In this document: in pieces, positions 1 to 64,000 of the stretch
Position numbering within the stretch: the first letter of the stretch is position 1
Layout of the letters: every line of letters starts with the position of its first letter
Source: Burkholderia pseudomultivorans
GTDB lineage: Bacteria; Pseudomonadota; Gammaproteobacteria; Burkholderiales; Burkholderiaceae
DNA: 64,000 bases
Direction of reading: 5' to 3'
Assembly (NCBI RefSeq): GCF_001718415.1
Contig: NZ_CP013379.1
Coordinates: forward strand, 47,153 to 111,152
Made by a program: the position numbers and the translations under genes
Notes under the pieces: generated by a model
Told to the model about the DNA's origin: nothing
Databases searched by the model: none
The model's input: the letters and a program-made list of their open reading frames with translations, nothing else

Positions 1-479
1 CGACGGATACGTACGTCCTGCTTGGCACACGCGACCGGCTCAACGTGGTTCTGCTGGAAGCGCACGTCAATCGTCGTGCGTTGCTGGAGTTATGGCTCTC
101 GCCCGGCATGCACGTTCCGATCGCCTATTCGATGATGGGATGGGCCCTGCTGGCGGCGCTTCCTGAGGACGAGCGGCATTATCTACTGACCCAGGTCGAA
201 CTCCACGCCGGCGATGCCTGGCCGGCCATCATTCGCCGCCGAATGTGTGAAAAGATCGTGCAGGTACACGAATTCGGTTTCTGCATGCTGGATGGCGAGT
301 GGGAGCCGGAGCTAACGTGTGTTGCAGCCCCCGTCACGCCGCCGGGTCACCCGCCTCTCGTGCAGTGCTGCGACGGACGCACGGCGCGCGTTGCACAGGC
401 CAGTGTCGAGCGCGAACTCGGATCGAGGCTTGTCGCGTGTGCGCATGTCCTGCAGGAGCGACTGCCGACACGTCGCTGA
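1..479 (+). CDS. IclR-family regulator, C-terminal part (5' end outside window)
   Basis: The reading frame is open to the left edge, so only the effector-binding domain of an IclR-type transcription regulator is present. The visible part reads like the IclR C-terminal domain: a strand rich in L and V, an 'LSPGMHVPIAY...GWALLAALPE' segment matching the usual 'G.r.pl..ta.GrAlLA.lp' stretch, then 'VQVHEFGFCMLDGEWEPELTCVAAPV'. In the family this domain senses a small aromatic or carbon-source effector and controls a neighbouring catabolic operon. The DNA-binding half lies outside the window, so intactness cannot be judged. A second, broken IclR gene follows 29 bases later. Confidence 0.75.
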   Translation, partial: TDTYVLLGTRDRLNVVLLEAHVNRRALLELWLSPGMHVPIAYSMMGWALLAALPEDERHYLLTQVELHAGDAWPAIIRRRMCEKIVQVHEFGFCMLDGEWEPELTCVAAPVTPPGHPPLVQCCDGRTARVAQASVERELGSRLVACAHVLQERLPTRR

Positions 480-508
480 TCACCCGCTCGCCTATCCCAG
501 ATACCACC

Positions 509-1286
509 ATGGCCAACGATACGGAAATCACGATGACGCTCGAACGCGGGTTACAGGTGCTCAGCGTATTCCATGCCGAACGCATACCGCTAACAAACGG
601 CGAACTGCTGCGGCGAACCGAACTGCCGCGATCGGTCGTGTCTCGCCTGACCTACCCTTATCCAGCTCGGGTTCATCCGCCGCGTGGCAAGCAGCTCCCG
701 GTTCGAACTGGCTGCGGGCATATTCGGTATCGGTAACTCCTACCTGGCAACCAATCCCGTCACGCGACTGGCCGAACCAGTGATGCAGCACCTCTCCGAC
801 CATCTCGGTGTCCCGGTTGCACTCGCCGTGCCACATCGTCTCGACATGCTGTGCGTGGCCCATTGTTACGACGCGCGCAACTAGACACTTCAGCTGGGTG
901 TCGGGTCGTTGCTGCCCATGGGCACGACGGCGATCGGGAAAGCCTGGCTCTGGGGCCTGCCGGAAAACGCTCGCTACGATTACATCACACGATTGCTGAA
1001 TGCCGCCGGTGATCAAACACCGGCGCTCGAGGCCGGCTTCGATGCCGCTTTCAACGAGCTCGATTCGATCGGCGTCTGCACATCGATCGGCGAATGTCAA
1101 AAAGACGTGTACGGGATCGTGTTGCCGATCCGGGTAGGTTGCGTCGACATACCGATGGCACTGAGCTGCGGCGCAGTAGATCCCAAGCTGGACGCCAGCG
1201 CTATCAGGCATCACATAGTGCCCGTGATCAAGCTAACGGCAATCGACCTAGGCACTGTCCTTCGCGACATTCGGTACACGCCATGA
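509..1286 (+). pseudogene. IclR-family regulator, broken by frameshift and stop
   Basis: An ATG at 509 opens a typical IclR winged-helix start ('TLERGLQVLSVFHAER...LPRSVVSRLTY'). The frame is lost near 650-680, where homology continues in another frame ('RFELAAGIFGIGNSYLATNPV'). It is then cut by an in-frame TAG at 882-884, after which the effector domain goes on ('LLPMGTTAIGKAWLWGLPE...') to the TGA at 1284. Two independent lesions in one gene argue for decay rather than one sequencing error. In the family such proteins repress or activate catabolic operons; this copy should not give a full protein. Confidence 0.8.
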
Positions 1287-1793
1287 ACGTTCAGACGAAT
1301 GCGAAACCGTACGGTCTTGCACCACCGATTGATCGTCCACTCCTGGCTTCAAGGTGAGCCGCCCGAGCGCCCTTCCTCGTAGTCGACCTTGACAAATTCG
1401 CCGCCCGCAACTTGACCTGGCCGACCACCTCCGCGTGTGTCGTTTGCGCGCACGATTGCGCCCGCGGCGCGGCGGTCATCTTCGCTGACGTGCGCACCGG
1501 CACTGCTTTGTACTGCCACCGAGAATCCCAGCGTGAGCGGTTTCCCGACCACGCCAGGAACGGTCGCTGCGCGCCGCTCGTCAATGGTCGCTTCCAGAGG
1601 AACTCATTTCGTTACTATCATAGGAAAGATAGGATTACCAAGCTGTCAATCGTGCCAACATCGACCACTTAAGCATACCGCCTAGCACGTCGTGCCAGAA
1701 TAAAAAATCGGCACCGAGATTGGCCGACCAGGCCTTCCTCTTGCCCGTCCCCGCAAGAACAACTGTCCTTAAAATAGTCGACCTTCCAGCATC
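1287..1793. other. About 500 bases with no recognisable gene
   Basis: Short overlapping open frames exist on both strands, but none has a recognisable motif or a convincing ribosome binding site. The stretch lies between the decayed IclR gene and the 3' end of the minus-strand flavin oxidoreductase and is probably gene remnant sequence. Confidence 0.5.
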
Positions 1794-3758
1794 CTAGTTT
1801 ATGGATCGTGCCGCTATGTGCCCCTCGCGAATTGCGGGTTGAATATCACGAGCCGACAGTGCGTCACCGACCAAGTGGAGTTGGCCCACTCGCCCTCGCA
1901 ATGCTGCCCAGATTTCGTTTTGCGACTCCCGGTAGCCCACGATCACCACAGTGTCGGCCGGGACGCTTTCCGTCTGGCTTCCGAAAAGCGGTCTGATTTC
2001 GACACTTCCCTTCTCGATGGAAACTAGGGCCGATTGCGTGGCGATGCGCAACCGGCCCGCGTTGTACATTCGGCGCAACGCGGCTTGCGTGCGCCCAGTG
2101 GTCTCGACGGCCGGAGCGAACATCAGGTGGCGCGTCACATAGGTCACCTCAGCCCCGCGATTGATCAGCGCTTCGCAGCAACCGATAGCTTCGTAGTGCC
2201 CGACGTCGTCGAAGACCAGCGCCGTGCGACCCACGTTCTGCGGCGGGGCCATCGCGAGATCCAGTGACGTGAGCACCGTCGCGTCCCGCGAAATCCGCAA
2301 CTCGGCAGCCGGGTCGGCGGTCTGCCGGAACTCGCGAACGTCCGCCGGCTGCGAACCCGTCGCCACGATCACGGCATCCGGCTGCTCCGCCAGCACGTCG
2401 TCCGCATCCATATACGTCGACAGCCGCACGTCTGCACCTAGGCGGTAGATCTCGTTCTCCAGCCAGATCGCGATATCTCCGATCGGATGGAGTTTTGGCA
2501 AGTGTTTGGCGCAGTTGAGCAGACCGCCCAGATCGGACATCGCCTCGACCAATGTCACCCGGTGCCCGGCAAGCAGCGCTGTGCGAGTGGCTTCCATGCC
2601 CGCCACCCCGCCGCCTACCACCAGCACCTTGCGTGGAGTCCCGGCTTTCACGATCGTCTCGTCCGACAGCGTCCGCTCGTACCCTACTGCAGGGTTCACC
2701 GCACACCCCATCCGGCCGGCGAACGCGCCGCCCAGGCACCCCTGGTTGCAGCCGATACACGGGCGCACCTCGGTACCGCGCCCCTCACGACTCTTCACCA
2801 CCAACATTGGATCGGCAATCATGCCGCGTACAATGTTGACCATGTCCGCCTGCCCCGACTTCAACGCCTGCTCGGCGTCGTCCAGCGTTGCATAACGACC
2901 CACGATGATGCGCGGAACCGTTACCCCCCGCGAAATGCGCTCAGCATGAGGCAACTGATAGCCCACCGGCGCGTCCATGCCCGCATAGCGGTCCACGTGA
3001 AAGTAGTAGTCACCGTGCGTGATGTTCACGAAATCGATCAGGCCCTCGGCCTGCGCCCGCAACGCAATGGCGTTGACGTCTTCATCCGCGAGAATGCGCG
3101 GGTCGGAGCTTCCACCGATGCGCACGCCGAGCGCGAAATCCGGCGACGTGGCCGCGCGAATCGCGTGCAGAGTCTCGAGGAACGCTCGAATGCGGTTGTC
3201 AAAGCTGCCGCCGTATGCATCGGTACGCTGGTTCAGCACCGGCGAGAAGAATTGAGAGAACAGGTAGCCCGCTCCGGCCAGCACTTCTACACCGTCCAGG
3301 CCCGCGACCTGCATGCGGGCGGCCGCCTTGGCGTACGCATCGATCACTTCTTCGATCTGGTCGGTAGTCATCGGAATAGGCGGAGCGACCGAGTAGCGCC
3401 CCGTCAGCGCCGACACTGCCCATGGCAAGCCGCCGTCCGCGGCCGGATCGGTATAACCGCCGTGCCAAAGCTGCGTAAACAACTTCATGCCCGTCGGGGC
3501 GATCGCATCGACCAGTTTTCGCATCGGCACGATCGATCCATCGTCGCTCGCAGTCAGTGAAAACGTCGATGACGAATGAACCGATGTGCTTTCGATGATC
3601 GACAACCCCGCGCCGCCTTTTGCGCGCGCCAGGTGATACGCAATCAGGTCGTCGTTGACGTATCGGTCGGCCAGGCGCGTCGCATGCGCAGTGCGCACGA
3701 TACGGTTCGGAATCTCAACGGCACCGATCCGAAGCGGTGAGAAAACATGTTTGTACAT
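1794..3758 (-). CDS. NADH:flavin oxidoreductase of the 2,4-dienoyl-CoA reductase type (OYE barrel + FAD domain)
   Basis: A 654-aa protein with an N-terminal Old Yellow Enzyme TIM barrel (about residues 1-330; 'FSPLRIGAVEIPNRIVRTAHATRLAD', 'FFSPVLNQRTDAYGGS'). A cysteine cluster follows (C-x2-C-x3-C-x10-C, about residues 333-352), which in this family holds a 4Fe-4S centre. The C-terminal FAD/NAD(P) domain has a GGGVAGMEA nucleotide-binding loop near residue 385. The length is typical for the family (about 650-680). Members reduce activated C=C bonds using FMN, Fe-S and FAD. Its ATG lies two bases after the SDR stop codon, so the two genes are one operon; a role in catabolism of an unsaturated acid, CoA thioester or cyclic ketone is inferred. 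The substrate cannot be read from the sequence. Confidence 0.85.
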   Translation of the reverse strand: MYKHVFSPLRIGAVEIPNRIVRTAHATRLADRYVNDDLIAYHLARAKGGAGLSIIESTSVHSSSTFSLTASDDGSIVPMRKLVDAIAPTGMKLFTQLWHGGYTDPAADGGLPWAVSALTGRYSVAPPIPMTTDQIEEVIDAYAKAAARMQVAGLDGVEVLAGAGYLFSQFFSPVLNQRTDAYGGSFDNRIRAFLETLHAIRAATSPDFALGVRIGGSSDPRILADEDVNAIALRAQAEGLIDFVNITHGDYYFHVDRYAGMDAPVGYQLPHAERISRGVTVPRIIVGRYATLDDAEQALKSGQADMVNIVRGMIADPMLVVKSREGRGTEVRPCIGCNQGCLGGAFAGRMGCAVNPAVGYERTLSDETIVKAGTPRKVLVVGGGVAGMEATRTALLAGHRVTLVEAMSDLGGLLNCAKHLPKLHPIGDIAIWLENEIYRLGADVRLSTYMDADDVLAEQPDAVIVATGSQPADVREFRQTADPAAELRISRDATVLTSLDLAMAPPQNVGRTALVFDDVGHYEAIGCCEALINRGAEVTYVTRHLMFAPAVETTGRTQAALRRMYNAGRLRIATQSALVSIEKGSVEIRPLFGSQTESVPADTVVIVGYRESQNEIWAALRGRVGQLHLVGDALSARDIQPAIREGHIAARSIN

Positions 3759-3760
3759 AA

Positions 3761-4543
3761 TCAGGCTATCGAGCGTTTGGACGTGATGCCACCGTCGACT
3801 GTGACGATGGTGCCGCTGGTGTAACCTGAGCGGGGTGACGCCAGATAAACGAAAAGATCGGCGATTTCCTCGACCGTCGCAGCACGCCCCAGCGGGTAAC
3901 CTGCGATCAGTTCGTCCGAGCGCCCTTCGTCACCGAGCAGGCGCGCCGCGTGGTTTTTCAGAACCTTGGCGATTCGCTCGGTAGCGACAGGCCCCGGATT
4001 AACGCCTAACACACGGATACCATCGTCCAGGCTACGGCCGCCCAGCGCGCACGTAAACGCCATCAATGCGGCATTGCCGGTCGAACCAGCGATGTAGTTG
4101 AAGTCGAAGTTCTGGCCGCCATTGCCGATGTTGTTGAGAATCACACCGCCGCCGCGCACCTTCATCCCTGTGTAAATCGCACGCGTGAGGTTGATGTAGC
4201 CGAAGACCTTCAGTTCCCAGCCATTGCGCCACGCATCTTCATCGACATCCCACAGCGTGCCGCCCGGAATCGCACCGGCGTTGTTCACCAGGACATCGAT
4301 TGCGCCCGCGAACGCGACGATCTTCTCGATCGCGCCAGGCGCCGTCATGTCCAGCGCGAGCACTTCCACGCGCGCGTCATGCATGGCGCGCAGGTCAGCC
4401 GCCAGCTTTTCCAGTTTGTCTGCAGAGCGAGCAGTCAATACGAGGTGGCAACCCTCTGCGGCGAACGCCTTCGCGAGACCCTCGCCGATGCCCTGTGATG
4501 CACCGGTGACCAGCACTCTCCGGTTTACAAGTTTCATGTCCAT
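3761..4543 (-). CDS. Short-chain dehydrogenase/reductase lacking the usual Lys of YxxxK
   Basis: A 260-aa classical-size SDR. The cofactor motif TGASQGIG is at residues 13-20, followed by 'NNAG' and a C-terminal 'PGPVATERI...GTIVTVDGG'. Near residue 154 the active-site stretch reads Y-I-A-G-S, so the lysine of YxxxK is replaced by serine. Some SDR subfamilies with a 'GSxGNAALMAF' stretch share this change; the effect on catalysis is unknown. It is the first gene of a two-gene operon with the flavin oxidoreductase (2-base spacing). Two ATGs lie close together (residues 1 and 3). Confidence 0.85.
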   Translation of the reverse strand: MDMKLVNRRVLVTGASQGIGEGLAKAFAAEGCHLVLTARSADKLEKLAADLRAMHDARVEVLALDMTAPGAIEKIVAFAGAIDVLVNNAGAIPGGTLWDVDEDAWRNGWELKVFGYINLTRAIYTGMKVRGGGVILNNIGNGGQNFDFNYIAGSTGNAALMAFTCALGGRSLDDGIRVLGVNPGPVATERIAKVLKNHAARLLGDEGRSDELIAGYPLGRAATVEEIADLFVYLASPRSGYTSGTIVTVDGGITSKRSIA

Positions 4544-5966
4544 TGTGAGTTTCGTACCATCCCTATCCGAAATTTGTCATTCCAGTTGCGATCCCGACCG
4601 CAACTAACCGCTGAGATGCCTTCGCACAGCCTAATCGAACATTGAACGCCAGATACCACGCGCGGATCGATGCACCAAGGCGACTGTTCCGTACTTTGAC
4701 ATTAAAACCATGGCAATCTTGTGCTCGGTACGTTTATCCTCTGCCTCGCATCAGGCCGCCGTTGTCGACGTTGACCGACTGACAGGCAGTGCTTCTCCAA
4801 AATTCAGACATCATGAACAGTACCGTACGCTATCTATTTATGCTCCGATCTCGGAAGCGGCAGTTGTTGCGACAGCAATCTTGTGCGCCATCAGCAATGA
4901 TGGTTTCCTTGGGCTCTTGTGGGTATCGGCAACGATATATCGAACCTCGATCACGGGTAAAAACGGCAGCTTCGCGGCTTTGTACGCGGCCTGACACAGC
5001 TAAATCATCGTATCGACCAGCTTTGGATCGGCCGCCACACGCGTTCGATCTCGCAATCGTCGGCGTCCGATGTATTCAATCTCGCTAGAGCGTAGATGCT
5101 TCTGCCACCACCGCGGCTTTGCAGTCTGCATGGAGATCTCGTCGATATTTTGTGATCTATTCAAGTGACCAGGCCATGTCATCCCATTTCGGAACGGATG
5201 CGCCGTAAAGTAGTGCTCGATTGTCTCCGGATTTCTTGTACTCCTTCAACTTATGGTCGAGCGCGCGAACAGCATCGTCAATTGAGCAAAGAACTCTTTC
5301 CCGTACTTTGAAAACCGGCACCGGGATGATCTTTCCCGTCGGGCGACGCAACTCCTCCGAACTTAAAAATGCGGCCATATATAGGCCATCTCCAAGGGGG
5401 CGCGCACCAGCAGGCAACGCTTTGTCAGCTTGCTGCGGCGTCTCGCGCTCGTCTATCAGGTGCCCGCACGCGCCCGGAGAGCGTCATCCTGGCGCAAATT
5501 CATTCACACGCATGCAACCTTGCCCTTCGACACTCCCAGTTCATTTCTCATCGTCGCAAAACGAGGCACATGTTCGGCACGCCTTCAACTTGTCTCGCAA
5601 TGCACGGCGACAGCCCGGAAAAGCAGGTTCAGAGACAAAAGCAAACCGATTCACCCAGAAGCCTGACGTCCGCACGGAACTGTCGCAACCGATATCCTCG
5701 CCGCGACAGAATATAGGACGCAACCATCCGTGCAGCCGCGGCAGGGGCAATCCGCCAGCTGGGACATTAATGCTGCCTGCTCAATGATTCTGTACTTACG
5801 GGAGGGTGGTTCGCGAAAGCCAGGCGCGAAATTCCACAGGTTTGTTCCGTCGTACGGAACAACTACGCGTCGTGCATTGACGCACTCATGGTTGGCGCAC
5901 AGGGTGGTGCATCGAACACTACGAAGGAGATGTCATATCTGAAGAAAACAGGAGGCGTCTGGGTAT
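4544..5966. other. Gene-poor stretch with remnants
   Basis: No gene can be assigned with confidence across about 1.4 kb. The best open frame is on the minus strand at 5157-5417 (86 aa, ending 'SVPKWDDMAWSLE'). It has a protein-like composition but no family I recognise and no clear start. The other open frames are short and mutually overlapping. Together with the neighbouring crotonase fragment this looks like eroded accessory DNA. Confidence 0.45.
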
Positions 5967-6092
5967 GCGTCGTACTCAAGGCTCCCGTTCGATCCCCCGT
6001 CGAATGGGGTCTTGCACATCACGCTCAACCGTCCCGAGCGGCTCAATGCGCTCGATGGGCGCGGACACGATGAACTTACTCGCGTATGTTAA
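5967..6092 (+). pseudogene. Enoyl-CoA hydratase/isomerase (crotonase) N-terminal remnant
   Basis: The frame starting near 5967 reads '...FDPPSNGVLHITLNRPERLNALDG' and ends at TAA 6090-6092. 'GVLHITLNRPERLNAL' is the conserved N-terminus of crotonase-family proteins. Normal members have about 260 residues, so only about 40 remain, and the start is out of frame with the nearest ATG at 5965. The fragment sits just before an intact GMC oxidoreductase, which suggests a deletion in a former catabolic operon. Confidence 0.7.
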
Positions 6093-6162
6093 GACCATCA
6101 ACTTCAACATTGCGGATTGAGGGGCCAGCCGCAACGTCACATTCGGCCCGGGAAAATAAAAT

Positions 6163-7794
6163 ATGGAATCATTTGATTACGTCATAGTGGGGGCAGGCAG
6201 CGCAGGTTGCGTCTTGGCACTGCGGTTGGCTGAGGCAGGCTACAGCGTGTGCGTCCTCGAAGCCGGCCCCGCGGATCGCAACATCATGATCCACGTGCCC
6301 GCGGGTTTCATCTACGCCGTGTCGAATCCGAATCTGACATGGGGTTTCCATAGCGCCCCGGTGCCGGGCATCAACGGCCGATCCGTGCCATTGGTGCAGG
6401 GCAAGGTACTCGGCGGATCCAGTTCGATCAACGGCATGGTCTACAACCGCTGCCAACCGCAAGACTATGACGCGTGGGCCGAGCTGGGAAATCCCGGCTG
6501 GGGCTTCAAGGATGTTTTGCCCTACTTCCGTCGATCCGAGCGTCGCCTTGGAGCAGGAGACAATGACTTTCGTGGAAGAAGCGGACCGGTAACCGTCTCG
6601 AATCCCGACTATCCCAATCCGCTCTCTGCCCGCTTCATTGCAGCCGCCGAAGCGCAAGGAATTCCGTTTACGGACGACTACAATGGCGCGTCCCAAGACG
6701 GTGTCGGCGACTTCCAGTTCACAATCGACCCTAGCCGTGGTCCAGGCCGACGTATCAGCACCGCGGTGGCGTTCCTCAATCAAGCAAAGCGCACCAAGCG
6801 TGTGACGATTCGTACCGGTTGTCTTGCAGAAGAGATCCTGTTCAAAGGACGAACGGCCGAAGGCGTACGTTACCTTCGTGGCCGTGGGCACAATCAACGT
6901 ACATCGGTCATGGCCCGACGTGAAGTTATCGTCTCTGCCGGTGCAATCAACACACCGCGTCTGCTCCAGATTTCCGGTATCGGTGACGGTGTACATCTGC
7001 AGGAGATCGGCCGTGAGGTACTGATCCATTCGCCAGGCGTCGGCGCCAACCTGACAGATCACTACCAAGTCCGACTATCCGCGCATCTCCAGGGCACACG
7101 CACATTGAACGAACGCGCATCTGGCCTACCGCTACTATCCGAGATATTCAAGTGGTTGATCGGCCGTCCGAGCCTGCTGTCATTGGGGCCAGTGCCATTG
7201 CGCTTGTTCTGCCGCACCGATCCGAGAATGGCCGTGCCAGACCTGCAGATGTCGTTTACCCCTGGAAGCTTCAAACAAGGCGAAACCGGAAAACTGGATG
7301 CCTATCCAGGCATGACTATCGGCGGATACCAGCAAAGGCCCGAGAGCCGCGGCTATGTTCGCGCCATCTCGACCTGCATACACGACCCGCCGGAAATCCA
7401 GCCGAACTACTTGGCGACGGATACCGACCGCGCTGCCATCATCCATGTCATCCGGCTCGCAAGACAACTAATGCGCTCACCCGCCTTCAAGCCACTTTTT
7501 GTCGACGAAAGCTTCCCGGGCGGCTCGGTGGGCAACTCGGACGATGAAATTCTCGACTTTGCACGTAGGTCCGGAGGAACAGCATTCCATCACATGGGTA
7601 CGGCTCGCATGGGTCCCGTGAGTGACCCCATGTCAGTGGTAGATGCTCGCCTGCGGCTGCGCGGTGCAAACCATCTGCGAGTTGCGGATTGCTCAATCAT
7701 GCCGACCGCTATGTCAGGCAACACCAATGCCCCGGCGATCATGATTGGTGAAAAAGCCGCTGACATGATCATCGAGGATGCGCGTTATACCTGA
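6163..7794 (+). CDS. GMC-family FAD-dependent oxidoreductase (choline dehydrogenase-like)
   Basis: A 543-aa protein of normal GMC length. The N-terminal Rossmann motif GAGSAG begins at residue 10, followed by the GMC signature around 'GKVLGGSSSINGMVYNR'. The second signature is near 'SAGAINTPRLLQISGIG'. The C-terminal active-site stretch 'GGTAFHHMGTARMG' carries the catalytic His, and 'MSGNTNAPAIMIGEKAADMI' the second catalytic His/Asn position. The family oxidises primary alcohols or choline-like and cyclic alcohols with FAD. The substrate is unknown; the setting (OYE, SDR, crotonase remnant, IclR) suggests an alcohol-to-acid catabolic route. It appears intact. Confidence 0.88.
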   Translation: MESFDYVIVGAGSAGCVLALRLAEAGYSVCVLEAGPADRNIMIHVPAGFIYAVSNPNLTWGFHSAPVPGINGRSVPLVQGKVLGGSSSINGMVYNRCQPQDYDAWAELGNPGWGFKDVLPYFRRSERRLGAGDNDFRGRSGPVTVSNPDYPNPLSARFIAAAEAQGIPFTDDYNGASQDGVGDFQFTIDPSRGPGRRISTAVAFLNQAKRTKRVTIRTGCLAEEILFKGRTAEGVRYLRGRGHNQRTSVMARREVIVSAGAINTPRLLQISGIGDGVHLQEIGREVLIHSPGVGANLTDHYQVRLSAHLQGTRTLNERASGLPLLSEIFKWLIGRPSLLSLGPVPLRLFCRTDPRMAVPDLQMSFTPGSFKQGETGKLDAYPGMTIGGYQQRPESRGYVRAISTCIHDPPEIQPNYLATDTDRAAIIHVIRLARQLMRSPAFKPLFVDESFPGGSVGNSDDEILDFARRSGGTAFHHMGTARMGPVSDPMSVVDARLRLRGANHLRVADCSIMPTAMSGNTNAPAIMIGEKAADMIIEDARYT

Positions 7795-7799
7795 GTGCG

Positions 7800-8000
7800 G
7801 TGGAAAACGAAAAAAGCAAATCCAGCTTTGACGCGTTCGCATATCCGCAGCTCAAATTATTGGCCACGCTGAAGCGAGTCGGCATCGACCGTCATGCACC
7901 CAACGACGAGTTGTGCATGCACCACCATTTCGATCATGCGGGCTGGAAAACATACAAGCAGAACAGCCGGTGGCTACCCACGGTCCCAAACGCGAAATGA
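7800..8000 (+). CDS. Possible small ORF after the GMC gene
   Basis: A 66-aa frame with a GTG start five bases after the GMC stop codon, rich in K, H and N ('ELCMHHHFDHAGWKTYKQN'). The position would allow translational coupling, but there is no family match I recognise and it could be the tail of a decayed gene. Low confidence. Confidence 0.22.
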   Translation: MENEKSKSSFDAFAYPQLKLLATLKRVGIDRHAPNDELCMHHHFDHAGWKTYKQNSRWLPTVPNAK

Positions 8001-8130
8001 CCTTTTGGTAAAGAGGAGTACCCGGCCGGGAAAGCGCCCTCGCATTGGTAGTGAGACGGATTGAACGGCTTTCGCGTACCCACTATGCTGTCGGATGAAC
8101 TGCCGCGCCGACGATGCCGTTTGGAGACCC

Positions 8131-8165
8131 CACACATTAATTTCAAAGCACGGAATTAGTGTGTG
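8131..8165. repeat. 12-bp inverted repeat (hairpin) after the GMC unit
   Basis: CACACATTAATT at 8131-8142 pairs with AATTAGTGTGTG at 8154-8165, with one G-T type mismatch and an 11-base spacer. There is no run of T after it, so it is not a clear intrinsic terminator. It lies in the gene-free stretch between the GMC gene and the insertion sequence. Confidence 0.5.
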
Positions 8166-8458
8166 TTAACCCTTGATGTTGACCAGCGACGCCGGAATAA
8201 TCGATAACGTAGTGGCTCCTTGTGGAATGAGCTGCGGGAGCTGTAATCACGTGGCTTGTGTTGCGCGGATCTTCTTCGTCGTCGCTTGGCGAGAATGCCT
8301 TGGACGATCAACAGTCGATGGCACTTTGCAGCCACTGATTTTCAACCACGCCTACTCTCGCCGAAGCCATGGCGGTCGCGATAACCGGCCTCAAGTCGCT
8401 TTGCCCAACGCGCGCCCTGTTTCTGCATGGAGTTGACCCTGTAATCCCGGACACGGCA

Positions 8459-9346
8459 TCACACTAAGGTTGCTGAATCCATCGAGCGCCGGAACTCGCG
8501 AGGCGAGCGGTATTTCAGCGCGCTATGGGGATGCTTCTCGTTGTAATGCTCGAACGCGATGGCCAAGTTGCGTGCGGCAGTCGCTGCGTCCGGCTTCGGC
8601 ATGAAGGCGACGTAGTCGCGTTTCATCGTCTTCACGAAGCTCTCTGCCATCCCATTACTTTGTGGGCTGCACACCGGTGTGGTCAATGGCTTCAGGCCGA
8701 TGGCCACTGCGAACCGGCGCGTGTCGTCGGCCGTGTAGCCCGAACCGTTGTCGCTCAGCCACTCGATTTCGGACGGGGTATGCAGTTCGTTGCCAAACCG
8801 ATTTTCCACTGCAGCCAGCATCACGTCGCGCACGATGTCGCCGCTGTGACCTGCTGTCGTGGCTGCCCAGCTCATCGCCTCTCGGTCGCAGCAATCCAGC
8901 GCAAACGTCACCCGCAGCGGCTCGCCGTTGTCGCAGCGGAACTCGAAGCCGTCCGAGCACCATCGCTGATTGCTGCGCGCGACGGCCACCTTGCCATCGT
9001 GCCGACGTTGCGGCCGAGGCGGGGCTGGACGCCGTTGCATCAGCAGACCGTGAGTGCGCATGATGCGATAGATGCGCTTCGCATTGAACGGCACCTGTCC
9101 GGCAGCAATGCGTTCATTGCGCAGCGAGCCCCACACCCGGCGATAGCCATAGCTGGGCAAATCGCCGACGACTCGGCGGATTTCCTCGACCACGCTCGCA
9201 TCGTCCGTCTGCCGCGATTGACGGCCATCGCGCCACGTCGCCGGACGCGACAGTCGTGCCGATACGTTCGAGCGCGACACGCCGAGAACTTCACAAACCA
9301 GTTTCACTGGTCGTCCTCCGGCAGCGAGGGCGAGTGCGCTATCCAT
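8459..9346 (-). CDS. IS3-family transposase OrfB (DDE integrase domain)
   Basis: 295 aa with an HTH_21-like region ('[18 protein letters not shown]...[15 protein letters not shown]') and an rve/DDE core: first D in '[15 protein letters not shown]', second D in '[15 protein letters not shown]', E in '[15 protein letters not shown]'. Residue spacing is normal for IS3 elements. The ATG overlaps a run of seven A at 9346-9352 (minus strand) inside orfA. That is the usual site for the programmed -1 frameshift that makes the OrfAB fusion transposase. It appears intact. Confidence 0.88.
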
Positions 9347-9669
9347 TTTTTTGCCCGGCCGTACTCGACTGCTTCGCGGAGAATCTCGTTCTCCATGGTC
9401 TTCTTGCCGAGCATCCGTTGCAGCTCGCGAATCTGCTTGAGCGCGTCGGCCAGCTCTGAGGCCGGAACCACTTCCTCGCCAGCCTTGACCGCTGACAGGC
9501 TCCCATCCTGGTACAGCTTGCGCCAGTGGAACAGCTGGTTCGGGTTCACGCCGTGCTGCCGCGCGACCATCGAAACCGACTTCCCTGGTTCGAAACTCTC
9601 GCGAACCATCGCCAGCTTTTGCTCCGCCGTCCAGCGCCGCCGGCGCTCCGGGCCCGTCAACACTTCCAT
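9304..9669 (-). CDS. IS3-family transposase OrfA (HTH protein)
   Basis: 121 aa from the ATG at 9669, which begins '[18 protein letters not shown]', as expected for IS2-group OrfA. A GTG ten codons upstream is an alternative. The helix-turn-helix '[23 protein letters not shown]' is followed by a leucine-zipper-like coiled coil ('[28 protein letters not shown]'). OrfA binds the ends and regulates transposition; its 3' end overlaps orfB by 43 bases. Confidence 0.85.
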
Positions 9670-9822
9670 CACTTCCTGCCTGGTGTTAGTCAAAAACACA
9701 GTCTTATGCCTACCCGTTATTGTAAGTGGGTGACTGTGTCCGGCGTTTCAGGGGGCTGCTCCAGAGCCTTTCCAGGACTAAGGACATCCAACCGGAAGAA
9801 TGCACGGGAGTCAAGGGCACCC

Positions 9823-10281
9823 CATCAAACCGACGTGATCGATTTGCCACGCGAGCCGCTTTCGCCGCGGCCCGGATACACCACCACGCTCTAGGGGCTG
9901 CGCTGCGTCCCGCAGCTTGCCCCGGCGCTTGCCACCCCATGTCCACCTGAGCCGCTACGCGCCTCAGATAGCGCGCTCGCCGCGCGCGGCGTTCCGCCTC
10001 ATCGACATGCCGCTGCTCCCGACGTCCCTGTCCCCTGAGCTCGTCGTCCTATTTCCGCGACCGTAGCGCCGGCCTTTGCCGCGTCAAGGCGCGCGGGGCC
10101 GTGTCGTGCGCTGCGCTCCCTCCCGCCCCACCCCGCGCGTGATTCCTTGACCCGGCGCCGGCCGGCGCTCGTCCGTTCGCGGGACGACGAACTAAGGGGA
10201 CCGGCGGCAGCTGCGAAGCGCAGCACGCCGACTCGACAGAACCCAATACGTCGGGACTCTGAATCTTGGGTCCCGGTCAGC
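9823..10281 (+). repeat. Long direct repeat DR-459, copy 1
   Basis: A 459-base non-coding block that recurs at 13105-13563 with only a handful of substitutions. It is GC-rich with many short inverted repeats (for example CCGGCGCCGGCCGG near 10152). It ends 38 bases before the start of the 196-aa gene, as copy 2 ends 21 bases before the DUF3560 gene. The constant placement upstream of plus-strand genes suggests a shared promoter or leader and not a random duplication. Confidence 0.85.
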
Positions 10282-10319
10282 TAACACCGCGTTACGCGGT
10301 ACGTCATAGAGGAAAGAGC

Positions 10320-10910
10320 ATGTACAAGCTGGTTATCGAGTGTGGGCCTGCGCCGGCCGACGAACAGTGTGTTCAGCTGGGAAATGAGAACTATAAAGAG
10401 CGCAGCCGCGCGGAATGCCGCGCCTACATCAAAGTGATCACACGGGCTCTGGGCGAACCGCCTGAGGGGGCACGCTTCATCGTCCGGCGATGTACGCATG
10501 GTTTCGGCGAATACTTCGAGGTCGCCGTAAAGGTCGAAAGTGAGGAAGGATCGCCCGAATGCGAGACGGCCGTTCGTTATGCATTCCGCTGCGAAGCGGA
10601 GGCTCCGACTCGGTGGGACGACGAGGCGCGTCGTGAACTAGCCGCTGCGGGCTTTCCGGTGTCGGCTACCGAAGAACGCGACGAGCTGGCGAAGGCAGGC
10701 ACCGTGCGGCAAAAGATCAACGCCGCGCTCTGGAAGGACCTCGATGAATTGATCATGCAGTGCGATGCAGATTCACCCGTTGGCGAGTCCTGCGTCCGCA
10801 TGCTCAACCTATTCGAGCGGATCCTCGCGTGCGAAGAACTCGAGCCGGATCTTCGGGAAAGCTTTGCGCGAGAAGCCGTACGCCAGTGCAACGTCTGGTA
10901 CTTCGGTTGA
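10320..10910 (+). CDS. Unknown 196-aa protein, partner of the DndC-like gene
   Basis: The ATG at 10320 follows a good ribosome binding site (GAGGA, 8 bases upstream). The protein is acidic and cysteine-rich, with a predicted alpha/beta N-terminal half ('MYKLVIECG', 'GARFIVRRCTHGFGEYFEVAVKVE') and a helical C-terminal half. I do not recognise the family. Its stop is five bases before the ATG of the PP-loop gene, so the two are probably co-translated and may work together. The 459-bp repeat lies just upstream and is the likely control region. Confidence 0.6.
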   Translation: MYKLVIECGPAPADEQCVQLGNENYKERSRAECRAYIKVITRALGEPPEGARFIVRRCTHGFGEYFEVAVKVESEEGSPECETAVRYAFRCEAEAPTRWDDEARRELAAAGFPVSATEERDELAKAGTVRQKINAALWKDLDELIMQCDADSPVGESCVRMLNLFERILACEELEPDLRESFAREAVRQCNVWYFG

Positions 10911-10915
10911 GCGCG

Positions 10916-12715
10916 ATGCAAACGATCGAAATGTTCCCGCTGGCGGAAGTGCGCCCGAGCCTCGATCAGCGCGTCGGACTCGCGCTCCGGGCTCTGTTGG
11001 CGCTCTTCGCCGCGAATCGAATGGTGATCTGCCAATTCAGCGCGGGCAAGGATAGCGGGGTCGTGACGAGTCTCGGGCTCGAGGCTGCTCGCCAATATGC
11101 GGTCGCCGGCGGGCGGCCGCTTGTCTGCGTCATCACGGCCGACACCTTGGTCGAATCGCCGGAGATGGTCGAGCATGCACAGCGCGAGCTCGACAAGATG
11201 GTGACGTTTGGTCAGGAGCACAGTTTCGAAGTTCGCATCCTGGTTGTCGCGCCGTCGCTCGCGACGTCGTGGCAGCTCGCAGTGCTGACCGGCCGTGCCT
11301 TGCCCAGCTATGCCGGCACGAACTCGGATTGCTCGGTGTCGTTAAAAATTGAGCCGAGCCGAGTCGGTCGCAACCAGCTGTATCGCGAGGCACGAAAGGC
11401 CGGCTATGCAGAGCCAGTCGTCCTGCTCGGCACGCGCTTCGACGAAAGCGAGCGGCGCAAAGCGAAGATGACCGCGCGGGGCGATCGCGCGGATACGCCG
11501 GTCCGCAATAGCGACGGCGAGCTGACGCTCTGCCCGATCGCCGACTGGTCGACCGAGGACGTCTGGGAGTTTATCGGCGAAGTTTCGTCCGGGCTGCGGC
11601 GCAGCTACACGGATTTCGAAGAAACGAAGCGGATCTACGCGCATGCTGGTAACAGCAGCTGCGCGATCGTGTCGGACCTCACGTTCGAGGAGGCGTCCGC
11701 CGGCAAGCGCGTGCGCCGCGGACATTGCGATGCACGCACCGGCTGCTGGACCTGCCAACAAGCCGATGATCGGTCGCTCGCGGAGATGATCCGCTTCGAC
11801 GAAGATCGGTATGCCTATGCGCGTGGCCTGCAGCAGCTGAATCGCTTCATCCGCGCGATCCGCTACGACTGGTCACGTCGCAACTGGGTGGGTCGCACGA
11901 TTCGGGAAGGGTACATCTGCCTCGAGCCCGATACGTTCGGAGCCGCGACCGTGCGCGAGCTAGTCCGGTACATGCTGACAATCGATCGAGACGAGAGAAT
12001 CCGTGCGAAGCGCGCCGGAACGCACCCGAAGTTCCAGACGTTGCCGCTGCCGATGATGATCGCCGTTGACGCGATGCAGTCCCTGCAGGGGCTCGCGGCG
12101 CCCTTCGCGATCTGGGCAGATTACCGCGACATCTGTGAGCGTGGCGTGAGCTACTCGGTGCCGGAAATCGCGCCGGCCGCGCCGGCACCGTTGCCCGAGC
12201 CGCTGTTCCTGAAGGTTGGTACCGAATGGGACGATACGGCGGATCAATGGACAGGGTTTCGAGATCCGCTGTTCGAGGCATTGACCGAGCGCTCGCCCTG
12301 CGCGCCGACAGTCATGGATCTCGGCAACGGCAAGAGCACATGGGAGGTTCGAACTGGCGCACGCTTCGACGTCGATGTCGAGTCGGCCGAGATGATCCTG
12401 GAGTTCGAGGCTGATCGGCTGGCCGAAATGCACGATCGCGGCTTTCATCCCGGCGGAATCACGGCCGGTTATCGGTGGTATCTGAGTTACGGGGCGCTGA
12501 CGCTCTCCCACAAGCAGCAGCTGAAGCACGATGAGGTGGCGCGACGCACCGACTTCAAGGACCGGCTCGGCCTAAATCTCGGGCACGACGTCGCGCAGCT
12601 TGTCCAGCAAGGGGTGCGTTTTGGTGACCTGCCTGACAACGCGAGGTATGCCTGGGCGCACAAGGCAACGACGGCCGGCGCGCAGACCACCTTCGAGTTT
12701 GCCCTCGATGCATGA
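10916..12715 (+). CDS. DndC-like phosphoadenosine-phosphosulfate reductase-family protein
   Basis: 599 aa from the ATG at 10916. The PP-loop SAGKDS at residues 42-47 is the ATP-pyrophosphatase motif of PAPS reductases and DndC. Cysteines in 'TNSDCSVSLKIEP' and 'HCDARTGCWTCQQADDRS' resemble the Fe-S ligands of DndC, where a GCWTC motif is typical. DndC/SspD proteins activate DNA for phosphorothioate modification, and PAPS-reductase-like genes also occur as BREX accessory genes. No dndA, B, D, E or ssp partner is visible nearby, so this is an orphan with an extra C-terminal region (about residues 400-599) of unknown role. Whether it modifies DNA, counteracts a host system or does something else is open. 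Confidence 0.75.
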   Translation: MQTIEMFPLAEVRPSLDQRVGLALRALLALFAANRMVICQFSAGKDSGVVTSLGLEAARQYAVAGGRPLVCVITADTLVESPEMVEHAQRELDKMVTFGQEHSFEVRILVVAPSLATSWQLAVLTGRALPSYAGTNSDCSVSLKIEPSRVGRNQLYREARKAGYAEPVVLLGTRFDESERRKAKMTARGDRADTPVRNSDGELTLCPIADWSTEDVWEFIGEVSSGLRRSYTDFEETKRIYAHAGNSSCAIVSDLTFEEASAGKRVRRGHCDARTGCWTCQQADDRSLAEMIRFDEDRYAYARGLQQLNRFIRAIRYDWSRRNWVGRTIREGYICLEPDTFGAATVRELVRYMLTIDRDERIRAKRAGTHPKFQTLPLPMMIAVDAMQSLQGLAAPFAIWADYRDICERGVSYSVPEIAPAAPAPLPEPLFLKVGTEWDDTADQWTGFRDPLFEALTERSPCAPTVMDLGNGKSTWEVRTGARFDVDVESAEMILEFEADRLAEMHDRGFHPGGITAGYRWYLSYGALTLSHKQQLKHDEVARRTDFKDRLGLNLGHDVAQLVQQGVRFGDLPDNARYAWAHKATTAGAQTTFEFALDA

Positions 12716-12876
12716 TGGAGGCCCGGGCTACGTGGCTGGTTGGCGGAGGGACCGGTCGCCCTGGCGCTGGCCGAAGCCGCCAAGCCCTGGCGTGCGCGGC
12801 ATCGACGCGGCCGGGAGAAATCGAACGGCTGTCGGGGGCCGGATTTTCGCTGAAGGTTCTGCGTCGAAGCATAAAT

Positions 12877-12910
12877 AAAGATGGGACCGCATGTTCGCGG
12901 TCCCATCTTT
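12877..12910 (+). terminator. Strong intrinsic terminator or attenuator after the DndC-like gene
   Basis: A perfect 14-bp stem (AAAGATGGGACCGC / GCGGTCCCATCTTT) with a six-base loop. T residues end the stem and A residues begin it, so it could act in both directions. It separates the DndC-like operon from a small ORF whose ribosome binding site begins right after the stem. Confidence 0.75.
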
Positions 12911-12923
12911 ACAGGAGACGACA

Positions 12924-13034
12924 ATGATCCATCCAGTGATCTACATCGACCACGACAACGCGGAGTTCTTCAGCAACGAACACGCGCTCCTGGTCTGGTG
13001 GACGCCACGGCGCATGTGCGTGGTGCTGCGGTAA
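12924..13034 (+). CDS. Possible 36-aa small protein
   Basis: ATG at 12924 with AGGAGA eight bases upstream; the product starts 'MIHPVIYIDHDNAEFFSNE' and ends 'MCVVLR'. It begins immediately downstream of the terminator hairpin and ends 70 bases before copy 2 of the long repeat. The good Shine-Dalgarno sequence supports translation; the function is unknown. Confidence 0.35.
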   Translation: MIHPVIYIDHDNAEFFSNEHALLVWWTPRRMCVVLR

Positions 13035-13104
13035 GTGAAGGGGCTAAAGCCCCTGTTCTTACGGTCCCGAGCAACCGGATCGTGCCGGGCCGCGACGGCT
13101 CGCG

Positions 13105-13563
13105 CATCAAACCGACATGATCGATTTGCCACGCGAGCCGCTCTTTCCGCGGCCCGGATACACCACCACGCTCTAGGAGCTGCGCTGCGTCCCGCAGCTT
13201 GCCCCGGCGCTTGCCACCCCATGTCCACCTGAGTCGCTACGCGCCTCAGATAGCGCGCTCGCCGCGCGCGGCGTTCCGCCTCATCGACATGCCGCTGCTC
13301 CCGACGTCCCTGTCCCCTGAGCTCGTCGTCCTATTTCCGCGACCGTAGCGCCGGCCTTTGCCGCGTCAAGGCGCGCGGGGCCGTGTCGTGCGCTGCGCTC
13401 CCTCCCGCCCCACCCCGCGCGTGATTCCTTGACCCGGCGCCGGCCGGCGCTCGTCCGTTCGCGGGACGACGAACTAAGGGGACCGGCGGCAGCTGCGAAG
13501 CGCAGCACGCCGACTCGACAGAACCCAATACGTCGGGACTCCGAATCTTGGGTCCCGGTCAGC
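13105..13563 (+). repeat. Long direct repeat DR-459, copy 2
   Basis: Nearly identical to 9823-10281; the few differences I see are scattered single or double substitutions (for example cgacgtgatc against cgacatgatc). It ends 21 bases before the ATG of the DUF3560 gene. Recombination between the two copies would delete or invert nothing else than the 3.3-kb DndC-like unit, so the unit could excise as a circle. Confidence 0.85.
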
Positions 13564-13584
13564 AAAAACCAACCAGGAGCATGT

Positions 13585-14928
13585 ATGCAACACCTCACGG
13601 CAACCTATTCCCCCGACGATAATAAGCTGCGTCTGTACAGCACCGCGCGCCTCGACGAGGCGCTGTATCGACGTGTTCACGATGCGGGCTTCCGGTTCGC
13701 GCCGAAACAGGATCTGTTCGTCGCGCCGAGCTGGACGCCCGCCCGCGAGGATCTTCTCCTCGAGCTGTGCGGCGAGATCGATGACGAGGACACGTCGCTC
13801 GTCGAACGCGCGGAAGAGCGTGCAGACCGGTTCGACGGATATAGCGAACGGCGTGCGGCCGACGCGAAAGCCGCACATGCCGTGTTCACCTCGATCACCG
13901 AACGTATCCCGTTAGGTCAGCCGATCCTGGTCGGTCACCACAGCGAAGCCCGCGCACGACGCGATGTCGAGCGTATCGATAACGCCATGCGCAAAGCGGT
14001 CTCGATGTGGGACACGCACGAATATTGGGAGCGTCGCGCGGCCGGTGCACTCCGGCACGCGAAATACAAGGAGCGTGCGGACGTCCGCCATCGTCGGATC
14101 AAGCGCATCGAGGCCGATCGCCGAAAATGCGTGCGCAGTCTCGAGCTCCTGAAGGCTGCAGCCGACGCGCTGCGATCGCCAACGCTGACCGTGGAGCATG
14201 CCCTCACGGTGGCTTCGGCGTCGGGTCTGCACGGTCTTTGGAGCGCACTGAACGCGTGTCCCGATAGCTTCCGCGCGACCTGTGACCAGTATCTCGAACG
14301 GGAAGGCCGCAATCGTGCACATTGGGAACGCTGGATCGCGCATTACGATTGCCGCCTGAACTACGAGCGCGCAATGCTCGCGGAGCAAGGCGGCATCAAG
14401 GCCGATGCGTTCGACATCGTGCCAGGTGGCCAAGTGCTCGTCCGCGGCGAGTGGCTGGTCGTGAAACGCGTGAATCGTTCAGCTGGTGCGATCTGCAGCG
14501 TCACGACACAGGCGCGCTTTGTACCGGTCCGCGGTATCGAGGAAATCGAAGACTACCGCGCGCCGTCTGTCGAGGTGGCGGCCAAGGTCAAGGCTGCAAG
14601 CAAGCTGCCGCCCCTTTGCAACTACCCTGGTACAGGCTTTCGCGAGATGACCAAGGCCGAATGGGACGCCACCCATCGCGACTATAAGGGGTCGCGCGAG
14701 CTCGGCGCCGGCGCCGTTCGACCGGGCGGGTATCGGCCGGACATCGAGGGCGCGGCAGACGTCTCCAGCTCGGCCGGCCGGCACCGCGTGCGTTCGGTGG
14801 TCCACCGCGGTGTACTGGTGGCGGTCTACCTGACAGACGTTAAGCGGGTCGACCCACCGGCAATCCCGCCCTCTGGAAGCGAAGTTGAGTTTGCCGCACC
14901 GGATCTCACGGCAGCCCAACCCTCCTGA
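13585..14928 (+). CDS. DUF3560 domain protein
   Basis: 447 aa from the ATG at 13585 (AGGAG upstream). Residues about 75-200 match what I know of DUF3560: 'YSERRAADAKAAHAVF', 'IPLGQPILVGHHSEARARRDVERIDNAMRKAV', then a long basic helix-rich segment with 'HRRIKRIEADRRKCVRSLELL'. DUF3560 proteins are found on conjugative plasmids and ICEs, often near antirestriction genes; the biochemical role is not known to me. The upstream 459-bp repeat gives it the same control region as the DndC-like operon, and a clear terminator follows its stop. Confidence 0.75.
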   Translation: MQHLTATYSPDDNKLRLYSTARLDEALYRRVHDAGFRFAPKQDLFVAPSWTPAREDLLLELCGEIDDEDTSLVERAEERADRFDGYSERRAADAKAAHAVFTSITERIPLGQPILVGHHSEARARRDVERIDNAMRKAVSMWDTHEYWERRAAGALRHAKYKERADVRHRRIKRIEADRRKCVRSLELLKAAADALRSPTLTVEHALTVASASGLHGLWSALNACPDSFRATCDQYLEREGRNRAHWERWIAHYDCRLNYERAMLAEQGGIKADAFDIVPGGQVLVRGEWLVVKRVNRSAGAICSVTTQARFVPVRGIEEIEDYRAPSVEVAAKVKAASKLPPLCNYPGTGFREMTKAEWDATHRDYKGSRELGAGAVRPGGYRPDIEGAADVSSSAGRHRVRSVVHRGVLVAVYLTDVKRVDPPAIPPSGSEVEFAAPDLTAAQPS

Positions 14929-14943
14929 CGGCGTGATATCGGC

Positions 14944-14967
14944 GCCCCGGCCATGCCGGGGCTTTTC
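14944..14967 (+). terminator. Intrinsic terminator of the DUF3560 gene
   Basis: GCCCCGGC / GCCGGGGC stem with a CAT loop followed by TTTTCCTT, 16 bases after the DUF3560 stop codon. Confidence 0.8.
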
Positions 14968-15408
14968 CTTGGGCATCGGCGATGACCACAGCCGGTGGCA
15001 CATTCGCTCCCACGCGCGTGCCGCGCACTCCAGATCGGCCGGCCCATAAACCGCGGGCCGCCCTCATGACCAACTGCACACTGAACCGCCCTCTTGAGGT
15101 CTCGGCCAGTGGATCTAACCCGGCCGGAAAGAGGTAAAGCGCCCCGGGTTCTAAAAGGATGTCGCTACCCGTCGCAAACGATCGCCGCGCTGGTTTCGCC
15201 GGCCAGAGCGGGCCCGCACACTATGGCGCGCGCCCACTCCTTCAAGGGCTTTCGCGGCATAAACGGTGCCCTCCTACGGACTGCCTCCCCGTTATTCCAC
15301 GGTCCCTTGACCGGCAACCCCTGCGCGGCGCTCGCAAGCGCCGGGTAGCGACATTTCGGAGCCGCATACGGCAACGCGCTATCCGCCCCCCAACTGTGGA
15401 GCGCATAC
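14968..15408 (+). other. Non-coding leader upstream of the methyltransferase
   Basis: About 440 bases without a credible gene. The stretch is GC-rich with short repeats such as GGGTAGCGACATTT near 15343 and a related GTCGCTACCC near 15163, which form a long-range inverted repeat. By position it plays the role that the 459-bp repeats play for the upstream genes, but the sequence differs. Confidence 0.45.
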
Positions 15409-16053
15409 ATGAGCTTTCTCTATAACGGCGATTGCCTGGAAGTGTTGCCGTCCATTCCGGACGGCGTGGTCGACTTCGTCCTGACCGATCCGCCCTATCT
15501 CGTCAACTATCAGGATCGCACCGGGCGCTCGATCGCGAACGATGTCAAATCCGACTGGCTGGCGCCGGCATTCGCGGAGGTGTACCGCGTCATGAAGTCG
15601 AACACGCTTTGCGTGAGCTTCTACGGCTGGACGAAGACGGACCTCTTTTTCGACGCGTGGAAGCGCGCCGGCCTGCGGGTCGTCGGCCACATCGTTTTCG
15701 CGAAGTCCTACGCGTCGAAATCGCGCTTCGTCGCGTACCGCCACGAATCCGCGTACGTGCTCGCGAAGGGCCAGCCGGCTGTGCCGGCTACGCCGCTGCC
15801 CGACGTGATGCGCTGGGAGTATTCCGGGAATCGGCACCATCCCACGCAAAAACCGGTTCCGTGCCTCAAGCGCCTCATTGAAAGCTACACGGCCCCTGGC
15901 GACGTCGTTCTTGATCCATTCGCTGGGTCGGGCTCGACATGCGTTGCCGCGCGCGAGGTCGATCGCTACTACATCGGCATCGAGCTTGACCCGACCTATT
16001 ACGCCGCAGCTTGTGAACGGCTCGAAATCGACCGATTCCGCGTCGCAGCCTGA
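15409..16053 (+). CDS. DNA (adenine-N6 or cytosine-N4) methyltransferase, orphan
   Basis: 214 aa. The catalytic motif DPPY is at residues 27-30. The AdoMet-binding motif 'DPFAGSGST' near residue 168 comes after it, so the order is that of beta-class amino-methyltransferases. A 'HPTQKP' motif precedes the AdoMet motif, as usual. The protein is short, with a small target-recognition part, and no restriction endonuclease is next to it. On conjugative elements such enzymes usually protect the incoming DNA or alter gene expression. The recognition sequence cannot be deduced. Confidence 0.88.
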   Translation: MSFLYNGDCLEVLPSIPDGVVDFVLTDPPYLVNYQDRTGRSIANDVKSDWLAPAFAEVYRVMKSNTLCVSFYGWTKTDLFFDAWKRAGLRVVGHIVFAKSYASKSRFVAYRHESAYVLAKGQPAVPATPLPDVMRWEYSGNRHHPTQKPVPCLKRLIESYTAPGDVVLDPFAGSGSTCVAAREVDRYYIGIELDPTYYAAACERLEIDRFRVAA

Positions 16054-16106
16054 CGACGATTTGCGGCGCCTGGCGCCGCCCTACACCATCACGAACGGAT
16101 CACATC

Positions 16107-16445
16107 ATGGAACACTACATTATCGCTGCGCTGCTCGACGAGATTACCCACAAGATCCTCGGTACTGACGCTAGCGCCGATCCCGAAAGCGGCCTCTTGG
16201 CTGCAGACCACGTTGTCACGATCGACAAGAAGCGCCTGGTCGAAGCGCTTCAGGAGGCGGTCGACCTCGGACGCTGGCCGATTGCTTCAAGCAAGGTTGC
16301 CGAAATCATCGCCAACGAACGGCTCAGTGCGGACGTTTCGGAACGAGACGACACTCCCACGGTTGCGGTGGTCTCGGTGATGAACGTTATCGCCGCGGTG
16401 ACAGACGCGTACAACGCCGGCCGTGCCCTTCAATCGGAGAAATGA
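16107..16445 (+). CDS. Unknown 112-aa protein
   Basis: ATG at 16107, 53 bases after the methyltransferase and probably in its operon. It has a mainly helical composition ('HYIIAALLDEITHKILGTDAS', 'VVSVMNVIAAVTDAYNAGRALQSEK') and no signal peptide or recognised domain. A convergent terminator follows. I do not recognise a family. Confidence 0.55.
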   Translation: MEHYIIAALLDEITHKILGTDASADPESGLLAADHVVTIDKKRLVEALQEAVDLGRWPIASSKVAEIIANERLSADVSERDDTPTVAVVSVMNVIAAVTDAYNAGRALQSEK

Positions 16446-16456
16446 GGTAGCGACGT

Positions 16457-16489
16457 GAAGGGTCCGCGATACTACTCCGCGGGCCCTTC
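16457..16489. terminator. Bidirectional terminator between convergent genes
   Basis: GAAGGGTCCGCG (16457-16468) pairs with CGCGGGCCCTTC (16478-16489). It lies between the plus-strand 112-aa gene and the minus-strand HTH gene and overlaps the stop codon of the latter. Confidence 0.65.
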
Positions 16490-16741
16490 TTCCCAGATAT
16501 TGCCCAGTCCGGCCCGGGCGCACAGGAGCGCCCAGGCCGAATAGGGAATTGAGTGCTCGCCGCTGAGCCAGCGTCCCACGCTACGACCGGTCTCTTCGAT
16601 ACCGAGGAAAATGCTGGCGTTTCGCCGCGTGAATCCACAACGATCGAGTACCTGGCGGATTTCACTAGCCGTCGGTTCCATCCACAGTCGCGCCGGTTGC
16701 AAACATTCGGGCCGCACAGTGGCCCGCAGATCTTGCGTCAT
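16472..16741 (-). CDS. Small HTH-like DNA-binding protein
   Basis: 89 aa. The middle reads as a helix-turn-helix of the Cro/XRE kind: 'TASEIRQVLDRCGFTRRNASIFLGIEETGRSVGRWLSGEHSIPYSAWALL'. Such proteins act as local repressors. It is monocistronic and convergent with the methyltransferase pair. The upstream region has two GC-rich hairpins. The target is unknown; it may regulate its own promoter or the leading-region genes. Confidence 0.55.
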   Translation of the reverse strand: MTQDLRATVRPECLQPARLWMEPTASEIRQVLDRCGFTRRNASIFLGIEETGRSVGRWLSGEHSIPYSAWALLCARAGLGNIWEEGPAE

Positions 16742-17059
16742 TTTTCAGTCCATCCCATATCCAGCCCCCACGGCTTCGCCGCGGGGGAAACACGCGGCCT
16801 TACGGCCGCTTGACTACCCCTTGTCGAACATCGACGGCCGAACCGGATCGTCCCACCGCGTTGCGGCGGGCCGGCGCTCTCCCTTGCGCCCGCCTACGCG
16901 GGCGCGGGGGACCCGTGCGCCTCGATCCGGGCGCGCAGCGCGCGCGACACCTGGTCGAGCGACAAAACCCTGGCTTGCAGGAGGGAGGGTTTCCCCTCGC
17001 CCATGGCAAGCACAGGGTCGATCGCGGGTTGCCCCGCCGCACTTGTCGCGCAGGTTTGG
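16742..17059. other. Intergenic region with GC-rich hairpins
   Basis: No gene is visible in about 320 bases. There are hairpins around 16768-16790 (CCCC.CGGC-TTC-GCCG.GGGG) and 16794-16810 (GCGGCC-TTAC-GGCCGC), probably the promoter and leader region of the minus-strand HTH gene. Confidence 0.4.
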
Positions 17060-17263
17060 TCAGGCAACGAGCACAGCCATTGCCTCGCGAGCCTTCGCCG
17101 TCATCTCGTGATCGCTAATCGTATCGCGACCTTCGTACACCATCAGCCCGTACGGCTCGGCTAGGGCACGCGCCGGAGCACACAGCGCCGCATCGTCGCC
17201 CGATTCGAGCCGGTTCCGCCAGATGTTGATCGCGGTCTCTATTTCGCCAATCGAATAGATCAT
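17060..17263 (-). CDS. DUF3717-type small protein
   Basis: 67 aa; 'YSIGEIETAINIWRNRLESGDDAALCAPARALAEPYGLMVYE' fits the DUF3717 family (E-x-A-I-N-x-W-R then LA..Y..M), which is common in Burkholderia and relatives. The function is unknown. It lies 41 bases downstream of the ArdB-like gene on the same strand, with a GC hairpin (17273-17292) between them. Confidence 0.6.
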   Translation of the reverse strand: MIYSIGEIETAINIWRNRLESGDDAALCAPARALAEPYGLMVYEGRDTISDHEMTAKAREAMAVLVA

Positions 17264-17304
17264 TGTGCCTTAGCCCGGCGTTTCCGCCGGGCCGCCTCAT
17301 TTTG

Positions 17305-17724
17305 TTAGAACGGAATTTCTGCCGAAATCATCTCGTCGCGGGCCACCTCCCCACCGCCAAGAATCGCCCGAGCCTCATCATGGAGGCACGCGAAGCCATG
17401 CAGGGCGGTAAACAGTTCCGACTCCCCCATTTCCTCCAGCGCGGCAAGCGTGACCAACACGCCAAACGCATCGGCGCTCATTCGATGACCGCCGACTTCG
17501 ATTTGCTCGTCATTCAGCAGCAGCGGAGCGACATAGAAGCCCTTGGACTCCAGACCATAAAAGCGCCAACCAGACGTCGTGTAGGCCGGAAAAAGGATTT
17601 TCGCCCAACGCACGACAGCCAATTGCGCACATGCCGCGCGACGCTTCAGAAAATGCGGGAAGAAGGCCGCGCGCTGATGATCGGGCCACTCGTAACGCTT
17701 CACTTCCAGTTCAACTTGATTCAC
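17305..17724 (-). CDS. KlcA/ArdB-like antirestriction protein
   Basis: 139 aa from a GTG at 17724, chosen because CGGAGAAAAACC stands just before it and the same leader stands before the divergent ParB-like gene. Family hallmarks are 'FFPHFLKRRAACAQLAVVRWAKILFPAYTTSGWRFYGLESKGFYVAP' and 'MSADAFGVLVTLAALEEM...LHGFACLHDEA'. These match the 'W.FY.LsNGGFYmAP' and 'MSADAaGivvtL' blocks of KlcA/ArdB. ArdB-type proteins block type I restriction without mimicking DNA. Length is normal for the family (about 140). It fits an establishment role during conjugation. Confidence 0.7.
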   Translation of the reverse strand: MNQVELEVKRYEWPDHQRAAFFPHFLKRRAACAQLAVVRWAKILFPAYTTSGWRFYGLESKGFYVAPLLLNDEQIEVGGHRMSADAFGVLVTLAALEEMGESELFTALHGFACLHDEARAILGGGEVARDEMISAEIPF

Positions 17725-17773
17725 GGTTTTTCTCCGGTTATCGCCCACGGCGGAATCGCTAGGGCATGTTTGT

Positions 17774-17793
17774 ATTATAGGACGTTTCGTCCT
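17774..17793 (-). promoter_or_regulatory. Promoter with embedded palindromic operator for the ArdB-like gene
   Basis: Read on the minus strand, a perfect -10 (TATAAT, 17779-17774) is directly preceded by AGGACG-AAA-CGTCCT (17793-17779), which fills the spacer. A -35-like TTGATT lies 18 bases upstream. A repressor bound here would block RNA polymerase. Confidence 0.65.
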
Positions 17794-17855
17794 TATCAAT
17801 CAATAATTTTATATACCCGATTAAATTCTAGGGGAATTGTTTTAATTGCACCGAT

Positions 17856-17877
17856 ATAGGACGATTCGTCCTATAAT
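17856..17877 (+). promoter_or_regulatory. Promoter with embedded palindromic operator for the ParB-like gene
   Basis: A perfect 19-bp palindrome (ATAGGACGA-T-TCGTCCTAT, 17856-17874) runs into a perfect -10 TATAAT (17872-17877). It is the mirror image of the ArdB-like promoter 79 bases away. No good -35 is visible at normal spacing. Confidence 0.65.
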
Positions 17878-17925
17878 ACACCTATGCCTCGGCGGTGTGC
17901 TGAAGGCGATAACCGGAGAAAAACC

Positions 17926-19917
17926 GTGAACCATGTAGCAGATGCAATCCTCGCCAACCCCGTCCCGTACACCCTCGGGAAGATCAACTATCTACCGCTC
18001 GGCCAGTTGTGCGTCTCGCCCCACAACGTGCGGAAAAAGCCCGCCAAGATCGTTCCGGCCCTTGCGGCCGACATCAGGGTGAACGGCGTGTTGCAAAACC
18101 TCGTCGGCCATCCGATCGGTGAAGATGAGCAGCGGAACGGCCTGCGGCCGTTCGGAATCTGTGCGGGCCAGGGCCGCTTGGGTGGGTTGGAAATCCTGAA
18201 AGCCGAGGGCGAGTGGTCGGACACGGATCTTGTGCCCGTGCTGATCGTCTCCGCCGGCGAAGCATTGGCAATCTCGCTTGCGGAGAACGTGCAGCGCGAG
18301 GGGATGCACATCGCCGACCAGTGCGTGGCCTTCCGCGCACTCGTCGCGGAAGGCCGATCCGTTGCGGACATTGCTGCACGGTTTTCTGTGTCAGACGCGG
18401 CTGTCCGTCGCGCATTAAAGCTGGCGAACATTTCTCCGAAGCTGCTTGAAGTGTTTCGTGATGACGGGATGGATTACGAGCAGGCGTGCGCGCTCGCACT
18501 GTCCGACGACACCGAACAGCAAGAGCGGATTTGGTTCGAGTCGATTCAGGAATGGCAGCGCAGTCCGCGCGAGATCCGGGCAGTGATCACCAAAGCCGAA
18601 GTGAACGCGGCCACTAATGCGCTTGCACGATTCATCGGCCTCGACGCCTACGAGGCAGCAGGCGGGCACGTGCGGCGCGACCTGTTCACCGGCGACGGAA
18701 ACGGCGGATATGTAGCAGACCTCGAACTGCTAAACCGCCTAGCTGTGGAAAAACTGACGGCGGCCGCCGAGGAAGTGCGCGGCGAAGGTTGGGCGTGGGT
18801 GGATGCAGCAGTGCGCCGCGAGGCGCTCTCGGCGATGCGTGTTCGGCAGCTGGACCCCGAACGCCGCGAACTGACGAAGAAGGAGAAAGCGGAGCATCGC
18901 AAGCTCGAACAGGCGCTCGATAGTGCGGAAGCTGCCCTCGATGCACACTACGACGCGGAAGATTCGGACGCTGACGGCGACGCACTCCACGAAGCCGTCG
19001 GCGACGCGCAAGCAGCGCTGGACGCGTTCGAGGAACGTTGCGAGGTATGGACCGACGAACAAAAGGCCGTTGCGGGCGCGCAGGTCTGGGTCAATGCAAA
19101 TGGCGAACTTGAAATCAGGCGCGGCGTTGTCAAGCCGCAAGAAGCCGCCACCGCTGTTGCTGGTGGTCAGCACGCCGAGCAGGCCGAGCGGGCGACGAAG
19201 GCCCGGCCGGTCCACAGCGAAACGCTTTGCGTTCGGCTGACCGCTCATCGCACTGCTGCCGTGCAGGCGGAGCTTGCGAAGCGCCCTGACGTGGCGATGG
19301 CCTACCTTTTGTACACGATGATTCCGGACGTGTTCGAGGAACAGTTTGATGACCATTGGCGCGAATACCACGCGCTCGGAGCAACGTTCCGTCCGAGTCT
19401 GGACCAACTGTCCCGCGTCGCGGATGACATGGCCGACAGTGCGGCGTGGCGGATCATCGACACCGAGCGCGCGAAATGGGCGGCCATGATGCCGAACGAA
19501 CTGCGCCACTTGCTGCCTTGGCTGCTGGAAGCGGGAGACGACGTTCTGTCGGGCCTGTTTGCCTTCTGCGTTGCGGCGATGGTCAACGGCATCGCGCGGG
19601 AGAACAAACCCCACGCTGTGAACACGCTGGCCGACGTGCTCGACGTGGACATGGTGCGCTACTGGAAGCCGACTCAGGCGAGTTACCTCAATCACGTATC
19701 GAAGCAGCGCATCGTTGATGTGATGGCGCAGGCAATTTCGCCGTCGGCCGCAGTACCCCTGGGTTCGATGAAGAAGGGGGACGCCGCCGCAGCGGCCGAA
19801 CTACAACTGGTCGAATCGGGATGGCTTCCGGATGTACTGATGAATCGGGAATCGACTTTCCCGATCGAATACCCCACGCGCGAGGTTGAGGCAGTAGACG
19901 CAACGGACCGTCATTAA
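17926..19917 (+). CDS. Large ParB/RepB/Spo0J-family protein of the plasmid leading-region type
   Basis: 663 aa from a GTG at 17926 (CGGAGAAAAACC upstream; an ATG 14 codons earlier is weaker). The N-terminal ParB/Srx-like domain covers about residues 20-130 ('LCVSPHNVRKKPAKIVPALAADIRVNGVLQNLVGHP', 'ICAGQGRLGGLEIL', 'ISLAENVQREGMH'). An HTH follows ('SVADIAARFSVSDAAVRRALKLANISPKLLEVFRDDGM'), then a long helical C-terminal region with an E/A-rich coiled coil. It is unlinked to ParA, which has its own partner at 59.4 kb. It therefore resembles the YubM-like ParB proteins of conjugative leading regions, not a partition protein. The partner gene is a divergent antirestriction gene. Confidence 0.75.
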   Translation: MNHVADAILANPVPYTLGKINYLPLGQLCVSPHNVRKKPAKIVPALAADIRVNGVLQNLVGHPIGEDEQRNGLRPFGICAGQGRLGGLEILKAEGEWSDTDLVPVLIVSAGEALAISLAENVQREGMHIADQCVAFRALVAEGRSVADIAARFSVSDAAVRRALKLANISPKLLEVFRDDGMDYEQACALALSDDTEQQERIWFESIQEWQRSPREIRAVITKAEVNAATNALARFIGLDAYEAAGGHVRRDLFTGDGNGGYVADLELLNRLAVEKLTAAAEEVRGEGWAWVDAAVRREALSAMRVRQLDPERRELTKKEKAEHRKLEQALDSAEAALDAHYDAEDSDADGDALHEAVGDAQAALDAFEERCEVWTDEQKAVAGAQVWVNANGELEIRRGVVKPQEAATAVAGGQHAEQAERATKARPVHSETLCVRLTAHRTAAVQAELAKRPDVAMAYLLYTMIPDVFEEQFDDHWREYHALGATFRPSLDQLSRVADDMADSAAWRIIDTERAKWAAMMPNELRHLLPWLLEAGDDVLSGLFAFCVAAMVNGIARENKPHAVNTLADVLDVDMVRYWKPTQASYLNHVSKQRIVDVMAQAISPSAAVPLGSMKKGDAAAAAELQLVESGWLPDVLMNRESTFPIEYPTREVEAVDATDRH

Positions 19918-19961
19918 CCAGACAGCGGCCCGATATACCGGGCCACCGAAGGAGCAAAGCA

Positions 19962-19994
19962 GGCCGACGCGGCTTAGGCCGCGTCGGCCTTTTT
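19962..19994. terminator. Strong terminator inside the convergent gene ends
   Basis: GGCCGACGCGGC / GCCGCGTCGGCC stem (12 bp) with a TTAG loop followed by TTTTT, 44 bases after the ParB-like stop. The loop contains the stop codon of the convergent 144-aa gene, whose last residues (ADAA) are encoded in the stem. Confidence 0.85.
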
Positions 19995-20408
19995 CTCGTC
20001 CGCCTCGCTTGGCTTGTCCTGCCCCGCCCCACGCAAAACCCAACCCGCGCGCAATGCCGGGTCGGCGTTGAGGCGGTCAAGCGCTTCGCGCAGCACACCA
20101 GCCAGCAAGTCCCGTTCCAGCGGAAAACCCACCGCTTCCACCACCGCGCCCAACTCCGCGTGCGCCTTTGCACGGGCCTTCTCTTGCTCAACTCGGCGCG
20201 CACGCAGAAGCTTTTCTGTTTCTGCCTTTGCCTCGTCTGCCTTCATGTTGATGCGTTCCATTCGCATCAACTGGTCGAACACCCGCGCGTCAGACTTGTC
20301 GAGTTCTGGGCGCTCCGCCAATTCAACGAGCAGCCTCTGTGCTTCTGTCGGAGTATTTAGCGCCTTGATGAACTGCAACCGAACCGCCAACCATTCGGGA
20401 CGTGACAT
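19974..20408 (-). CDS. Putative oriT-flanking transfer accessory protein (coiled coil)
   Basis: 144 aa; 'MSRPEWLAVRLQFIKALNTPTEAQRLLVELAERPELDKSDARVFDQLMRMERINMKADEAKAETEKLLRARR' is highly charged and helical, followed by a C-terminal domain and a KADAA tail. It is divergent from the relaxase gene across the candidate oriT. In many plasmids that place is taken by small transfer accessory proteins of the TraC/TraD/Mob type. I do not recognise a specific family, so the role is inferred from position. Confidence 0.55.
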   Translation of the reverse strand: MSRPEWLAVRLQFIKALNTPTEAQRLLVELAERPELDKSDARVFDQLMRMERINMKADEAKAETEKLLRARRVEQEKARAKAHAELGAVVEAVGFPLERDLLAGVLREALDRLNADPALRAGWVLRGAGQDKPSEADEKKADAA

Positions 20409-20723
20409 AGGTTCTACCTCACCCTAGAAAATCGGAATCGACTACGCAGCAGCGCCCTTTATAGTTCGAAGTGCTGCCGCCCTGAGTCCAGCCCTCCCAA
20501 GTGGAGGACTGGACCTGATGCAGCGCCGTCGAGATCACCCGCCCCCCGCCGACGCCGACGCCGCGCCATCGAACCGCTCCGTGCCACGATCCGAAAACCC
20601 CTAAAAAGCGGAAGTCTCCAGGGAGCTCGCAAAAACCCGGGTCTATAGAGCAGTACAACGCGCGCTTACGCGTTTCTATGCTAGCATAGAAACACCCCAA
20701 AAACAGCGCTCAACCCGGTTCCC
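20409..20723. other. oriT: Candidate origin of transfer (oriT)
   Basis: A 315-base non-coding region between the relaxase and a divergent accessory gene. It contains GCGCCCTT (20452-20459), which resembles the nic core of MOBQ/RSF1010-type oriTs and is bracketed by GCAGCA (20446-20451) and TGCTGC (20472-20477). It also holds an 11-bp inverted repeat TCCAGCCCTCC / GGAGGACTGGA (20487-20513, one mismatch) and a 22-bp perfect palindrome (20672-20693). Location and relaxase type support oriT; the exact nick and the transfer direction are not shown by the sequence. Confidence 0.55.
20672..20693. promoter_or_regulatory. 22-bp perfect palindrome before the relaxase
   Basis: GTTTCTATGCT followed directly by its complement AGCATAGAAAC, 30 bases upstream of the relaxase start. 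It could be a repressor operator or a relaxosome-protein site. Confidence 0.55.
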
Positions 20724-23546
20724 GTGTCGACCTATCACCTCAGCGTCAAACCTGGCAAAGCTGCCAAGGCAGGCGAGCACGCCAAGTACATCGCGCGCGA
20801 GGATCACTACGCCTATATTTCGCGTGGCGGACGATACGAGGAGCGCGGCGATCTGAAGATGTCCGAGAGCGGAAACATGCCGGCTTGGGCCGAGCACGAT
20901 CCGAGTCTCTTCTGGCAGGCGGCTGATCAGTACGAGCGGATCAACGGTCGTCCGTATCGAGAGATCGAAGTTTCCATTCCGCGCGAACTGAGCGACGAGC
21001 AACGAGTTGAGTTGATTCGAGAGTTTGTCCAGAACACACTCGGCGAGCGTCACGCCTATTCTTGGGCAATTCACAATCCCGCAGCCAGCGATGGTCTCGA
21101 GCAGCCCCACGCCCACATCATGTTTACTGAGCGGGTGAACGACGGAATTTCCCGAGATCCCGAGCAGTTCTTTCGACGCTGGAATCGCGAGAGTCCTGAG
21201 AAAGGTGGGGCTGGCAAGGACCGATATCTGAGCAGCAGGCAGTTTGTGGTCGACGTCCGCGAGGAATGGGCGGTTACCGCGAATCACTTCATGGCTCGAC
21301 ACGGCATTGAGGCACGTATCGACCATCGGAGTTACAAGACGCTCGGTATCGAACTTGAGCCGTCGCTAAAGGTGGGTGTCGCCCGCTACGCCGGCGAGCG
21401 CGGCGTAATGGAGAGCGTGCTCGCCGAGAATCGTGCGCGCGCTCAACGCAACGGCCAACGTCTTCTCATCAATCCATCGATCGGCGTGCACGCATTGACG
21501 GCAACCAAGTCGATTTTCTCGCGCCGCGACGTTGAGCAATTCGTCTTCCGGAACACCGACGGAGAAGAGCAATTCCGTCAGGTTTATGCCCGGATGATGA
21601 ATTCGAAAGAGTTGATTGCGTTGAGCGTTCCCGGCAAAGAAGGAGACTGGTTTACTTCGGGCGAGCTTCGAGAGCTCGAGGATCGTCTCGTTGATCGCGC
21701 CGAACGCCTTTCCAATGTCCCGATGCAATCCGGGAGCATTGCGCGTCACGACGATCTGCGGATCTCGCGAAATTTCAACGCCGGCCAGGACGCGGCGTTT
21801 TCGCTTCTCGTATCAGATCGGCAGTTTGCCGTCGTCAACGGCGCGGCCGGAACGGGGAAGAGCTACGTCCTCAAGGCCGCACGAGAAGCGCTGGAATCTG
21901 ACGGCTTCCGCGTCCTTGGCGCGGCTCTCCAAGGGAAAACCGCCGACGACATGGAGCGCGATGCTGGCATTCAAAGTCGGACGCTGCACAGCCTGCTCGG
22001 CTCTCTGGATCGCGGGAGCTTAAAACTCGACGAGCGAACGGTTGTCTTCGTCGATGAGGCCGGGATGGTCGGTTCTCGGCAAATGGAAAAGCTGCTCGGT
22101 CATATTGAAAGAGGCAATGCGCGCATTCGAATGGTCGGTGACGCATATCAGCTGCACGCAGTCGATGCCGGCGACGCGTTCCGCGCCGTCAGCAAGAAAG
22201 CCGAATCTGTCGGTGCACTGTCGAGCCTGACCGAGATCAAGCGCCAGAAGGAAGAGTGGCAACGGCAAGCATCGGAGGCGCTGTCTCGGCATGAAATCCC
22301 GGCCGCAGTGTCTGCGTATGCGGAACGTGGATCGGTCCAACTGTTCGAATCGCTCGCTGCTGCACGCGACATGCTCGTCGCACAATTTATGGCCGACCGG
22401 GACGCCCACCGAGGCGAATCGCAGATCTTGTTGACGCACACGAATGCTCAACGTGATGGGCTCAACGCCGCGATCCGTTCGACCCTACGCATGCGCGGCG
22501 AACTCGGCGGCGATCACGCGGTTCAGTTGGTCGAGCGCGTCGACGGCAGCGAACAGACCGACAACCAGCACTCGCGTACCATGATGCTTGCGGCAGGCGA
22601 GCGGATTATGTTCCTCCGCAACGACTACGATATCGACGTAAAGAACGGCTCGCTGGGAACCATCGAACGGATCGAAGCTCGAGAGCAAAAGTCGCAACCG
22701 GGGTCGATTCTGCACGTGCGCCTCGATGATGGTCGCAGCATTGCCATCGACTCCGCGACGTATGGCGAGATCGACTACGGGTACGCGCTAACGATCCACA
22801 AGAGCCAGGGCATGACCGTCGATCGTGCGTATGTCCTGGCAACCAAGAGTCTGCATGCGGAACTCGCCTACGTTGCAATGACGCGGCACAAGACTTCGCT
22901 GATTCTCGCGTCCGGTAAAGATGAGTTCGCCGATGCCACTGCACTGAGTCGCGCGTTGTCACGCGTGGATGAAAAGTCGTTCAGCGCCTACCACGGCGTT
23001 CGACCCGAGACCGAGCTCGGCGCGGAGCGAGGCTACCGACATACTATTGCCCTTCGACGGACCGCAGCGGCCACATCGGCTCCGGTTCGCCGACATCCGG
23101 TGACGCTCGATCGCGCGGTGGACCAGTACGTCGACGCGCTGGTTAAGCGCCAGCGCGCTCACGCAGAGAATCGCCCGCTGCAGGCGAAGGAACGCGCTCA
23201 ATTGAAGCGATCCGGTGCTGCTCTCGAGCACGTTGATCCGGCTATCCGCGGCCGTCTCGCCTACCTCGCAAGCCGGGACGATCGCGCCTGGAGGGCTTTG
23301 GTCGCATTGAGCGGGCAAGCTCGAGCGAAAGCGATTGTCGAGAACATGCGGCATTCGAGTGGCGGCCGCGCAGAGATAAATCGCGAGCAATTCACCAAGA
23401 AGCCATTCGCCGGCATGACCGCCGCCGAACGGGCTGCGGCCCGCGCGGAATATATGCAACGGCAACGGAAGGCGGCCGGTTTGGATGAGAGCGAGCGAGA
23501 TCAGTCCAATGAAAATCGGCGGGGTGGACGAGGCGTGCTCGATTAA
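20724..23546 (+). CDS. traA: Conjugative relaxase-helicase, MobA/MobL (MOBQ, Ti TraA-like)
   Basis: 940 aa from a GTG at 20724. The N-terminal relaxase domain (about residues 1-220) starts 'STYHLSVKPGKAAKAGEHAKYIARE', with a candidate catalytic Tyr near residue 22. The metal-binding histidine motif 'QPHAHIMF' lies near residue 128. A RecD2/AAA_30-like helicase follows, with Walker A 'GAAGTGKS' near residue 370, Walker B 'VVFVDEAGMVG' near 440 and the motif 'TIHKSQGMTVDRAYV'. The C-terminus ends in a basic tail with 'RAEYMQRQRKAAGL', shared with the 589-aa protein of the coupling operon. It nicks oriT, stays bound to the 5' end and unwinds the strand for transfer. Confidence 0.88.
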   Translation: MSTYHLSVKPGKAAKAGEHAKYIAREDHYAYISRGGRYEERGDLKMSESGNMPAWAEHDPSLFWQAADQYERINGRPYREIEVSIPRELSDEQRVELIREFVQNTLGERHAYSWAIHNPAASDGLEQPHAHIMFTERVNDGISRDPEQFFRRWNRESPEKGGAGKDRYLSSRQFVVDVREEWAVTANHFMARHGIEARIDHRSYKTLGIELEPSLKVGVARYAGERGVMESVLAENRARAQRNGQRLLINPSIGVHALTATKSIFSRRDVEQFVFRNTDGEEQFRQVYARMMNSKELIALSVPGKEGDWFTSGELRELEDRLVDRAERLSNVPMQSGSIARHDDLRISRNFNAGQDAAFSLLVSDRQFAVVNGAAGTGKSYVLKAAREALESDGFRVLGAALQGKTADDMERDAGIQSRTLHSLLGSLDRGSLKLDERTVVFVDEAGMVGSRQMEKLLGHIERGNARIRMVGDAYQLHAVDAGDAFRAVSKKAESVGALSSLTEIKRQKEEWQRQASEALSRHEIPAAVSAYAERGSVQLFESLAAARDMLVAQFMADRDAHRGESQILLTHTNAQRDGLNAAIRSTLRMRGELGGDHAVQLVERVDGSEQTDNQHSRTMMLAAGERIMFLRNDYDIDVKNGSLGTIERIEAREQKSQPGSILHVRLDDGRSIAIDSATYGEIDYGYALTIHKSQGMTVDRAYVLATKSLHAELAYVAMTRHKTSLILASGKDEFADATALSRALSRVDEKSFSAYHGVRPETELGAERGYRHTIALRRTAAATSAPVRRHPVTLDRAVDQYVDALVKRQRAHAENRPLQAKERAQLKRSGAALEHVDPAIRGRLAYLASRDDRAWRALVALSGQARAKAIVENMRHSSGGRAEINREQFTKKPFAGMTAAERAAARAEYMQRQRKAAGLDESERDQSNENRRGGRGVLD

Positions 23547-24244
23547 AAGGCTGGATTTGCCAGGGCCGCCTTCACATTCAATTTCCGGTTTCGTTCTCCC
23601 GCATTGAGTTTGAAACAATACCTAAGAGTTCCAAACTTGCGAGAATGCATACCGCGCTGATAACGCGGCCTCTCGACGCTCCCGAGCGCACTATTCGCCC
23701 GCGAATACCACGCCCGGCAGGGCCGCATCGCTCTACGCAAGAAAACAGTGGCCCGCTTCGACGTCGGCCAGGTCGAACGCAATACAGCGCGTCGCAGTGT
23801 GCGCTCTTCGCCGGCACCGACCATGTCGCCGCCAGCCGAGAACGGCGGCGGCCGCCCCCGCCTCGAGCTTGCGCTGCGTCGTGCACAAGGTGGCCAAGTC
23901 AGGCCACACCTGTCCGGCCATTGCAGTTGTGTGCCTGCGTCACGGCCCACGAGCAACACCTCGAAACGGGCCAGCGAGTTCAGCACGCACCATCCCACCG
24001 GCTACAACGTGTTCAGCCTCTGCCGGCAGTCCGCCGCGCCGTACGGTCCGACCGACCTTGGGACCGACGAGATCGAGCCGCAACGGCCTCGATAAGTGCA
24101 CTACTGGCCCGCCCATCCTCGGGTTTCCCCCTCTTCTGTAGACTCATTGGCGCTCGAGCTCAGTTTGCGTAGTAGGCGTTGGCGCGCACACGCGCGCGTT
24201 GAGAGAGCGACCGGCGTGCCGGGCGCTCTCGATTTACGCGTACG

Positions 24245-24358
24245 TGGTGGTGCGTCAGCCGGAGGCTGACGCAGCGCCCGTGCTCGCCGATGTCATTGGC
24301 TGGCGCACCACCATTTCGGCAAGCGGCGGAGCCGCGTGATACCTTGCGGCGAAGCCGC
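24245..24358. repeat. Cluster of hairpins with GNA loops
   Basis: Three compact hairpins: GCGTCAGCC-GGA-GGCTGACGC (24252-24272), GCGGC-GGA-GCCGC (24324-24336) and GCGGC-GAA-GCCGC (24346-24358). An outer pairing of TGGTGGTGCG (24245-24254) with CGCACCACCA (24304-24313) overlaps the first. The structures could form a cruciform, a primosome or single-strand initiation site, or a structured RNA. Confidence 0.55.
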
Positions 24359-24404
24359 GAGGCTGGATTTCACTCTTCTTGTTAGAGATGGGATCTGATT
24401 AAGA

Positions 24405-24454
24405 CCCGACAATTAAGGACCAGGCGTCCCGACATTTAAGGGAATTTATCCACA
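24405..24454. other. oriV: Origin elements: paired repeats and a DnaA box
   Basis: CCCGACAATTAAGGA (24405-24419) and CCCGACATTTAAGGG (24428-24442) repeat with a 23-base period. They are followed at once by a perfect DnaA box TTATCCACA (24446-24454). The box lies 165 bases downstream of the repA stop codon, as in RepFIIA-type origins, where a DnaA box marks oriR behind repA. Confidence 0.6.
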
Positions 24455-24618
24455 CCGCTGCAGGGCACAACGCGAATCTGATACCCCAAACCCCGAAATT
24501 CGACCTGTAAGCGACGCGCGCTCACGCCCAAAGCGGTCCGAAAATCTGTGCGCGCCCGTGCACCACCCTCGCGGCGGACACGATCAGCTAGAGATGGGAG
24601 GAATAGGAACAGCGACCG

Positions 24619-25488
24619 CTATGTGCGGCACGGAAGGGCTAGTTCGCGACGCGCCTGCTCGTAGCACGCCTCGCGATCCAGGTCGGGTTGGCGCGCCTTG
24701 ATCTGCCCGGCCCGAAGCATGATCATCCGCTCGAAGTCTGCATCCGGGACTGCAATTCGCTCTTGCGGCGAGCGTTTGCCGCCGCCCGTCGAGGCGGCGA
24801 TAGCGCACAGCTGGGTCATCTCGCGCGCGGCACGACGATCGCGCTTGCGTGCGGCAGCCGATCGACGCTGCGCACGCAGATGTGCTCGGACACGCTCATG
24901 ACGAAGCCACGCGCCCATGCCAAACGCTTCGAACAGCGACGGCGGAAGGTACTTAATCGCCGCGAGGCCCTTATAGCGCTCGCCTTGATCCGTCTCTCGC
25001 CGCTCGCACTGCCGGCGCACCTTGGCCAGGCCGGCCGTCTGCAGATCACGTAGCGCCCGCTCCGCGCGCCGAATCTGCAGCCCCGCCTGAGCGGCAAAGA
25101 AGGGAAGCGTCAAGTCGACCCACCCCTGCGTCCCTGGCGCACCGACCCGCAGAGAGGCGAGATCGCAGTATTTGATCAATGCACGGAGAAGCTGGACGCA
25201 CGCGACGCGTCGCTCACTGCGTTGCTGGCGACGGCTGCCGTTAGCGGCGTTCAGGGACGGCAACCATTTTGCGGGAGCGGCAATATAGCGCTGCAGCCGG
25301 GCATTCAGCGTCCGCAGTATCCGCGGTGAATTCGCTTTTAGCGGCTCTGCCAGATCCGTCGGCCATGCGCGCTCCCGACGAGCGGCGGCTTCCGTCCGAG
25401 TCGTTTCGTCAGCGCGTGCGGCGGCCGCCGGCTCAATGGCCGATTGCTTCACCTGGAACACGTCCGGGAGTCCGAGGGGAGACGTCAC
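24619..25488 (-). CDS. repA: Plasmid replication initiator, RepFIIA (RepA)-like
   Basis: 289 aa from a GTG at 25488; the length is typical for RepFIIA RepA (about 285). A winged-helix-like region shows 'CVQLLRALIKYCDLASLRVG', 'QIRRAERALRDLQTAGLAKVRRQCERRE' and 'IKYLPPSLFEAFGMGAWLRHERVRAHLRAQ', followed by a basic stretch and 'ARQPDLDREACYEQARRELALP'. I call it by resemblance and by context. That context is a leader ORF 12 bases upstream, an antisense RNA gene opposite its leader, and a DnaA box downstream, which together reproduce the RepFIIA layout. It would be a second replicon besides the Rep_3 gene at 57 kb. Confidence 0.65.
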   Translation of the reverse strand: MTSPLGLPDVFQVKQSAIEPAAAARADETTRTEAAARRERAWPTDLAEPLKANSPRILRTLNARLQRYIAAPAKWLPSLNAANGSRRQQRSERRVACVQLLRALIKYCDLASLRVGAPGTQGWVDLTLPFFAAQAGLQIRRAERALRDLQTAGLAKVRRQCERRETDQGERYKGLAAIKYLPPSLFEAFGMGAWLRHERVRAHLRAQRRSAAARKRDRRAAREMTQLCAIAASTGGGKRSPQERIAVPDADFERMIMLRAGQIKARQPDLDREACYEQARRELALPCRT

Positions 25489-25500
25489 TGCGCGATTCCG

Positions 25501-25626
25501 TTATTGGGCGCAGTGTTCCAGTCCCGCTTTGCGGGTGCTTGAGAGATGTAATGTGCGTGGCCGTCGGAAACGACAAAGCGGCCGCGCATAAAGGGGCATC
25601 GCCCCGCTGCGTGCGGTTCGAGTCAT
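25501..25626 (-). CDS. Leader peptide ORF upstream of repA (Tap-like)
   Basis: A 41-codon frame from the ATG at 25626 to the TAA at 25501, ending 12 bases before the GTG of repA. It is too short for ordinary gene calling. In RepFIIA plasmids translation of a leader peptide (Tap) is needed to open the repA start, and the antisense RNA blocks it. Position and coupling distance fit; the product itself (arginine-rich) has no recognisable motif. Confidence 0.5.
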   Translation of the reverse strand: MTRTARSGAMPLYARPLCRFRRPRTLHLSSTRKAGLEHCAQ

Positions 25627-25667
25627 CTATGCACTCTTTAAATTGAAGGAGCGGCTACAGACGACGC

Positions 25668-25695
25668 TTGACACGCTTTGGAGATTCGATAGAAT
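25668..25695 (+). promoter_or_regulatory. Strong sigma70 promoter of the antisense RNA
   Basis: TTGACA (25668-25673), a 16-base spacer, and TAGAAT (25690-25695). It faces opposite to repA; transcription should start near 25702. Confidence 0.75.
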
Positions 25696-25701
25696 CGGGC
25701 C

Positions 25702-25791
25702 ATCCATTCGACCGGTTGGCTCTCTCTCTCGCAGTAGCATGTTGGGCGCCACCAAGAACAACCCTCGCTTGCCGGCGGGGGTTTTTCTTTT
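25702..25791 (+). ncRNA. Antisense RNA controlling repA (CopA/Inc-like), about 90 nt
   Basis: A short transcription unit with its own consensus promoter and an intrinsic terminator, encoding no protein and lying opposite the repA leader, about 75 bases upstream of the leader ORF start. Size, orientation and distance match CopA-type antisense RNAs of RepFIIA plasmids, which set copy number and incompatibility. The terminator hairpin carries a CUUG (YUNR) sequence as expected for a kissing loop. Inferred from layout, not from sequence identity. Confidence 0.65.
25760..25791 (+). terminator. Intrinsic terminator of the antisense RNA
   Basis: AACCCTCGC (25760-25768) pairs with GCGGGGGTT (25775-25783, one G-T pair) and is followed by TTTCTTTT. 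Confidence 0.8.
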
Positions 25792-25926
25792 GTAGGTCCG
25801 TTTTAATATGGATTTGCGCTGCGCAGTCCCGATAAGAATAATAACGCGACGATAATCTTTCAGATTGTAACGACTTGTCCCTTTTATTAAAAGCAACAAT
25901 ATCGATCTTTCGGCATTTTTGATTCT

Positions 25927-27201
25927 TCACCATGCCGAATCAGCCTCGCTATCCTCGCGGCGGCTTTCGGCGACAGTCGTCACAACGCGGCCGCGTCGAT
26001 CGACTGCCGGCGGAAAGATGGGCATCTCGTCGCCCGCGCGCCAGATCCAAGCCGGCATTTCGCTCGATTCGACCAATTCGTCGAGCGCTTGATCTGCTTC
26101 TTCATCGTCACCAGGAGGGCAGATGTACATGGCCGTCGGTGGCCCATCGACGTCGACCAGCACCGCGGTGGCCAACGGTTTGTCGTCTGCAAGGTTGTAC
26201 CGCAACCCTTTCACGAATCGACGACCGCCCGATGTAAGCGCATCGAGCACAAGCTTGTCATAGGTGTGCTCGAAGGGGATCCAGTTCGCGGACACAACCA
26301 TCACGGAAAGCGCTTCGAGCGTCGCAACGCCGGTCGGCCCCATCCAGAATGTGCCAATAAAGACCAGCCGCGTATCCTCCATGCTGTCCCAGAGGGCGAG
26401 TTCGTTCGCGAATCGCTTCTGCAGGCGCCGGTGCAAATCCTCGTTCATCATGAACGGAAACTTCGGCAGATGCTTTGCCACGATCTTGAAGCCATATCGG
26501 GACGCTGTGATCTCCTTCGCCTCGCCGATCACGATCATCATTTTCTTCGTCTTGCCCGGTGCAACAAGTTCGGCCATGTGCGCAATTCGACGCTGCGCGA
26601 TCTCGGTCTCGCGATCGAGCGAGAACGTTTCGGGGATGTACAGATTTTGCTGGAGCGGCGCACGTTTCGACACCTTATCGAAGGCCGCCTGCAACAGCGC
26701 CTTCCGAACGACGTACCAGCTGCGCTTGCCGTCCATCGCTGGATGCCATCGATTCAAGCCCGCTTCATCCCACAGGTAGTGCAGCATGCCGCGCAGCGTC
26801 AACTTTGCACCGTCCGTGCGAACGGTATCCCCCAGCACACCAGACGGTTCGGGCGTCGTCCGTGTGCCAGATTTCGAAAGTGCGAAGTCAAGACGCAGTT
26901 CGGTGACGCCTTCCTCAACGTTCTCCTTAATCGCCTGCCCCTTCAGTTCGCCCAGTCCGGACAGCTCGGCGGGCGGTTCGTACGAGGCACACTCGGGCGC
27001 ATGTACCGCGCCGGTGTTCGGCATCCGCTTGATCGCGAAATGGTCGCCGACGCGCGCGATGTACATCGGAACACCGGCCGACGTGCACATGCATAGCGGC
27101 CGTTCCTTCCCTCCGTGCGCGTCGCGGAGATAGTCCTGTAGATCGGGTGCATTGGCTGCAACCAACACATCGTCAAATCGATACTCGTGAGTTCCGGACA
27201 T
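25927..27201 (-). CDS. DUF1173 family protein
   Basis: 424 aa. 'KERPLCMCTSAGVPMYIARVGDHFAIKRMPNTGAVHAPECASYEPP' near the N-terminus, with spaced C and H residues, looks like a small zinc-binding module and is typical of DUF1173. Later stretches such as 'YIPETFSLDRETEIAQRR' and 'LVLDALTSGGRRFVKGLRYNL' complete the family pattern. DUF1173 genes commonly accompany conjugation loci; the molecular role is unknown. It is the last gene of the coupling-protein operon, 48 bases after the coupling protein, with the repA leader right behind it. Confidence 0.75.
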   Translation of the reverse strand: MSGTHEYRFDDVLVAANAPDLQDYLRDAHGGKERPLCMCTSAGVPMYIARVGDHFAIKRMPNTGAVHAPECASYEPPAELSGLGELKGQAIKENVEEGVTELRLDFALSKSGTRTTPEPSGVLGDTVRTDGAKLTLRGMLHYLWDEAGLNRWHPAMDGKRSWYVVRKALLQAAFDKVSKRAPLQQNLYIPETFSLDRETEIAQRRIAHMAELVAPGKTKKMMIVIGEAKEITASRYGFKIVAKHLPKFPFMMNEDLHRRLQKRFANELALWDSMEDTRLVFIGTFWMGPTGVATLEALSVMVVSANWIPFEHTYDKLVLDALTSGGRRFVKGLRYNLADDKPLATAVLVDVDGPPTAMYICPPGDDEEADQALDELVESSEMPAWIWRAGDEMPIFPPAVDRRGRVVTTVAESRREDSEADSAW

Positions 27202-27249
27202 CGGTTTCTCCTAGATGTTGGTCGTAGTTGCTGGATTCAATGGTCACGG

Positions 27250-28839
27250 TCATGCCGCCAGGATCAGGTCCGCGTTCGCCGCCGCGTCCATGGGTATGAA
27301 ATCGGGATGCCGGACAGGATAGTCGCGAGCCCCGAACTTGACCTTCGTGAGGGGCCAATCCTTCCCGTACTTGAGATAACCCTGCAAGTCGGGGAGGTTC
27401 GCCAATTGCGACGGCGTCACCAGCAGCTCATCGCGGTCGATCTTCCGCTCGCGCGTGTTGAGATTCCACCACTGCTGATTCACCCCAATCGGATGGCGCT
27501 CGACGTCATGGCTGCCCAACATCGTCGCGAGACGCTTCGTCGTGAGCGCATTCGCCCCGCCCAAAGCGAGCAGACTACGGAAGCAGGCAAGGGCAGCGTC
27601 AGCGGGATCCTGCCCAAGGTTCATCTTGAGTTGCACCACGTCTTGCAGACCGCCCACAACGCAGAGCCCGTGCTTCCGACCCTTCGAGACAGCGGGCTCG
27701 AAGCTGTACAGACGGCCGATCGACGCCAGCTCGTCCATGTTTACCCACAGTCGACGAGAGAAGCTGGGCGCATCGCTCAAAATCATCGCGAATACCAGAT
27801 CCAGCCAGATCGGAATCGTCGGCCCAAGTGCGGTGCGCTGATCCTCGCGCCATGTGATCCAAATGTTCCCGGCGTTCTCATCTCGCATCCATTTCCGAAT
27901 CGAAAAGTCGCCATCTGGAATCCTGATCAGCGGCCGGACGTACTTATTGAGCGTGAAGATGATGCTCGCCGTCGCCCTTTCAGCGTCCTTTGCAAAGAAG
28001 CCGGCGGACCCGGTCTGTTCGTGGAATTTCGCGAGCACGTCTCGGCGCTCGCGCGTCGTGAGGTCGACCAGGACCCGCATGTCGGGCATGTCGTCGTTGT
28101 GCAGCCGCGTCATGGTGTCGGACAACAGAAAGCGGGCATAGCCTGCCCACTCCTCGGCCTGGTCACCCACCTGTGGCGGAATCGCAGAATGCGAAACGCG
28201 GTCGAAGTCAAAGTCGTGCCCCGCTTCATTGAACAGCGACCAGCCCACGCACCGACGGTCGTATGGGTTGATGATGATGTCGCCGGGGAGAAAAAAGCGC
28301 GAGCACAGACTCCCGTTTGGGTCGACTGTGACCATGCGATCGCCACGGTCCAGCGCACTTGCGATCAAGCCCTGAATTGCTTGGCTCTTGCCGGTCCCCG
28401 GCGCGCCGACGATCATGATGTTCTGCGTCTCGAGATCAGTCGGCATCTCAACGCCGCAGACCTTGACGGGCGGCCGTGGCTCGTCCCCGCGCTTCCTCGC
28501 TACTCTCTGGTACCGCTTGTTGTGCGCGCGGATCTTCGCGTCCAGCTGATGCCGGTTCAGCATGCGCGTTCCACGAATGAACTTCGCATATCGCGCGCCT
28601 TCGAACCCGTCGAAGAGATGTTCGCGGCAGACATGCCAGGTGTAGGCAGCCAAGCACGTACCAGGTAACGCACCCCAGAGCGTCAGGGGCTCATGGAACG
28701 CGGCTTGGATTGCCCTCACCGTACCCGCAGGGAACGGGAGCGGCACATGGCCGCTCAACGCCAAGGTTGCACACGCGCCAGCCGCGACAGACGCGACGGC
28801 GCATATAGATTGCGTTTGGACGACTTCGTGCTTCTGCAT
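27250..28839 (-). CDS. traD: Type IV coupling protein, TrwB/TraD/VirD4 family
   Basis: 529 aa. N-terminal hydrophobic segments (about residues 10-30 and 45-65) anchor it in the inner membrane. Walker A 'VGAPGTGKSQ' lies near residue 143, followed by 'RGDRMVTVDPNGSLCSRFF...DIIINPYDRRCVGWSLFNE'. The segments 'PDGDFSIRKWMRDENAGNIWITWRED' and 'RRLWVNMDELASIGRLYSFEPAVSKGRKHGLCVVGGLQD' follow closely the R388 TrwB pattern, including the Walker B region. The hexameric ATPase brings the relaxase-DNA complex to the VirB channel. The pairing of a TrwB-like coupling protein with a MOBQ-type relaxase is unusual but both look intact. Confidence 0.88.
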   Translation of the reverse strand: MQKHEVVQTQSICAVASVAAGACATLALSGHVPLPFPAGTVRAIQAAFHEPLTLWGALPGTCLAAYTWHVCREHLFDGFEGARYAKFIRGTRMLNRHQLDAKIRAHNKRYQRVARKRGDEPRPPVKVCGVEMPTDLETQNIMIVGAPGTGKSQAIQGLIASALDRGDRMVTVDPNGSLCSRFFLPGDIIINPYDRRCVGWSLFNEAGHDFDFDRVSHSAIPPQVGDQAEEWAGYARFLLSDTMTRLHNDDMPDMRVLVDLTTRERRDVLAKFHEQTGSAGFFAKDAERATASIIFTLNKYVRPLIRIPDGDFSIRKWMRDENAGNIWITWREDQRTALGPTIPIWLDLVFAMILSDAPSFSRRLWVNMDELASIGRLYSFEPAVSKGRKHGLCVVGGLQDVVQLKMNLGQDPADAALACFRSLLALGGANALTTKRLATMLGSHDVERHPIGVNQQWWNLNTRERKIDRDELLVTPSQLANLPDLQGYLKYGKDWPLTKVKFGARDYPVRHPDFIPMDAAANADLILAA

Positions 28840-28841
28840 GC

Positions 28842-30611
28842 TTACAGCCCGACGCCGTCAACCTGCTTTCCCTTGCGCTTTCCCACCTCTTTTCCCTTCT
28901 CCTTTGCGACCTCCTTACCATCTGCGGTCAGGCCTGCTTCTTGGCGAAGCCCCTGCATGTACTCGGCACGCCGCTCCGCCTTCTGTTCCGGAGACAGGTC
29001 ACGGAATTTCGGGCGCCCCTTCGCGGCAGCAGCCGCATCGCTTTGAGTTTGTCTCTCGGTGACGCCGGCGCCCGCCCTTACAGTTTCACTCGACGCAGCG
29101 TCCTTCGCCGCACCACTCCTCTTCGCTGTCGAGGTGGCTTTTTCCGCTGCCTTCGCGTCGGCCTGCTGTCCGAGTTGCGCCGGCGGGTGTGTCTCGACCT
29201 CAGGGGCCGATGCCGATTTATTCCGACCGAGCGGCTTGAAGCCGGTGACGCCTCTCGAGCGCTTGGACTTCCCACCCTCCTCGTTCGCGACGCCCTTGTC
29301 GCCGCCCTGGCGGCCAGCGGCCTGCGCGTCCGCGATCGCAGCTACCGCTTTCGCATCAATTTGAGGAAGCAGCTCGAGCGCAGCTTTTCCAACTGCGGCT
29401 GATGCCACCTTCGGTGCCTTGCTGGCGACGTCTGCATTCGATCCGTCCTTGTCGAGAGACGGGCCATTTTCCCGACTCTTAAAAGCTTGCCAAAATGCAC
29501 GGCGCGCTTCGTCGAGCATTGCCCTATCCGTATTGATATCGGACGAGCCGCTCGCGAACACGCCGCGCAATGCATCTAAGACTTCGGCGGTCGGCTCCCC
29601 GCTGCGTTGCGCAATTTCCGAAGCGACGACCTTTAGCCGCACGGGATCTTGCAACTCCTCGCGGGTGTATTGGGTGGTCGCGCGGAGACGGTCCCCATCC
29701 TTCAACGGTGCCTCCTTCGCACCGCGCTCCTTGCTTTCGGCAATATCGGCTGTAGGGGTCACTTCTACAACAGGCGCCCCTGAGTTCGCTACCGGAGCGA
29801 TCTTTTCCTCCTGCACTCGCTGGCCCAGTTCGCCGGCGACCGGAATATTCGCCGGTACCGCTTCGCTGACAGCGAGCGTCCCAACCGACTGATGGCTGCG
29901 CTCGGCTCGGCTGGCCGCGTCCAACCCTGAATTCGTCGGTGCGGCCGATGCGGATTCAATCCCGAGTTCTCGTTCGAGCCTTGCCACCAGGGCCTTTTCT
30001 CGTTGATCAAGCAGGATCTCCTCCCGTCGCAACTCTCTTTCTCGATCGGCGATCGACCTCGCCCACCCATCAAGGTCTCGGGAATAACCTCGGCCACCGT
30101 TCGTCTCGGTGGCTACGGCGAGCATCGAGGCGATCTCCTCTCGCGAGTACGTCTTCTGCTCGCTCACCTCCTTGTGTTCCTGCAGGAGCGAGCGAGCGCG
30201 TGCTGCGTCAATCATCGCCAGCTGTTCAAGGCCTGCCAGCAAAGCCGCTCTATCCGCAATCTGACGCGCGCGTTCGTCCTGCTCAAGGTCCATGCGGCCG
30301 AGTTCCGCCTCGAGTGCCTGACGCATCTCGGGCGTGTCGATCAGATCACCCGATTGAAGTCCGAACGCTCGCTTGAGCTTGTCTGCCGCTTTTGCGTGTT
30401 CGGCCTCCTGTGCGTTGCGCTTCGCATCCGTGCGTATTGCATCAAGGACCGATTGGGGATCGGTCTTCGCCTTCTCCTCCCGGTAGGCAATGTTCTGCGC
30501 ACGCTCGGCGACGACTCGTGCTCGCTCCAGGAGCGACGCCTCGCGACGCGCGAGATCCTGCTGGCGCTCCGGGTTCGCGAAGCGAAGTTTGAGTGAATCG
30601 AGAATCGACAT
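28842..30611 (-). CDS. Large coiled-coil protein sharing its C-terminal motif with the relaxase
   Basis: 589 aa, very charged. The N-terminal third is a long coiled coil ('ARREASLLERARVVAERAQNIAYREEKAK', 'WARSIADRERELRREEILLDQREKALVARLEREL'), the middle is low-complexity and Ala/Ser/Lys-rich, and the end has the segment 'FRDLSPEQKAERRAEYMQGLRQEAGL'. The relaxase ends with the very similar 'FAGMTAAERAAARAEYMQRQRKAAGL'. No known domain is recognised. It is the first gene of the operon with the coupling protein (2-base spacing) and has an operator-containing promoter. A role as relaxosome component or translocated effector is suggested by the shared tail. Confidence 0.6.
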   Translation of the reverse strand: MSILDSLKLRFANPERQQDLARREASLLERARVVAERAQNIAYREEKAKTDPQSVLDAIRTDAKRNAQEAEHAKAADKLKRAFGLQSGDLIDTPEMRQALEAELGRMDLEQDERARQIADRAALLAGLEQLAMIDAARARSLLQEHKEVSEQKTYSREEIASMLAVATETNGGRGYSRDLDGWARSIADRERELRREEILLDQREKALVARLERELGIESASAAPTNSGLDAASRAERSHQSVGTLAVSEAVPANIPVAGELGQRVQEEKIAPVANSGAPVVEVTPTADIAESKERGAKEAPLKDGDRLRATTQYTREELQDPVRLKVVASEIAQRSGEPTAEVLDALRGVFASGSSDINTDRAMLDEARRAFWQAFKSRENGPSLDKDGSNADVASKAPKVASAAVGKAALELLPQIDAKAVAAIADAQAAGRQGGDKGVANEEGGKSKRSRGVTGFKPLGRNKSASAPEVETHPPAQLGQQADAKAAEKATSTAKRSGAAKDAASSETVRAGAGVTERQTQSDAAAAAKGRPKFRDLSPEQKAERRAEYMQGLRQEAGLTADGKEVAKEKGKEVGKRKGKQVDGVGL

Positions 30612-30680
30612 GGCTTTTCCCCGTAGATTGACGCGACCGTGCCAGATGGCCCCAAGCTCGGCATCCGGTAGCGCGCGCCA

Positions 30681-30708
30681 ATTATATATCCCCGTTGGGG
30701 ATAGTTAA
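30681..30708 (-). promoter_or_regulatory. Promoter and operator of the coupling-protein operon
   Basis: On the minus strand: -35 TTAACT, 16-base spacer, -10 TATAAT (30686-30681). The spacer is the palindrome TATCCCC-AAC-GGGGATA (30687-30703), the same operator as upstream of the virB and pil units. Confidence 0.75.
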
Positions 30709-30717
30709 AAGAGCGGA

Positions 30718-31302
30718 TTAGTACGTGGGCCGAAAAGGGGTGCCGGTTCTCCACCGCGATCGCCAGTGCTCAAGATATGTACCGGCGAGATCCGGTCTGT
30801 TCCAGAGGACAATCACGTTTTCGCTATTCGACTTTGCCGCAGCACGGCTGTAGTTGAACGACCCAGTCTCGAGATGCTTGCCGTCCGAGATGATCACTTT
30901 GTCGTGTTGTATCTTGTATCGACTGCTCAGTCTCACTGGAACGCCAGCGTTCGACAGTAGGTTAAGCGCAGCGGTACCCGCGTCGGTCCGGCTTTGCCCC
31001 GCGTCGACAACCAGTTGCACATCGACACCACGTTTTTTCGCCGCGATCAACGCACGCACAATATCCGGAGACGTAAAGGTAAATGCCATGACCCGGATCT
31101 CTCGCTCTGCGCGCTCGATAACATCAAGCACGAGCCGAAGCGCTCCGCCTTCCGGTGAAAAGCCGACTTGGACTGCCGGCGGCGCAGTTGCAACATCGGC
31201 GCGAACAGCCGGTGCCGACGCGACTAGCGCAATTGCTACACCGACAGACGCGGCAGACATCCGCCAACGCCGGATTTGGAAAATTGAGCTTCCGCGGGAC
31301 AT
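30718..31302 (-). CDS. nuc: Secreted phospholipase D-superfamily nuclease (Nuc-like)
   Basis: 194 aa from the ATG at 31302 (GAGGTG upstream; the longer frame adds 21 unlikely residues). A signal peptide ends near 'VASAPAVRADV'. It has one HKD motif, 'QHDKVIISDGKHLETGSFNYS', with His near residue 133, so it should work as a dimer like pKM101 Nuc. Nuc-type proteins are periplasmic endonucleases often carried in IncN/IncW-like transfer regions; their role in conjugation is unclear. It is the last gene of the virB operon, 5 bases after TrbM. Confidence 0.85.
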   Translation of the reverse strand: MSRGSSIFQIRRWRMSAASVGVAIALVASAPAVRADVATAPPAVQVGFSPEGGALRLVLDVIERAEREIRVMAFTFTSPDIVRALIAAKKRGVDVQLVVDAGQSRTDAGTAALNLLSNAGVPVRLSSRYKIQHDKVIISDGKHLETGSFNYSRAAAKSNSENVIVLWNRPDLAGTYLEHWRSRWRTGTPFRPTY

Positions 31303-31307
31303 ATCAA

Positions 31308-31937
31308 TCACCTCGCGTGGATACGCTTTAAGAGCTTTCCCTTGACGAACACGTCGAAAGCCCACGGGCTCTGAGGTTCCTGCCAGATGACTCGGTCGTA
31401 GACGCTCAAGGATTCCATGTCACCTCGGTACCCGTTTCCCGCTGTGCCGCCGCTTCCTTGAAGGTACGTCACGAAGCTTCCAACGCGGTTGCCAACGCAT
31501 GCCAAACGCACTCCGGGACTGCCGTAGCTTCCGCCGTACGATCGTTCAGGCGTTCCCTTCAAGGTGAAGTTTCGTTCGGAGTCCTGCCACATGAAGCCTC
31601 CGCCGCCATTGCCAGGCTTTCGTGTCCCTTCTACCAGCCACTCGCCCCGGCCGGCCTCTCGCGTACCGTCCGGGCATGGATCGAACGGATTCCACACCTG
31701 GGTGAGATCCATTCCACTCCCGGAGCACCCTGGCCATCCGCGCCCATGGAGGAGATCATCCATTAGCCTATCCATTGCCGGCGCGCATTCTGTCTTCTCG
31801 TCCCATGGACCATTTGGATTCAAAATACACAAGACCACCTTGCATCCATAGGAATCGTCGGCCGCCGCCTCTACCGCTGTCCCCGCAACAGTCGCGGCTA
31901 TCAGCCCTTTAATTGCCAGCATTGCTGCCCTGTTCAT
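31308..31937 (-). CDS. trbM: TrbM/KikA-family periplasmic protein
   Basis: 209 aa from the ATG at 31937, chosen because a signal peptide follows ('MNRAAMLAIKGLIAATVAGTAVEAAADD') and 70 upstream codons lack signal character. 'CKVVLCILNPNGPWDEKTECAPAMDRLMDDLLHGRGWPGC' matches the cysteine pattern of TrbM/KikA ('C.v.LCl.np.gp...eC...i..l...L..G..fP.C'). Family members are secreted and help mating-pair formation. The C-terminal half is Gly/Trp-rich and longer than in pKM101 KikA. Confidence 0.75.
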   Translation of the reverse strand: MNRAAMLAIKGLIAATVAGTAVEAAADDSYGCKVVLCILNPNGPWDEKTECAPAMDRLMDDLLHGRGWPGCSGSGMDLTQVWNPFDPCPDGTREAGRGEWLVEGTRKPGNGGGGFMWQDSERNFTLKGTPERSYGGSYGSPGVRLACVGNRVGSFVTYLQGSGGTAGNGYRGDMESLSVYDRVIWQEPQSPWAFDVFVKGKLLKRIHAR

Positions 31938-31953
31938 CACTTCCCCCGTATAT

Positions 31954-32697
31954 TCATTCACCGCTTTGTTCAGTTCGCCGCCGCTCGGGGGACACAACCC
32001 CATCCTCGTCGTCATCGCCGTAGGTCGTGAACCACGAGTCTTGCCGGGGCTCGCCCGGAGCACTACGCCCTTGCCGGTTCGGGCGCCCCGGCGCCGCAGG
32101 GGATGTATCCGCCTTGACGTCGGACACCACTCCGATCGGGTGAACATCTTTCAAGTCAGACAACGGCGTCGATGCTGCCACCTTGATCGCATACGAGCGG
32201 CCCCGGTTGAAGTCTCCGGAGTAGTAGCAAGACAAGGCCGCGCGCACGGCCGCGCCATCATCCGGATAGCGCTTCTGCGCGCGGTCGTAGCACTCCTTTA
32301 GGATGGCGGACCCGGTATTGAGATTTCGACAGGCGTCGAACATATCCTCCGCAGTGCGTCCGTAGCGTGCCAGGTTGTACTTGTTGACCTGGACCAGTCC
32401 CATGCTGTAGTTCCACCCCCCGGCCTCGAGCGCAGCGACCGTCGCCAATGCTTCGGCCTTGGTTCTTGGCTGCCGAACGAGATGGCCGCCCACAACACCG
32501 ATTGCGTACGGATTTCCACCACTCTCTACGGTTCCAATTCGCCCGAGCAGTTTTGGATGGACGTCCGGTGCGCAGACTTTTGCGAGCACATTGAACGCCT
32601 TCGTCACGCTTTCGCGATCGGTGTTTGCTACTCCCATTGCGGGTGCGAGTGCGCCGGCGATTACGGCCGCACCAATGAACCACTTACCTCTTTGCAA
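31954..32697 (-). CDS. virB1: VirB1-like lytic transglycosylase
   Basis: 247 aa with a signal peptide ('WFIGAAVIAGALAPAMGVA'), an SLT domain with the catalytic Glu at about residue 58 ('GRIGTVESGGNPYAIGVV'), 'NYSMGLVQVNKYN' and 'CYNSG-like' 'LSCYYSGDFNRG', then a disordered Pro/Arg/Glu-rich tail. It opens the peptidoglycan for the secretion channel. Its start overlaps the virB11 stop by 14 bases, so it is translationally coupled. Position at the end of the virB operon, not the start, is less usual. Confidence 0.88.
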   Translation of the reverse strand: MQRGKWFIGAAVIAGALAPAMGVANTDRESVTKAFNVLAKVCAPDVHPKLLGRIGTVESGGNPYAIGVVGGHLVRQPRTKAEALATVAALEAGGWNYSMGLVQVNKYNLARYGRTAEDMFDACRNLNTGSAILKECYDRAQKRYPDDGAAVRAALSCYYSGDFNRGRSYAIKVAASTPLSDLKDVHPIGVVSDVKADTSPAAPGRPNRQGRSAPGEPRQDSWFTTYGDDDEDGVVSPERRRTEQSGE

Positions 32698-33694
32698 AAT
32701 AGATCTCCCGAATTCCGCGTACGCCGTCTGTGAATCGGTGCATCTGGATAACGATATCGATCAGTCCACGTGCGTAATCGATGATCTCGGCTCGGAGCAT
32801 TGTCGTTCCAGCACGCATCACCATATCCGCCAGGCGCCCCCACATATGCTCCGGACTGTTCGAGTGCATTGTCGTCATCCATCCCCCGTGGCCAGTGTTC
32901 AGCATTTCCAATGCGACGAACGCCTCAGCACCACGCAACTCGCCGGGGATCACCCTGTCAGGCGTCATCCGAAGCGTCGCCTCCATGAGCTCCGAGGGGC
33001 TTACCTTGGAGACCCCCTGATTTCCGCGTGAGAAAATCAGGTTGACGACATTGCGCTGCCGTAGCTGCAGCTCGAGCGCGTCCTGGATGGTCACGATTCG
33101 CTCGTGCTCCCCGATCATTCGGCACAGCATGTTGATGAACGAGGTCTTCCCGACATTCGTCGGGGCGGTCACCAGAATGTTCTTTTTTGCCTGAATCGCG
33201 AGGCGAAGAAACTGCGGCCAGTTCTTTTCATTAAAAGCCTTCGCGAGACCAGCGTCGAGATCCTCTTCCTCCGGGAGTGGAACATTGATTCGGTCGAACG
33301 CACCAGACGCGGCCCAGTAGTCGATATCCATATCGAATGGCGATGGCTTTCGAATCGTGATCGACACCGTCCCGTGGGGCACCGCAGGCGCCTGCACGTA
33401 TTGGAATCGGTAGTCGGAATGGCCGGTAAGGCCCGAAGAAATAGATGCTGAAAGCAGCGGCGCTTTTTCGCTGACGTTTTGCCGCGATTCGTACGCGACT
33501 AGCCTGGCGATGTCCTCGAGCACATCGACGGAGATCCTCCCGACGTCACATGGCTCCATATACCGAGCGCCGCGACGAAGCGCGAACACACTCGTCGGCC
33601 CATTAATGGCAATTTCAGTGATGTCCGGATCCGCAAGGAGCGGTGAGATCGCTCCAGTCCTGTTATGCCATGCCGGCAAAATTGCTGTCGACAC
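32684..33694 (-). CDS. virB11: VirB11 ATPase
   Basis: 336 aa from a GTG at 33694 with AGGAGG ten bases upstream; an earlier in-frame start lacks a binding site. An N-terminal domain is followed by Walker A 'VTAPTNVGKTSF' near residue 175, 'RIVTIQDALELQL', the Walker B/Asp-box region 'LMEATLRMTPDRVIPGELRGAEAF' and the His box 'GHGGWMTTMHSNSPEH'. The hexameric ATPase at the inner-membrane base switches the system between pilus building and substrate transfer. It looks complete. Confidence 0.9.
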   Translation of the reverse strand: MSTAILPAWHNRTGAISPLLADPDITEIAINGPTSVFALRRGARYMEPCDVGRISVDVLEDIARLVAYESRQNVSEKAPLLSASISSGLTGHSDYRFQYVQAPAVPHGTVSITIRKPSPFDMDIDYWAASGAFDRINVPLPEEEDLDAGLAKAFNEKNWPQFLRLAIQAKKNILVTAPTNVGKTSFINMLCRMIGEHERIVTIQDALELQLRQRNVVNLIFSRGNQGVSKVSPSELMEATLRMTPDRVIPGELRGAEAFVALEMLNTGHGGWMTTMHSNSPEHMWGRLADMVMRAGTTMLRAEIIDYARGLIDIVIQMHRFTDGVRGIREIYFAKR

Positions 33695-33695
33695 G

Positions 33696-33941
33696 TCACT
33701 TCCTCCTAACGCGTTCGCCGCGCGCGACTGCGCCCGCACACATCACGATCGGTCGATCGAGGCAGGCGCGTGCCTCCCAGCACCGGCGTGCAATGTCTTT
33801 CAGGCGCGCCTCGGTTATCAATACGTCGACGCCAGTCCTGATGCCGGCCATTCTCATAAGCCGGATGTGCACGGCGTCGGCCAGCGCGTTGTTCAACTGG
33901 TCGCGCAGCTCACGTGCCGGCTCGAGCTTATTCATCCGCAT
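33696..33941 (-). CDS. Unknown 81-aa protein between virB10 and virB11
   Basis: The ATG at 33941 (or 33935) overlaps the virB10 stop, and the stop lies one base before the virB11 start, so the frame is tightly embedded in the operon. The product is basic and helical ('LEPARELRDQLNNALADAVHIRLMRMAGIRTGVDVLITEARLKDIARRCWEAR'), with no signal peptide or membrane segment. It does not match any standard VirB component I know. The tight coupling suggests a real gene, probably a cytoplasmic accessory of VirB11. Confidence 0.6.
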   Translation of the reverse strand: MRMNKLEPARELRDQLNNALADAVHIRLMRMAGIRTGVDVLITEARLKDIARRCWEARACLDRPIVMCAGAVARGERVRRK

Positions 33942-35175
33942 CGGTGTATCGCTCCGTTCGTCGAGAGCCGCAATGCTCCGAGAAGTCGAGCACCTGTTCG
34001 ACTTGGATTCGAACCCGGGTTCCCTGAGGATTGGTCACTGTCGGCGGAATATTCGCGTAGCCCCCAAGCAATTGCTGCGACGACTGCGCAAACGACTGTT
34101 GCACTCCCTGCCGATACGTCGCTACGGAATTGTTTCCGCTGTCCGACGAAACCCCGGCGGTCGCGGCTCCTGCGCCGAGAATCGACAGCACGGCGCTCAT
34201 CCCAATGATCTGCCCGATGTGACGATCGACATCCCCATCGATGCCGGCAGTCCCAAGCTGATCGCTCACGGATGATCCCAGCTGGATCGTCTCGCCGTTC
34301 GGCAGCAATGCCGTCGCGGTCGGCATAAAAGTCCGTTCCTGGCCTGCTCGGACGACCGGATTGGTACGCCCGGTAATCACCGTGCCCCACGGAATTAATG
34401 GAATTCGACCTCGATGGCCGAGAGTGTCGCGCGTCACAAGAAAAGTCACAGCGCCCGGGAGATCCGACGTCGCGCGCGGTCGCAGCGACGCCTCGATAAT
34501 TTGCCCCGGCATGATCTTGCACTCGGTTCTATCGAACTTCTGCGCCTTAGATACAGTGATCCCCTCCGCGCTAACGGATCGAGCAAAAGCCGCATTCGGA
34601 TCATTGACGGCGCGTTCGCCTCCACTTCGTTCGCCGGGTGTGGATGGCCCGCCGGACAGCGGATCAGCGTCCCCGCTTCCGCCGCTCTCCGAGTCGAAAA
34701 TATCGGATTTCAGGCGAATTTGGCGAGCTTGCTCGGCTTTGAGCCGAGCGGTCTCGGCCTCGGCCGCGGCGATAGCCCGCCGGCGGCGCTCCGCTTCCAC
34801 TTCTGCGTCTGCTCGCGTATCCGCCACTACGACCGGCGAAGATGCCGCTCCGGACGAAGTGGCAGCTGCCGCCTTTTTCGACTCGCTCAGAGGCGCGGCC
34901 GGCGCCGCGCTCTCGTCGATTTTCGCGCTCGCGACCTGTTGATGCGCAGGTGCTGCGGACGACTGCGACCGCTTCCACGCAAACACCCCCATCATTCCGA
35001 TTAGTAGGAGAGAGCCGGCAGTCATCGCGAATTTCGCATGGCCCTGTGATTTGTTTGCAGCCAGCGACTCGCGGCGCAACGCCGCGGCGGCACGTGCGCG
35101 CTGCTCGATAGGATCCTCCCCCGGCACGGCATCGTCCGCCGGCAGGTCCCGGGGTTCTCGATCGATGTCGGTCAC
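33928..35175 (-). CDS. virB10: VirB10 core-complex protein
   Basis: 415 aa, GTG start overlapping the virB9 stop (GTGA). A cytoplasmic N-terminus is followed by one membrane helix ('FAMTAGSLLLIGMMGVFAW', about residues 48-66). A long Ala/Ser/Glu-rich linker with a coiled coil comes next, then the TrbI/VirB10 beta-barrel domain with 'IMPGQIIEASLRPRATSDLPGAVTFLVTRD', 'IPWGTVITGRTN', 'RTFMPTATALLPNGETIQLGSSVSDQLG' and the antenna helices around 'RHIGQIIGMSAVLSILGAG'. It bridges the inner and outer membrane. Confidence 0.9.
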   Translation of the reverse strand: MTDIDREPRDLPADDAVPGEDPIEQRARAAAALRRESLAANKSQGHAKFAMTAGSLLLIGMMGVFAWKRSQSSAAPAHQQVASAKIDESAAPAAPLSESKKAAAATSSGAASSPVVVADTRADAEVEAERRRRAIAAAEAETARLKAEQARQIRLKSDIFDSESGGSGDADPLSGGPSTPGERSGGERAVNDPNAAFARSVSAEGITVSKAQKFDRTECKIMPGQIIEASLRPRATSDLPGAVTFLVTRDTLGHRGRIPLIPWGTVITGRTNPVVRAGQERTFMPTATALLPNGETIQLGSSVSDQLGTAGIDGDVDRHIGQIIGMSAVLSILGAGAATAGVSSDSGNNSVATYRQGVQQSFAQSSQQLLGGYANIPPTVTNPQGTRVRIQVEQVLDFSEHCGSRRTERYTDADE

Positions 35176-35948
35176 AGCACACTCCCCGCCGACGCAATCC
35201 CTGCGGAGCGGGCCTTTCGCACCAGCGCCGCCCGTCGGATAACACAGAGAATTCTGGCGCCATCACGGATCGTGAAGCGATTCGCCATTTGCGGGACGAC
35301 TAGATAAGGGCCCTCGCGCCGGATTTCTGGCAATACTTCCGTACCGTCCTCATCGACGACATAGACGCCTGGCTTCGACTTGTCGGCGGAGAATAGGAAG
35401 TAAGTGAATTGCCCATCGTCCGCTACACGTTGGAGCCCAAACGCTTCCTCGTTGCCGGACACGAGATAGTCCGAGTTTACAAACCGAGGTTGTTGAAAAC
35501 CGCCTGTCGCCGAGACGTCGGTATCGGAGTCGTCGTCCTCCTCTGGCTTCGGGTACACGAAGCGAACTGCGTAAGTCGCCTTGCTAGGATCTTTCGTGCT
35601 AGATAGATTGAAATAGTAAACATTTCGATCAGTCGTGACCGTCATGTTTGTACGGGCATCGGCCTCCACAGGCTTAATCGCGATTTGATTCCGAAACTTG
35701 CGGGTTTGCCATGCGATCGAGTCTCCGATCGCCTTGTTGAGGATCCTCTCCCCCGGCGCGAATTGAATCGTCGTGACGTTACCAAAAACACCCACAACCT
35801 CGACGACCTGGTTCGGATCAAACTGGAGCTGCTTGATCCGCGGATCGGTAGCCAAGGAGCGCGGAAACGACGCTGCGGCCGCCGTGGTGCAAGCCAACAT
35901 CAACACTGCTGCCGTCAATGCAGCCGCGCGATTCATAGAATTCTTCAT
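35172..35948 (-). CDS. virB9: VirB9 outer-membrane core protein
   Basis: 258 aa from the ATG at 35948 (AGGGAAAGGG upstream). It has a signal peptide ('ALTAAVLMLACTTAAAASFP'), the VirB9 N-terminal domain ('DPRIKQLQFDPNQVVEVVGVFGNVTTIQFAPGERILN', 'KPVEADARTNMTVTTDRNVYYFNLSS') and the C-terminal CagX/VirB9 domain ('PKPEEDD..', 'SNEEAFGLQRVADDGQFTYFLFSADKSKPGVYVVDEDGTE'). Together with VirB10 and a lipoprotein it forms the outer-membrane ring. Confidence 0.9.
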   Translation of the reverse strand: MKNSMNRAAALTAAVLMLACTTAAAASFPRSLATDPRIKQLQFDPNQVVEVVGVFGNVTTIQFAPGERILNKAIGDSIAWQTRKFRNQIAIKPVEADARTNMTVTTDRNVYYFNLSSTKDPSKATYAVRFVYPKPEEDDDSDTDVSATGGFQQPRFVNSDYLVSGNEEAFGLQRVADDGQFTYFLFSADKSKPGVYVVDEDGTEVLPEIRREGPYLVVPQMANRFTIRDGARILCVIRRAALVRKARSAGIASAGSVL

Positions 35949-35961
35949 GCCCTTTCCCTGG

Positions 35962-36663
35962 TTACTCACCCACCGGACCTCGGAAGCCCGGCTCAGTGTT
36001 GTCGGTTAACGCGGTAACTACGTAGCCGGTGCCGTTGACGTAACGGTTCTTCGGCTGCAGCCCTTGCTTAATGAAGTCGTAGGTGAACATCACATGCCAG
36101 TACACCGTCGCAGATTCAGGCTGGCCATCCACGAGAGTGCTGAACGTGGCTTCGCCGCGCTTCGCCTCGCGATCGAGAATCCGAATCCGCATATCCTTCA
36201 CTCGTCGGACGGCCCCCTCTGGCAATGAGTAATACGGATTTTTCTTGTTGCCAGAGTCCATCAACTGGTTGTACGCGTCGGCGACATTTCCTACTGAATG
36301 AAGACGGACGTAGTTCATGCGCTCTTCGCGAAATGCCGGGTCTAGCGTGTACCGCTCCTGCATGTATCGCGCTGCCTCGCTTTCCACGAGCGAAGTCTGC
36401 ACGCTCAGCACTTCTGGCGTCCCAATCTCAACCTTAGCCACGTGGCCGTCTCGCACCGTCACGACCAACGGCGGGTCGTAATCCCGATTTGCCCGCTCTA
36501 CGATGTTGTCGATCACCGTGAGTAACATGACGGGCCACGCGACGAGCGCCATAATCCATGCTCGGTTCCGCGAGACACGAATCGACTCGTGGCTCTCGAT
36601 CGGTCTCCCTTGGGAGGCCGACGCTTTCTGGTTACGTTTCAAGAAATTCATCCGATTCACCAC
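35962..36663 (-). CDS. virB8: VirB8 inner-membrane scaffold protein
   Basis: 233 aa, GTG start overlapping the virB6 stop. It has a short cytoplasmic N-terminus, one membrane helix ('AWIMALVAWPVMLLTVIDNIV', about residues 34-54) and a periplasmic NTF2-like domain ('TSLVESEAARYMQERYTLDP', 'VYWHVMFTYDFIKQGLQPKNRYVNGTGYVVTALTDN'). It nucleates assembly of the channel. No gene for a VirB7 lipoprotein fits between it and virB6. Confidence 0.9.
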   Translation of the reverse strand: MVNRMNFLKRNQKASASQGRPIESHESIRVSRNRAWIMALVAWPVMLLTVIDNIVERANRDYDPPLVVTVRDGHVAKVEIGTPEVLSVQTSLVESEAARYMQERYTLDPAFREERMNYVRLHSVGNVADAYNQLMDSGNKKNPYYSLPEGAVRRVKDMRIRILDREAKRGEATFSTLVDGQPESATVYWHVMFTYDFIKQGLQPKNRYVNGTGYVVTALTDNTEPGFRGPVGE

Positions 36664-37757
36664 TTCGGGTTAGCGGGAACACGTGATCCGCCGGACGACA
36701 CCTGACTGCCGGCCCCTCCGGGCTGACCCGCTCCGGATTGAAGCGCCTGGGTACTCGTCGCCCCGTTCAAGCCGCCACGGTGCAGTTGTTCATTGATCTG
36801 CTGCAGTACGCGAGTCGCCTCCCCTTGGCCCTGAGCCAGCTGCGTCAACGCCTGGGACGCCGCGTCCTGAGCCTTCCCAGCGTTGCTACCGGCCTTGCCG
36901 AATCCGAGCGCCTGCCCGAGCTTCCCTGCTGCGAAAGACATCGCCGCGCCGGCGACGCCAGCTCCTGCCGCGTGGCTCGATGCCAAAGCGGAGGCCAGAG
37001 GCCAGACTCCGATTGCGACGAAGATGATCATGAACAACTCGAGCGCGATCACGATTTGGGCGTCCTCGATCTGGAGTCCCACCGTCTTCACGCTCGAGAG
37101 GCCGGCCTTTGATAGCTCGGTGGCGAAGAACACCGATACAACCAGCACAATGCCAACCAGTGCAAACTTCAACATCGCCGAAAACCACGACATCGCGCTA
37201 CCGCGGGTGCTGCTGTAGAAAAGAGCCGGAGCGAAGAGCGGGAACAGCAACATCGTGATGCCGGTTCCAACATCGGAGGAAATTCCGAGCACAAGTACGA
37301 TCACGGCGAGGATCGAATTTAGGACCATCATGACTGCGCCGATCGCTACGATGCCCAGTTCCATCCACGAATGCTTCATAAGATCGTCGCTCGCCTTAGC
37401 GAACACGTCGTTGGCATCGCCCATGTACTCCAGCAGCCCCTTACCGCCCATCAACGCCTTGGCGGTATCGGAGCGGAGCTCGTTAAAGATGTGATATAGC
37501 TTGCCGGCCATCCCCCCCCAATTCAGGGCCGCAAAGACGAATGTGATGAGCATCATTGCCCTGATCCATGGCCAAACATCGGCCGGCTCGCGGCCGATAT
37601 ACGTGCTGATCACCTTGACTCCAAGCCATCCAGTCGCCAGCGCCACCGCGGCGGGCGAAACCGCGTTGCCGAGCTTGTCATAGTTCGCCATAAGGACCTG
37701 TTCAACCAACGCGGGCGCGCGGTTGAAAATGTCCTGCATGATCTGTTCGAGAGTCAC
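36657..37757 (-). CDS. virB6: VirB6 polytopic membrane protein
   Basis: 366 aa from a GTG at 37757. It has five or more hydrophobic segments (for example 'AVALATGWLGVKVISTYIG', 'LGIVAIGAVMMVLNSILAVIVLVLGI', 'FALVGIVLVVSVFFATEL', 'IVIALELFMIIFVAIGVWPLASALA') and a long Ala/Gly/Gln-rich C-terminal tail, as is common for TrbL/VirB6. It forms the inner-membrane part of the DNA path. It sits 21 bases downstream of the small lipoprotein gene. Confidence 0.88.
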   Translation of the reverse strand: MTLEQIMQDIFNRAPALVEQVLMANYDKLGNAVSPAAVALATGWLGVKVISTYIGREPADVWPWIRAMMLITFVFAALNWGGMAGKLYHIFNELRSDTAKALMGGKGLLEYMGDANDVFAKASDDLMKHSWMELGIVAIGAVMMVLNSILAVIVLVLGISSDVGTGITMLLFPLFAPALFYSSTRGSAMSWFSAMLKFALVGIVLVVSVFFATELSKAGLSSVKTVGLQIEDAQIVIALELFMIIFVAIGVWPLASALASSHAAGAGVAGAAMSFAAGKLGQALGFGKAGSNAGKAQDAASQALTQLAQGQGEATRVLQQINEQLHRGGLNGATSTQALQSGAGQPGGAGSQVSSGGSRVPANPKW

Positions 37758-37778
37758 TTCAGCGCTCCATCATCAAAT

Positions 37779-37907
37779 TTAAACGAAGGACTGCTTAGTG
37801 ATAGGGTGAAATTCGCATGCACACGGCGATTTCTGGATTGCGCCGGCGTGCGCGCATCCACCGAGTAAGACGACAAGCATGACGGCAGTCAATTTCAATT
37901 TCATCAT
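37779..37907 (-). CDS. 42-aa lipoprotein (VirB7- or Eex-type) between virB5 and virB6
   Basis: A short frame from ATG-ATG at 37907/37904 with AGAGGA just upstream. The product starts 'MMKLKLTAVMLVVLLGGCA', a clear lipoprotein signal with lipobox LGGC (Cys18), followed by 24 residues with two more Cys. By position it matches pKM101 eex (between VirB5 and VirB6). By size it resembles VirB7, which is otherwise missing from the cluster. It may serve as the VirB7 lipoprotein of the core complex or in entry exclusion; the sequence does not decide. Confidence 0.65.
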   Translation of the reverse strand: MMKLKLTAVMLVVLLGGCAHAGAIQKSPCACEFHPITKQSFV

Positions 37908-37923
37908 TCCTCTGACACCTCGA

Positions 37924-38589
37924 TTACTTGGAGCGCGTGAAGAACCGCTCACGCTCGGCGCGGGACTGGTTCACATCGTTCATTTGGTTTGCGAGCAATT
38001 GCGCAGACATCGCAGCAAGCTTGGCTTGGCTCGCCTGGGCCATCCCGAGCTCAGCCGACATAGCGTTCTGCAGATCGGCCGCGTCTTTGATGTTCGCTGT
38101 CGCGTCGACCTGGTTGGCCAAGCGCTTGAAGTTATCGATGTGATACTGAGCTTCGTCGTAGAGAGACTGACTAATCACGAGACCGTTGCGAACTGCGTCG
38201 GTGGCCATCTTATAGTTGGCCGCCGTTGTCTTATCCGCGAACTGCTCGACTGGCAGTGTGTTGATAATGGACTCGTAGTTCGAGGTGAGCTTCCCCAGTT
38301 TCCCGCTCTTTTGCAAATTAACGATGTCCTGCCAGCTCCCTGGTATCGCGTCCGCCATCTCCTTGGCGGAGTCCACGATCTGCTTGCCGCGGTAGTACAC
38401 TCCGGTGACCGCGAGGTACTGCTCCTTTGCCTTGTTCAGCGTCTCCATCAACGTGTCGTATTGCGCCTTCAGCTGGGCGATTGTTCCGATGTCTATAGTC
38501 GGCACGCCGTCAGCCCGTGCGCCCGGCCCGTAGAATGCAGCAGCCGCAATAACCGCAGCGGCAACCCGCTTGCTCCTGGTTGTGGTCAT
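37924..38589 (-). CDS. virB5: VirB5 minor pilin
   Basis: 221 aa from the ATG at 38589 (GAGAG upstream; the longer frame adds 18 residues that spoil the signal peptide). It has a signal peptide ('VAAAVIAAAAFYGPGARAD'), then the all-helical VirB5 body ('IDIGTIAQLKAQYDTLMETLNKAKEQYLAVTG', 'ANIKDAADLQNAMSAELGMAQASQAKLAAMSAQLLANQMNDVNQSRAERERFF'). It sits at the pilus tip and helps attach recipients. Confidence 0.85.
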   Translation of the reverse strand: MTTTRSKRVAAAVIAAAAFYGPGARADGVPTIDIGTIAQLKAQYDTLMETLNKAKEQYLAVTGVYYRGKQIVDSAKEMADAIPGSWQDIVNLQKSGKLGKLTSNYESIINTLPVEQFADKTTAANYKMATDAVRNGLVISQSLYDEAQYHIDNFKRLANQVDATANIKDAADLQNAMSAELGMAQASQAKLAAMSAQLLANQMNDVNQSRAERERFFTRSK

Positions 38590-38605
38590 CTCTCGCTTCC
38601 TATAT

Positions 38606-41122
38606 TCAAACGTTATGCGTGCGGGCGGCAGCCGCACGCGCACAAAACACCGGCACCCACTTCTCGGGGGCCTTCGTCCCCAGCTCGGTCTGCACCTGCT
38701 TCATCAGCTCGACCGCCTTGTCGTTCGACGACAGCACCGGAATTAGGTCAACCATGTCGTCCATCGCGAATGACGCGCGAACACTCGGCCCTGAGCCCGG
38801 TTTGATTAGCATCTTGTAGCTTTGCGGCGGAGAATCTCGGACGAACTCGAACTCCGACCTTGAAAAATACAAATTCTCGATATAGTCCTTTGGCGTGGCT
38901 TGATCATTTGCGAGGTAGATCGTGTACACGGCTTGCTTCATTACGGCTTCGACCGGGTAATACAGCGCTTTTGGATCCGGCGTAATGAATATCGTCACGC
39001 AGTTTCTGCGTCGGAACGTCTCACGATATGTTTCGATTTTGTGTGCCCAAAAACCGGTGCGCACGAGAATTTGAGCCTCATCCCATACGACGATGGTGGG
39101 CGTTCCGTCGAGAGTTTGTTCGAACCGATGTGTCAGGTATCCGGTGTAAATTTGAAGCTCTGGTCGAGCCTCCTTGTCCTTCATCACATGCTTCATTTCG
39201 ACGCGAATATGCCGATTGGACGAGAGATCGAGAGTGTCATCCTCGTCGCCGTCGAACACGGCACCATTCTCGCCATCCTCGACCCAAATCCGTAGCGCCT
39301 CGTACAACGCAGTCCCTCGTCCGAACTGCCACATCATGTTCCGAAGCCGCCGGTCCTTGAATGGCGTCTTCTCCTCATCGAAATTGTCTTCGACGGCCTT
39401 CTGGATCTTCGCGTAATCCTCGGTCGTGACTTTGTATCCATAGCACTCCGCCATCATTCTGATCAGATCACGAAGCATCGCCCGGTTCGCCGGGCTATCG
39501 TCCATCTTGCAAGGATTCCCAAGCGACTGATTGGAGCCGAGCACGATCTCCTGTCCATTCATTGCCTCGAAGAAAACGGTGGCCGCATCGTAGCGATCGA
39601 ACCACAGTACGCGTGGCGATACTTTGTCTGCCTGGCTTACCAAGACCGCGACTAGCGTTGTCTTCCCCACACCGGTTTTCGCAACAACGTTCAGATGGCC
39701 TGGCACCATGCCGGGTCGACTCTCATGGAAGTTGAAGCAATAGACCGTGCCACCTTCGGTGGGAAGAATTACCAAGCACTCGCCCCACAGTTGGCCGTCG
39801 AACCTCCCCTGCGGATATCCGTGCATCGACGCGAAGTCCGCGAACTGGATCGTCTCGATCTTCCCGACCCGCCCGTTATGTCGCTTTGTCGCGCCCGGGA
39901 TTTGCGACCAGAAGGCCCGTTCCATACCGGTCGTCTCCACGATAGGAGGAACGCCCCATCCCTTGAATACTTCGCCTACGCGGCTCACTGCGTCATCAAG
40001 ACTGTTCAGAGCTTCCCCTTCCGGGTCTGGCCGGGTAGCGTCTACCGGGACGTGCACCAATACGCTCATATGGTGCGTTCCGCTGACCGAGCGATTGGCC
40101 GCCTGGCGCTTCAGGACGTTCGCGATCTGTTGCGCTTGTTCGGCCGTGTCTCGTCCTTGCCCCAACCGACGCTCGTACGTTGCCGCCTGCAGGTTTGCGT
40201 CGAGCTTGTCGATCGGGAAGAACTTCTGCGTAACGATCATCTCCGCGTCTGCTCGATGAAATGCGTCGCCCATACCGGCGCGCGAGCCGGTCGGCCATTG
40301 CGACATGGCCAGCACCTGGCCGACGCGCCAGTGATTCACGCCCTTCACTTCAAGCACGCCCTTTCCGAGAACGCTGCTTCGACCGCACTGGACATAGGCT
40401 GTCGCGATAGCCTGCGCGAGGTCGTATGACCCTGCTTTGACCGGCCCGTCCTCCAGAGTCACCAGATACCGGAGAAACCTCGCGAGTTCGCAGAACTTCC
40501 CGTCCTCGGTCACGACCGATCCCAATCGGACAGGTGCATAGTGCGCAAGCGAAGTCATGAGGGATTTCACCTTGTCCTCAAGATCGCGAACTTGCCGATC
40601 TTCGCGCTCCATCCTACCGAGGCCGCCTGAAGGGTCGAACGCGCTGAAAACGCGTTCGACCAACCCCGCCGAGCCGGAGTAATGCCGATACCGGACGATC
40701 GAGATGTAGATCTCATGTCGATAGAGCGGGCCCCGTTCATATCGCTCCCTGAACCGATCGTTGAGGACGCGCGGAAACCATGCCTTATATTCACCCGCCG
40801 GCCAAACGACTTGCTTCCGGCGAATGTCGTGCACGTAAATTCCGACGTTGCTATCGGAGATCGCACGCAAAGCTTCATTGCGGCCGCGCTTGTAGTGTTG
40901 GACGCCGAACCCATCGAGCATTTCAGCCGACAGCCCGGTAAGGCGAATGATCTGGATCTTCGCTCCGTCGATGGTATTCAACGTGTGCTCGTTGTAGTAC
41001 GAGTCGACACCGAAGGGGATTTCCTTGACCAACTTCAGGTCGGCCGCCTGGTCCAGATCACCCTCGGATTGGTATCGAACCGGCGACCCGTCAAAATATC
41101 TGTCGAGAGCATTAAGGGACAT
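38606..41122 (-). CDS. virB4: VirB4 ATPase
   Basis: 838 aa from the ATG at 41122, which overlaps the virB3 stop; an in-frame start five codons earlier is also possible. It has a CagE/TrbE/VirB N-terminal domain, then Walker A 'VVAKTGVGKTTLVAV' near residue 480, Walker B 'TIVVWDEAQILVRTGFWAHKIETYRETFRRRNCVTIFITPDP' and conserved 'RVLWFDRYDAATVFFEAMNG'. It powers pilus biogenesis and transfer. Length is in the usual range (about 800-850). Confidence 0.9.
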   Translation of the reverse strand: MSLNALDRYFDGSPVRYQSEGDLDQAADLKLVKEIPFGVDSYYNEHTLNTIDGAKIQIIRLTGLSAEMLDGFGVQHYKRGRNEALRAISDSNVGIYVHDIRRKQVVWPAGEYKAWFPRVLNDRFRERYERGPLYRHEIYISIVRYRHYSGSAGLVERVFSAFDPSGGLGRMEREDRQVRDLEDKVKSLMTSLAHYAPVRLGSVVTEDGKFCELARFLRYLVTLEDGPVKAGSYDLAQAIATAYVQCGRSSVLGKGVLEVKGVNHWRVGQVLAMSQWPTGSRAGMGDAFHRADAEMIVTQKFFPIDKLDANLQAATYERRLGQGRDTAEQAQQIANVLKRQAANRSVSGTHHMSVLVHVPVDATRPDPEGEALNSLDDAVSRVGEVFKGWGVPPIVETTGMERAFWSQIPGATKRHNGRVGKIETIQFADFASMHGYPQGRFDGQLWGECLVILPTEGGTVYCFNFHESRPGMVPGHLNVVAKTGVGKTTLVAVLVSQADKVSPRVLWFDRYDAATVFFEAMNGQEIVLGSNQSLGNPCKMDDSPANRAMLRDLIRMMAECYGYKVTTEDYAKIQKAVEDNFDEEKTPFKDRRLRNMMWQFGRGTALYEALRIWVEDGENGAVFDGDEDDTLDLSSNRHIRVEMKHVMKDKEARPELQIYTGYLTHRFEQTLDGTPTIVVWDEAQILVRTGFWAHKIETYRETFRRRNCVTIFITPDPKALYYPVEAVMKQAVYTIYLANDQATPKDYIENLYFSRSEFEFVRDSPPQSYKMLIKPGSGPSVRASFAMDDMVDLIPVLSSNDKAVELMKQVQTELGTKAPEKWVPVFCARAAAARTHNV

Positions 41123-41396
41123 ACGTCTTGGTTCCATTCCAGTACGCGCGTGCGCGCGATCTCACAGCAGATCCAGCACTCTCGTACCAGACCGCGAGAG
41201 CAAACTTATCGCGCGCGGTAATCAGATAGGAGGCGATCAGGAGGATCGGAATCAGCACAAGCACCCAGATGTTTCGCCAGAAAAGGAAAATCACCGCCGG
41301 GAGAACCCACGACGCCAGGAACAGCTCAGCCAGGCAGTGCCAGAGCATCCACGGCTGCACCAACCCGACTGGGATTTCGGTAACTTCCGGTTCCAT
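41112..41396 (-). CDS. virB3: VirB3 membrane protein
   Basis: 94 aa with two adjacent membrane helices in the middle ('LAELFLASWVLPAVIFLFW', 'IWVLVLIPILLIASYLITA') and a basic C-terminus. Size and place between virB2 and virB4 are as expected. It overlaps the start of virB4 by 11 bases. Confidence 0.85.
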   Translation of the reverse strand: MEPEVTEIPVGLVQPWMLWHCLAELFLASWVLPAVIFLFWRNIWVLVLIPILLIASYLITARDKFALAVWYESAGSAVRSRARAYWNGTKTYVP

Positions 41397-41414
41397 GTCG
41401 ACTTCCCCGATCGT

Positions 41415-41801
41415 TCACGCTACGTCGATTTGAACCACTGCTTGCGCATTGTTGATTGCAGTGGCCGCTTGCCCCTTGAGATAGACGACGATCGCAGGCA
41501 CGCAGAAAAATACAAAGCAGACTACGACTGCGATGACGCCCGTTTTCACGTGGATCCAGCCCTTGCCGACCATAAGGATGATGATCCCAAGCACCGCCAT
41601 GAAAATGAACGGGCCGCCGTCGATGAACAGCCACGTAACGAAGTCCTTGACGAGTTGCGTGAAGGTGCCATAGCCGACCGCATGCGCATATTGCGGAACC
41701 GTGAATGCTCCACCTGCGAGCAGCGCGAGGCCCAGGACCGAGAGAATTCGGCTCTTCCGGCGGACCGCGCTCGCCTGTGTCAACTGTTGCAGCTTCGACA
41801 T
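41415..41801 (-). CDS. virB2: VirB2 major pilin
   Basis: 128 aa from the ATG at 41801. It has a long signal peptide ('ILSVLGLALLAGGAFTVPQYAHAVG', cleavage likely after AHA), then two hydrophobic helices ('FIFMAVLGIIILMVGKGW', 'GVIAVVVCFVFFCVPAIVVYL') joined by a short basic loop, as in VirB2/TrbC pilins. It is the conjugative pilus subunit. It is preceded by a GC hairpin that separates it from the CAP lipoprotein gene. Confidence 0.85.
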   Translation of the reverse strand: MSKLQQLTQASAVRRKSRILSVLGLALLAGGAFTVPQYAHAVGYGTFTQLVKDFVTWLFIDGGPFIFMAVLGIIILMVGKGWIHVKTGVIAVVVCFVFFCVPAIVVYLKGQAATAINNAQAVVQIDVA

Positions 41802-41854
41802 CTCTATTTCCCCTTTCTCTATCAAATTAGTTGTACTACTCACACACGACAATG

Positions 41855-41878
41855 CCGCCCACTCCGGAGAGTGGGCGG
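41855..41878 (-). repeat. 10-bp hairpin between the CAP lipoprotein and virB2
   Basis: CCGCCCACTC-CGGA-GAGTGGGCGG, perfect stem, without a T-run on the minus strand. It probably protects or attenuates the virB mRNA instead of ending transcription completely. Confidence 0.6.
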
Positions 41879-41888
41879 TATGTCTAGA

Positions 41889-43025
41889 TCACTGCGCTCC
41901 GGTAGTGAACGACCACGTCTTGTTTCGCGGCAATCCGTCGCGCGCCCCGCCGAACGTTACGGTGTACCGCGTGTTCGGTTGCAATGGCGCCGTCGGGATC
42001 AGAAACGCCGTTCCCGGCGGCAGCAAGTTATTGGGATCCGCGATAGCTCCGGCGGCCGACCCCGATACGGCCGATGCAGGCAGGAGCAACCGTGTCGCGA
42101 CGATAGCTCCTGATGCGTCGGTCAGTTGGAACGATGTTGCGGTGAGCTTGTTGCTCTGCGCCGCGTTGACCCGCACCATGATCGGCCGACCCGGCTGAGA
42201 GAGGTCGCCCGCGGGATTCGGCGACTCCGCCGCCATACGGGTTGCAACGTTGGTTTCGCCGTCGTACGGCGCGGTCACCACAAGGTTCTCATCGACCTGC
42301 TGACCACCTTCCGACGGCGTTCCATTCAGGTCAACCGCGCTCGATGCGTTCGGCGATCGCGTAAGCCCCGTCGACGTACCCAGGTCTAGTACGCAGAAGT
42401 ACGCCGGATTATTCGACTGCAGGGGTGTTGCGACACCGACCCCCACGGATTCGGTGTTGGCAGTAACGCTGACGAGGTGGTAGACCGTATTCATCAGCTG
42501 CGCCCAGCACCCGAGTGCGTTTGCCGCGTCGCCGCTCGCACCAAAATTTGCGGCGACTACTTCCGAAACGAACTGCGACGTCGGCGCGCCGGCGGCCCGA
42601 GCTCGAAGCAGCGGCCACGCTCCCGTGAAACCCGGTAACGTGTTCACTTCGTCATGGCCAAGCGCTTGCAATGCACCGCTCAGGAGGTTGGTTTGTTCGT
42701 ACTTCGCGTGAGCCGTTGCAGCTGCATCGAGGGAAAGGTCTTGACGAAGAAGGCCCACACCGAGAGCTTGTCGGTAGTTGTTGATTGCTGCGTAAAGCGT
42801 CGCCGTGGCGCTTTGGTCCGGGTAAGTGGCCGCCGGCACCGAGGTCTGTGGAGGTAGTGCGCTATTGTTTGCGGGCGGATTCACGCCTCCCGCATTTCCG
42901 CCGTTGCCGGTCGAAGGATTACCACCGCTGCCACCATCGCCACCGCCACCCCCACATGCGGCGAGTGCCCCCGCGACGAGCACGCTGATCAGAGTCAGTG
43001 AAAGTTTGTTGCCCTGGCCATTCAT
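41889..43025 (-). CDS. CAP/SCP-domain lipoprotein heading the virB operon
   Basis: 378 aa. The lipoprotein signal 'LTLISVLVAGALAACGGG' has its lipobox Cys near residue 24, followed by a Gly/Asn-rich linker. A CAP-like domain follows ('LYAAINNYRQALGVGLLRQDLSLDAAATAHAKYEQTN...LQALGHDEVNTLPGFTG'), and then a C-terminal Ig-like beta domain ('LTATSFQLTDASGAIVATRLLL...LQPNTRYTVTFGGARDGLPRNKTWSFTTG'). It is not a standard VirB component. As the first gene behind the operator-controlled promoter it should be made with the channel, and a surface role in mating or exclusion is inferred. Confidence 0.7.
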   Translation of the reverse strand: MNGQGNKLSLTLISVLVAGALAACGGGGGDGGSGGNPSTGNGGNAGGVNPPANNSALPPQTSVPAATYPDQSATATLYAAINNYRQALGVGLLRQDLSLDAAATAHAKYEQTNLLSGALQALGHDEVNTLPGFTGAWPLLRARAAGAPTSQFVSEVVAANFGASGDAANALGCWAQLMNTVYHLVSVTANTESVGVGVATPLQSNNPAYFCVLDLGTSTGLTRSPNASSAVDLNGTPSEGGQQVDENLVVTAPYDGETNVATRMAAESPNPAGDLSQPGRPIMVRVNAAQSNKLTATSFQLTDASGAIVATRLLLPASAVSGSAAGAIADPNNLLPPGTAFLIPTAPLQPNTRYTVTFGGARDGLPRNKTWSFTTGAQ

Positions 43026-43052
43026 TGTTGTTTTCTCTCCTGGTTGAAGATG

Positions 43053-43103
43053 CGGGTAGGTTTCTACCCGTGTGCATTATATATCCCCAATGGGGACTAT
43101 CAA
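43053..43103 (-). promoter_or_regulatory. Promoter, operator and 5' hairpin of the virB operon
   Basis: Minus strand: -35 TTGATA (43103-43098), 16-base spacer, -10 TATAAT (43081-43076). The spacer holds TAGTCCCC-ATT-GGGGATA, the plasmid-wide operator with one imperfect arm (43082-43098). The transcript should begin at a hairpin CGGGTAG-AAAC-CTACCCG (43070-43053), which may stabilise the mRNA. Confidence 0.75.
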
Positions 43104-43110
43104 GAACTTT

Positions 43111-43416
43111 TTACGATTTTCTATTCCACTGGATGATGTCTCGAACGAAAGCCTTCCCGAGATCCGGCATCGGTCTGAAATCGGCTGAGTTCGCTGGCAA
43201 TAGCCATTTGTTCAGTGATCGCAATGGCGCATGAATCCTTGCCGCTATCCCCTCTCTAGTCAGGTTCAACTCCTTCATCGCAAGCCGAAGCAACTCTTGC
43301 TGCGGCAGCTCGGCCAGTTCACGATCCATTTCAGCGGTACACATCTGGTCCAACTGCTCCTGCTCGCTGCGAATACCCTTCCCCACCTTTACCTCCCCGA
43401 ATCTGTCTTTTCTCAC
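43111..43416 (-). CDS. HTH regulator, paralogue of the 56.6-kb regulator
   Basis: 101 aa from a GTG that overlaps the stop of the preceding pil-operon gene (GTGA). The C-terminal half reads 'LNLTREGIAARIHAPLRSLNKWLLPANSADFRPMPDLGKAFVRDIIQWNR' and aligns with the 85-aa protein at 56598-56855 (about half identical). The AAR-I-x2-P-x-R-x-L-x-KWLLP stretch is a probable recognition helix. It is the last gene of the pil operon and stands just upstream of the virB promoter. It is a good candidate to bind the shared operator. Confidence 0.65.
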   Translation of the reverse strand: MRKDRFGEVKVGKGIRSEQEQLDQMCTAEMDRELAELPQQELLRLAMKELNLTREGIAARIHAPLRSLNKWLLPANSADFRPMPDLGKAFVRDIIQWNRKS

Positions 43417-44129
43417 CAGTTGTTGGTTGGGCCAAATACTCCGCCTGGTCCCCGCGCGCTATCCCAACACACATCGCCCCGGCGATTTCCGAAGATCGGA
43501 CATGGCGTCCAGGTCGGATCGGCCCCTTGCCAGTTTTTCCACGTGAGAAGGATCTGTTGCCGCGCTGGCGTGTAGATACAGCTCGCGATCCAGAGATATT
43601 GATTCCAAGGACCAGTGCCAAATTGGTTCGAGTACCAACCGGGTCTGGACACGACCAACGCGCCATAAGCCGGCGCGTCTGAGACGACGTAACGATCGCT
43701 CGCCCGCACCACCGTACCGAGGTTCCCACCGTTCGCGGTCTTGAACGACGCGAGGTTCCGGTTGCCGCTCGGATCCCAAACGACACCATTGGCCGTCACC
43801 CTGTAGTCGCCATTTACCGGAGTCCACGTCGCCGTCGGAATTCTGTCAATGGTCGACCTTTTGAGGTAATTCTCCATTCGATCCATTATCGGATTGCACA
43901 CCGCAAGCGCGGATTCAACCCCATCGGAACCGCCCGGTGACGTGCCGCCGGGACTGACTGGCGGCATCAAGCACTGGTAGTAACCTCTTTCGGCTCGCCA
44001 AGAACGTGGCGCCGAACATCCTGGGACATTCGGCGTTCCAACTGGCTGGGATACCAGTTGCGCTTGCGCGATTTGTGCGCCTAGAGAGGCGGCCAGGACC
44101 ACGTGTCTTCCCAATCGTCGAGTTTTCAT
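43413..44129 (-). CDS. Secreted protein of the pil operon, unknown
   Basis: 238 aa from the ATG at 44129 (the longer frame adds 81 residues overlapping pilV). It has a signal peptide ('HVVLAASLGAQIAQAQ'), then a Trp/Asn/Gly-rich body with several Cys ('CSAPRSW', 'YYQCLMPPVSPGG', 'IASCIYTPARQQILLTWKNWQGADPTWTPCPIFGNRRGDVCW'). It may be a pilus-associated adhesin or tip protein working with PilV. I do not recognise the family. It is 10 bases behind pilV. Confidence 0.6.
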   Translation of the reverse strand: MKTRRLGRHVVLAASLGAQIAQAQLVSQPVGTPNVPGCSAPRSWRAERGYYQCLMPPVSPGGTSPGGSDGVESALAVCNPIMDRMENYLKRSTIDRIPTATWTPVNGDYRVTANGVVWDPSGNRNLASFKTANGGNLGTVVRASDRYVVSDAPAYGALVVSRPGWYSNQFGTGPWNQYLWIASCIYTPARQQILLTWKNWQGADPTWTPCPIFGNRRGDVCWDSARGPGGVFGPTNNW

Positions 44130-44139
44130 CGCCGGATCC

Positions 44140-45414
44140 TTACGCATCGTTTCCGAAACTGCAGCCCACACGGATATCCGCCTGCAGTCCGAGTTCGTCG
44201 TTGATGCGGGTGCGATTACCGTCCGCAAGCACGTTGAAGATCTGCAGAACCCATTGGCTGCCGTTCCAGCCCATCTGATACACAACTCCCGAGATCGGCG
44301 GGTTATGGTTTGCGAACTCAACAGCAGATGTGACCGGAGTAATTGAGTACCACGCGGTCCCGCCGGGCCCACACGCCGGCGGTGTCACGCCCCAGCCGTT
44401 GTAGTAGCCCGCGTACTGACCCGTTGTCGTAAGGTTGCCCACCAAATTGCTGATCGCCACCCATCTACCCGTCCGGTTGCATATGAACGCCTGGTTGTTG
44501 TCGCGGACCGTGATCTGATTCCACGAGCACGTTGCAGATGTGTTGAACGTCAAACGATCCGCCCACATATCGCCATTGACGTTCATACCTGCCGGCATGG
44601 CGCCACCGTTTCCCGCCGCGACCGTGCCGGCGGCGTAAACGTCGCCCGTGCGAAGTCCACCGGCCCAACCGGGCGGCAAGTCATCTGGATCCATCCCGTT
44701 TGTGGCAATCCGACCGCTGAACCTCCCGCGGGTGCCGTTCACCGTACCTGCGTTGTTGATGTCGTTCCCCCCCATGCCGAGCGCAGTCTGCATGGTGTTC
44801 AAATCTGGCCGGTTCGGAACGCTCACGCGGTACAGGTAGCCGTTACCACCTGACGCAGTGCCGCCGAACGTCAACAGTGACGCGAGGTGCCCGCTGCCCG
44901 GGTTCCGCCATCCCGCCATTGCGAGCCTCCATCCGCCATACGTGCCGACAGCGGTGTTCGGATCCATCGTCACGTCGCCCATCTGCCGCACGTATGGAAC
45001 GAATCCACCTTGAGCGCCCGACTGCGCAGCTACCTGAACAAGCTGCTTCGCTTCGATCGCGTCGCCGTTTTCTGACGTCACGATCGCCTGGAGTTGGCCC
45101 GGTGCCGGCTGCCGGACCTGTAACACCCAGTTTTGCCTGAATGCATTCGTTTCGGAGACACCCGGTGCCAGATATCCTGCGTTCCGCAGCATTGCTGTTG
45201 TGATGACGAGCGGTGCCCCGGAGGTCGCCGTTTGACTTAGGGTCGCGCCGAAATCCTTCACGTACTGCTCTGCCGCCTTCACAATCTGGCGTTGCTGTCC
45301 GGCAGTTACTGCACTCTTCACATTTGCCGTACCTTGTGCCGACCATGCCAGTAAGCCGCCAACACTTATCGTCGACAGCGCGAGCGCAACGAGAAATCCG
45401 AGTATCGCTTCCAT
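44140..45414 (-). CDS. pilV: PilV-type minor pilin/adhesin of the type IVb pilus
   Basis: 424 aa. The N-terminus 'MEAILGFLVALALSTISVGGLLAWS' is a pilin-like hydrophobic helix. The body fits PilV ('ADRLTFNTSATCSWNQITVRDNNQAFICNRTGRWVAISN' and Gly-rich repeats), and the last part is a Cys/Trp-containing tip domain. In R64 the C-terminus is switched by a shufflon and sets recipient specificity; here I see no recombinase and no inverted alternative C-termini, so the tip is fixed. An in-frame TAA two codons before the ATG rules out a longer prepilin leader. Confidence 0.75.
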   Translation of the reverse strand: MEAILGFLVALALSTISVGGLLAWSAQGTANVKSAVTAGQQRQIVKAAEQYVKDFGATLSQTATSGAPLVITTAMLRNAGYLAPGVSETNAFRQNWVLQVRQPAPGQLQAIVTSENGDAIEAKQLVQVAAQSGAQGGFVPYVRQMGDVTMDPNTAVGTYGGWRLAMAGWRNPGSGHLASLLTFGGTASGGNGYLYRVSVPNRPDLNTMQTALGMGGNDINNAGTVNGTRGRFSGRIATNGMDPDDLPPGWAGGLRTGDVYAAGTVAAGNGGAMPAGMNVNGDMWADRLTFNTSATCSWNQITVRDNNQAFICNRTGRWVAISNLVGNLTTTGQYAGYYNGWGVTPPACGPGGTAWYSITPVTSAVEFANHNPPISGVVYQMGWNGSQWVLQIFNVLADGNRTRINDELGLQADIRVGCSFGNDA

Positions 45415-45417
45415 GGT

Positions 45418-45900
45418 TTATGGCTTAACCTCCGCCTGATACAGCAAGCTCCAGAAAGGAACGGTAGAGGGGATAGCATGTGGCGCCCCTCCAACGATTC
45501 CCGTTGCTACCCCGTTCGCGGTTGACGTCATGTACCACGCTTCGCTGGCGTCGGTTTCTTCAATCACCCGGCCGACTGCGCCCGGAACGATCGGCGCCCA
45601 TGCATACACGATGCGGCTCCCCCCGGCGTTCGCGTCGATCTTGCAGGTGGCGCCCGCAGGCGGTACAACCCCGATCTGCGACTGCACCGCGATTGAGTCG
45701 CCGGTAAGCCCGGGATTCGATATTGCCGTCCGGACGCACGCATCCGCATACGCAACCACACGATCCGCTGCTACATCCGCCCGGGCTTCGGCCTGGCCAA
45801 CGGGGCCGCCTCCGATAACGCTCGTCGCGATTCCCGCGGCCTGCGAAATCAGTCCGCCGAATACCATCAGAACGACGAGAGGAAGGAGTGCGTATCCCAC
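45418..45900 (-). CDS. pilM: PilM-like type IVb pilus protein
   Basis: 160 aa with an N-terminal membrane helix ('MGYALLPLVVLMVFGGLIS') and a periplasmic domain ending 'DASEAWYMTSTANGVATGIVGGAPHAIPSTVPFWSLLYQAEVKP', similar to the PilM family of R64-like pili. The role in assembly is not well known. It sits between pilS and pilV, which differs from the R64 gene order. Confidence 0.6.
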   Translation of the reverse strand: MGYALLPLVVLMVFGGLISQAAGIATSVIGGGPVGQAEARADVAADRVVAYADACVRTAISNPGLTGDSIAVQSQIGVVPPAGATCKIDANAGGSRIVYAWAPIVPGAVGRVIEETDASEAWYMTSTANGVATGIVGGAPHAIPSTVPFWSLLYQAEVKP

Positions 45901-45915
45901 GGTTGGCCCTTGCTC

Positions 45916-46419
45916 TTACTGAATAGTGACCACGATGGTCGCGCTGTCGGTACACGCCTTCGACGCGGTTACTCGGTCCGGGGGGTTAGACGCCGTGAAG
46001 GTCGTGCCGGAGACTGCGAGCGAAACGTAGTCTTTCATGCCCGACACAACAGCCGCACACTGGTCCTTCGTTTCCGACCCACCACCGCCGAACGTGACAA
46101 CGCCTTGCGCTCCGTTATTTGCGCTCGCGAACGTCACGGAGTTGCCCCAGACATCGACCACCGTCGAACCATTGCGAACCATGTTGGCCGGGACCACACG
46201 CGACGAGATCAGCTCCGCCGCGTTGGCGGTCGTGAAGTTCGCGTATCCATTGCCGCTCTGTGCGAACCCTGAACGCGCGTTCGCGATCAGATGCGAGATA
46301 TCGGTCACCATCTGCGACCCCTTGTTCGCGGAGAACGCCGAAACGCTCGCAACACCCACCCCTGCGAGCGCGAGCAAGCCCAGTGCGATATATGCCAATC
46401 TAGCGAGAATTGCATCCAT
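45916..46419 (-). CDS. pilS: PilS major type IVb pilin
   Basis: 167 aa. The hydrophobic N-terminal helix starts at once ('MDAILARLAYIALGLLALAGVGVASVSAF'). It is followed by the PilS pattern 'SQMVTDISHLIANARSGFAQSGNGYANFTTANAAELISSRVVPANMVRNGSTVVDVWGNSVTFASANNGAQGVVTFGGG' and a Cys pair near the end ('DQCAAVV', 'SKACTDSATIVVTI'). It is the main fibre subunit for liquid mating. An in-frame TAA two codons upstream shows that no prepilin leader can be encoded ahead of the ATG. Confidence 0.82.
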   Translation of the reverse strand: MDAILARLAYIALGLLALAGVGVASVSAFSANKGSQMVTDISHLIANARSGFAQSGNGYANFTTANAAELISSRVVPANMVRNGSTVVDVWGNSVTFASANNGAQGVVTFGGGGSETKDQCAAVVSGMKDYVSLAVSGTTFTASNPPDRVTASKACTDSATIVVTIQ

Positions 46420-46446
46420 GATTTATCCCTTTTCGTTTGAACACGC

Positions 46447-47547
46447 TTAAAAAGACCCAACAGCTGTCGAACTGTCGGCAGTAAGGTCGTTCACCCCAAG
46501 CTGAAGGATGAACACAACACCTATAAGGACTACAAAGAGCACTGCACCCCACATCACACTCGTCAACACAAAACGGCGCTTCATTCGCACCATTTCCTTT
46601 CCTGATACGACTTCCATTTTTTCAGCGAACTCGTCCGATTCTTCCCGCGCCTTGATCGCCTCGATCAAGTCGTACGAAGGAAAGTCGGTCTTCGCTTCTA
46701 GCATTGCGTTTGCGAGTGACTTCCCGCCGACAATTCCGTCACGAATTGGTTTTAAGCGAGACGCCAACCACGGCGAACCAAACTGCATCTGCTCTGCCAA
46801 AGCGTTCTTGTCGATGACGCCAGACTTCAGTAAGACGGAGAACGTCAAAAGCCACGCCGTCCCACTGACATAGCGGTAAGAGCTGAACGGAAAGACGTAC
46901 TTGTCGGCGAAGGTCCGTCCCTTGCCCGTCCAGCGCGGAAGCGCCCAGGCGATTCCCGCAATCGAGCCGACGAACAGCGCGCTCACCACCAGCGGCACCC
47001 ACCCGGTGGCGACCTTGGAGAGCCCGAGCATTACGGCGGCCCAGCCGGTCCATTTCTCAGCCGGATAGAAGGTCGCGTATTGCGGAACGACAAATCCACC
47101 GAGAACTAACAAGAATCCATAGACGGCTAGCGCGTACACGACCGGTTGCGACATGCTCGAGGCGAACTGCCAGCGAATATCGGCCAACATGTCTTCGAGC
47201 TCGAGCACCATGCGCATCGCGCTCGGCAGCGTGCCGGATCGCTCCCCTGACCCGATGATCGTGCGTTCCATAGGGCCGAGCGATGCTCCCGTCGCAACTG
47301 TTAGCGATCGCCCCCCACGCACGGCTTTCTCGATTTGGCCGACAGCGGCAGCCGCCTTTCGGTTGGGCCGCAGCGCACGCGTAACCCAGCTGCCTGCGTC
47401 GCGCTGCAGCAGGCTAGTCTGATAGTCTTTGAGAATATCAACGAGCTTCTTCTCGCCTTTTTTCCCTTTCTCACCGTCACCGAGCAGCCCCTCTGCGATG
47501 TCGTAGATTTTTCGCCGATGACGCCACGACAGCTTTGCTCTCTTCAT
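46447..47547 (-). CDS. pilR: PilR inner-membrane platform protein (GspF family)
   Basis: 366 aa; the GspF-type membrane helices are visible ('QPVVYALAVYGFLLVLGGFVVPQYATF', 'WVPLVVSALFVGSIAGIAWALP', 'SVMWGAVLFVVLIGVVFILQLG') between cytoplasmic helical domains with 'SGERSGTLPSAMRMVLELEDML' and 'GSPWLASRLKPIRDGIVGGKSLANAML'. It anchors pilus assembly. The start overlaps the pilQ stop (ATGA). Confidence 0.85.
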   Translation of the reverse strand: MKRAKLSWRHRRKIYDIAEGLLGDGEKGKKGEKKLVDILKDYQTSLLQRDAGSWVTRALRPNRKAAAAVGQIEKAVRGGRSLTVATGASLGPMERTIIGSGERSGTLPSAMRMVLELEDMLADIRWQFASSMSQPVVYALAVYGFLLVLGGFVVPQYATFYPAEKWTGWAAVMLGLSKVATGWVPLVVSALFVGSIAGIAWALPRWTGKGRTFADKYVFPFSSYRYVSGTAWLLTFSVLLKSGVIDKNALAEQMQFGSPWLASRLKPIRDGIVGGKSLANAMLEAKTDFPSYDLIEAIKAREESDEFAEKMEVVSGKEMVRMKRRFVLTSVMWGAVLFVVLIGVVFILQLGVNDLTADSSTAVGSF

Positions 47548-49406
47548 CCTGCCACCCGTGTGGTTGCCTTCTCGACGATTTCCGCGACATTCCTATGTAC
47601 ATCTACGGGATCGACGATCCCGCCGATGACGAGGTTCATTGCGTTCTCGAGCATCGAAAGATCCGAGCCCGGCCGAGCGCGATGCTTCCTCGCGGCAACT
47701 GCAGACCCATGATCGCGAAGATCATCGAGCAGCTCAGGTGTGGCCACCACAATCTCCGCAACCGCCCTTCGATCGATCACGCCGCTCCCATCGCACTCGT
47801 CGCAGCCTGCGCCACGGACATTCATCTTGGACGTATCGCCCCAGCTCGGCAGTGCCTTCGCGATATGGGGAGGCAAGTCACGATCCAGATCGAGCGCCCG
47901 TCGACACGACGGGCAAAGGATCGGCACAACACGCTGCCCCATAAATCCTGCGAGTAAGCCCGGTGCGCAAGTTACTCGCCGCGGCAGCTCTTCGATGTCG
48001 AGGCCCTCCAGTCGGTCTATCAGCCCGAATGGATCGTTTTCGTGCAATGTCGAAACTACAAAGTGCCCGGTTCGTCCCGCGTGCATTGCAGCAAGCGCCT
48101 CAAGGGCGCGGCGAATCTCTCCGACCACAATCGTGTCGGGGTCCATTCGGAGCGCATGCGCGACATACTCCACAAAATCGTCGGTCGTCAGCTGCAATGC
48201 CCACGGCATCGGCAGCTCAGTCGGGTTCTCTATCGCTATATGACTCGTTGCCGGAAAGAGACGCTTCTGATGCTTCAAGAGCTCATGAATCGTTGTCGTT
48301 TTTCCGCTGTTCGTCGGTCCGAGAACCAGAAAAATCCCCATCGGCTTCCAGAGGATCTCTTCGATCAACCTGATCTGGCGCGCTGTAAACCCCATATTTG
48401 CAAACTGCGGCTCACCCTCGGGTTTGGCAGGCACTCGCAGCTTCAGGGGACGCGCTTCCGTTCTGCGTGTTCGCCGTGTCGACTCATGCTCGGAGTATTG
48501 AATGCGCGCACGGAGGAAGCCGCCAACGCCGTCTGGCCAAGCGGGGCCGCGGATGAATCGTACGCTGTCCAAACCGACGTCGCCGAACACCGCGCCGTCT
48601 ATCTGCCCGCTCTGGAATTCGGTCGGCTTATAGTACGAATCAAACGAGGTCGACAATCCCGTACAGATACAACGAATCATCTCCTCACCGTTGGCGCGAT
48701 CCATACTGAGGTGCGAATCGACGACGTCCATAATGTCGCCGCGATAGCGAACTTGGATCTCCGTGTGCTGCTTGCGGATAGTGATCGCGAGATCGTTGAT
48801 ACCCATGGCTGCGAGCGACGCAAAGAGTTGACGCGTTCGTTGCAGCGTTCTTTGATCACTCGCGACGGACCCAACCGCTTCGGCGCCATTCGCGTCGCGT
48901 AGCGCAGCGAGCCGCTCCGCGGAGACGTATTCCACGTGTGGGTCGATTCCCTCTCGCTTCAGGTCGCGAATCCACGTCAAAAGCGCGGGATTGAACTTGA
49001 GTCGCTGGTCGACGTGCAGATCGCGCGAGATCGCTCGGTGCACATCTCGCACTTGCTCCGGCGTCAAGCGGCCCGACTGCAGGAGTTCCTGGCCCACATC
49101 GCGGCTGTTTTCAGCTGCACGCGCTTCCGCATGAATCATCTGCTTCGACGGCATAAAGCCGAGAGCAACTGCCGCCTCTCCGAATGCCTTGCCCATATGC
49201 TGGGAGTACAGTACCTGCGCACGAATAGGCGTTGGTGGTTCCGGGAATCGGATCGTGTGGCTCAGGTTGTCTTCTCCGACACTTCCATATTGGAGAACAC
49301 CGCGCCGTGCCCCTTGCGCGCGCAGTTCGCTTTTGCTTGCCACCGTGTCGCGATTGGGAATTGCCACCCCGGCCGCAGCTGCGGATTCGATAGCGTTGAC
49401 TTTCAT
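47544..49406 (-). CDS. pilQ: PilQ assembly ATPase (GspE family)
   Basis: 620 aa from the ATG at 49406, which overlaps the pilO stop (ATGA). Walker A 'LVLGPTNSGKTTTIHEL' lies near residue 362, then the Asp box and Walker B ('YVAHALRMDPDTIVVGEIRRALEALAAMHAGRTGHFVVSTLHEND'). A C-terminal four-cysteine zinc module follows ('CPSCRRALDLD...GCDECDGSG'), typical for GspE/PilQ-type extension ATPases. It drives fibre assembly at the inner membrane. Confidence 0.88.
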   Translation of the reverse strand: MKVNAIESAAAAGVAIPNRDTVASKSELRAQGARRGVLQYGSVGEDNLSHTIRFPEPPTPIRAQVLYSQHMGKAFGEAAVALGFMPSKQMIHAEARAAENSRDVGQELLQSGRLTPEQVRDVHRAISRDLHVDQRLKFNPALLTWIRDLKREGIDPHVEYVSAERLAALRDANGAEAVGSVASDQRTLQRTRQLFASLAAMGINDLAITIRKQHTEIQVRYRGDIMDVVDSHLSMDRANGEEMIRCICTGLSTSFDSYYKPTEFQSGQIDGAVFGDVGLDSVRFIRGPAWPDGVGGFLRARIQYSEHESTRRTRRTEARPLKLRVPAKPEGEPQFANMGFTARQIRLIEEILWKPMGIFLVLGPTNSGKTTTIHELLKHQKRLFPATSHIAIENPTELPMPWALQLTTDDFVEYVAHALRMDPDTIVVGEIRRALEALAAMHAGRTGHFVVSTLHENDPFGLIDRLEGLDIEELPRRVTCAPGLLAGFMGQRVVPILCPSCRRALDLDRDLPPHIAKALPSWGDTSKMNVRGAGCDECDGSGVIDRRAVAEIVVATPELLDDLRDHGSAVAARKHRARPGSDLSMLENAMNLVIGGIVDPVDVHRNVAEIVEKATTRVAG

Positions 49407-50641
49407 ACGCCCGCCTTTGAAATCGGTGAGGCGGTTTCGGAGGAGCTGTACATCGTCGCTTCGACTCGCCACTGCTGCGTCTGAAAATCGAACGATGTTC
49501 CATTTACCCGCATTGCCGGCACTTCGTCGAAGTCGGCGCCGAGCAGCCACGGCGGAGCGTAGGTTTCGAGGGTTACGTTTGTGACCCCCCACATCGGCGC
49601 GGAGGTATCCAGCGCAGGTGCACCGGGAAGCTTCGGCTGTTCACCCCCGGTCAACGTCAGCTTCAGACTGTTCTTTTGTGCGAATGTCCAGATTGCCCGG
49701 CGAGCGTCCGATTGAGTCAGCGCCGTCCCCGCAACCGTTGGTGGCAACGCGAAATCGTCTAGCACCTCGGTTGATCGATCGCCTCCTGCGTCGAGCACTC
49801 CAGGCGCATCCGCGGCAAGGCCGCCTGCCCTATTCCAGCCGACGGTTACGTTGACGCGTCCTCTGTTCGAAACACATCCCCAAGTTGAGACAACCCAGCC
49901 ATCTCGCTCGAAGTCCTGCGTCTCCCATTTCCGGCCACACGCCGCGATCACCGAATTCGAGCTGGACTCCGTCGCCCACGGCAATGCCATTCGCGCAGCC
50001 TTTGCGGCAGCAGCCTGCCGCTGCTGGAGCGCTCGAATGCTAGCGATTCGCTCCTGCTCGGCGAGCTCCGCTTGCCGGGCATGGAGGAATAGGCCAATGC
50101 CGCCCGCGAGAGCGACGACGGATACGCCCGCCGCGGGAATTGCCCACCGGCGCCACACGCTAGCAGTGAGATCCTGCAATGGAGGAGTCTTCCGTGCTGC
50201 GCGGACTAGATCAACGAGATCGTCGATCCCCCCCGTTACCTGGTTCCACTCGCTTTCCGATCCGAAGCCCTCGATTACCTGGTCGATCTCTTCAGGCGTA
50301 CCGACTCGATCGCCATCGGGCAGGATTCCGTGTTCGTCATGAACTGCTATCAACCACTCGCGACCGTTCTCCAACGCGTAGCGTCCAACCCATGGTTGCG
50401 GATGCGCATCGGCGATGGTCGCCGCGAGCGAGCGGAATTCTGTGGCCTTGCGGCCGGGAATGGGTTCTCCCTGACCGACCTGGACGACGCCGTGCACACT
50501 TTTGCGCACGATTCCCCAAGCCCCGTCGGTGGCTGCCAGTCGACGGAGCGTACCCTGCGAGGGTAGACGCTCCTCGTACCGCCAGATCAAACCGACGACG
50601 AAGGGCTTTCGGACATCCGGAAGCGAAATTGACTCGAGCAC
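49403..50641 (-). CDS. pilO: PilO-type pilus biogenesis protein
   Basis: 412 aa. The cytoplasmic N-terminal domain contains 'PFVVGLIWRYEERLPSQGTLRRLA' and 'GREWLIAVHDEHGILPDGDRVG'. One membrane helix follows near residue 175 ('WAIPAAGVSVVALAGGIGLFL'), then a coiled coil ('ARQAELAEQERIASIRALQQRQAAAAKAAR') and a periplasmic domain with a Cys pair. Matches R64 PilO architecture (bitopic, about 430 aa). It probably links PilQ/PilR with the periplasmic PilP. Confidence 0.78.
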   Translation of the reverse strand: MLESISLPDVRKPFVVGLIWRYEERLPSQGTLRRLAATDGAWGIVRKSVHGVVQVGQGEPIPGRKATEFRSLAATIADAHPQPWVGRYALENGREWLIAVHDEHGILPDGDRVGTPEEIDQVIEGFGSESEWNQVTGGIDDLVDLVRAARKTPPLQDLTASVWRRWAIPAAGVSVVALAGGIGLFLHARQAELAEQERIASIRALQQRQAAAAKAARMALPWATESSSNSVIAACGRKWETQDFERDGWVVSTWGCVSNRGRVNVTVGWNRAGGLAADAPGVLDAGGDRSTEVLDDFALPPTVAGTALTQSDARRAIWTFAQKNSLKLTLTGGEQPKLPGAPALDTSAPMWGVTNVTLETYAPPWLLGADFDEVPAMRVNGTSFDFQTQQWRVEATMYSSSETASPISKAGV

Positions 50642-50642
50642 T

Positions 50643-51230
50643 TTAGTACCTCACCACACGCGTTTCGGTCCGACCGGCTCGCTTCCGTGTAAGGGTGACG
50701 TCCGCACTACCGATTCGTGCGACACGCCAGCCAGCGAAGGTATCGCCGACGTGCACGTCGTCGACTCGGCCGCCGGAGGCAAGCGTGGCACTGAATTTGC
50801 CGTTGTAGGAGTCGATGCCTTTCACCTCGACGAAGCCTGCGCCGGGTTCGAGGGGAGGCAACGCTGGTACCTGGGCGTGGTGCGAAGGGCCGCCGATCCC
50901 GGGTGGCAGGCCAAGTGCGCTAACGGGGGGACTTGCCGAACCGTTTGCTTCGCGGATCGCTTTCTCCAGCTCGGCGATGCGTTTTTCCGCTTCGAGCATA
51001 GGGATCCGCTTTTGCATCAACGCCAGCCGGGCGCCATCCGAGACAGCTCCGTCCAGCGGCGGCTCATCTTTTCCGACCGGCGCTACTGACGCACTCGTCG
51101 GTGCCATTGCCGAGGCGGCAACGGCGCTTCCGGCGACTGTAGATGCCGACGCGGCGTGAGCGTGTTGGACCACGGCGAGCGCGAAGACATATCCGGCAAA
51201 GGTTCGAACGTTTCTCATTGTTGGCCTCAC
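50643..51230 (-). CDS. pilP: PilP-type pilus biogenesis protein
   Basis: 195 aa, GTG start overlapping the pilN stop (GTGA; an ATG five codons in is possible). It has a signal peptide ('TFAGYVFALAVVQHAHAA'), a coiled coil ('MLEAEKRIAELEKAIREANG') and a C-terminal beta domain ('GFVEVKGIDSYNGKFSATLASGGRVDDVHVGDTFAGWRVARIGSADVTLTRKRAGR'), as in PilP of R64-like systems. It is periplasmic and probably touches the secretin. Confidence 0.8.
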   Translation of the reverse strand: MRPTMRNVRTFAGYVFALAVVQHAHAASASTVAGSAVAASAMAPTSASVAPVGKDEPPLDGAVSDGARLALMQKRIPMLEAEKRIAELEKAIREANGSASPPVSALGLPPGIGGPSHHAQVPALPPLEPGAGFVEVKGIDSYNGKFSATLASGGRVDDVHVGDTFAGWRVARIGSADVTLTRKRAGRTETRVVRY

Positions 51231-52882
51231 AGGAGTCGAGCCGAGATCACGATTGCGAGAATCGTGTCTTTCTTCTGCGCGTCCACACCTCCCCCAAGTA
51301 ATGGGAACGACGGAGAGCCGACTCCATTCTTGTTGACGCTGGCGGTCTGCTGATACATTCCGGTAATCACAAGCGAGTCTCCCGGTTTCAGCGAAATCGA
51401 TTGCTGGAATCGAGATTGTTGGAGCGTTCGCAGTTGAACGCCTGCCTGATCCGACTTCGCGTTCGGCGGATATGGTTCGAGTGCGGTGAGATTCGACATC
51501 GTCATGTCGAATACAACGTAGATGCGGCCATCCTTGAAGCTGGGCAAGAACGCGCCCGTGAAGCCAGGTGTCACGGTCGCAGTTTGAATGCCGCTTGTCG
51601 CCCCCACGTTCGCGGCAAGCGTGCTTTGAGTTTGATTTACGTAGTCTTGATTCGTTGACGCCTGTAAGTTCAACGTCTTGCCGTTCAGAGTTACGCCGGA
51701 CCTTTGCACGACTTGGGAAACATTTCCAAGAGACGAAAGCGCCTGTATCGCCGCGCTTGAACCCGCAAGCGGACCGCTCAGGATCGTCGCACCCAGCGAC
51801 ATTGCTGACGCGGCGCCGGAGACCTTCGGCACCGAAGCACCGGCAAAGGTTATGCCCGTGTGTCCGCTACCGCTCTTGTAAGCCAGCGCGAGATTAGCTC
51901 CGTAGTTCTCGTTGCTCGCCAGGTGGACCTCGTACACGTGGACATCGATTGCGATCTGCTTCGCAAAGCGAGCATTGAGATCCTTAATCCAGCGCTCAAG
52001 GCGATCGCATTGCGGAGGGGTGCCGGTAACCGTGACCACACCGAGCTCACGGTCGGCGCGCACGTCAGCTCCCGGACCTGCGATCGCTTTGGCGGTTGCT
52101 TCGATGGTGTCCCACGGCTTTACGGAGGCGGTCAGCGTCATCGTTTGCCCGCTATTTGACGCTCCCGCGCTTGTCGACGGCGTCGCCATAGGGCTAGACC
52201 CACCGACACCCGACGTATCCTGCGTCGTGATCGATCCGTTCATCGTCGCGCCTTCGTTTACGCTCGAAACGTCGAAGGTCCGAGTCTCGGTGCGATAGAA
52301 CGTCACAATTCCGTCGCGATAGTTGAACCACACCCCAAATGCCGTCGCGACGCGGTCTAACAGCCCTTTCAACGGCCCCGAGTAACGAAAGTCGCGTCCA
52401 CTTTCCAGAGATACGGCCGCCACCGCCCCTCCCGGCTGCGCAATATTTTGAACTCCTACCGGCATGCCGGGCGGAAGCGGTGGCAGGACGCCAGTGGCTG
52501 CGGTACTCGCAGTGCCGGCTGCCGCTGCCGGCATAGGCGCCATGTTCAAAGCTGACGGGTCGACAACCGCCCGCACCCCGACTCGGCTGCTAATCCAGTC
52601 TGCAACGTCCTGTAGGGACCGGACCGTGCGGTTGAATACGACCTCGCTTTCATAGATCGCCGGCTGCGGCTTGCTGGCTCGGATCTCTTCGCCCATCAAC
52701 CACGATGAGCCGTGAACCTTCACGACCGACCGTGATTCCGGCTTCGATGCCACCTGAGACTTAGCGTCGTTCGCGATCGATTCCTGCGAGCGAGTGATCT
52801 GCTGAACACCGCAACCGGAGAGGGCCGTTGAGACTACCGTCGCAGCAATCGTCACGCGCGTGAAAGAGGTAGTTGCGCCCAT
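51227..52882 (-). CDS. pilN: PilN secretin lipoprotein
   Basis: 551 aa from the ATG at 52882, which shares a base with the stop of the upstream gene (TAATG). The lipoprotein signal is 'TRVTIAATVVSTALSGCGV'. N-domains follow, then the secretin core ('NLQASTNQDYVNQTQSTLAANVGATSGIQTATVTPGFTGAFLPSFKDGRIYVVFDMTMSNL' and 'RFQQSISLKPGDSLVITGMYQQ'). It forms the outer-membrane pore of the type IVb pilus, as R64 PilN does. Confidence 0.88.
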   Translation of the reverse strand: MGATTSFTRVTIAATVVSTALSGCGVQQITRSQESIANDAKSQVASKPESRSVVKVHGSSWLMGEEIRASKPQPAIYESEVVFNRTVRSLQDVADWISSRVGVRAVVDPSALNMAPMPAAAAGTASTAATGVLPPLPPGMPVGVQNIAQPGGAVAAVSLESGRDFRYSGPLKGLLDRVATAFGVWFNYRDGIVTFYRTETRTFDVSSVNEGATMNGSITTQDTSGVGGSSPMATPSTSAGASNSGQTMTLTASVKPWDTIEATAKAIAGPGADVRADRELGVVTVTGTPPQCDRLERWIKDLNARFAKQIAIDVHVYEVHLASNENYGANLALAYKSGSGHTGITFAGASVPKVSGAASAMSLGATILSGPLAGSSAAIQALSSLGNVSQVVQRSGVTLNGKTLNLQASTNQDYVNQTQSTLAANVGATSGIQTATVTPGFTGAFLPSFKDGRIYVVFDMTMSNLTALEPYPPNAKSDQAGVQLRTLQQSRFQQSISLKPGDSLVITGMYQQTASVNKNGVGSPSFPLLGGGVDAQKKDTILAIVISARLL

Positions 52883-53367
52883 TATTCGTTCCCCGCTTGA
52901 TGAACCACCATCGATCTGTTTCCGGTGTATAAGTCCGCACGAATGTCTGCACCGTTCGAGGCAAGAGCCTCGATTACCTGTTGGGCGGCGGAGACAAAGT
53001 CCCCGACGAAGGTCGCCGCGTTTGGCACGATCCAGTCCTGCTGTACGTCCCATACAACCGTCCATCCGGCTCGCGCTGCCCACGACTGCAACTGCGACTG
53101 GATCGGTTTGCCGGCAACGAGCGCAAACGCCTCGATGCTTTTCTCCGGCATGGCCGCAGCGATAGGCGCTCCCACCGCCGGCGTCGATGTCTGGCTCGGA
53201 GCACCGTGCGGCGCCAACGTCAGCCCGCTCTCGGCCGCGGCCGGCTTATATGGCGCGATGTGGACAACGCCGGTCGCGCCAGCAGCCTGTGTTTCCACAG
53301 CGGCAATGGCTGACGAGCAGGTAAGGACCGCGATAAAAACCGCGACGCGTTTTCTGGCTGCGCTCAT
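52882..53367 (-). CDS. pilL: PilL C-terminal-type protein (TcpQ domain)
   Basis: 161 aa from the ATG at 53367. It has a signal peptide ('VAVFIAVLTCSSAIAAVETQA'), a Pro/Ala-rich linker and a TcpQ-like domain ('FALVAGKPIQSQLQSWAARAGWTVVWDVQQDWIVPNAATFVGDFVSAAQQVIEALASNGADIRADLYTGNRSMVV'). In R64 PilL is one protein; here two consecutive genes carry the two halves, each with a TcpQ- or STN-like fold. It probably helps secretin targeting. Overlaps upstream gene by ATGA. Confidence 0.72.
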   Translation of the reverse strand: MSAARKRVAVFIAVLTCSSAIAAVETQAAGATGVVHIAPYKPAAAESGLTLAPHGAPSQTSTPAVGAPIAAAMPEKSIEAFALVAGKPIQSQLQSWAARAGWTVVWDVQQDWIVPNAATFVGDFVSAAQQVIEALASNGADIRADLYTGNRSMVVHQAGNE

Positions 53368-53873
53368 TTGGTCTCCTTCTTCGGCTCGGCCCGCGGTGCA
53401 TCCAGGACGATCCATGTTTTTCGCCCGGGAACCTCTGCAACGGTCAGTGGATATCCTGCGTCGGTCATTGCGTGGAGCACGGTAGACATTGCTTCCGACA
53501 AGGTGCCCGGCACATGGCTGTCGGCCGTGACCGGCACTTCGATCGGGCTCTCCCATCGAAGGGTTCCTCCCTCGGCCTCGACCCATCGTTTCAACGCAAC
53601 GGCGAGCGTCCCATCCGCAGCGTTGAGCTCGAACCCCTGCTTCGTGCCGGGCGCCTGGACGTCCATAGGAGGCGCAGGATCAAGCGGTACTGCAGCTCTA
53701 CGCTTTCCTCGCAGAGGCTTGAAATACGCGTCGTCGACCATGACCACCTCAGTCGCGGGGATCGATGCGTCTTGAAGCCCGATAGCGTGATAGGCGGGCG
53801 CACCGCATGCGCTCAGAGTGAGCGTCGACAGCGAAAGCAGGACCGCGCGCCCGACCATTGCACGTCCAGTCAT
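53364..53873 (-). CDS. PilL N-terminal-type lipoprotein
   Basis: 169 aa. The signal 'AVLLSLSTLTLSACGAPAY' carries a lipobox Cys near residue 23. The region 'NAADGTLAVALKRWVEAEGGTLRWESPIEVPVTADSHVPGTLSEAMSTVLHAMTDAGYPLTVAE' is a second TcpQ/STN-like domain, a paralogue of the next gene product. Lipid-anchored and secreted one may form the pilot complex of PilN. The start overlaps the pilT stop. Confidence 0.65.
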   Translation of the reverse strand: MTGRAMVGRAVLLSLSTLTLSACGAPAYHAIGLQDASIPATEVVMVDDAYFKPLRGKRRAAVPLDPAPPMDVQAPGTKQGFELNAADGTLAVALKRWVEAEGGTLRWESPIEVPVTADSHVPGTLSEAMSTVLHAMTDAGYPLTVAEVPGRKTWIVLDAPRAEPKKETK

Positions 53874-54466
53874 TGCGTCACCTCACTTTGCTGGTTGCAC
53901 TCGGGATAAGAAAAAGCCGCGCGCGAAGAACACGCGCGCGGCGAAGCCGCCTGAATCCGGGCACGAGTTTGGCGTTTTTCAGGCGGGACACGGCCAGGGC
54001 TGGCAGTGCCTTGAGAAAGCTGGTTGAGCTTGTCGTAGACGCGACGCGCGTAGCGCATCCGCTTGGCGGGTGTGACAGCGTTATATGCGCCTACGGCCGT
54101 CCACGTCAGACCGAGCTTCGCGATGTTTTGAGAGAGAATCCACGCGCCGATGTAGGCGGATTTGCACGCATCGAGTAAGTCGAGTCGCGTAATTCCGTAA
54201 GGTGCGAGTTTCGGCAACCACCAGGTATTGATTTGCATCAAACCCAGATCGGTCGAGCCGTTGCTGTTGACGTTCACCGCCGTCGGATTGAATCCGGACT
54301 CGACGGCGGCAATGGACCGAAGCAACAGTGGATTGACGCGATGGTACGCCGCCGCGTCATCAAGACAATCAGCGTGCGCCGGTACAACTTGTAACAATAC
54401 GGACGCGACCACGACGCGTAAGGACGCGCCGCGGCGCCATTGTTGCCGTAGAATACGGGCAGCCAT
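53870..54466 (-). CDS. pilT: PilT-type lytic transglycosylase of the pil operon
   Basis: 198 aa from the ATG at 54466; a GTG seven codons earlier is an alternative. It has a signal peptide ('SLRVVVASVLLQVVPAHAD'), an SLT domain with 'IAAVESGFNPTAVN' (catalytic Glu), 'STDLGLMQINTWWLPKL' and 'WTAVGAYNAVTPAKRMRYARRVY'. R64 PilT has this function too (not the retraction ATPase of the same name). The last 25 residues are encoded across a perfect terminator hairpin, so the tail may be non-essential. Confidence 0.82.
   Translation of the reverse strand: MAARILRQQWRRGASLRVVVASVLLQVVPAHADCLDDAAAYHRVNPLLLRSIAAVESGFNPTAVNVNSNGSTDLGLMQINTWWLPKLAPYGITRLDLLDACKSAYIGAWILSQNIAKLGLTWTAVGAYNAVTPAKRMRYARRVYDKLNQLSQGTASPGRVPPEKRQTRARIQAASPRACSSRAAFSYPECNQQSEVTQ
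53911..53942 (-). terminator. Intrinsic terminator within the end of pilT
   Basis: On the minus strand GCCGCGCGCG-TGTTCTT-CGCGCGCGGC is followed by TTTTT. The stem is perfect, and it lies inside the coding sequence about 40 bases before the pilT stop. It could act as an attenuator between pilT and the rest of the pil genes, relieved by translating ribosomes. Confidence 0.7.
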
Positions 54467-54504
54467 GGGTGAGCTCGCAAATTTCACACTGGTCAGGCCG
54501 TATC

Positions 54505-54557
54505 GGGTGCGCCAACACCTGATGCGGCCACTTCCCTCCCAGGTGCGCCAACACCTG
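54505..54557. repeat. Two copies of a palindromic 16-mer upstream of pilT
   Basis: GGTGCGCCAACACCTG at 54506-54521 and again at 54542-54557, with a 36-base period. Each copy has GGTG/CACC arms. They lie in the leader between the 92-aa gene and pilT and could be an operator pair or two RNA hairpins controlling pilT expression. Confidence 0.65.
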
Positions 54558-54580
54558 TTCAGGCTTTCACTTCCATTACA

Positions 54581-54859
54581 TTACTTTTCCTGCTTCAAAA
54601 ACTCGAACCGGACGTCCGTCACACCGGGCAGCGTGTCTTTCACGAAGTCCAGAGCGATATCCGCCCTGCGAAAAAGCTTCGTTTTTGCCAGCGCGGTCTG
54701 AACGTCAAACTCCTTACCATCCGGCAAAGTCACGACCATTCGCCACCAGCGATTTCCGTCGATCGATACCTCTTTCAACGACACCACCAATGGGGACTTT
54801 TCGTAGCTCGCGAAAACCTGCCCCAGCTGCAGCAGCTCCTTTCTCGTTACCGCGGGCAT
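54581..54859 (-). CDS. Unknown 92-aa protein, first gene of the pil operon
   Basis: ATG at 54859 with AAAGGG upstream (a longer frame from 54931 has no binding site). 'AVTRKELLQLGQVFASYEKSPLVVSLKEVSIDGNRWWRMVVTLPDGKEFDVQTALAKTKLFRRADIALDFVKDTLPGVTDVRFEFLKQEK' is a small soluble alpha/beta fold without a signal peptide. The function is unknown. It lies directly downstream of an operator-controlled minus-strand promoter (55.08 kb) and ahead of the pil genes, so it may be a regulator or chaperone of the pilus unit. Confidence 0.55.
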   Translation of the reverse strand: MPAVTRKELLQLGQVFASYEKSPLVVSLKEVSIDGNRWWRMVVTLPDGKEFDVQTALAKTKLFRRADIALDFVKDTLPGVTDVRFEFLKQEK

Positions 54860-55073
54860 ATCTGACCCTTTCCTCGAAATCAAAGAAAGGACGAGTAATG
54901 CCACGTCGGTCGGCAGCCTTCCACGCTTCATCGGTTTTTTTCACGTTTGATACGATTCGTGGTCATGAATCGCATCAAACGATACGACGAATGACATCAA
55001 TCGTCAACGCGAATGACTCGAATCGCAGATCTCTGCCCCGAATCGCGAAGGACTGCTTTGCTAAGGCGACGCC

Positions 55074-55101
55074 ATTATATATCCCCATTGGGGACAATTG
55101 T
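55074..55101 (-). promoter_or_regulatory. Operator-containing promoter ahead of the pil operon
   Basis: Minus strand -10 TATAAT (55079-55074), preceded by TGTCCCC-AAT-GGGGATA (55096-55080), the same layout as at 30.7 and 43.1 kb; the -35 (ACAATT) is weak. The surrounding 54860-55289 has no gene but repeats CGAATGAC and GATACGA motifs around 54950-55020. Confidence 0.65.
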
Positions 55102-55289
55102 GAAATTGTTACAATTTGGCGAGGTGGTGAACGGGCGCTGCAGCGCGCGCCGTTCTGTGGCCTGCGTGGAGCGGAAGGACCAGCAAAAGGCGGAAGGATC
55201 GAGATTGAGCGGTCTCCGGACGGGCGACCGCTCGTGACCACGTCTTTTTACTTATTACGACGGGGTGAAGAAAAACTTTAAAAATTCTT

Positions 55290-55913
55290 TCAAAGCGCGC
55301 CGATGAGCGCCTCGGACGTCCCATGAAAGTGGCGACGGGCGAGCGATGCGCGGAGGATACGCTCACGCATTTCGTGCGGGCGTGAAACGCCCGCGATCGT
55401 CCAACTCTTCGCTGCCCTGTCCGTCGTTTGAATCAGCACCGTGCCAATTCCAAACGGGCGTTGCCACCAAGCCTGATACGAGAGCACGTTCTGGATTCTC
55501 GCGAATTCCACACTGGCGGACGCACGGTTCAACACACCTCGGTGGAACGTGATCCGGGCCTGGTCGACTACCGCGCTATCGGTCTTCATGCCCAACCACA
55601 CCCATCCTGCGCGAGCGAATAGGATCGCCGCAACGGCAAGCGGCAACCACCAGGGAAAATTCCAGTGATGTTGGAAGGCATATCGGACAACGAACACGAG
55701 CGCCGCGATCTCTAGCAACAAACGACCGATAGTGGGCACCATCTGCGGAGTAGCGGGGCGCAGGACTAGCTGGGCGTCGGATTCCCTGTACGTATGTGCA
55801 GGCCGCTCTTCCGCCCGTTCTGACCGAGCCGAGCGCACCATTGGATCCTGCGGCCGCGCAGGCGCGGCCATTCTTTCCCTCTGAGCCGATCGTCGCATAT
55901 ACCCTCTCCTCAT
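55290..55913 (-). CDS. Membrane protein with bacterial PH (bPH2) domain
   Basis: 207 aa. A basic N-terminus is followed by two adjacent membrane helices ('IGRLLLEIAALVFVVRYAF', 'FPWWLPLAVAAILFARAGWVWLGM', about residues 62-112). A PH-like domain comes next ('SAVVDQARITFHRGVLNRASASVEFARIQNVLSYQAWWQRPFGIGTVLIQTTDRAAKSWTIAGVSRPHEMRERI'), the YdbT/YdbS type. The function is unknown; on a plasmid it could act at the cell envelope during mating. It is 3 bases after the 120-aa gene. Confidence 0.72.
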   Translation of the reverse strand: MRRGYMRRSAQRERMAAPARPQDPMVRSARSERAEERPAHTYRESDAQLVLRPATPQMVPTIGRLLLEIAALVFVVRYAFQHHWNFPWWLPLAVAAILFARAGWVWLGMKTDSAVVDQARITFHRGVLNRASASVEFARIQNVLSYQAWWQRPFGIGTVLIQTTDRAAKSWTIAGVSRPHEMRERILRASLARRHFHGTSEALIGAL

Positions 55914-55916
55914 CCG

Positions 55917-56279
55917 TTATTCGAAAATTACGCCGTCGTATCTGCAGCGCGTATAAACGCCCCTCGCGCCCGGCCCCAGCGTCTTCGTCCGTGCCAAGGC
56001 TGTCGCCGCGACATCCGGGGTGATATCCAGGAACACGCACAACGTGCGAATTGCTTCACTTCGGACCAGCTTCTGCAGTTGCTCAAGCGAGAACGATGTC
56101 GAAGCTTCCTGGAGCGCGATTTCCCCCCACTCTTCGCTGGCCACCATTTCCTCGCTCGAGCTGAAGGATAGGAAGCGATCGTAGCCATCGTCGTCGTCGA
56201 ACGGACAGATGACATTGAAGTACAGACCCATCGCATGCCGCTTCGCGACAAGGATCTTCTCGAGACTGATTGATTTCAT
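55917..56279 (-). CDS. Unknown 120-aa protein
   Basis: Soluble, acidic middle part ('FNVICPFDDDDGYDRFLSFSSSEEMVASEEWGEIALQEASTSFSLEQLQKLVRSEAIRTLCVFLD'), no signal peptide. It is the first gene of a two-gene unit with the PH-domain protein, divergent from the HTH regulator; the perfect operator at 56.45 kb lies upstream. No family recognised. Confidence 0.55.
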   Translation of the reverse strand: MKSISLEKILVAKRHAMGLYFNVICPFDDDDGYDRFLSFSSSEEMVASEEWGEIALQEASTSFSLEQLQKLVRSEAIRTLCVFLDITPDVAATALARTKTLGPGARGVYTRCRYDGVIFE

Positions 56280-56446
56280 GTCAGCCGACCGGAGTGATGA
56301 CGAACGCGACCGCGGCGGCCGGACGCAGGCGAAGCGCGACGAGATGCCGGTAAGTTTTCACTGGTTAACCTTAGTCGTATGCGTTGCGGGAGAGCGCTAG
56401 CTATCCGCTGCTAAACTGTTCAGATACACTATCGCCACCCCATCAT

Positions 56447-56471
56447 GTTATATCCCCACAGGGGATATAAC
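56447..56471. promoter_or_regulatory. Perfect 25-bp operator between the HTH regulator and a divergent unit
   Basis: The core TATCCCC-ACA-GGGGATA (56451-56467) is extended to a perfect 25-bp palindrome with GTTA/TAAC arms. It is the most symmetrical of the four copies and lies upstream of the 85-aa regulator, so it fits an autoregulatory site. Confidence 0.75.
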
Positions 56472-56597
56472 AAGTGGAAGGGAACGCGGCGTGCTCCGGA
56501 GATCTTCACAAACGCATCGAGCACCACTGCGCGATGGCTCGGGGTACGCCAGTTGAAATATCAACTTGTCCTGGTATCCAGGCCACTCAGCCAACAC

Positions 56598-56855
56598 ATG
56601 GCCACGAGAAAGAAGCAGTCAGTCGACGTATCGCAACAAGAAGAGCTCCGCCACGCAATGGAGGTGCTCGGCATGACGCGCGCAGAGTTTGCCGCGCGTA
56701 TCAGCGTTCCCATCCGCACTCTCGATAAATGGCTACTCCCATCAGAATCCTCGGATTTCCGGGCGCTCCCAGCCATGGGCCGTGCGTACGTTCGAGAAAT
56801 CCTCGAATGGCACCGGCAGCAACACGGTATCGAACCCGGCGAGTCCGACGGCTAG
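56598..56855 (+). CDS. HTH regulator, paralogue of the 43.1-kb regulator
   Basis: 85 aa from the ATG at 56598. 'LRHAMEVLGMTRAEFAARISVPIRTLDKWLLPSESSDFRALPAMGRAYVREILEWHRQ' is a compact helix-turn-helix fold and aligns over its whole length with the C-terminal half of the 101-aa protein at 43.1 kb. It is monocistronic with the perfect operator 130 bases upstream. Probable master repressor of the transfer genes; the binding is inferred. Confidence 0.68.
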   Translation: MATRKKQSVDVSQQEELRHAMEVLGMTRAEFAARISVPIRTLDKWLLPSESSDFRALPAMGRAYVREILEWHRQQHGIEPGESDG

Positions 56856-56939
56856 CTCGTCCGTCACCCGTGACCGATGTTCACCCTGAAGGTGACCTAT
56901 AGCAACCGGTCGACTTCGATTGTCTAACGAATACGGCCT

Positions 56940-58160
56940 TCAGCCCAAAGTCGCGCCGATCTTCGCACGTAACCAAGCCGTATACGCCGTTCGCTCGAGC
57001 GGATTCCGGAAGGTGGCATTCGATTCCGAGTATGACGTTGCTTTTCCACCGTCCGCAATGAACTGCGTTACATAGTCACGCCGCTGCTCCGTTGAAAGCG
57101 CTTTGATCGCAGCGGAAATCGCCGCGGCCCGCTCCTCCGCAGCACTCGCACTCGCCGCATCGGAGACGGCGGATCGCGGAGCTCTTCCGACCGCAGGTAC
57201 CACGTCGACCTCCAAACTACTCCCCCCCTCGAAGACGGTTCGGAGGTAGCCGCCGACGTTTCCTTTTATCTGATTCCGCCGGCGCTTATCCTCAACGTAA
57301 TCGACCGCCTTCGCAGCGCGATCCGGCTCCTGCTGAATCCACAAGGTCGCGAGGCGATCTGCTATGCCGAGATCTCGAAGTCGACGGTAGGTCTCCGACG
57401 AGCGAATCGCAGCGTGTTCCGAATCATCATTTCCGTCGTACACGGACGCTTGTGGGTTTTCCTCGATCAAGAACCGAATGTCCGTCACCCGACGGTTTGC
57501 ACGTCTATATTCAGGACTCACGATGATATTCGATACCGTATTGACTTCCTTGACCGCCTTCTTTATGACCTCTCCGTTGAAGTGTTTGAACTCGTCGTAG
57601 GTGCTCGCTTCCGCTCCGAGCAGCTTGCGCCAAACTTCCACCGAAATCCAACCGGTGGACCCAGTCCGCTTAAACCGCAAACAATTCTCATAAAGCGCAA
57701 GGGCATAAGCGCCATTGAACTGCTTTTGCACGTTGATGTTGATCAGCAAGTAGATGTCCGGGTTGGCAAGCTTGTTTGCCAACCAATTGCTGTACTCATA
57801 GGTGCAAACACCATTCTTGATACCGGCGTGGCTAAGCAAGGTAGACACGTCCCAATCACTCTCACCACTCGCATGCAACAAGTCAAACTCGATCGGTGTC
57901 GTCGTGATTTTCTTTAGCGCCTTCTTCAAGGCGTCCGTATTCTTGCTGTCGAATCCCAGCATCTCGCTCATGATTCGCACCGGAATGGAATGTGTCTTCT
58001 TGGTGAGCAGCTCGTCGTATGCGTTGAGCGCCAAGACATTTACCAGCTTCCGATCGAGGAGCCCGAGGTCACCTCCCACATGCACTGTGGCCACGTGTTT
58101 GCGCAGTTCAGTTGATATTGCGGTCGAGCCATTTGTCGAACTTGCCTTCGGCGATCCCAT
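56940..58160 (-). CDS. rep: Replication initiator, Rep_3 (RepB) family
   Basis: 406 aa. The Rep_3 winged-helix pair covers about residues 15-240 ('LGLLDRKLVNVLALNAYDEL', 'IPVRIMSEMLGFDSKNTDALKKALKKITTTPIEFDLL', 'NGAYALALYENCLRFKRTGSTGWISVEVWRKLLGAE', 'VIKKAVKEVNTVSNIIVSPEYRRANRRVTDIRFLIEE'). An extra C-terminal region follows. The protein binds iterons to start replication. The iteron array lies right upstream, and the parA unit is near, so this is the likely main replicon. Confidence 0.88.
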   Translation of the reverse strand: MGSPKASSTNGSTAISTELRKHVATVHVGGDLGLLDRKLVNVLALNAYDELLTKKTHSIPVRIMSEMLGFDSKNTDALKKALKKITTTPIEFDLLHASGESDWDVSTLLSHAGIKNGVCTYEYSNWLANKLANPDIYLLININVQKQFNGAYALALYENCLRFKRTGSTGWISVEVWRKLLGAEASTYDEFKHFNGEVIKKAVKEVNTVSNIIVSPEYRRANRRVTDIRFLIEENPQASVYDGNDDSEHAAIRSSETYRRLRDLGIADRLATLWIQQEPDRAAKAVDYVEDKRRRNQIKGNVGGYLRTVFEGGSSLEVDVVPAVGRAPRSAVSDAASASAAEERAAAISAAIKALSTEQRRDYVTQFIADGGKATSYSESNATFRNPLERTAYTAWLRAKIGATLG

Positions 58161-58241
58161 TTTTCCCCTCGCGTAATGCGATCCATTCTAGACGCGAAAG
58201 GTAATGTCTTCAAGTCAAACGACATGACCTTTTAGAGCGGT

Positions 58242-59070
58242 CCCCACAAACCATGACCTTACCTTGGAACGCCCCACAAACCATGACCTTCGGGCGGACG
58301 GTACTTGTCATCCGAATCACTGCGAGCGTTGCCCCATAAACCCCGACCTATGGGCGCGCCCCTCGACGCCGGCCTTCTCTCCCCCCATAAATCACGACCT
58401 ATCCGCGCTGCCCCATGAACCATGACCTATCGCCGGGCCCCACAAACCATGACCTATCACCGCGCCCCCACAAACCGCGACTTGTCACTTCCCCACAAAC
58501 CATGACCTAATACGCCTCGTCAGCATTGCGCCCGCCAGATTCGACCGGTGCTCGGCTCGGGCCCGTCCACAACCCCATAAACCATGACTTTTCCCGACGC
58601 TGCTTGTGACGTCCGGTCTCGCAGCACCCTCAGCTGCCCCTTTGGATGAACCTCGCCCCATAAACGCCGACCTTTGGCGAGCCGGACGGCCCCACTGAAC
58701 GGGTCTTTTCCGACCGGATTTCGCCCCCACAAATCCCGACCATTCATTTTTTCTTTTATTTTCAAGGAATTAGACTAATGTAAGTCCACACTTTCGGTCG
58801 ATCTGGCGCCCCACAAACCATGACGTTTCGCCGGAATTCGGAGTTCGGAAGCAGGTTTCAAACGCCCTCCCCGTAAACTCCGACCATTCGCCCCACAAAC
58901 CCTGACCTGTCTCGAACACCGCAAACAAGCCCTAATAATTCAATGGGTTACGGACGCTTCTTCATCATTAGCCTCCGCCCCATGAACCATGACCTTCCCC
59001 ACATACGCCGACCTTTCGAGCCGATTTGGCCCCATAGAGCCTGACCTTCCAACCCATAAACCCTGACCCA
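58242..59070. repeat. oriV: Iteron array and replication origin of the Rep_3 replicon
   Basis: About 18 copies of a 19-base iteron with consensus CCCCA(C/T)AAACC(A/C)TGACCT, all in the same orientation. Near-perfect copies lie at 58242, 58270 and 58490, and more diverged ones in the right half. An AT-rich stretch (58741-58785) without iterons splits the array and is a candidate unwinding element. This is the binding region of the Rep_3 initiator. Spacing between copies is uneven. Confidence 0.88.
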
Positions 59071-59128
59071 ACTGCCCGGAGAAGCCCGTACGGCGGGCGA
59101 CTCAGGGTGCCAAAGGTTTTAAAAGGTT

Positions 59129-59148
59129 GTTGTTTTTTAAAAAACAAC
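59129..59148. repeat. 20-bp perfect palindrome beside the iterons
   Basis: GTTGTTTTTT joined to AAAAAACAAC. With its T/A tract it can serve as a terminator in both directions or as a melting site next to the origin. Confidence 0.55.
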
Positions 59149-59199
59149 ACCACGTAACCCACCGCATTCGCAGATCTCGCGCCCGGCCGTGGACAACTT

Positions 59200-59230
59200 G
59201 GCTGTACACAACGCAAGGTTGTGCACAGCC
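59200..59230. repeat. Inverted repeat with facing DnaA-like boxes
   Basis: GGCTGTACACAAC (59200-59212) pairs with GTTGTGCACAGCC (59218-59230), one mismatch. Each arm includes a TTGTGCACA-like sequence close to the DnaA consensus TTATNCACA. Probably part of the origin. Confidence 0.5.
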
Positions 59231-59380
59231 CCGGATGCTTCGCACCCGGGGTACCCAAGTTGCCCACCGCCTCCCCGCGGCGCTGCCCTTCGGGCCTGCG
59301 CGCCCCTACGGGGCTTGCCCGACATAGAGATAGAAAAACTTCAACCGATCTCTCGAGTACAGGCAACGCAACCTGACAAG

Positions 59381-59418
59381 CTATCCATCGGATAGCTATC
59401 GGATAGCTATCCGATACC
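59381..59418. repeat. Par-type palindromic repeats downstream of the small partition gene
   Basis: ATCGGATAGCTATCGGATAG and overlapping TATCCGAT units lie one base after the stop codon of the small partition gene. They are the same motif as the array upstream of parA, so the partition operon is bracketed by its presumed binding sites. Confidence 0.7.
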
Positions 59419-59419
59419 C

Positions 59420-59857
59420 TCAATAGTCGGTGACGCCCATCTCTCGAAGTTTCCGAATTGCGGCGATTCCGCGCTCGACGACCTCGCCGAAGGTAATTTT
59501 CGCTGCGGCTGCCTCGAATTCCAGGTCAACGATGTTCTGGGCAGTAAGCTTGAAGTTCTTTTGAATATTCCGCCCGGTCCTCCGGCGATTGTCCACAACG
59601 TGGCTTACAGGAGGAGTTGCGGAGTCGTGACCAGCCGGACGCTGTACAGCGGGTGCGGTTCGCGCCGAAGGTGAGGTTGTCGCTGGCTCAGCCTGCGCCG
59701 AGTTCATGCCACTTCTCGTTTCGGCGGCTGGGGCCCTACTCGGGAAGCCGGTCTCAGCTGCAATTCGGTCGAGTTCGTCGCGGGTCGGTCGCTTGTCTTG
59801 TCGGCTGGGCTGGCGCGGTTCGAAGCCTGCGAGGTCAAATGGGCTTTTGCGGTCCAT
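59420..59857 (-). CDS. parB: Small centromere-binding partner of ParA
   Basis: 145 aa. 'RPTRDELDRIAAETGFPSRAP' at the N-terminus and a basic C-terminal domain 'GRNIQKNFKLTAQNIVDLEFEAAAAKITFGEVVERGIAAIRKLREMGV' correspond to the plasmid stability/partition partners that follow ParA in type Ib-like systems; the C-terminal part looks like a ribbon-helix-helix. The middle is a Pro/Ala/Thr linker. It adjoins parA directly (1-base spacing). Confidence 0.72.
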   Translation of the reverse strand: MDRKSPFDLAGFEPRQPSRQDKRPTRDELDRIAAETGFPSRAPAAETRSGMNSAQAEPATTSPSARTAPAVQRPAGHDSATPPVSHVVDNRRRTGRNIQKNFKLTAQNIVDLEFEAAAAKITFGEVVERGIAAIRKLREMGVTDY

Positions 59858-60544
59858 TTATGCCACCTGTTGCGATTGCGCCATGCCTTCACGCAGTTTC
59901 GCGATAACTTCGCTCGCGAACTCTTCGGCGTTGGTGATGGCTTTGTCCAGGTTGGACACTTCTTTCGGATCCAGGTCGCCAAGGGGAACGGCGAACGAGA
60001 ACATTGCTTTATATGCCTCGCGTTCGTTCAATTCGGTCGTGAAGAGGTTGATGCCGGCCGATTCGAACGAGGCAGTGAGGTGCTTCATCGTTTTTGTCCT
60101 GATGATCGGACTGGTGCGCGTCAAGAGAACACCATAGGGCACCTTCCGACGCGACATCTTTTCCTGCTGCTGGACTACTTTCAGCGCACGCGATGCTTGA
60201 GACGCGTCGAGTTGCGACCCCTGCATTGGGATGACAATCAGATCCGCCTGGCTGACGGCAAGGATGACAATCTTTGCGGCGGTACCTTCAAGATCGACGA
60301 TCACGAATGGGGTCTGCGCGGCTGCCTCTTCGATCTTGTCGATGATGTTCTCTTCGTCCGCGTCGGACACTACGCGCAGGTTGTCCGGTTTAGCTCCGCC
60401 GGCCGCCCACATCGCGACGGGCTTATTCGGATCAGCATCAATGACGGTTACCTGAGTTTGGCGAGCTAGCTGGTCTGCAAGAACCAAGGCAGAGGTCGTT
60501 TTACCAACCCCCCCTTTCGGGCTAACGATCACGATAACAGGCAT
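59858..60544 (-). CDS. parA: ParA partition ATPase
   Basis: 228 aa, deviant Walker A 'KGGVGKTT' at residues 10-17, 'VIDADPNKPVAMWA' and 'FVIVDLEGTAAKIVILAVSQADLIVIPMQGS'. It is short and lacks the N-terminal HTH of type Ia ParA, so it belongs to the type Ib-like group. It moves plasmid copies along the nucleoid with the small partner and the palindromic sites upstream. Confidence 0.9.
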   Translation of the reverse strand: MPVIVIVSPKGGVGKTTSALVLADQLARQTQVTVIDADPNKPVAMWAAGGAKPDNLRVVSDADEENIIDKIEEAAAQTPFVIVDLEGTAAKIVILAVSQADLIVIPMQGSQLDASQASRALKVVQQQEKMSRRKVPYGVLLTRTSPIIRTKTMKHLTASFESAGINLFTTELNEREAYKAMFSFAVPLGDLDPKEVSNLDKAITNAEEFASEVIAKLREGMAQSQQVA

Positions 60545-60565
60545 CTGTACACCTCCTTGTAAATT

Positions 60566-61206
60566 GATATCGGATAGCTATCCGATATCAAGAATTAAAT
60601 GGCGACCGTTCTGGTATCGGATAGCTATCCGATACCATGCGCCCGGGTGGACGGCAGCAGATAGCGGATAGCTATCCGATAGCTTGTCGATATCCGGGAT
60701 CGGATCGCACATTGCCGGATGATATCAGGTAGCTATCGGATAGCCAGCAGATATCCGATAGCTACCTGATGAATCTTGCCTCAGGGGTCAGGTATCCGAT
60801 AGCTACCAGCTATCCAGTATGGCACTGCTCAACGGTCAAACAGATAGCTATCCGATACCAGTCAGGAGGAAGTAACGCGTCTATCCGTCGGCGAGCCGTA
60901 CCTGCTACTCCCTCGAATCCACTACCGCAAGCCGCCCCCCGGACGGAGTCACGGATGCGTGACTATTGCGTTACTACGCGGGTACCACGGCAGTCACGCA
61001 CGACTCGGTGATCAAGTTTTGATATCGGATAGCTATCCGATAGCTATCCGATATCTATTGAGAGGAGCGGACCTTTGTTTGCTGGAGAGGGCACCGATCC
61101 TTTTTCAGGTAATGGTGATCCGGCCTAACCAGCGGCGAGCCGTAGCGCTCTCGAGAAAAACGAGATTGATATGATTGGAGATGGTATCGGATAGCTATCT
61201 GATACC
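60566..61206. repeat. parS: Centromere-like array of GGATAGCTATCC palindromes
   Basis: Repeated palindromes with core CGGATAGCTATCCG: a perfect 24-mer at 60566-60589 (GATAT arms), another at 60613-60636 (GGTAT arms), and further full or partial copies near 60664, 60722-60770, 60788-60815, 60842, 61021-61055 and 61183-61206. No gene is convincing between parA and the LuxR gene, about 860 bases. It likely forms the partition site and parA operator. Confidence 0.75.
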
Positions 61207-61409
61207 ATATTGTCCCAGGATTAATGCGTGCCATCGCGACGTTCTCGTGACTGACAGCACTTGCGATCACGGATCCTGCCGGCAAGGCCACGGGCAACTG
61301 CGACTGTGCGCCGCATAACCATGAGGCCGCAGAAAGTCGATAGTGCCGGGGCAGGGGGGGGGCTTAACGCCCGGACAGCGGTGTTCCCGGCCCACCTATG
61401 GCGCCAAAA

Positions 61410-61655
61410 TTACGTAATCAGACGGTGGCGGACTCCGAATTCGACCGCCTCTTCGTCTGTTTTAGCACCTACCTTCTTACGTGCGCTCTCGATGTGATAT
61501 GCGACTGACGCCTCGCTGCATTGAAGGATGCGGGCCATTTCCCAATCGCTTTTGCCTTCCTTTCGGCCCTTCAGGCAGGCAACTTCCTCGGCGGTCAGAT
61601 CCGCGCTGTGCCGGGAGCCGTGATGCTGCAGATGTCTGGTCAAGAGTGCCTCCAT
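61410..61655 (-). CDS. LuxR-type HTH protein (solo domain)
   Basis: 81 aa from the ATG at 61655; a longer open frame upstream is not protein-like. 'DLTAEEVACLKGRKEGKSDWEMARILQCSEASVAYHIESARKKVGAKTDEEAVEFGVRHRLI' is a complete GerE/LuxR DNA-binding domain. No signal-binding domain is present. It could be a stand-alone regulator of the divergent genes or act by interfering with a full LuxR protein. A 24-base inverted repeat lies upstream. The ribosome binding site is weak. Confidence 0.7.
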   Translation of the reverse strand: MEALLTRHLQHHGSRHSADLTAEEVACLKGRKEGKSDWEMARILQCSEASVAYHIESARKKVGAKTDEEAVEFGVRHRLIT

Positions 61656-61776
61656 TGGTTGGGGTGCGAGCGATATGTACCGAAATGGCGCGCGGCTTGG
61701 CCGCGTTTCGTTAGATCTTATGCCTCTTCCTTGGTATGGAGGGCGCTTTCGCTCTAGAGAAGGGCGAAAATTGCAT

Positions 61777-61800
61777 ATCTGATAACTACTCTTATCAGAT
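61777..61800. promoter_or_regulatory. Inverted repeat in the LuxR-solo upstream region
   Basis: ATCTGATAA-CTACTC-TTATCAGAT, perfect 9-bp arms. It is placed between the LuxR-type gene and the plus-strand gene pair and could be a lux-box-like operator. Confidence 0.55.
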
Positions 61801-62009
61801 GGTGCACTTTTGGCTGTTAGATCGGCCGCCTTTTCCCCTATACTTGTTCCGGCCCCGCCCGGCAAGGCTGGGCGGACGCCTGCGTCGCACTGACGGAAGC
61901 GACCGACATTCGGCGCCGCACCGGGACAATGGTCGGCGCTACAGTTTTCGTAGCGCTCACTACGCCTCGCCTCGGACGAGCCTCAACCATCTTTACGGGG
62001 AACATCAGC

Positions 62010-62324
62010 ATGACCAACACCACAAATCAAGACACGCCGTGCCTCTGCATCGGCGGCCCGCTGCACGGGCACGCATTCGCGCCAGGCTTCGCCGTCTCGG
62101 CAAGCCTGACCTATCGCACCGCCGACTTGGTTGCCAGGGACCCCTCGCACTACGTCGAATACACGCGCAAGATGCTCACGCGGACCGTCGACGGGCAGCC
62201 GCAGTCGCGGGACTTCTTCGTGCTCGCTACGCGCATGGAGGCCGGCAAGGTGCTTGTTCGGGGCCTGTCGGACGAGGCGGCGCTGGCTGCAACGCAGGCC
62301 GCTCCCGACGATTTCTGGAAGTGA
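62010..62324 (+). CDS. Unknown 104-aa protein
   Basis: The ATG at 62010 is preceded by GGGGAAC. The product starts 'MTNTTNQDTPCLCIGGPLHGHAF', followed by a YRTADLVARDPSHYVEYTRKM stretch and 'DFFVLATRMEAGKVLVRGLSDE'. Proteins starting with 'CLCIGGPLHG' occur as small unknowns on Burkholderia elements; the function is not known to me. It is coupled with the next gene by a GTGA overlap. Confidence 0.6.
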   Translation: MTNTTNQDTPCLCIGGPLHGHAFAPGFAVSASLTYRTADLVARDPSHYVEYTRKMLTRTVDGQPQSRDFFVLATRMEAGKVLVRGLSDEAALAATQAAPDDFWK

Positions 62325-63082
62325 GCGCCGATGCGTCGCGCCGGATGTCGTCACCCGCTGGCGGCATGAGCGACCCGCAAAGCGTCCTGCAGACGCTGCT
62401 CGACGACGATCGCGCGGTCCGCGACGCATTTACGCACGCGCTCGCGCCGGAGCTCGGCACCCTGGCCGAGGCACTCGTCGAGTGCTTTGCGCGCTGGCAG
62501 CCGATACACGATGCCGCGACTACGCTGTCGGCGCCGCGCACGGACCTGATGAACGGCCTCGTGCACGGCGCGCTCGACGACCTGATCGTGTCGGTGAAAT
62601 TGCTGGTGGCGGGGAAGGCGGCGGCGTCCGGCAATCTGTTCCGGCAGGCGATCGAGGGCATCGCGATGGCGGTGCTGTGCTCGACCGGCGGGGAGCTGGT
62701 CCTCCAGGCCCGCCCGAAGCAGGGGGACGTTCGCGGCTGCTATTGGGCAAGGGTGATGGCCGGCGACGACCGCCTCGTCGAGGGGCAGCGGGCGCTCCAG
62801 CAACTGGCGCTGAACGCGGAGGTCTTACGGCTGCCAGCCGGCTGGATTCGGTGGTTGACCGAAGCGCAGAAGCTGTACAGCGGCGTGAGCCACGCCAGTC
62901 TCATGACGATATCGCTGCGGACCAATTTCCAGTCACCCGAAGCGATCTCGTTCGGCGCGCATTTCGATCCCGATAAGGTCTACTGGTATCGCGCCGGCCT
63001 GGTTCACCGTCACCTGATGGCGCGCGAGCTTGCCGCGGTGATGCCTTACCTGCTCGCCGCGATGGGGCAGGCCGAAAGTTGA
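62321..63082 (+). CDS. Unknown 253-aa protein coupled to the previous gene
   Basis: GTG at 62321 overlaps the upstream stop; ATGs at 62345 and 62366 are alternatives. Mostly helical ('VRDAFTHALAPELGTLAEALVECFARWQP', 'DDLIVSVKLLVAGKAAASGNLFRQAIEGIAMAVLCSTG', 'LVHRHLMARELAAVMPYLLAAMGQ'). It has no signal peptide. The pattern around 'SGNLFRQAIEGIAMAVLCS' recalls the uncharacterised helical proteins seen near toxin-antitoxin or HEPN genes, but key motifs are not evident. Confidence 0.55.
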   Translation: MSADASRRMSSPAGGMSDPQSVLQTLLDDDRAVRDAFTHALAPELGTLAEALVECFARWQPIHDAATTLSAPRTDLMNGLVHGALDDLIVSVKLLVAGKAAASGNLFRQAIEGIAMAVLCSTGGELVLQARPKQGDVRGCYWARVMAGDDRLVEGQRALQQLALNAEVLRLPAGWIRWLTEAQKLYSGVSHASLMTISLRTNFQSPEAISFGAHFDPDKVYWYRAGLVHRHLMARELAAVMPYLLAAMGQAES

Positions 63083-63149
63083 CGAATTTTCTTCGGCCGC
63101 GCCGTGTGATCGCCGGCAGGCGACGCCCTAACCGATCTGAGGAAAATGT

Positions 63150-63935
63150 ATGGCGGCATCTGAAGTAGCAGTGGCGGCGTCTGAAGTCGCAAAAGTCGTG
63201 GCGCAAGCACCCACGGTGAATTGGTGGGTGGTCGTGGCGTCGAGCGCCGTAATCGGCGCGGCGGTCAACGCGACGACGTCGCTGGTAACCCAACACCTCG
63301 CGTGGAAGCGCGAGCAGGCGAAGCTCGCCGATCAGCGGGCGCATGAGGCTGCGAAGCAGGCGGAGCAGCGTGCGCCCGCCCAGCTCGAAGTCGCGCTGAT
63401 GCTCGAGGATTTCATGCGGCAAGCCGTCGGCTACCTCGACGCCTGGGACGCGCGGTTCACTGACTGGCTTGTGGAGCAGCACGGTGAGGCGACGACTGAA
63501 CCACGTCCTTGGAGCGCATTGACGTTTGACACGTCGCTGGTCGAGCACTGGTCCGCCGTAACGATCGACATCCAGTCACAGTGTCGCGAGTTTCCGTTGG
63601 CACTCGCGGCGAGTAGTGCATGGGTTGGGGAGGCCTACGACGAATGGGCCGACTTCCCCGATCTATGTTGGCTCGAAGGCCAACGCGCCACCCTTTACGG
63701 ACTGCAAGTAGGCGAACTGGCCGCCAAGATCCGCGAGACGATCGCGGTGCCCATGTCCAACTTGACGACTGATAGTTTTGATCGACTGCAGCGCGAGTTC
63801 GATCGGATCAAGCGCCGCTACGTCGACGAACACGGAAAGCTGACGCTGATACCGGACCTGAAGGCCCGCTTGCAGCGGGAGTGCCCGCAAGTGGCGAAGT
63901 CGCTGGATCCGGTGGACGCTCCGGCTGGCAGCTGA
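63150..63935 (+). CDS. Unknown 261-aa protein with one membrane helix and coiled coil
   Basis: ATG at 63150. A short N-terminus is followed by a membrane helix ('WWVVVASSAVIGAAVNATTSLV', about residues 25-47), a charged coiled coil ('WKREQAKLADQRAHEAAKQAEQRA') and a helical cytoplasmic domain with several Trp. It resembles general single-span envelope proteins of unknown role. It lies 67 bases after the preceding gene. The last 65 bases of the window hold nothing recognisable. Confidence 0.6.
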   Translation: MAASEVAVAASEVAKVVAQAPTVNWWVVVASSAVIGAAVNATTSLVTQHLAWKREQAKLADQRAHEAAKQAEQRAPAQLEVALMLEDFMRQAVGYLDAWDARFTDWLVEQHGEATTEPRPWSALTFDTSLVEHWSAVTIDIQSQCREFPLALAASSAWVGEAYDEWADFPDLCWLEGQRATLYGLQVGELAAKIRETIAVPMSNLTTDSFDRLQREFDRIKRRYVDEHGKLTLIPDLKARLQRECPQVAKSLDPVDAPAGS

Positions 63936-64000
63936 GGCGCGGCAGGTTCCATCGTGGCCGTTGTCGAGTCCGGCGCGGCGATTGGATCGAGGGAAGGGTG

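Follow-up and report, generated by a model that had tools for sequence, protein, structure and literature searches.

Paired 459-bp repeats in a Burkholderia pseudomultivorans plasmid carry conserved hairpins predicted to act as single-strand promoters

Two nearly identical direct repeats each precede a gene or gene pair within a 64,000-nucleotide stretch of a Burkholderia pseudomultivorans plasmid (hereafter the window), raising the question of what such a sequence does at both places. Single-stranded promoters have been demonstrated for plasmid F, as Frpo (ssiD), and studied in ColIb-P9-like plasmids, ColIb-P9 itself carrying ssi2 and ssi3, and an initial annotation of the locus proposed that the repeats work in this way, as Frpo-like elements. 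Our analysis suggests, with a probability that we put at roughly 80%, that each repeat is a single-strand promoter for the gene downstream of it.

The two copies align over 459 positions without gaps and with 7 mismatches (98.5% identity), and a separate repeat search also returned the pair, with a match of 300 nt. Similarity begins sharply at the left edge and on the right extends ~7 nt beyond the coordinate given in Table 1. As annotated initially, 38 bases separate the end of copy 1 from the ATG at 10320 and 21 bases separate the end of copy 2 from the ATG at 13585, and the downstream genes encode a 196-aa protein followed by a DndC-like protein with a PAPS-reductase domain (copy 1) and a DUF3560 protein (copy 2). 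The DndC-like protein scores 99.8 bits, which is less than the 290.4 that NCBIfam sets as its DndC cut-off. When the same genome was searched with the DNA, it gave no copy beyond these two, which lie on C3, the contig of the window; a covariance model added a decayed relative at 2038602-2038770 of contig C1.

Table 1. Positions of the features discussed, numbered from the first nucleotide of the window
Feature	Position	Strand	Basis
459-bp repeat, copy 1	9823..10281	none assigned	ungapped alignment and repeat search
459-bp repeat, copy 2	13105..13563	none assigned	ungapped alignment and repeat search
Core hairpin, copy 1; proposed to act as an ssDNA promoter in the single-stranded minus strand	10031..10200	-	fold, covariation, covariance model
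Core hairpin, copy 2	13313..13482	-	covariance model, box scan
-35-like box TTGACG, minus-strand 3' arm	copy 1, 10082..10087; copy 2, 13364-13369	-	box scan
-10-like box TACGGT, 16 nt after the -35-like box	copy 1, 10060..10065; copy 2, 13342-13347	-	box scan
Leader, hairpin base to start codon, copy 1; conserved blocks GAACTNAGG, TCNGAATCTNGG and CCGGT	10201..10319	+	leader alignment
Leader, copy 2; blocks as in copy 1	13483..13584	+	leader alignment
196-aa protein without assigned function, first gene after copy 1	10320..10910	+	ORF and profile scan
DndC-like/PAPS-reductase-domain protein, 599 aa	10916..12715	+	profile scan
DUF3560 protein, first gene after copy 2	13585..14928	+	profile scan
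Family B giant hairpin, another sequence family, directly 5' of the methyltransferase gene	15159..15354	-	fold and sequence search
DNA methyltransferase, sharing 143/205 residues (70% identity) with the presumed M.BceJIII of pBCJ2315	15409..16053	+	
Candidate oriT: inverted repeat GTTTCTATGCT/AGCATAGAAAC, then GCG and TAAGCGCG, as in RSF1010-type oriT	20661..20693	-	sequence and layout
MobA/MobL and helicase relaxase	20724..23546	+	TraA_Ti, 575.5 bits (cut-off 590.45)

The repeats had been described as full of short inverted repeats; inverted repeats are present, but "short" understates them, as most of the core of each copy is a single giant imperfect hairpin of ~170 nt. Folded as minus-strand DNA, as the initial annotation had suggested, the core is predicted to form this hairpin with -35- and -10-like boxes in its 3' arm. 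The z-score of the fold is -8.06 on the minus strand, a stability equalled by none of 200 shuffles, versus -5.87 on the plus strand. Covariation supports the fold strongly: in an alignment of 38 copies, drawn from 53 distinct hairpins by leaving out near-duplicates, one hairpin with a deletion and five with long loops, 95.4% of cells are paired, 14 of 38 pairs show changes on both sides, and the covariation score of 0.268 compares with at most 0.064 for slid partners and was reached in none of 500 shuffles.

Several comparisons indicate that the minus strand is the one that folds. Wobble pairs in the model alignment favour it (153 G.T versus 14 A.C cells), this alignment being fitted to the structure and hence leaning toward it, and the signal is weaker in Watson-Crick-only structures (15 G.T versus 4 A.C cells; 11 versus 3 columns). 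The strand corresponding to the predicted transferred strand (T strand) folds more stably than its complement in all 109 distinct elements that reach 150 nt and contain no N, out of 124 collected (111 distinct), and in all 16 of a thinned set. Pair counts from a MAFFT alignment of 75 rows, comprising the window and 74 of 81 model-matched elements (147 G.T, 81 A.C), were dropped because helix 2 lay one column off relative to the window row.

The boxes recur with the hairpin. By sequence alone, the pattern TTGNNN-16 nt-TANNNT occurs in the 3' half of the T strand in 123 of the 124 elements, with 53 distinct spacers, and can be read by eye in the remaining, truncated one; the pattern behind a set of 81 elements had pre-selected CAAGG, so that the TTG of the -35 box is built into those 81. 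Within the 38-copy alignment the spacer pairs covary, and the TTG of the -35 box and the first T, the A and the last T of the -10 box are invariant. Among six phylum-wide genomes with a model match the box is absent from one, a partial match of 40.8 bits.

Read as duplex, the same boxes form a leftward promoter that points away from the gene. In 25 of the 27 copies carried by two Paraburkholderia plasmids, transcription from it would enter a co-directional upstream gene in antisense; at two loci of Tn4371-like integrative elements (ICEs) the gene upstream is divergently oriented and could be transcribed from it. On the duplex sense strand, TTGNNN-15..19-TANNNT was found in the arm of 0/124 elements and TTGANN in the arm plus 110 nt of 0/123, the leader part of the scan covering 123 of the 124 elements. 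A consensus promoter scan of 9700-14000 found none where 0.9 was expected by chance and carries little weight on its own. These scans found no consensus-like double-stranded sense promoter; one of a non-consensus type, such as GC-rich hosts use, might still be present.

These observations bear on the possibility that the repeats are conventional double-stranded control regions, with a promoter and repressor sites and with the hairpin as operator or cruciform, like the CUP repeats of IncN and IncN2 plasmids (pKM101/R46). In CUP, too, long repeats recur, each copy preceding one of the leading-region operons that carry anti-restriction genes, and putative ArdK-binding sites and promoters have been described for it (PMC5371602); the R46 repeats match over 429-457 nt. 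In R46, however, a duplex promoter directed toward the gene, TTGACT-17-GATAAT, is readable by eye, whereas a gene-ward box pair of that kind occurs in 0/123 elements of our family, and a duplex operator leaves the preference of wobble pairs and folding energy for one strand unexplained. Homology to CUP, our first candidate from the layout, was rejected on sequence: nhmmer searches against R46 gave no match up to E 10 and the covariance model none up to E 5. We consider duplex control improbable.

Searching for further copies, as initially proposed, showed that the family is widespread. Similar DNA is present in 238 PLSDB records (E 1e-5), and members are carried by Burkholderiaceae plasmids, by Tn4371-like ICEs and by further genomes, most of which are Beta- or Gammaproteobacterial. 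The pattern scan yielded at least 118 stretches, 80 of which were taken as loci; eight of the 80 gave no model match, and 81 elements came from these loci. The elements are mutually related, and counts across them are therefore not independent. Co-oriented copies number up to 14 per locus, and the two Paraburkholderia plasmids together carry 27 (13-14 each), all co-oriented. By-hand reading of annotation tables, with the window genes taken from the profile scan, placed 36 of 42 elements at a distance of 85-129 nt upstream of a CDS annotated on the same strand. We relied on annotation for gene placement since counts of ORFs of at least 150 aa (28/41 and 55/59 on the sense side, 10/41 and 38/59 on the antisense side) are weak evidence in GC-rich DNA. 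Clustering of 116 first ORFs, picked by length from 123 elements and probably including some that are not true genes, indicates that copies elsewhere precede many different genes; the cluster of the 196-aa protein accounts for six.

Such placement argues against two other explanations. The hairpin might be a single-strand initiation site only (ssi/sso type) that primes the second strand, its position before genes being incidental; a giant hairpin on the strand predicted to enter and the primer role of Frpo transcripts (PMC7736820) would be in keeping with this. Yet priming requires neither the placement of most copies, up to 14 per locus, before their own operons at a near-fixed distance nor boxes at a fixed 16-nt spacing, and we hold this account to be about as improbable as duplex control. 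The initial annotation also raised the idea that the repeats are recombination sites from which the 3.3-kb DndC unit excises as a circle. Direct repeats of 98.5% identity could recombine, and the copies are closer to each other than to their orthologues in a sibling plasmid (93.5 and 93.9%), which fits recombination or conversion between copies. However, neither scanned gene of the unit matches a recombinase, both units are kept in two relatives, and copies elsewhere stand ahead of diverse genes; excision thus finds no support, and we regard it as the most improbable explanation considered here.

Between the hairpin base and the start codon lie 119 nt in copy 1 and 102 nt in copy 2, and the ~100-nt leader that follows the hairpin is conserved (110 distinct leaders), with little covarying structure and no clear consensus fold. 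A conserved leader 3' of the hairpin would also be expected of a structured RNA leader or terminator transcribed from the plus strand. Against this stand the scarcity of covarying structure in the leader, the wobble pairs favouring the minus strand, and Rfam, which has no match in the repeats and none at gathering score, its one weak sub-threshold match lying elsewhere (12870-12942). Such an RNA element is very improbable.

A single-strand promoter would require that the minus strand enters the recipient, and a candidate oriT points to that polarity. Comparison with the RSF1010-type (MOBQ) pattern, an inverted repeat followed by TAAGTGCG on the nicked strand, revealed TAAGCGCG, one change in the octamer. 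The 17-mer has 3 mismatches, for which 0.16 occurrences are expected per window, and an equally good one was found in 14 of 100 shuffled windows. The order relaxase, inverted repeat, TAAGYGCG and small divergent gene follows RSF1010-type plasmids, as do the inverted repeat on the relaxase side and the mobC-like gene on the other. An earlier search with known oriT strings had returned AAGGGCG only. If the RSF1010-type nick position and function apply to the candidate, as we presume, the 5' end of the T strand is predicted just left of 20661; the minus strand would then enter first, with 9.8-20.6 kb, including the repeats, leading. At the two Tn4371-like ICE loci the element's genes run toward the traF/traI end, and in a Tn4371-family ICE oriT has been shown to lie between traF and traI (PMC11448139). 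MOB-suite typed the two nearest relatives of the plasmid as non-mobilizable.

We propose the following sequence of events. The minus strand would enter the recipient from oriT at ~20.66 kb, and 10200-10031 and 13482-13313 would fold into ~170-nt hairpins, in which the 3' arm (TTGACG, 16 nt, TACGGT) would serve as non-template and the 5' arm as template strand. RNA polymerase would start within the stem, leave its base into single-stranded template and produce an mRNA that runs through the ~100-130-nt leader into the gene. Upon second-strand synthesis the arms would pair with their complements; the boxes would then face in the direction opposite to the gene, and no sense promoter would remain. 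It is plausible that the transcript has a second use as a primer for second-strand synthesis, as Frpo transcripts do (PMC7736820).

The Frpo-like proposal is therefore supported as a mechanism by these computed tests, with the promoter role predicted, whereas a sequence relation to F Frpo was not found: at E values up to 5, the covariance model did not match the leading region of F. Both systems place repeated hairpins before leading-region genes (the Frpo region repeats are 89% identical; 92% is given for Frpo1/2, PMC9849209), in both, folding favours the T strand over its complement, F too lacks TTGNNN-15..19-TANNNT on the duplex sense strand, and the cargo is alike in DUF932 and ParB-like genes. 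They differ in that F Frpo forms a long-range stem of ~300-420 nt whose outer pair lies 15-46 nt from the gene, whereas the window family has a ~170-nt hairpin ~100-130 nt from the gene and a conserved leader. In F Frpo1 and Frpo2, used as a positive control, the TTGNNN-16 nt-TANNNT pattern was not found, so the pattern is particular to the Burkholderia-repeat family and no general detector. Samuel et al. 2024 present the same concept, anti-defence islands with Frpo-like promoters, and the same kinds of genes (PMC11541004); its main text contains no word starting Burkholderia, IncN, pKM101 or CUP.

If our reading is correct, the mechanism would extend from F and ColIb-P9-like plasmids to Burkholderiaceae plasmids, Pseudomonas and Tn4371-like ICEs, and the downstream genes, which may protect incoming DNA, would be readable at once on entry. 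The family would predict which uncharacterised genes are used during the first minutes of entry and would mark leading regions in elements without a known oriT; the 124-element alignment (111 distinct) is deep enough to define the promoter by covariation. We suggest more tentatively, as a possibility that we doubt somewhat, that this family, without relation to Frpo and distributed across plasmids of Beta- and Gammaproteobacteria as well as Tn4371-like ICEs, makes whole leading regions a pre-duplex regulon. With their 13-14 copies, the two Paraburkholderia plasmids would have at least some 40 genes (ArdC, DUF3560, ParB-like, methyltransferases) transcribed solely from the incoming strand, and the boxes, flipping in the duplex to antisense into the upstream operon, would act as an on/off switch set by strand state.

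M.BceJIII has been reported as silent in its original host (PMC7736820), for which a single-strand promoter family offers a possible explanation: pBCJ2315 carries an element (E 2.9e-13) upstream of a series of genes, among them the one presumed to encode M.BceJIII. The annotated DUF932 start there is ~310 nt from the hairpin and the methyltransferase is preceded by family B sequence (as seen in NZ_CP053303, a record of the same size, with the hairpin taken from pBCJ2315), so that the silence cannot be credited to that element alone. For family B we make no promoter claim, TTG-16-TANNNT being found only in the window and one other of the ten sequences examined. The ArdB-like gene (17305-17799) lies on the strand opposite to the other proposed leading genes, which goes against the published rule that leading-region anti-defence genes are all on the T strand (PMC11541004). 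The inverted repeat at 17714-17936, set aside as a further element, sits between the divergent ArdB-like and ParB-like genes and is probably an ordinary divergent control region.

The near-identity of the two 459-bp repeats claimed in the initial annotation holds, with 7 mismatches over 459 aligned positions. A DNA search of their own genome returned these copies as sole matches, to which R1, a covariance model of the element (a family of related ~170-nt hairpins), added a decayed relative on another contig. The minus strand, predicted to enter the recipient first, folds over the core as a single long imperfect hairpin (−95.7 kcal/mol over 278 nt, z −8.06, versus −88.4 and z −5.87 for the plus strand). 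Among 38 copies aligned by MAFFT, not fitted to a structure, and with the structure predicted from the same alignment, standard pairs fill 95.4% of cells, 14 of 38 pairs change on both sides, and the covariation score is 0.268 versus at most 0.064 with slid partners, a value reached by 0 of 500 shuffles.

The folded minus strand also carries the −35/−10 mimic that had been sought there: TTGNNN, exactly 16 nt and TANNNT, all within its 3' half, in 123 of 124 elements, the remaining one being a truncated contig end at which the same string of promoter-like boxes is readable. The first 42 elements and that of plasmid pBCJ2315 were recovered by similarity, and the other 81 with a pattern that pre-selected TTG and neither the −10 nor the spacing. 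The −35-like hexamers are mostly TTGACG (98) or TTGATG (12), the −10-like ones TACAGT (53), TACGGT (30) or TACGAT (21), and the spacers comprise 53 distinct sequences. When each sequence is folded by itself, pairing of the first five −35 bases to the 5' arm is seen in 96% and an unpaired second −10 base in 63%; where it faces the −10, the 5' arm is variable in both sequence and length. Compensatory changes are most frequent in the apical stem and the stem between the boxes, and the decayed relative keeps boxes and spacing while having lost the stem base. On the duplex sense strand, TTGNNN-15..19-TANNNT occurs in the arm of 0/124 elements and TTGANN-15..19-TANNNT in 0/123 from mid-hairpin to 110 nt beyond the base; a promoter consensus scan of 9700–14000 found none, with 0.9 expected by chance.

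Pairing departures on the minus strand are G.T in 153 cases versus A.C in 14 (81 elements, 76 distinct rows, model-fitted), an excess that is smaller with Watson–Crick-only structures (15 versus 4). By DNA energies, the minus strand beats its complement in 109/109 distinct elements and in 16/16 after thinning, and two controls from Frpo, the single-stranded promoter of plasmid F, show the same preference (−89.1 versus −81.6; −109.9 versus −101.2). Because of its layout, its strand bias and, above all, the fixed-spacing boxes in the folded strand alone, the element is best read as a putative single-strand promoter. As far as sequence can tell it would work like Frpo, although by sequence it belongs to neither the Frpo family nor that of CUP, the IncN repeat. 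We found no description of the element family in open-access papers.

Further copies, for which the initial annotation had suggested a search, were found in many plasmids. Distant blastn against PLSDB yielded 391 places in 238 records, 216 of which were typed as conjugative. Two Paraburkholderia plasmid loci, L030 and L031, hold 14 and 13 copies, a B. multivorans plasmid (L032) five within the stretch examined, L039 three, L033 and the window two each, and the 39 copies share one direction within each of these six loci. Counting the own genome, blastn matches occur in 20/150 family genomes and covariance-model matches in 6/398 phylum genomes, one of the six being weak and without boxes. An apical-region pattern marks at least 118 stretches in GTDB genomes; among the matches listed, 72 of 80 pattern loci contain the element (81 elements altogether), in hosts whose record titles mostly point to Beta- and Gammaproteobacteria.

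As read from annotation tables, and for the window from its own gene table, 36 of 42 elements lie 85–129 nt before an annotated sense-strand CDS; two others face an insertion sequence, one the record end, and three have the next CDS at 311–344 nt. The first ORFs (n = 116) cluster chiefly as DUF932 (63), ParB-like (9), DUF3560 (6), relatives of the window's 196-aa protein (6) and methyltransferase-like (4), and in L030 ArdC is the second annotated gene behind one copy. Since the upstream gene is co-directional for 25 of the 27 copies in L030 and L031, a leftward duplex promoter would be antisense there.

Beside the TraA-type relaxase gene, the minus strand carries a perfect inverted repeat followed by GCG-TAAGCGCG. 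The window 17-mer differs at 3 positions from the RSF1010-type AGAAACCGGTAAGTGCG, with 0.16 such matches expected per window, and the inverted-repeat block of this candidate oriT is identical in two relatives. An IncQ1 record reads MobA (taken from a 722-aa ORF), inverted repeat, TAAGTGCG and mobC, and the window reads relaxase, inverted repeat, TAAGCGCG and then minus-strand ORFs, one of them named TraD in relatives; the RSF1010-type nick presumably falls after TAAGTGCG. By analogy, this IncQ1-like order suggests transfer of the minus strand, beginning leftward and ending with the relaxase. The element genes of pOLGA2, a Pandoraea plasmid and pBCJ2315 likewise point toward T4CP and MobF genes. 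In two ICEs, which we assume from gene order to be Tn4371-like, they point toward the relaxase and a signal peptidase taken as TraF. Experiments on a Tn4371-family ICE placed its oriT between traF and traI (PMC11448139).

The window methyltransferase is identical at 143/205 residues to the sole DNA methyltransferase annotated on pBCJ2315, which we take to be M.BceJIII, judging by the host and plasmid given in PMC7736820. That paper describes M.BceJIII as acting on single strands, reports it to be silent in the original host, and places its relative M.EcoGIX behind an Frpo. In pBCJ2315, an R1 match (E 2.9e-13) precedes a DUF932-LPD29-...-methyltransferase run, and in both pBCJ2315 and the window the methyltransferase is preceded by a hairpin of family B, a second giant-hairpin family with similar DNA in 71 PLSDB records.

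Positions of features (window coordinates unless another record is named)
Feature	Position	Strand	Remark
Copy 1	9823-10281		~208 bases upstream of core
Core	10031-10200		in copy 1
Leader	10201-10319		hairpin base to start codon
Copy 2	13105-13563		
Decayed relative (L169)	G000:C1:2038602-2038770		other contig, own genome
IS2/IS3-like ORFs	8459-9733		adjoin copy 1 on left
DUF3560 gene	13585-14928		447 aa
Family B hairpin	15159-15354	minus	directly before methyltransferase gene
Methyltransferase gene	15409-16053		
ArdB-type gene (PF03230)	17305-17799	minus	antirestriction
AT-rich inverted repeat	17714-17936		
TraD-like ORF	19974-20408	minus	
pBCJ2315 hairpin (L172)	L172 19441-19630		leading region

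A Xanthomonas plasmid likewise has family B before DUF932, and a Pseudomonas plasmid has it upstream of DNA-binding and VbhA-antitoxin genes, both along the gene direction; the pBCJ2315 leading-region hairpin is extreme (z ~ −17, 20 plain shuffles) and contains the family B apical sequence.

The leader and its relatives hold strongly conserved blocks (GAACTNAGG, TCNGAATCTNGG and CCGGT) without clear covarying structure. One of the IS2/IS3-like ORFs resembles the IS2 repressor TnpA, with a score below the cut-off. Against a relative, the 100-nt flank is conserved for copy 2 (90%) and not for copy 1 (48%), and the DUF3560 protein is shorter than in B. vietnamiensis and B. contaminans relatives (657 aa). 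The ArdB-type gene is oriented against the bulk of the leading region; between it and a divergent plus-strand ParB-like gene lies the long AT-rich inverted repeat, which has TATAAT in its arms and is present in five other plasmid records.
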